DNA of 11,683 nt from contig NYZA01000182.1 in assembly GCA_002686955.1 (NCBI GenBank), positions 1 through 11,683 of the forward strand, read 5' to 3'. The stretch comes from Gemmatimonadota bacterium. GTDB lineage: Bacteria; GCA-2686955. The notes beneath the pieces were generated by a model. The model was not told where the DNA came from. It saw only the letters and a program-made list of their open reading frames with translations, and made no database searches. Both the position numbers and the translations under genes were made by a program. Each line of letters begins with the position of its first letter. Position 1 is the stretch's first letter. Positions 1 through 11,683 of this stretch are shown here, in pieces.

Positions 1-544
1 ACGGCCAGGGGTGCGGACATCGTTGCGGTCATGCTCTGCTTCTCTCTCGACAAGGTGCGTCACCTCTCGCCCTTCTACACTAATTGCGGAATGGGAAAAT
101 GTCTCACGCATGTTGGCAGAGAGGGACCGGTGGCGTCTCGATGACCCGGAGGGTAGTGTTGGTCAAGTAGAGAGCGCTCGTCTCGGGACGAGGGCTCCGG
201 GAAGACTGGGGGCTTGCTCACTTGGGGCGTGGCGCCTGCAGGCGCCGATAGCCGCGGGGCTGCATCGGAGGTTCCGCGCGCGCAGCCACGGGGTCGACTT
301 GCGTCGGCAGCGAGGACGGTTCCGAGACGATGTTCAAATCCCCCTGGGAGGAAATGGGGGAAAGGGCCTCCTTCGCCAGCGTCACCGTCCCGCATCCGGA
401 ATGCCCAATTGCCGCCTGCGCCCGGGGCGGATAGACTCCGGCGGATTCGCCCCTACGCGTGATGCCGGGCGGGGCCGCACCCGAGGGCGCGGCGCGGCGC
501 CGGACGAGGCGAAACACCGTCCACCGACAAGCCCAGGACTTTCA
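1..544. other. Long region without a convincing gene, upstream of the transporter operon
   Basis: I see no supportable gene here. Several frames stay open, but the translations are rich in Arg, Gly and Pro with no recognisable motif, as expected for shadow frames in high-GC DNA. The frame of the binding protein is open back to about position 11, but the sequence before 545 does not look like protein, while a clear signal peptide begins at 545. The stretch holds a perfect 16-bp palindrome at 231-246 and a short TCCCCC/GGGGGA hairpin at 339-361. A relatively AT-rich patch at about 73-110 might hold a promoter, but no good -35/-10 pair is visible. The 5' untranslated leader of the operon may therefore be several hundred bases. 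Confidence 0.5.
231..246. repeat. Perfect 16-bp palindrome in the operon leader
   Basis: The sequence GGCGCCTGCAGGCGCC reads the same on both strands. The symmetry stops at its edges (T at 230, G at 247). It lies about 300 bp before the binding-protein start, in a non-coding stretch, so it could be an operator for a dimeric regulator or a hairpin in the leader. Short GC-rich palindromes also arise by chance in such genomes, so function is only a possibility. Confidence 0.4.
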
Positions 545-2395
545 ATGCCTACCGCTCGCCTCGCGCAACGGCGCTTCAGTTTTCTCGGATCGATTGCAAC
601 CGCCCTGGCGTTGGCCCTCTTGTCGGGCCTGCGTCTCGACGGGACGACCGCTCGCGCGGAGGGGGGCTGGGAGGATGGCGGCAACCCCCCCTTGGTCGGC
701 GATCCGCGCGCCAGCCGGGAGGTCAAGGATCGGGCCTTGCCGATGGTCTGGCGGGCCTTTCCACCGACGCTGCGCAAGGAGGGGCCGAACTCCAACTTGG
801 TCACGATCTCGACGGTGCACCGCCTCTGCTACGAAGCGCTGATCTCGATCCATCCCGAGACCGAGGAGTTCGTTCCCTGGCTCGCGAAGGAGTGGAAGAT
901 CGAGACCAACGAAGGGGCGGGCACACAGACATTCTCGTTCCGCGTCAACCCGAAGGCTCGTTGGTCCGACGGGTCGCCGGTGACGGCCAAGGACGTCTAC
1001 TACTCGTGGTGGCACCGCGTTCAGGAGGACCGTAACGATCCGTCGAACATGATGGTCTTCGGAGAGAGCTACGAAGAGCCGGTGATCGTCGACGATCTCA
1101 CGATCAAGGTGACCACGAAGAAGCTCAACTGGCGCCTCTTCCACTACTTCGGCGGCATGCAGATCTACCCCGAGAAGTACATCCACATTCCAGGCGAAGA
1201 GTATCTGCAGCGCTACAACTGGGAGCTGATGCCCGGCTCCGGCCCTTACTCGATGAAGCCGGAGCACCTGAAGAAGGGCCAATCGCTCACCTTGACTCGA
1301 CGCGACGATTGGTGGGCCGAGGACGAGCCTCTTTCGAAGAACACCTTCAACTTTCAGAGAATCAAGTTCATCGTCATTCGGGATCAGGAGCTCGAGTACG
1401 AGAAGTTCAAGGCCGGTGAGCTCGACTACTATCGCGTGACCCGGGCGCAGCGCTGGGTCGAGGATATTCCGAAGGAGCCGCTGATCGAGAAAGGGTGGAT
1501 TCAGAAGCGGAAGATCTACAACCAGGCGCCGCACGGCTTCTCGGGCTTCTGCTTGAACATGCGCAAGCCCCCATTCGACGACCGCCGCGTTCGTCAGGCT
1601 TTCTCGCATCTTTTCAATCGCGAACGGTTGATGGAGAAGCTCTTTTTCAATGAGTACGAATTCATCGACTCATATTTTCCGGGGCGGGATTGGGGCAGCG
1701 CCGACACGAATCCGAAGATTCGATTCGATCCCGATCGGGCGGAAGAGCTGCTCTGGGAGGCCGGTTACAAGACCCGCAACGACGATGGTTATCTCGTGGG
1801 TCCGGATGGCAAGCAGTTCGAGATCGCGCTCAATTACGGCGCGCAGTCGTGGGAACGGATTTGGTTGGTGGTGCGAGAGGACTACGAAGACGCGGGTATC
1901 AAGTTCAACTTGAAGTTGATCGATCCATCGACGCTCATCAAGAAGATTGGCGAGCGACAGTTCAGTGTCGTTTTTCAGAGCTGGGGGGCGTTGCTCTTCC
2001 CGAACCCGGAGACTTCGTGGCGCTCCACGCTAGCCGACCAGCCCCACAACAACAATCTCACGGGCTTCAAGAACGAGCGCGTCGACGAGCTGTGTCGAAA
2101 GTACGATGTTACCATTGACCGGGCGGAGCAGAAGAAGATCATTCGCGAGGTGGACTCGATCGTTTTCAACGAGCACCCATACGCTCTCGCGTGGTATGGC
2201 GGCTTCTTCAGGCTCCTCTTCTGGGACCGTTTCGGCCACCCCGATCGCTACATGACGCGAATTGGTGATGTTCCGGAAGAGCAGGTTGCGTTGCTCTGGT
2301 GGTTCGACCCCGCGAAGGAGGCGGCGCTGCAAGAGGCCATGGCGGCCGACCGGCAGCTGCCTCAGAGTGAGATCGAGGTCAGGCCTTGGGACTGA
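545..2395 (+). CDS. Periplasmic peptide-binding protein, ABC transporter solute-binding family 5 (OppA/YejA-like)
   Basis: The 616-residue product is the substrate-capture subunit of the peptide importer encoded immediately downstream. The start at 545 is chosen because AGGA lies 6 bp before it and the protein begins with a signal peptide: basic n-region with R9-R10, hydrophobic core at about 13-29, and an A-R-A cleavage site ending at residue 38. Family 5 landmarks follow: the WSDGSPVTAKDV signature at 140-151, a GSGPY motif at 231-235, an FCLNMRKPPFDDRRVRQA block at 335-352 that is typical of YejA/DppA/OppA proteins, and TGFKNERVDEL near 506-516. Length fits the family (about 500-620 residues). 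The R-R-F-S-F-L stretch resembles a Tat signal but does not match the consensus, so Sec export is more likely. The ligand is inferred to be an oligopeptide; the sequence does not say which. The stop codon lies inside a hairpin with a T-tract. Confidence 0.93.
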   Translation: MPTARLAQRRFSFLGSIATALALALLSGLRLDGTTARAEGGWEDGGNPPLVGDPRASREVKDRALPMVWRAFPPTLRKEGPNSNLVTISTVHRLCYEALISIHPETEEFVPWLAKEWKIETNEGAGTQTFSFRVNPKARWSDGSPVTAKDVYYSWWHRVQEDRNDPSNMMVFGESYEEPVIVDDLTIKVTTKKLNWRLFHYFGGMQIYPEKYIHIPGEEYLQRYNWELMPGSGPYSMKPEHLKKGQSLTLTRRDDWWAEDEPLSKNTFNFQRIKFIVIRDQELEYEKFKAGELDYYRVTRAQRWVEDIPKEPLIEKGWIQKRKIYNQAPHGFSGFCLNMRKPPFDDRRVRQAFSHLFNRERLMEKLFFNEYEFIDSYFPGRDWGSADTNPKIRFDPDRAEELLWEAGYKTRNDDGYLVGPDGKQFEIALNYGAQSWERIWLVVREDYEDAGIKFNLKLIDPSTLIKKIGERQFSVVFQSWGALLFPNPETSWRSTLADQPHNNNLTGFKNERVDELCRKYDVTIDRAEQKKIIREVDSIVFNEHPYALAWYGGFFRLLFWDRFGHPDRYMTRIGDVPEEQVALLWWFDPAKEAALQEAMAADRQLPQSEIEVRPWD

Positions 2396-2411
2396 CGATC
2401 AGGCCTTTTTT
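2381..2411 (+). terminator. Intrinsic-terminator-like hairpin at the binding-protein stop codon (operon attenuator)
   Basis: AGGCCT at 2381-2386 pairs with AGGCCT at 2401-2406 across a 14-base loop and is followed directly by six T's (2406-2411). The TGA stop of the binding protein (2393-2395) lies in the loop. The stem is only 6 bp, so leaky termination is more likely than a full stop. The permease gene starts about 30 bp later on the same strand. A partial terminator here would make more binding protein than channel and ATPase, a common arrangement in ABC import operons. Confidence 0.55.
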
Positions 2412-2441
2412 CGCTCGGGCCCTTAGGATTGGAGCCATGAC

Positions 2442-3536
2442 GTGCATGGAATGACGAGCTACTTCATCCGCCGCTTGCTCCTGGTTCCACTCACATTCGC
2501 TTGCATCACATTTCTGGTCTATTCCGTCATTCGCTTGGCTCCGGGCGGCCCGATCGAGCAGGCGCAACACCAGATTCGGCAGGCGGCGATGTCGGAGGGC
2601 GGTGGGGGCGCGGCGCTCGGCACGGGGCAGGAATTCGAGCTGCCACAAGAGGCGATGGATCAGCTCAAGCGCTACTACAAGCTCGATAAGCCGATCTATC
2701 TTGGCTATCTGATCTGGTTGGGTGTCTGGCCGGACGAAACGAAGAATGGGGCGTTCAGCGGGATCGCGCAGGGAGATTTCGGGACCTCTTACCGCTACTC
2801 CGATCCTGTTCTCGATACGATTATTTCGAAGTTTCCGATATCGATCTACTTCGGTCTGATCGGCTATATCGCGACGTGGGTCGTGTGCATTCCGCTGGGC
2901 GTGAAAAAGGCGCTGGAGCATCGCTCCGCATTCGATACGGTTTCGTCGCTGGCGGTGTTCTTGGGCTACTCGATTCCGGGGTTCGTCGCCGCTCTGGCGT
3001 TGATGCTGATCTTCGCCACCGACAACTTCGGCATGCAGATCTTGCCGCTGGGCGATTTTCGGTCGGAAGGGTGGGACGAAATGTGGGCGCAGGGCGAGAT
3101 CTGGTGGTGCGTGAAGGACCAGGTCAGCCACACGATCATCCCGCTCATCGCCTACATGTTGGCGGGCTTCGCGACCATGACCATCTTGATGAAGAACAGC
3201 CTGCTCGACAATCTCGGGGCGGACTATGTGCGCACGGCCTTCGCGAAGGGGTTGAGCGAAAAGCGGGTGGTCTTCATGCACGCGCTACGCAACTCGCTCA
3301 TTCCGATCTGCGTCGGCGTGGGCCATGCGATCGGGCTGCTTTTCGCGGGCTCGTTCCTGATCGAGAAGACCTGCAACATCCCGGGAATGGGGCTGCTCGG
3401 CTTCAACTCGCTGGTGGAGCGCGACTACCCAGTGCTGATGGGGATTCTGACGATCGGCGTCATCATCCGACTGACGGGCAACATCATTTCCGACATTGTG
3501 CTGGCTCTGGTCGATCCGCGGGTTCGTTTCGGTTGA
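2442..3536 (+). CDS. yejB: Peptide ABC transporter permease, YejB/OppB type
   Basis: The 364-residue inner-membrane protein forms half of the translocation channel. It opens with a first membrane segment (about 12-30) followed by LAPGGPIEQA (32-41), a hallmark of YejB. More hydrophobic segments lie near 133-153, 167-190, 231-250, 288-306 and 332-355. The cytoplasmic coupling (EAA-type) loop is DYVRTAFAKG (261-270) followed by HALRNSLIP (280-288). Length equals the 364 residues I recall for E. coli YejB. The start is GTG at 2442, with GGAG 7 bp upstream; ATG at 2451 (MTSYFIRRLLL) is a possible start three codons later. The gene lies 46 bp after the binding protein, past the hairpin, and 14 bp before the second permease. 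Membership of the peptide permease family is certain and the Yej subfamily likely; the substrate is inferred. Confidence 0.92.
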   Translation: MHGMTSYFIRRLLLVPLTFACITFLVYSVIRLAPGGPIEQAQHQIRQAAMSEGGGGAALGTGQEFELPQEAMDQLKRYYKLDKPIYLGYLIWLGVWPDETKNGAFSGIAQGDFGTSYRYSDPVLDTIISKFPISIYFGLIGYIATWVVCIPLGVKKALEHRSAFDTVSSLAVFLGYSIPGFVAALALMLIFATDNFGMQILPLGDFRSEGWDEMWAQGEIWWCVKDQVSHTIIPLIAYMLAGFATMTILMKNSLLDNLGADYVRTAFAKGLSEKRVVFMHALRNSLIPICVGVGHAIGLLFAGSFLIEKTCNIPGMGLLGFNSLVERDYPVLMGILTIGVIIRLTGNIISDIVLALVDPRVRFG

Positions 3537-3550
3537 GAGAGGCGGCTGTC

Positions 3551-4948
3551 GTGACCTTCGTTTGGAAGACGCTCTATCTCGCCCTGGTGCTGGCCGGGGG
3601 CTATCAACTCACTACCCGGGGCATACCATGGCTCTACACGTGCTTGGGCAGGCGACTCGGCTTTTCGATGAAGATGACTCCGATCACCGAGAAGCGAGTG
3701 CTTCGATTCAAGAGCATACGAAGAGGGCATTGGTCGTTTGTCGCGATCTCTTCACTTTTCGTGACGTCGCTCTTTTTGGAGTTGATCGTCAATGAGAGAC
3801 CGCTGGTGATTCGCTTCGACGGGCGGACCGAGTTTCCGGCTCTAAGGGACTGGACGAACAAGGTCCTGTTTTTTGTAGATTTCCCGGTCTTTCTGCCGAA
3901 GAACGAGTTCGGTCAGAGCGGCGGGGGAGAGGTGGACTACGGCTTTTTCCGGCGCTCGTGCGATGACCCTTCGCTGCTCGATGAGCGGATCACGGACGCC
4001 CAAGAGAAGGCCGCCAAGGCGAGGGCGCGCTTCGAAAAGCTCGATCCGCCGGGGACCGATGATTCGGAGTTCGCGAAGTCGCGATACGAGCAGCGCAAGA
4101 TCACGCACGAGAAGCGGACACAGCAGCTCGTCGATCTTCAGCACTCGCAAGAGGTGTTCGAGGCCGGAGAGGCCGGAATCGTCCCGACGCTCTATCCATA
4201 TTCGCCGAATTCGCTTCGCCACAGCCTCGACAAGCCGCCTCCGAACAAACCCTCTCTTGGCGAGGGGATCCCGCTGGGAACCACGGTCGCCGGGCGGGAC
4301 GTGCTGGTGTTGCTCGTATACGGTTTTCGAATCTCGCTCGCCTTCGCGCTCATCGTGGCGGTTTGCGGCTACGCGGTCGGGGTGATCACGGGGGGCATCC
4401 AGGGCTACTACGGCGGCTGGGTCGATATCGGAACGCAGCGTTTCCAGGAGATCTGGGGCAGCATCCCCTTTCTCTTCACTATCATGATCATCGCGTCTTT
4501 GGTGACGCCCTCGTTCGCCGTGCTGGCCTTCCTCATGATCGTGCTCAGGAGCTGGCTAGGCATCACTTTCTATGTTCGGGGCGAGTTCTATAGAGAGAAG
4601 GCGAAGGACTATGTTCAGGCGGCGATCGGTTCCGGTGTGTCGGATTGGAAGATCATCACCAAGCACATTTTGCCGAACTCGTTGGTGCCGGTCGTGACCT
4701 TCGCGCCTTTCGGAATCGTCGCCTACATCGGAGCGCTGGTGAGCCTCGATTATCTCGGTTTCGGCCTGCCGCCGGGCACGCCGAGTTGGGGGGCTCTGCT
4801 GCGGCAGGGGCTCGAAAATGTGAGGTTCTATCCTTATCTCGTGTTCATCCCAGTCGCCGCTCTGGCTTCGACCCTCTACGGTGTCGTGATGGTCGGCGAA
4901 GCGGTGCGCGAAGCCTTCGATCCCAAAGTGTTCTCCAGGCTCAGGTAG
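3551..4948 (+). CDS. yejE: Peptide ABC transporter permease, YejE/OppC type, with extra N-terminal segment and periplasmic insertion
   Basis: This is the second channel subunit. The core matches YejE: IRRGHWSF (56-63), a membrane segment with LELIVNERPLVIRFDG (76-91), YPYSPNSL (215-222), GRDVLVLLVYGFRIS (248-262), the coupling loop VQAAIGSG (355-362) with ILPNSLVP (373-380), and VGEAVREAFDP (448-458). At 465 residues it is much longer than the roughly 340 I recall for E. coli YejE. Two parts explain this: about 40 extra residues at the N-terminus with a hydrophobic stretch (6-18), and a highly charged insertion at about 137-205, in the periplasmic loop after the first canonical membrane segment. 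GTG at 3551 is preferred because AGAGG lies 8 bp upstream. ATG at 3668 or 3674 would give a YejE-like N-terminus but has a poor ribosome site. The gene ends 8 bp before the ATPase start. Confidence 0.9.
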   Translation: MTFVWKTLYLALVLAGGYQLTTRGIPWLYTCLGRRLGFSMKMTPITEKRVLRFKSIRRGHWSFVAISSLFVTSLFLELIVNERPLVIRFDGRTEFPALRDWTNKVLFFVDFPVFLPKNEFGQSGGGEVDYGFFRRSCDDPSLLDERITDAQEKAAKARARFEKLDPPGTDDSEFAKSRYEQRKITHEKRTQQLVDLQHSQEVFEAGEAGIVPTLYPYSPNSLRHSLDKPPPNKPSLGEGIPLGTTVAGRDVLVLLVYGFRISLAFALIVAVCGYAVGVITGGIQGYYGGWVDIGTQRFQEIWGSIPFLFTIMIIASLVTPSFAVLAFLMIVLRSWLGITFYVRGEFYREKAKDYVQAAIGSGVSDWKIITKHILPNSLVPVVTFAPFGIVAYIGALVSLDYLGFGLPPGTPSWGALLRQGLENVRFYPYLVFIPVAALASTLYGVVMVGEAVREAFDPKVFSRLR

Positions 4949-4956
4949 GCAAGCAG

Positions 4957-5970
4957 ATGAGCAACGAAACGCGAAAGAAGCTGCTCGAGGTCAATGACCT
5001 CAAGACCTACTTCGATGTGGAAGGACGGACCGCGAAGGCGGTGGACGGGGTCAGCTTCCACATCTACGAAAACGAGGTATTCGGCCTCGTCGGGGAGTCG
5101 GGCAGCGGCAAGTCGGTGACATCTCTTTCAGTGATGCGGCTGATCCCGAATCCACCGGGGGACATCGTCAGCGGCGAGCTGATCTTCAAGGGGCGGAACC
5201 TGCTCGATCTCTCTTACGACGAGATGAGGAAGATCCGAGGCCACCACATTTCGATGATCTTTCAGGAGCCGATGACGGCGCTGAATCCCGTTTTCAGCAT
5301 CGGCTTTCAGCTTCTCGAAGCGATCACGCACCACGCGACCATGAGCAAGGAGGAAGCGCGCGAGCGTGCCGTGGAGATGTTGTCTCTGGTGGGCATTCCG
5401 GATGCCGCCCGGCGTCTCGACAACTACCCGCACGAGTTCAGCGGGGGGATGCGGCAACGGGCCATGATCGCCATGGCGCTCGCCATGAACCCATCACTCT
5501 TGATCGCGGACGAGCCGACCACCGCCCTCGATGTAACGATTCAGGCGCAGATTCTGGAGCTGATGCTCGATGTGCGGAAGAAGACCGGCGGCTCGTCGAT
5601 CATGCTGATCACGCACGACCTGGCGGTGGTGGCGGAGACTTGCGAGAGGGTGGCCGTGATGTACGGGGGCAAGATCCAAGAGGTGGCGGAAGTCTCTCCT
5701 CTCTTCCGGGAGCCGCTGCACCCCTACACGCGAGGGTTGATGAGCTCGCTTCCGCGGCCCGATCGGGAGCAGCAGAAACGGCTCGACACGATCCCCGGAA
5801 TCGTGCCCAGCATTTTGAATATGCCGCCGGGCTGCAAGTTCGCGGAAAGGTGTCGCGAGCGGATCGATCGCTGCGATATCGAAGAGCCGAGTCTGATCGA
5901 GGTGCGACCGGGGCGCCTCTGTCGTTGCCATCAGGTCGAGCCCGCCGCGGTGGCGAAAGGGGCTGCATGA
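4957..5970 (+). CDS. oppD: Peptide ABC transporter ATP-binding protein, OppD/DppD type
   Basis: This 337-residue cytoplasmic ATPase is one of the two that power import. Motifs in order: Walker A GESGSGKS (46-53), Q-loop Q103 in FQEPMTALNP, signature SGGMRQR (162-168), Walker B LLIADEP (181-187), D-loop ALD (190-192), and switch His H220 in THDLA. The C-terminal oligopeptide-transport domain contains HPYTRGL (255-261) and cysteines C293, C299, C306 and C324, spaced Cx5Cx6Cx17C, with an extra C322. In DppD/OppD relatives such cysteines hold a [4Fe-4S] cluster. A good AGG site lies 7 bp before the ATG. E. coli YejF is a single protein carrying both ATPase halves; here they are separate genes, as in Opp and Dpp systems. 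The last four bases overlap the next gene (ATGA), which suggests translational coupling. Confidence 0.93.
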   Translation: MSNETRKKLLEVNDLKTYFDVEGRTAKAVDGVSFHIYENEVFGLVGESGSGKSVTSLSVMRLIPNPPGDIVSGELIFKGRNLLDLSYDEMRKIRGHHISMIFQEPMTALNPVFSIGFQLLEAITHHATMSKEEARERAVEMLSLVGIPDAARRLDNYPHEFSGGMRQRAMIAMALAMNPSLLIADEPTTALDVTIQAQILELMLDVRKKTGGSSIMLITHDLAVVAETCERVAVMYGGKIQEVAEVSPLFREPLHPYTRGLMSSLPRPDREQQKRLDTIPGIVPSILNMPPGCKFAERCRERIDRCDIEEPSLIEVRPGRLCRCHQVEPAAVAKGAA

Positions 5971-6980
5971 TGGCCGCCAAGACTTCGGCGAACGGAAAGG
6001 CGCTGCTCGAGCTTCGTGGCCTCAAGGTGCACTACCCGATCCACGGGGGCATCTTCTTGCGCCGAATCGGCGAAGTGAAGGCGGTCGACGGTGTCAGCGC
6101 CGTGGTCAACGAGGGAGAGACCCTCGGTCTCGTCGGCGAATCGGGTTGCGGCAAGACGACCATCGGCAAGGCGGTTCTGCGCCTCGTTCATGCAACCGAG
6201 GGGGAGATCCGGTTCACGCGAGAGAGCGGGGAGCGGGTCGATCTCGTCGAGATGAACCGCGGCGAGATGCGACCGGTTCGCGCCGAGATCCAGATGATCT
6301 ACCAGGATCCGTACTCTTCGCTCAATCCGCGCTGGTCGGTGGGCGAGATCATCGCCGAGCCGCTGATGGTGCACCAGCCGAAGCTGTCGGTGGCGGAGCG
6401 GGATGAGAAGGTGGCCTGGCTGCTGGAAAAGGTCGGTCTGACCGGGGAGCAATCGTATCGATATCCGCACGAGTTCAGCGGGGGGCAAAGGCAGCGGGTC
6501 GGAATCGCGCGGGCTCTCTCGACCGGCCCGCGCCTGGTCGTTGCCGACGAGCCGGTCTCGGCGCTCGACGTGTCGATTCAAGCGCAGGTGATCAACCTGA
6601 TGCAGGATTTGCAGGAGGAATTCGGTCTCACCTACCTCTTCATCGCCCACGATCTGAGCGTCGTCGAGCACATCAGCCACAGGATCGCGGTGATGTATCT
6701 GGGCAATTTGGTAGAGGTGGGCTCATCGAACGAGCTCTACAACCACGCGATGCATCCCTACACCCGGGCGCTGCTGAGCGCTGTGCCGCTCCCCGATCCC
6801 GACGCGAACCGGCCCGACCGAATCGCGCTCACGGGGGAGGTCCCCAGCCCGCTCGCCAAGCCCTCCGGCTGCGCGTTCCGCACCCGCTGCCCACTGGCGA
6901 AGAGCTCCTGCGCCGATGAGATCCCGCCATTGAAAGAGGTCGGGCCGGGGCATCTGGTGGCCTGCCCGGTCGTTTCGTAG
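5967..6980 (+). CDS. oppF: Peptide ABC transporter ATP-binding protein, OppF/DppF type
   Basis: This is the partner ATPase, also 337 residues. Motifs: [18 protein letters not shown] (27-44), a typical OppF N-terminal block; Walker A GESGCGKT (57-64); Q-loop Q113 in [11 protein letters not shown]; signature [14 protein letters not shown] (171-184); Walker B LVVADEP (190-196); and switch His H228. The C-terminal domain shows [13 protein letters not shown] (262-274) and cysteines C302, C308, C315 and C333, with the same Cx5Cx6Cx17C spacing as its partner. Two start codons lie side by side: ATG 5967 overlaps the previous stop, and ATG 5970 lies 7 bp after AAAGGGG and may be the better initiator. 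This is the last gene of the operon. It ends 9 bp from a gene on the opposite strand, and I see no separate terminator between them. Confidence 0.93.
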
Positions 6981-6989
6981 AGCGCCGGC

Positions 6990-8183
6990 TCAATCCCCGA
7001 CGATCACCGACACCATTCCCCATACCACCAGGCTCCACCAGTCGTTCAACGCCTGGTTGAGTGTGCCGGTGAAGCTGACATCCTCTTCGGGCCAGTAGTA
7101 CATCCAGGCATTGCCGTAGCCGTCGTGGCCCACCAGCTCACCGATACCGCCGTCGAAGCGGATCTGGTAGATGCCGAGGCCGTAGTAGACATCGACGTCG
7201 CCCGTGAACACCCATTCCCGCATCTCTTCGAGTGTCGCGGGATCGTCGAAGAGCTCTCCCTGAAAGAGCGCGCGCGAGAACGTCTCCAGGTCGCGCGTGC
7301 TGCTCACGAGGCCTCCGCCGGCCCAGTCGGCGCTTTGGCGCATCTGCCCGTACATATCGAGCTTCCATTCGTATCGGTGGGATTCCGCGTGGGGAGAAGT
7401 GGGTTGCTCGCGGTAAGGCAGATAGGTGTCGTTCATTGCGAAGGGGCTGAAGATGAGGTCGCGATAAACGTGGTGCAGCTGACGATTCGCCACGATCTCC
7501 GCGATCATGCCTAGCAACACATATCCGGTGTCGGAGTAGTGGAAGAGCGTGCCCGGGGGCGCGATCGGGGTCAGATCCTTCGCGTACCCGATCAGGTCCT
7601 CCGGCTCCCAGAACATGTCCCAGTCGCGGTAGTACTCGATGAGAAACGCATTGAGCTCCCAAAATACGTAGGGAGGGTCGTACCAGTAGTCGGGCAGTCC
7701 GCTCGTATGGTTCAAACACTGTCGCAGGGTGATCTCCGGACCGTAGTCGTGGTCGTCGATGACGAGCAGCCCCTGGGTGATATCGGTGGGGAGGTAGGTA
7801 GAGATCGGATCGTCGAGGAAAAGCAGCCCCTCTTCCTTCAAGAGCAGAATCGTCGCCGCTGTAAAGGTCTTGCTGGTGCTCGCGATCTCGAAAGTGTCGC
7901 GAGGCTCGATCGGCACACCGCCGATGCGATCGATGTCGCCGGAGACCCCTTCGAAGAGCACGCCGTCGCTGCCCGAGCTCATCCGGAAGAGCCCGCCGCC
8001 GTAACCCCGGTTCTTGGCGATTTTGGCGTCGAGTTTGGCCTGGAGATCGATGGCGCGATCGGCGGGCTGGAGCTGGACGATGGCCTGTCGTGGAGTGGGT
8101 GGGGCGGAGGCGCGGGTGGGTTGGGCGCCTGGGCCAGGGGAGGCCAGGGCGATGGCGGTGGTGAGGGTGATTGAAATGGTCAT
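6990..8183 (-). CDS. Serine hydrolase, class C beta-lactamase / DD-peptidase fold
   Basis: The 397-residue product belongs to the beta-lactamase-related (Pfam Beta-lactamase) family, which includes DD-carboxypeptidases, AmpC enzymes and EstB-type esterases. The SxxK motif is S102-T-S-K105, with S102 the expected nucleophile. HTSGLPDY (159-166) and AGGGLVSSTRDL (288-299) are family blocks. The second active-site motif is Y216-S-D218 where many members have YxN. The third is H353-D-G355, the HxG variant of KTG. These variants are seen in non-lactamase members, so beta-lactam hydrolysis should not be assumed. The N-terminus has a short hydrophobic stretch (about 3-15) without a basic n-region, so export is uncertain. 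The start is fixed by AAGGAG (8194-8199 on this strand, 10-base spacing) and an in-frame stop two codons upstream. It converges on the transporter operon; a role with peptidoglycan-derived peptides is only a suggestion from the neighbourhood. Confidence 0.9.
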   Translation of the reverse strand: MTISITLTTAIALASPGPGAQPTRASAPPTPRQAIVQLQPADRAIDLQAKLDAKIAKNRGYGGGLFRMSSGSDGVLFEGVSGDIDRIGGVPIEPRDTFEIASTSKTFTAATILLLKEEGLLFLDDPISTYLPTDITQGLLVIDDHDYGPEITLRQCLNHTSGLPDYWYDPPYVFWELNAFLIEYYRDWDMFWEPEDLIGYAKDLTPIAPPGTLFHYSDTGYVLLGMIAEIVANRQLHHVYRDLIFSPFAMNDTYLPYREQPTSPHAESHRYEWKLDMYGQMRQSADWAGGGLVSSTRDLETFSRALFQGELFDDPATLEEMREWVFTGDVDVYYGLGIYQIRFDGGIGELVGHDGYGNAWMYYWPEEDVSFTGTLNQALNDWWSLVVWGMVSVIVGD

Positions 8184-8266
8184 GATTCACTTACTCCTTG
8201 TCTATATGACATAACCTAATTGGACAATCCGCTCTTTCAACCGCAGGCTCCGCCCAAACCCCGCCC
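8184..8266. promoter_or_regulatory. Divergent intergenic region with strong ribosome site for the serine hydrolase
   Basis: These 83 bases separate two divergent genes and contain an AT-rich patch (about 8201-8222) unlike the rest of the window, so promoters for both directions probably lie here. On the - strand AAGGAG at 8199-8194 is a near-ideal Shine-Dalgarno sequence 10 bases from the hydrolase ATG. A 9-base palindrome-like TATGACATA lies at about 8205-8213 and could be part of an operator, but is short. No convincing -35/-10 pair with 16-18 bp spacing was found, and no Shine-Dalgarno sequence precedes the + strand ATG at 8267. Confidence 0.45.
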
Positions 8267-8992
8267 ATGCCCTCACCACCCCCCGCAATCGAAACAGCCG
8301 GCTGGATCCCCATCGACACCGAGGCCGGCCTCTGGACAATGCCCTTTCCCGTTGGACCATGGGAAGGTCGCGCGACCGCTCTGGCGCTGCCAGATGGCGG
8401 CTTCATCGTGGTCAACCCCGGCCCGGGACAGAAGGTCGCGGCCACGAGGGTGCTGGGGGAGCACGGTGGCGTGCGGGCGTTGGTGCTGATGAACCACTTC
8501 CATCATCTGGGGCTGCGGCGATGGCGAGCGCGTCTTCCGGACGTGCCGGTCGTTGCCTCCGATCGTGCCCTTCCGCGCCTGGCGAAGCAGGGACACTACG
8601 AGCTCGATTCCGTCTCCGGCGTCGAGGAGATTCTGCCGGAGCATGCCTGTTTTCTCCATCCGGCCGGCACGCGCAGCGGCGAGATCTGGCTGCGCGTGGA
8701 GACCGAGCGGGGCGTTGCCTGGGCCGTAGGCGATGCATTCTTCAACGTCTCCTACAATCCGCCGGGCTTCTACGGATTCGTCGCTCGGCTGACCGGCACA
8801 ACACCGGGACCGCGCTTCGGACTCGTCTTCAAGTATCTGCACTTGTCGGATCGGGCGGCCTATCGGGATTGGGTAATGGAACAGCTCACCCAAGACCCCC
8901 CGCGCATTCTGGTGCCCGCCCACGGCGATCTCATGGAGGGCGACGACCTGCCGGATCGTCTGAGTGCGCTCGTGCGGGGACGGCTTGGGTAG
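8267..8992 (+). CDS. Metallo-beta-lactamase-like (DUF4336-like) protein with degenerate metal motif
   Basis: The 241-residue protein, with no signal peptide, has the layout of a metallo-beta-lactamase fold: an N-terminal strand region ending in GGFIVVNPGPG (44-54), a helix, then ALVLMNHFHHLGLRRW (71-86) where the HxHxDH motif normally sits, VAWAVGDAFFN (150-160) with D156 as the expected bridging Asp, and ILVPAHGD (214-221) with the last His, H219. The first motif keeps H77 and H79 but has no DH after it, as in the DUF4336 group, so a full two-metal site is unlikely. The substrate is unknown. The ATG at 8267 lacks a clear ribosome site; the protein could start later. Its 3' end overlaps the next gene, so the two are probably co-translated. 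Confidence 0.72.
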   Translation: MPSPPPAIETAGWIPIDTEAGLWTMPFPVGPWEGRATALALPDGGFIVVNPGPGQKVAATRVLGEHGGVRALVLMNHFHHLGLRRWRARLPDVPVVASDRALPRLAKQGHYELDSVSGVEEILPEHACFLHPAGTRSGEIWLRVETERGVAWAVGDAFFNVSYNPPGFYGFVARLTGTTPGPRFGLVFKYLHLSDRAAYRDWVMEQLTQDPPRILVPAHGDLMEGDDLPDRLSALVRGRLG

Positions 8993-10154
8993 TCGCCGCG
9001 TTCTCCCGCTCTTGGCGTTTCCCGTTCTTTGCCTGACGGCCTGCCAACAACAATCCAACGCGCCTCCGCCTCCCCCGCGCTGCGCCTCGTCCCCCACCCT
9101 CGCCGGCCTCGGAGAGCACACTCCCGCCTCCGCCCTGACCTCCCAACGCATCCCCCTATGGGCCTCCCGCATCCAGTCCTTCCTCGATCGCGGCGTCATC
9201 CCCCTCGTCGACCTGCAATCCAGCTTGGCCCGATCCCACGGCGAGAAGTACCTCGGTGAAGCGCTGTGGGCGATGGATGAGCTCGGAATCGCGCTAATCG
9301 CCTTCGACGGCTACGAGGAGCCCGAGCCGGCGGCCGATGAAGAAAGCGACACTTACAACTGGGGCCGGTACCCCGAAGAGGTGGCCGAGCGTTATCCCGA
9401 TCGCATCATCCCCGCAACGAACGGTGGACGCAGCCCCAACTGGAAGACCGGTGGAGACGCATTTGTATCGGCCGTAGAGCGAAACATCCGCTCGGGCGCC
9501 TACCCGATCATCGGCGAGCTCAATTTCCGGCAGTACATGCCAGGCTGGCGCTGGGAGCCCGGTGTGACGGGCGCCGACCGCTATGTTGATATCCCGCTGA
9601 TGAGCGACAAAGGACGCCGGATTCTCGCGCTCTCCAGCGAAACACTGATCGCCGTCCCCGCCCATATCGAGCCCGAGGACCCCGCCCTCGAAGACCTGGA
9701 GGCCGCCCTCGCCGCCTATCCCCGCGCCAAAATCATCGCCACGCATTTCGGGCAGGTGCGCCGCCCAAAACGTTGCACCCGTTTCGGCCCCGATCTGGTC
9801 CGCCGCCTTCTATCCACGCACCCCAATCTCTACTACGATCTGGCGATCAGCACGCCCGGGCATGTGCACTACGATCCACGCGTCTTCGATGGAGCGATCT
9901 GGCGAGACGGCCCCAACGGCGGCCAGCTTGCAGAGGTGAAGCCGGAGTATTCGGCGCTCTTCGCCGAGTTCAGCGACCGCTTCATCACCGGTCTCGACTA
10001 CGGCATCGGCCGGAGCCCGCTCGCCGCGCACTTGAGTGCAAAAGCGAAGAACGTCCGCTTGATCCTGCGCGACCTGCCCGAGAGCTGCCGGCATGACATC
10101 GCCTACAGAAACGCGTGGTTTCTGTTGACCGGAGGTGTGTGGCCGGAGGCTTGA
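8964..10154 (+). CDS. Amidohydrolase-like (TIM-barrel) lipoprotein lacking the usual HxH
   Basis: The product resembles amidohydrolase family 2 barrels: PLVDLQSSLARSHG (80-93) at the position of the usual metal-binding first strand, ELGIALIAFDG (106-116), RYPDRIIPATNGG (143-155), YPIIGELNFRQYMP (180-193), VPAHIEPED (231-239), IIATHFGQ (257-264), NLYYDLAIS (288-296) and FITGLDYG (340-347). H234, H261 and D345 match expected metal and catalytic positions. The first motif, normally DxHxH, is D83-L-Q-S-S, so two ligands are missing. A hydrophobic segment ending L-T-A-C27 is a lipobox, so the protein should be lipid-anchored. The GTG at 8964 gives the longest form. TTG at 8985, 4 bp after GGGGA, gives a cleaner signal peptide (MGSRRVLPLLAFPVLCLTAC) and is a serious alternative. 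Either way it overlaps the upstream gene. Catalytic activity is doubtful. Confidence 0.75.
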   Translation: MRSCGDGLGSRRVLPLLAFPVLCLTACQQQSNAPPPPPRCASSPTLAGLGEHTPASALTSQRIPLWASRIQSFLDRGVIPLVDLQSSLARSHGEKYLGEALWAMDELGIALIAFDGYEEPEPAADEESDTYNWGRYPEEVAERYPDRIIPATNGGRSPNWKTGGDAFVSAVERNIRSGAYPIIGELNFRQYMPGWRWEPGVTGADRYVDIPLMSDKGRRILALSSETLIAVPAHIEPEDPALEDLEAALAAYPRAKIIATHFGQVRRPKRCTRFGPDLVRRLLSTHPNLYYDLAISTPGHVHYDPRVFDGAIWRDGPNGGQLAEVKPEYSALFAEFSDRFITGLDYGIGRSPLAAHLSAKAKNVRLILRDLPESCRHDIAYRNAWFLLTGGVWPEA

Positions 10155-10161
10155 GCCGGCC
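10141..10161 (+). other. GC hairpin across the amidohydrolase stop codon
   Basis: GGCCGG (10141-10146) can pair with CCGGCC (10156-10161) over a 9-base loop that contains the TGA stop. No T-tract follows, so it is not a classic intrinsic terminator. It may mark the transcript end or the boundary with the transposase region, but chance is possible in such GC-rich sequence. Confidence 0.3.
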
Positions 10162-10208
10162 GGGGCGGCCGTCGCTGTGCCGGCACGACCTTTGCTCAAC
10201 CGCACCCC

Positions 10209-10658
10209 ATGTTCCACCACGTCGCCCAGGCAGTGAGCGGCCGGCGCCTCTTCGCTACTTGGGAAGAAGGGCTCCGCCTGTTCGAGATCATGGTTCGGGC
10301 GGGACCGAATCCGGTTGCCCTCTGCCTGATGCCGGACCACCTACACATGGCGCACAGCGCGGACCGGCGTGCGGCGGTGGGGCGCGCGATGCGCGGCCAT
10401 GCACGGTGGAGGAATCGGTGCCGCAGCTTCGAGGGCTCTCTCTGGCGACGCCAGCTGGCGGTTCAATTCGTTCCGGCCGGGGTCAAACAACGCCGTCTCG
10501 CGCGCTATATCCACCTGAATCCTTGCCGCGCCGGGCTGATCTCCGATCCATTGGCCTGGCCGCTGTCGACCTATCGAGATGCGCTCGGTTTCAGCTTGCG
10601 GCCGGCTCGGTCGGCGGCGCAAGACCCCGAGCGCCTGCATGCCTTATGTGGCCCGTGA
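10209..10658 (+). CDS. REP-associated tyrosine transposase (RAYT, Y1_Tnp family), catalytic domain
   Basis: This 149-residue single-strand transposase-type protein has the Y1/HUH catalytic signatures: LMPDHLHMAH (40-49) with H44-x-H46, and RYIHLNPCRAGLI (99-111) followed by DPLAWPLSTYRDALG (113-127). By alignment from memory with E. coli TnpA-REP (YafM), Y100 matches its catalytic Tyr115 in YIYINP. All three key residues are therefore present. The N-terminus is slightly short: family members usually have about 12 more residues before the FHHV-like strand, and no start codon exists between the previous stop and 10209. The frame ends right after DPERLHALCGP, where longer relatives carry on into another domain; such a domain follows one frame over (10639-11052). 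RAYTs act on nearby palindromic repeats; the repeats at 11004-11193 are candidates. It lies 54 bp after the amidohydrolase gene. Confidence 0.82.
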   Translation: MFHHVAQAVSGRRLFATWEEGLRLFEIMVRAGPNPVALCLMPDHLHMAHSADRRAAVGRAMRGHARWRNRCRSFEGSLWRRQLAVQFVPAGVKQRRLARYIHLNPCRAGLISDPLAWPLSTYRDALGFSLRPARSAAQDPERLHALCGP

Positions 10659-11052
10659 CTCCCACGTGAGCTCGGACAGTGATCTTCCTCGCGGCGGTTT
10701 GCTGCCTCTCGAAAACACGCACGCGCTCGAGTCGATCGTGGCCGCAGTGAGCGAGTTGATGCGTGTTCCGGTCGAGTCGGTTGTGCAGCGGGGCGCCGCC
10801 CGCCCGCTCGCTCTCTGGACCGCGCGCGCCCACACACACGTTCCAACGAGTGGAATCGCTCGTCACTTCGGGGTGACGCGGCAGGCGGTCTACCGAGTCG
10901 CGAACGAAGCCGGCCCGCGGAGCGAGATGGTCTCGCGAATGGTGGGTGATCCGCGCTTCCCGGGGCTTCGGTGGCGCGATCCCCGCCTGGGCGGCTTCCG
11001 GGGCACACAGTGGGGGTCGAGCTTGACACCCCGAACACACAGTGGGGGGTGA
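10639..11052 (+). pseudogene. Helix-turn-helix segment in the +1 frame after the transposase, likely its displaced C-terminal domain
   Basis: From ATG 10639 this frame encodes 137 residues. The part at about 29-89 (ALESIVAAVSELMRVPVESV, then GIARHFGVTRQAVYRVANE) looks like the DnaA C-terminal-type or HTH DNA-binding domain that some longer RAYT proteins carry after the catalytic domain. It overlaps the end of the upstream frame by 20 bp, as expected if one inserted base (or a two-base loss) split an original single gene. A separate coupled polypeptide is also possible. The last 16 or so residues are encoded by the repeat element: the stop at 11050-11052 lies inside the second repeat copy, so the natural C-terminus may also have been lost. 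No good ribosome site precedes 10639. It could be a broken gene, two subunits, or a programmed shift; no slippery sequence was seen. Confidence 0.5.
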
Positions 11053-11060
11053 ACTTGTCA
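11004..11060 (+). repeat. Left arm of symmetric repeat element: two 25-bp direct copies, 32-bp period
   Basis: Two copies of a 25-bp unit lie at 11004-11028 and 11036-11060, separated by 7 bp. They agree at 21 of 25 positions by direct comparison. The shared core over all four copies in the element is close to TGGGGGTGARCTTGACA, preceded by CRCACAG. The left arm begins within the 3' end of the helix-turn-helix frame, whose stop codon is in the second copy. The units lack a strong internal hairpin of the classic REP type. Confidence 0.85.
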
Positions 11061-11136
11061 ATTCGGCGCGATGGGGACGGAAAACGGGAGTTTTGGCCTC
11101 TCCTAGTACGGCAAACCACTCTCAGACAAGGAGTTC

Positions 11137-11193
11137 TGTCAAGTTCACTCCCATCTCTGCGTGGGAGATGTCAAGCTCACCCCCAACTGTGCG
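11137..11193 (-). repeat. Right arm of symmetric repeat element: two inverted 25-bp copies, 32-bp period
   Basis: Copies at 11137-11161 and 11169-11193 read on the - strand match the left-arm unit. The first-read copy (11169-11193) agrees with the left copy at 11004-11028 in 21 of 25 positions; the other agrees with 11036-11060 in 19 of 25. The 32-bp period and 7-bp gap equal those of the left arm, so the element is an imperfect inverted repeat of two 57-bp arms (about 43 of 57 positions) around a 76-bp centre (11061-11136). I see no gene in the centre. Confidence 0.85.
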
Positions 11194-11246
11194 CTTCTTG
11201 CGGGGCGCGACCCGCGCTGCGCCGCCGCGGCCCCGGCGAAAGAAGC
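11193..11246 (-). terminator. Long hairpin just after the outer-membrane protein stop codon
   Basis: GCTTCTT (11193-11199) pairs with AAGAAGC (11240-11246), and CGGGGC (11201-11206) with GCCCCG (11230-11235), leaving a small internal loop and a GC-rich apical loop. It starts at the stop codon of the - strand gene and ends where the repeat element begins. No T-tract follows on the - strand, so it would be an atypical terminator or a 3' end stabiliser. Confidence 0.4.
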
Positions 11247-11683
11247 TACATATCGAAAGTGACGCCCGCCCCGATCGCGAAGAAGTTCAGGTCCATCAGG
11301 TGGTAGTCCGCGAACGCGTTGAGCGTCATCGTATCGCTCATTTCGTAATCGGCCCCGCCGCCCACGAAGAAGCCGATCTCGGTGCTGGAGGCGTCGGCCG
11401 TCTGCCCAAAGAGCTCGAACTCGGTCTTGAACAGATGAACGCCCAGGCCCCCATTGACGAAGGGCGTGACCGCGCCGCCATCGCCCATCGGGAAGTCGTA
11501 GCGCGCTCCAGGCAGAATGGCGATGTCGCGCCAACTCCAGTCCGTGCCGAGTACATCCTGGCTCCTGCCCCACCACATCAGGTCGACTCGAGCGGTCACG
11601 TTCTCCATCAAGGTCCCGATCTCGGCGCCGCCTACGATTTCAAAGGTAGCATCGACATTGTCGGGTGAAACGAAGGCCGCGCC
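11246..11683 (-). CDS. Outer-membrane beta-barrel protein, 3' part (5' end beyond the window)
   Basis: The frame is open from the window edge to a TAG at 11246-11248, giving the last 145 residues of a longer protein. The visible part has alternating polar and hydrophobic strands with aromatic ends: ATFEIVGGAEIGTL, NVTARVDLMWWG, WRDIAILPGARYDFP, AVTPFVNGGLGVHLFKTEFELFG, STEIGFFVGGGADYEM, LNAFADYHLMDLNFFAIGAGVTFDM. This pattern, with Gly-rich turns, fits the small 8-strand OmpA-like/OmpW-like barrels. Phe lies third from the end rather than last, where barrel assembly signals usually have it. The start and signal peptide are outside the window; the TTG/ATG codons near 11611 are internal. The exact family and role are unknown. 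Confidence 0.7.
   Translation of the reverse strand, partial: GAAFVSPDNVDATFEIVGGAEIGTLMENVTARVDLMWWGRSQDVLGTDWSWRDIAILPGARYDFPMGDGGAVTPFVNGGLGVHLFKTEFELFGQTADASSTEIGFFVGGGADYEMSDTMTLNAFADYHLMDLNFFAIGAGVTFDM

Follow-up and report, generated by a model that had tools for sequence, protein, structure and literature searches.

The window analyzed here, 11,683 nucleotides of DNA from a Gemmatimonadota bacterium, encodes a peptide importer whose YejE-type permease contains a charged segment between its first two canonical membrane helices. This raises the question of whether the segment is an ordered and maintained part of the protein and, if so, what it does in the periplasm.

A YejABEF-like importer with an elongated permease

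The window holds a complete YejABEF-like importer with all genes in the same direction. The gene order yejA-yejB-yejE-ATPase is found both here and in related loci, where the binding protein, permeases and ATPases stay together. The genes and the parts of the YejE-type permease are as follows:

545-2395, + strand: YejA-like substrate-binding protein (SBP_bac_5, 219.9 bits)
2442-3536, + strand: YejB-like partner permease (PRK15133/YejB, 222 bits, below the cut-off of 445; BPD_transp_1)
3551-4948, + strand: YejE-type (DppC/OppC-like) permease, 465 aa, GTG start (BPD_transp_1, 85.3 bits)
3554-3655, + strand: additional hydrophobic helix at the N-terminus (TM0), residues 2-35 (AF2 pLDDT 86-94)
3719-3787, + strand: TM1, residues 57-79 (AF2 helices 57-73 and 76-79; hydropathy peak 61-82)
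3959-4165, + strand: inserted segment, putatively periplasmic, residues 137-205 (in 54 clade members, in no canonical YejE)
3974-4036, + strand: predicted hairpin helix 1, residues 142-162 (AF2; a/d positions 143, 147, 150, 154, 157, 161)
4037-4066, + strand: predicted Pro-rich turn, residues 163-172 (AF2; indels cluster here or at 160-166)
4067-4165, + strand: predicted hairpin helix 2, residues 173-205 (AF2; a/d positions 179, 182, 186, 189, 193, 196, 200, 203)
4301-4918, + strand: transmembrane core, residues 251-456 (AF2 helices)
4957-5970, + strand: ATPase 1 (ABC_tran and oligo_HPY)
5967-6980, + strand: ATPase 2 (ABC_tran and oligo_HPY)

The permease matches BPD_transp_1 (PF00528) well above the cut-off of 26.4 bits. 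Its best NCBIfam model is PRK15021/YejE (NF011596) with 239.4 bits, below the cut-off of 439; judged by sequence, the protein is a relative of YejE that lies outside the family as drawn by that cut-off. The GTG start at 3551 was preferred over a later ATG because the added N-terminal helix is conserved in relatives. Among the aligned relatives, residues 246-465 contain 89 invariant columns.

The window importer shares the gene order, the permease core and a similar N-terminal periplasmic motif (PLLVRYDG..FP) with the microcin C/peptide importer YejABEF of E. coli. However, E. coli YejE has 341 aa and lacks both the hairpin and the extra N-terminal helix, whereas the window permease has 465 aa and carries both. 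The window also encodes two separate ATPases rather than a YejF with two nucleotide-binding domains in one polypeptide, which in E. coli is the product of one fused gene.

The inserted residues 137-205 read CDDPSLLDERITDAQEKAAKARARFEKLDPPGTDDSEFAKSRYEQRKITHEKRTQQLVDLQHSQEVFEA (E8 K6 R6 D8 Q6 A7). They lie between TM1 and the YPYSPNSL region, where the first-pass annotation had placed them, and E. coli YejE (L115, from CP137936), which aligns along the protein, indeed lacks such a segment: the interval from Tyr130 to Gly206 spans 76 residues in the window permease and 11 in the E. coli protein. This makes the TM1-TM2 loop about 64 residues longer than that of canonical YejE. The annotation had also considered that such a segment might be common to all YejE proteins, but it is missing from the canonical forms of Vibrio, Paraburkholderia and various other genomes, most of which have 11-13 residues between the equivalent anchors. 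A few canonical forms differ, such as that of Paracoccus (L178), in which an unrelated 40-residue segment occupies the interval. Disorder, a frameshift and mis-assembly were ruled out as sources of the insert by the continuous reading frame, a pLDDT of about 90 and its occurrence in independent relatives.

Two further genes of the window lie beyond the importer. A beta-lactamase-family serine hydrolase (PF00144, 174 bits) is encoded at 6990-8183 on the - strand, convergent to the importer operon, and a possible amidohydrolase (PF04909, 24.9 bits, just below the cut-off of 26.4) is encoded downstream at 8964-10154 on the + strand.

Predicted fold and conservation of the insert

The AF2 model of the permease, built from a 55-sequence alignment, has a mean pLDDT of 89.5 and a pTM of 0.84. 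It predicts the insert as a helix-turn-helix hairpin, with helices 142-162 and 173-205 flanking a ten-residue turn (block pLDDT about 88-94), and helix 2 terminating in a conserved F203-x-x-G206 motif. The model places TM0 ahead of an elbow and TM1. The helical hairpin proposed in the first-pass annotation is therefore confidently predicted. From the model we infer that the two helices pack on each other, probably as an antiparallel coiled coil. The permease core superimposes on OppC/DppC structures with a Z score of 28.9 (8z21_B, about 278 residues aligned, rmsd 2.4). DppC/OppC permeases (8z21, 8z1w, 8j5s) have this core fold in common with the window permease, but with 278-289 residues against 465 they have no room for the hairpin or TM0, both of which fall outside the alignment. 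Foldseek searches matched the permease core and are thus uninformative about the hairpin, and a Pfam search of the insert at E 0.1 matched no known domain.

The coiled-coil character suggested in the annotation is weak in the window sequence alone (a/d heptad test, p = 0.095 and 0.46 for the two helices), and strong in the family, with p ≤ 0.002 for each helix. Hydrophobic residues across the family concentrate at 143, 147, 150, 154, 157, 161 and 164 on the helix 1 side and at 179, 182, 186, 189, 193, 196, 200 and 203 in helix 2. The test, which scores the hydrophobic fraction at a/d positions, was picked after the per-position table had been viewed and was thus not blind; it was then repeated on two separate clean phylum sets, and the 13 Planctomycetota-type and 14 Elusimicrobiota-type sequences, taken separately, agreed on the phase of each helix (p 0.0002-0.0018). 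A Fourier analysis on the Eisenberg scale gave no significant periodicity. The AF2 and heptad results are not mutually independent, since the AF2 alignment was built from the sequences that the heptad test used.

Within the permease, conservation is lowest in the insert, where pairwise identity averages 0.26 as opposed to 0.73 in the core. In the main group the insert varies little in length (66-70 residues). Gaps fall at 161, 163 and 166, and additional residues follow position 160, with a single exception after 146. Over 11 pairs, dN/dS ranged from 0.03 to 0.49 for the insert and, generally lower, from 0.01 to 0.13 for the core, with dS being high in some pairs. The constant heptad phase, the near-confinement of indels to the turn and the dN/dS values argue against both disorder and drift, and by these sequence measures the hairpin is under purifying selection. 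Disorder with no conservation, against which the annotation had set its proposal, is thus not what was found.

Distribution and origin of the hairpin form

A related-locus search of 84,980 genomes returned 80 loci. The insert was present in 40 aligned sequences including the window, and in the others, except one planctomycetotal locus (L098), some 4-5 residues separate the 137 and 205 anchors. Because one search peptide falls inside the insert, this sample is biased toward it, and the phyla were therefore sampled by draw. Of the 294 Planctomycetota genomes drawn, 23 proved to have the hairpin form and at least seven a form without it, with seven further matches outside this count; the fraction is approximate, since some genomes already in the set reappeared. 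In Elusimicrobiota, six of 149 genomes carry the hairpin form, and there was one canonical form in addition. Of the matches measured in a domain-wide draw of 386 genomes, those that run through the insert came from just two genomes, the window's own and that of its one family relative. The hairpin form is a minority in the sampled phyla.

In this nearest relative (G001) the two forms coexist: besides the hairpin permease, it has a YejE of canonical length, encoded on contig C57 (L181), and a YejB-like frame shares the strand with it.

In a tree of core columns without the insert, every hairpin row groups together on a branch with 100% support, and in the wider-sample tree a single branch separates all 54 hairpin rows from the rest (100% SH-aLRT, one change); both trees are of a quick type without bootstrap and unrooted. 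L009, L171 and L098 were left outside the hairpin group, as their inserts appear unrelated by eye; including them needs three changes. Members of the branch come from Planctomycetota, Elusimicrobiota and Wallbacteria as well as from the lineage of the window, and no loss of the hairpin within it was seen. The new subclass envisaged in the annotation thus finds support as a single clade. TM0 accompanies the hairpin in every clade member checked: mean hydropathy of this region is at least 1.5 in 40 of the 40 hairpin-clade rows tested, whereas most short forms are below 0.9. Most simply, the sequences suggest that the hairpin would have been gained once, together with the N-terminal membrane helix, in the ancestor of the branch.

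The insert might nevertheless be a tolerated, lineage-specific decoration of an insert-accepting loop with no important function. Its low conservation is consistent with this, as are the unrelated inserts in the same loop elsewhere (147 residues in L098, LDDFED-type repeats in L009 and L171, 40 residues in the Paracoccus protein L178). However, a decoration of this kind would hardly be expected to keep a near-constant length, a heptad phase common to phyla, indels in the turn region, dN/dS well below 1 and an unbroken presence in its clade, and we consider it unlikely. The hairpin is a real addition to an already known type of transporter: it is predicted to be ordered, is under selection and defines a clade.

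Possible roles of the periplasmic hairpin

A positively charged, cytoplasmic stretch precedes TM1. From the positive-inside rule and from homology to DppC, in which the TM1-TM2 loop is periplasmic (PMC12136057), we infer that the corresponding loop of the window permease is on the periplasmic side. As part of this loop of the C-type permease, the hairpin would then reach out into the periplasm. There it could serve, in the manner of MalF-P2, as an arm for docking, keeping the YejA-like binding protein in place or in the right orientation above the pore. Such an arm would complement the scoop loop that the YejB-type partner is expected to have. Docking of the binding protein is the likeliest role of the hairpin, with a probability that we put at roughly 45% from its position and from precedent.

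Structures of this peptide importer class are known from E. coli and Mycobacterium, and the contact described in them is the scoop of the B-type permease. In DppABCDF, it belongs to DppB, not DppC (PMC12136057). Like the arm proposed here, the scoop is a two-helix periplasmic element engaging the binding protein (PMC12136057), but it comprises about 30 residues and is flexible without its partner, and it resides in the B-type permease, whereas the hairpin belongs to the C-type permease. The precedent, MalF-P2 of MalFGK2, directly contacts its binding protein (PMC3150292) and, like the hairpin, is inserted into just one of the permease subunits on the periplasmic side. The likeness is one of position and function only: MalF-P2 has about 180 residues (91-271) forming antiparallel beta-sheets (PMC3150292), in contrast to the predicted two-helix hairpin, and no sequence relation between the two was found.

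Comparisons made to detect signs of such contact came out negative. The net charges of hairpin and binding protein showed no correlation across relatives (rho = -0.18, p = 0.37). Indels of the binding protein specific to the hairpin clade amount to one residue gained and 13 alignment columns lost relative to the short forms, and no such indel was seen in YejB, where the marine subclade has 99 extra columns. Charge-correlation and indel searches of this kind are weak tests of contact. The fast divergence of the hairpin relative to the core and the location of the known DppABCDF contact in DppB were also counted against docking.

Alternatively, the hairpin could be a structural brace that packs on TM0, YejB or a second transporter copy and stabilizes the assembly with no direct role in docking. 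Its co-occurrence with TM0 throughout the clade members tested would fit a brace, as would the location of the conserved positions at the hairpin base (D139-P140, F203, G206, A208) and not at its tip. On the other hand, the lack of a clade-specific indel in YejB speaks against such packing, as does the placement of TM0 mostly within the membrane and of the hairpin outside it. A brace is rather unlikely, if still worth considering.

A role as a spacer or anchor contacting peptidoglycan or another envelope component appears improbable. The hairpin does present a charged helical surface within the periplasm, but helices of 21 and 33 residues span only about 30-50 angstroms, which counts against an anchor in peptidoglycan. 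Moreover, the net charge of the hairpin ranges from -8 to +15 over the clade, and the insert resembles no known Pfam domain. A point in favor of an envelope contact comes from a related YejBEF system, which is reported to recycle muropeptides in Agrobacterium (PMC9790009).

If the hairpin does dock the binding protein, these importers may form a distinct YejABEF-like subfamily whose C-type permease acquired a further membrane helix and a periplasmic coiled-coil arm docking the binding protein opposite the B-type scoop, with a later beta-domain extension in marine Planctomycetota; we advance this only tentatively. A docking module like MalF-P2 would then have been invented a second time, independently. 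Among the papers searched, none names YejE together with Planctomycetes, and the titles listed included nothing relevant on coiled-coil inserts in importer permeases.

In marine Planctomycetota the hairpin is longer, and the permease includes a further domain, predicted to be beta-rich. The AF2 model of one of them, L066 (mean 81, of lower confidence), contains hairpin helices 141-175 and 182-213 followed by five or six beta strands (256-339). The graded series from no arm through a 60-residue hairpin to a longer hairpin with a beta domain provides natural material on how binding proteins are held.

Further additions occur among YejE-like permeases, and lineage-specific inserts recur in the TM1-TM2 loop of YejE. 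In the marine loci L064-L073 and L129-L138, an extra domain of at least 100 residues lies at the equivalents of 232-241, just before the core, and in L064-L073 YejB also has about 99 extra columns. The insert of L098, at the equivalents of 137-205, is repetitive and helical-looking, and the LDDFED-type repeats of L009 and L171, which belong to another lineage (family f6), are acidic. In L170, L176 and L177 an unrelated segment of this loop sets the 206 and 243 anchors 218-245 residues apart. Finally, the genome of the window encodes another peptide-type permease (L002, contig C211), in which an Ala/Glu-rich, partly coil-like stretch of about 250 residues precedes the core.

Follow-up and report, generated by a model that had tools for sequence, protein, structure and literature searches.

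The window analysed here (the whole 11,683-nucleotide stretch of a Gemmatimonadota contig) carries at positions 11003–11194, downstream of the relic of a RAYT gene, four copies of a 26-bp unit arranged as two direct copies, a 76-bp centre and two inverted copies, with a 32-bp period in both arms, and this repeat is probably a gene-less miniature element of the TIRYT type with doubled ends, as judged from comparison with the repeats of other genomes. TIRYTs are RAYT-like Y1/HUH transposases with long terminal inverted repeats and a C-terminal helix-turn-helix (HTH). Each end of the element would consist of two direct copies of the repeat recognized by the transposase, with their GGGG side out, the gene being replaced by a 76-bp stuffer. 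It is unusual for both ends to carry doubled and phased sites.

The features of the region are given below; the bit scores are those of a PWM built from the units of other loci, the window's own units being left out.

10209–10658, + strand: relic RAYT/TIRYT gene, catalytic part (NCBIfam NF047646; alignment with intact TIRYTs)
10618–10989, + strand: relic RAYT/TIRYT gene, C-terminal HTH-like part, in another frame (weak Pfam matches; alignment)
11003–11028, + strand: outer left unit, GCACACAGTGGGGGTCGAGCTTGACA (30.6 bits; alignment)
11029–11034: left linker CCCCGA, 6 bp
11035–11060, + strand: inner left unit, ACACACAGTGGGGGGTGAACTTGTCA (33.4 bits)
11061–11136: centre, 76 bp, without a gene
11137–11162, − strand: inner right unit, ACGCAGAGATGGGAGTGAACTTGACA (34.7 bits)
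11163–11168: right linker TCTCCC (read on the − strand), 6 bp
11169–11194, − strand: outer right unit, GCGCACAGTTGGGGGTGAGCTTGACA (36.7 bits)

The consensus of the 26-bp unit is GCGCACAGTGGGGGGTGAACTTGACA, in short form GGGGTsAaCTTGACA, with GGGG outwards and the ACA ends pointing to the centre; read from the sequence, its core GTsAAsTTGAC is a near-palindrome. The units score 30.6–36.7 bits and the next best site of the window 4.2 bits, so that coordinates and PWM scores confirm the layout that had already been recognized in a sequence-only reading of the window, namely two direct and two inverted copies around a 76-bp centre at a 32-bp period. Of the 25-bp unit and 7-bp gap proposed there the period stands, but a 26-bp unit with a 6-bp linker fits better. 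Each arm is 58 nt long, and 44 of its 58 positions are complementary to the opposite arm, as compared with 31–34 for the best comparable arm pair in the shuffled window (12 first-order Markov shuffles), and within one element the units match between arms at 17–22 of 26 positions and the linkers at 1–2 of 6. As single-stranded DNA the element folds well (z −4.7). No hairpin was found within a single unit, the folding of which is no better than that of shuffles (z = +1.5 and +1.1), in agreement with the earlier remark that the units lack the hairpin of typical REP sequences.

In the assembly of the source genome (4.28 Mb, 270 contigs, about 85% complete), searches with a degenerate unit first, and then with a sequence-only arm model (R1), yielded the copy numbers reported here, that is, about eight scattered and partly decayed loci, window included:

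Complete element: C182 (the window), C251 and C170
Element without the outer right unit: C68
Left arm and degenerate inner right unit: C134
Remnants (half-copies or single units): C108, C268 and C162

Copies with the same paired layout and period are thus found elsewhere in the genome: the layout with a 75- or 76-bp centre recurs at three loci beyond the window (two complete, one minus the outer right unit), the centre being 75 or 76 bp long in all four measurable copies and the arm period 32 bp in seven arms and 31 bp in one. The C251 and C170 copies are 81% identical over 253 bp, reaching slightly past the arms on both sides, and their centres are clearly homologous. In these two copies the linkers are kept among same-side arms (CCTGGT on one side, CTCCAC on the other) and, with C134 included, agreement amounts to 49–51 of 58 positions among same-side arms, as against 37–40 among opposite ones, so that the two ends of the element can be distinguished. 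Unit sequence and spacing are kept, and whole-arm pairing is not; arm pairing as a conserved feature is not favoured, in that same-side agreement exceeds opposite-side agreement and the linkers do not pair. The earlier observation of equal spacing with different gap sequences therefore holds between the arms of one element, but not between copies, whose same-side linkers are conserved, and the selection on spacing drawn from it is plausible, if unproved, half of the copies being without some units. At four of the eight loci at least half of the units are gone, and a fifth locus is short of one; the losses at half of the loci suggest that selection no longer acts on most of the copies.

The copies examined in their context are intergenic, with neighbouring genes of unrelated functions, and Rfam found only tRNAs at the loci searched. 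Left-flank sequence is common to C251, C170, C134 and C108; since several copies share sequence outside the arms, the outer ends of the element are not fixed by present evidence, and some of the copies may have been multiplied within a larger repeat. In C251, C170 and C108, GGTGA is seen by eye in phase, 32 bp outside the left arm; as a degenerate third unit it is too weak to be claimed.

Sequence features indicate that the gene adjoining the element is a broken RAYT homologue, the C-terminus of which is HTH-like, a trait of the TIRYT subclass. Its catalytic part contains a HUH motif (HLH in MPDHLHM) and a tyrosine region (RYIHLNP), and matches REP_Tyr_transpos (NF047646) with E = 3.4e-10 and a score of 40 bits, the cut-off being 80. 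The matches of the C-terminal part are all under the cut-off (HTH_7, 0.0077; HTH_23, 0.017; HTH_28, 0.048; Bac_DnaA_C, 0.087), and its open frame continues into the repeat, to 11052. A start-like peptide, VPARPLL, can be read at 10177 in yet another frame; the reading frame shifts near 10207 and again near 10640, the middle part is shortened, and the two ORFs together align lengthwise with long RAYTs of other genomes. Thus, the RAYT transposase of the sequence-only reading is a RAYT homologue, but a frameshifted and shortened relic, and the HTH segment attributed to it is an HTH-like C-terminus of sub-threshold similarity.

The relic is the only RAYT-like gene found in its own genome and adjoins one of the eight element loci only, so that the supposed link of the copies to RAYT genes holds at the window locus but not at the others. 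That the sole RAYT-like gene should lie 13 bp from one of eight elements by chance is, by our estimate, highly unlikely. In the window, the PWM revealed no unit above background upstream of the relic in the right orientation; a candidate at 10194–10209 has the wrong orientation and scores 3.6 bits, as expected by chance. Both arms lie downstream of the relic, the one nearest its end being oriented like an upstream repeat. Since no upstream repeat was found for the relic, the window element is regarded not as an intact TIRtron, but only as a gene-less repeat pair of the TIRYT type. The other Y1_Tnp gene of the genome (C59, L027:8623–9120) is frameshifted and of IS200 type, and overlaps the end of an ORF named from its sequence as polysaccharide-pyruvyl-transferase-like; no repeats of the window type were found near it. 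The window also contains, at 10–6980, a peptide ABC transporter operon (a binding protein, two permeases and two ATPases, as named from the ORFs).

The name TIRYT was given to RAYT-like genes with inverted repeats by Di Nocera et al. 2013 (PMC3733652), who described repeats with a common GGGGWSAS that are dispersed as single, dimeric or grouped families. HTH C-termini (Bac_DnaA_C/HTH) define the TnpA_Y1 subclass 2.1, which holds most TIRYTs and for which the target bound by the C-terminal extension is unsettled (Quentin et al., PMC6006769). In unrelated genomes, intact TIRYT genes were found to be flanked by inverted repeats GGGGTCAGnnCTTGACa with GGGG outwards, which is also the orientation at every locus with two arms in the source genome. 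Around RAYT genes of 300–320 aa in unrelated genomes the flanking repeats start with GGGGTCAG or GGGGCCGC, and overlap the stop codon or sit close by (for example, GGGGTCAGTGCTTGAC...gene...GTCAAGCACTGACCCC). In a distantly related genome, G041 (L132–L143, L152–L165), some twelve RAYT-like matches were found, together with at least 112 repeats of the GGGGTCAG type, which often form gene-less outward pairs. There, GGGGTCAGnnCTT occurs 112 times, as compared with twice for the reversed control, and the closest opposed repeat pairs, within 300 bp (those of G041 plus one in G058), are gene-less and have GGGG outward in nine of nine cases. Several G041 units read GGGGTCAGGTCTTGACATT or GGGGTCAGAGCTTGACA, to be compared with GGGGTsAaCTTGACA in the window, in which 2–4 fewer bases separate GGGG from CTTGACA. 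One TIRYT gene of G041 (L133) has a doubled repeat at its downstream end, with a period of 35, and for another (L134) the period is 26; the doubling seen there is at one end and not of the two-plus-two form.

The units of the element fit GGGGWSAS at 8/8 positions in some cases (GGGGTGAG, GGGGTCAG) and at 7/8 in most (GGGGTGAA). The likeness to TIRYTs and TIRtrons extends to the nearby RAYT-like gene with an HTH-like C-terminus, to long inverted repeats with a GGGG(A/T)(C/G)A core and GGGG outwards, and to gene-less copies dispersed singly, in pairs and in groups, as in G041. However, in the window element the repeat is double at either end, with a fixed period of 32 bp around a centre of fixed length (75/76 bp), the gene beside it is broken and does not lie between repeats, and the distance between GGGG and CTTGACA is shorter than in the G041 repeats. 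The suggestion of a different kind of RAYT-associated repeat is supported by the resemblance to the inverted repeats of TIRYTs, a RAYT kind already described, in which inverted repeats take the place of REPs.

Outside the source genome, the two-unit pattern gave a single stray match among 84,980 species genomes, on a Clostridium contig, and none in viral contigs; the exact 16-mer GGGGGTGAACTTGACA was present, among 386 genomes, only in the source genome and once elsewhere. In G001, of the same family, the arm had only weak matches (best E 0.13) with no clear copy, and the relic RAYT gene had no match. No copies of the window arm were found at distant RAYT loci, and the papers found do not mention GTGAACTTGACA.

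A second repeat family, R2, is dispersed in the source genome as arms of about 85–140 bp (GGGGACCGAGCACTGG...GCCAGGCCCGCCCAGTGGCTCCGCTCC...) that form outward-facing inverted pairs, for example at L118:5143–5448 (C166), L026:2016–2372 (C108) and L024:6034–6656 (C251), some of them near contig ends. An R2 model gave at least 127 matches at E ≤ 1, of which the majority fall below 1e-3, among 150 scored of 2,572 candidates; confident copies number at least about 110 in the 4.3-Mb genome and, since only 150 of the 2,572 candidates were scored, the family is probably commoner. Opposed R2 neighbours within 1 kb face outward in ten of ten cases, with GGGGAC near the outer end. The R2-type loci L120:800–1370 and L021:6070–6330 hold further internal repeats (GAGTTGCGGCGC..., CGCCGCTCGCCCCGCACCCGCCGA...), and a further repeat pair is shared by C251 and C108 with 83–92% identity (L024:3297–3477 and 7011–7131; L026:7445–7579).

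By taking into account that the element lies between opposed R2 arms at C251, C68 and C108 and beside one such arm at C268, and that four loci have a left flank in common, the element might be regarded as an internal part of R2 that spread with it and has no transposase of its own. We consider this improbable, in that the units are absent from most R2 loci examined and R2 arms were not found at the window, C170 and C134. R2 could, however, explain the spread of some of the copies, and the earlier proposal of a non-autonomous mobile unit, which agrees with a repeated and RAYT-associated sequence, has to be tempered by the several copies that sit between the arms of this larger family. The fixed 32-bp period, the intergenic position of the sites and the conservation of the units but not of the linkers would also be in keeping with a host regulatory or nucleoid-protein array, its four phased sites being selected for a cellular role; this is very improbable, given that unit loss at five of eight loci fits decaying copies, that the neighbouring genes have no common function and that the motif recurs elsewhere as transposase ends.

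Two phased sites per end are the same kind of anatomy as that of the ends of IS21, each of which has two direct repeats (L1/L2, R1/R2), both required for integration (PMC10122671), and IstA binds R1 and R2. Accordingly, a MITE of a DDE transposon with doubled end sites of the IS21/Mu/Tn7 kind, the transposase of which would bind two sites per end, was weighed and is held to be a poor candidate: the CA-3' ends of the units point inward, whereas DDE ends point outward, no target-site duplication was seen by eye at the arm borders, and motif and orientation fit TIRYT repeats, with a RAYT as the adjoining gene. IS21 further differs in its DDE chemistry, in the site orientation, which is reversed in the window, and in that the locus is without an IS21 gene. 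A classical REP or REPIN was rejected on the basis of units without a GTAG-type hairpin of their own. The REPIN, or GTAG REP doublet (PMC3116915), resembles the element in its two inverted repeats with a spacer of nearly fixed length, in its intergenic dispersal and in the long single-strand hairpin that can form, but the window element lacks the GTAG hairpin unit, has two units per arm and is present in few, diverged copies.

With the preferred reading, that of a gene-less TIRYT-type element, the units would be recognized by the transposase through their sequence, probably with the assistance of the HTH domain on duplex DNA, and with 32 bp, or about three turns, from one site to the next, two protomers would come to lie on the same face. 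The two ends would then meet, with the help of base pairing between the inverted arms as single-stranded DNA; cutting and joining of the strands would fall to the HUH domain, in the manner of the IS200/IS605 group. Probably, a TIRYT that has since been lost or become broken, and whose decayed relic would be the window gene, mobilized the copies in trans; these would now be immobile and for the most part decaying. No empty site for the element was demonstrated, and this is counted against the explanation, as are the presence of a RAYT-like gene at only one of eight loci, the failure to find an upstream repeat of the relic, the orientation of the arm nearest its end, the sub-threshold HTH matches, the shorter middle of the unit with its mostly 7/8 fit to GGGGWSAS, and the flanking sequence shared by several copies. 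A more far-reaching and, in our opinion, rather doubtful extension is that of a HUH/Y1 subclass in which the C-terminal HTH binds phased pairs of duplex sites at both ends, forming a Mu/IS21-like complex that acts through single-strand chemistry. To our knowledge, such a hybrid mode has been reported neither for the IS200/IS605 group nor for RAYTs.

TIRYTs make up a large share of RAYT-like genes, and PMC6006769 leaves open both the role of their inverted repeats and the target of the extra HTH domain. The two phased units at each end of the element suggest recognition of duplex sites rather than of REP hairpins, and miniature ends with phased double units may provide a concrete substrate with which the recognition of TIRYT repeats by the HTH can be addressed.
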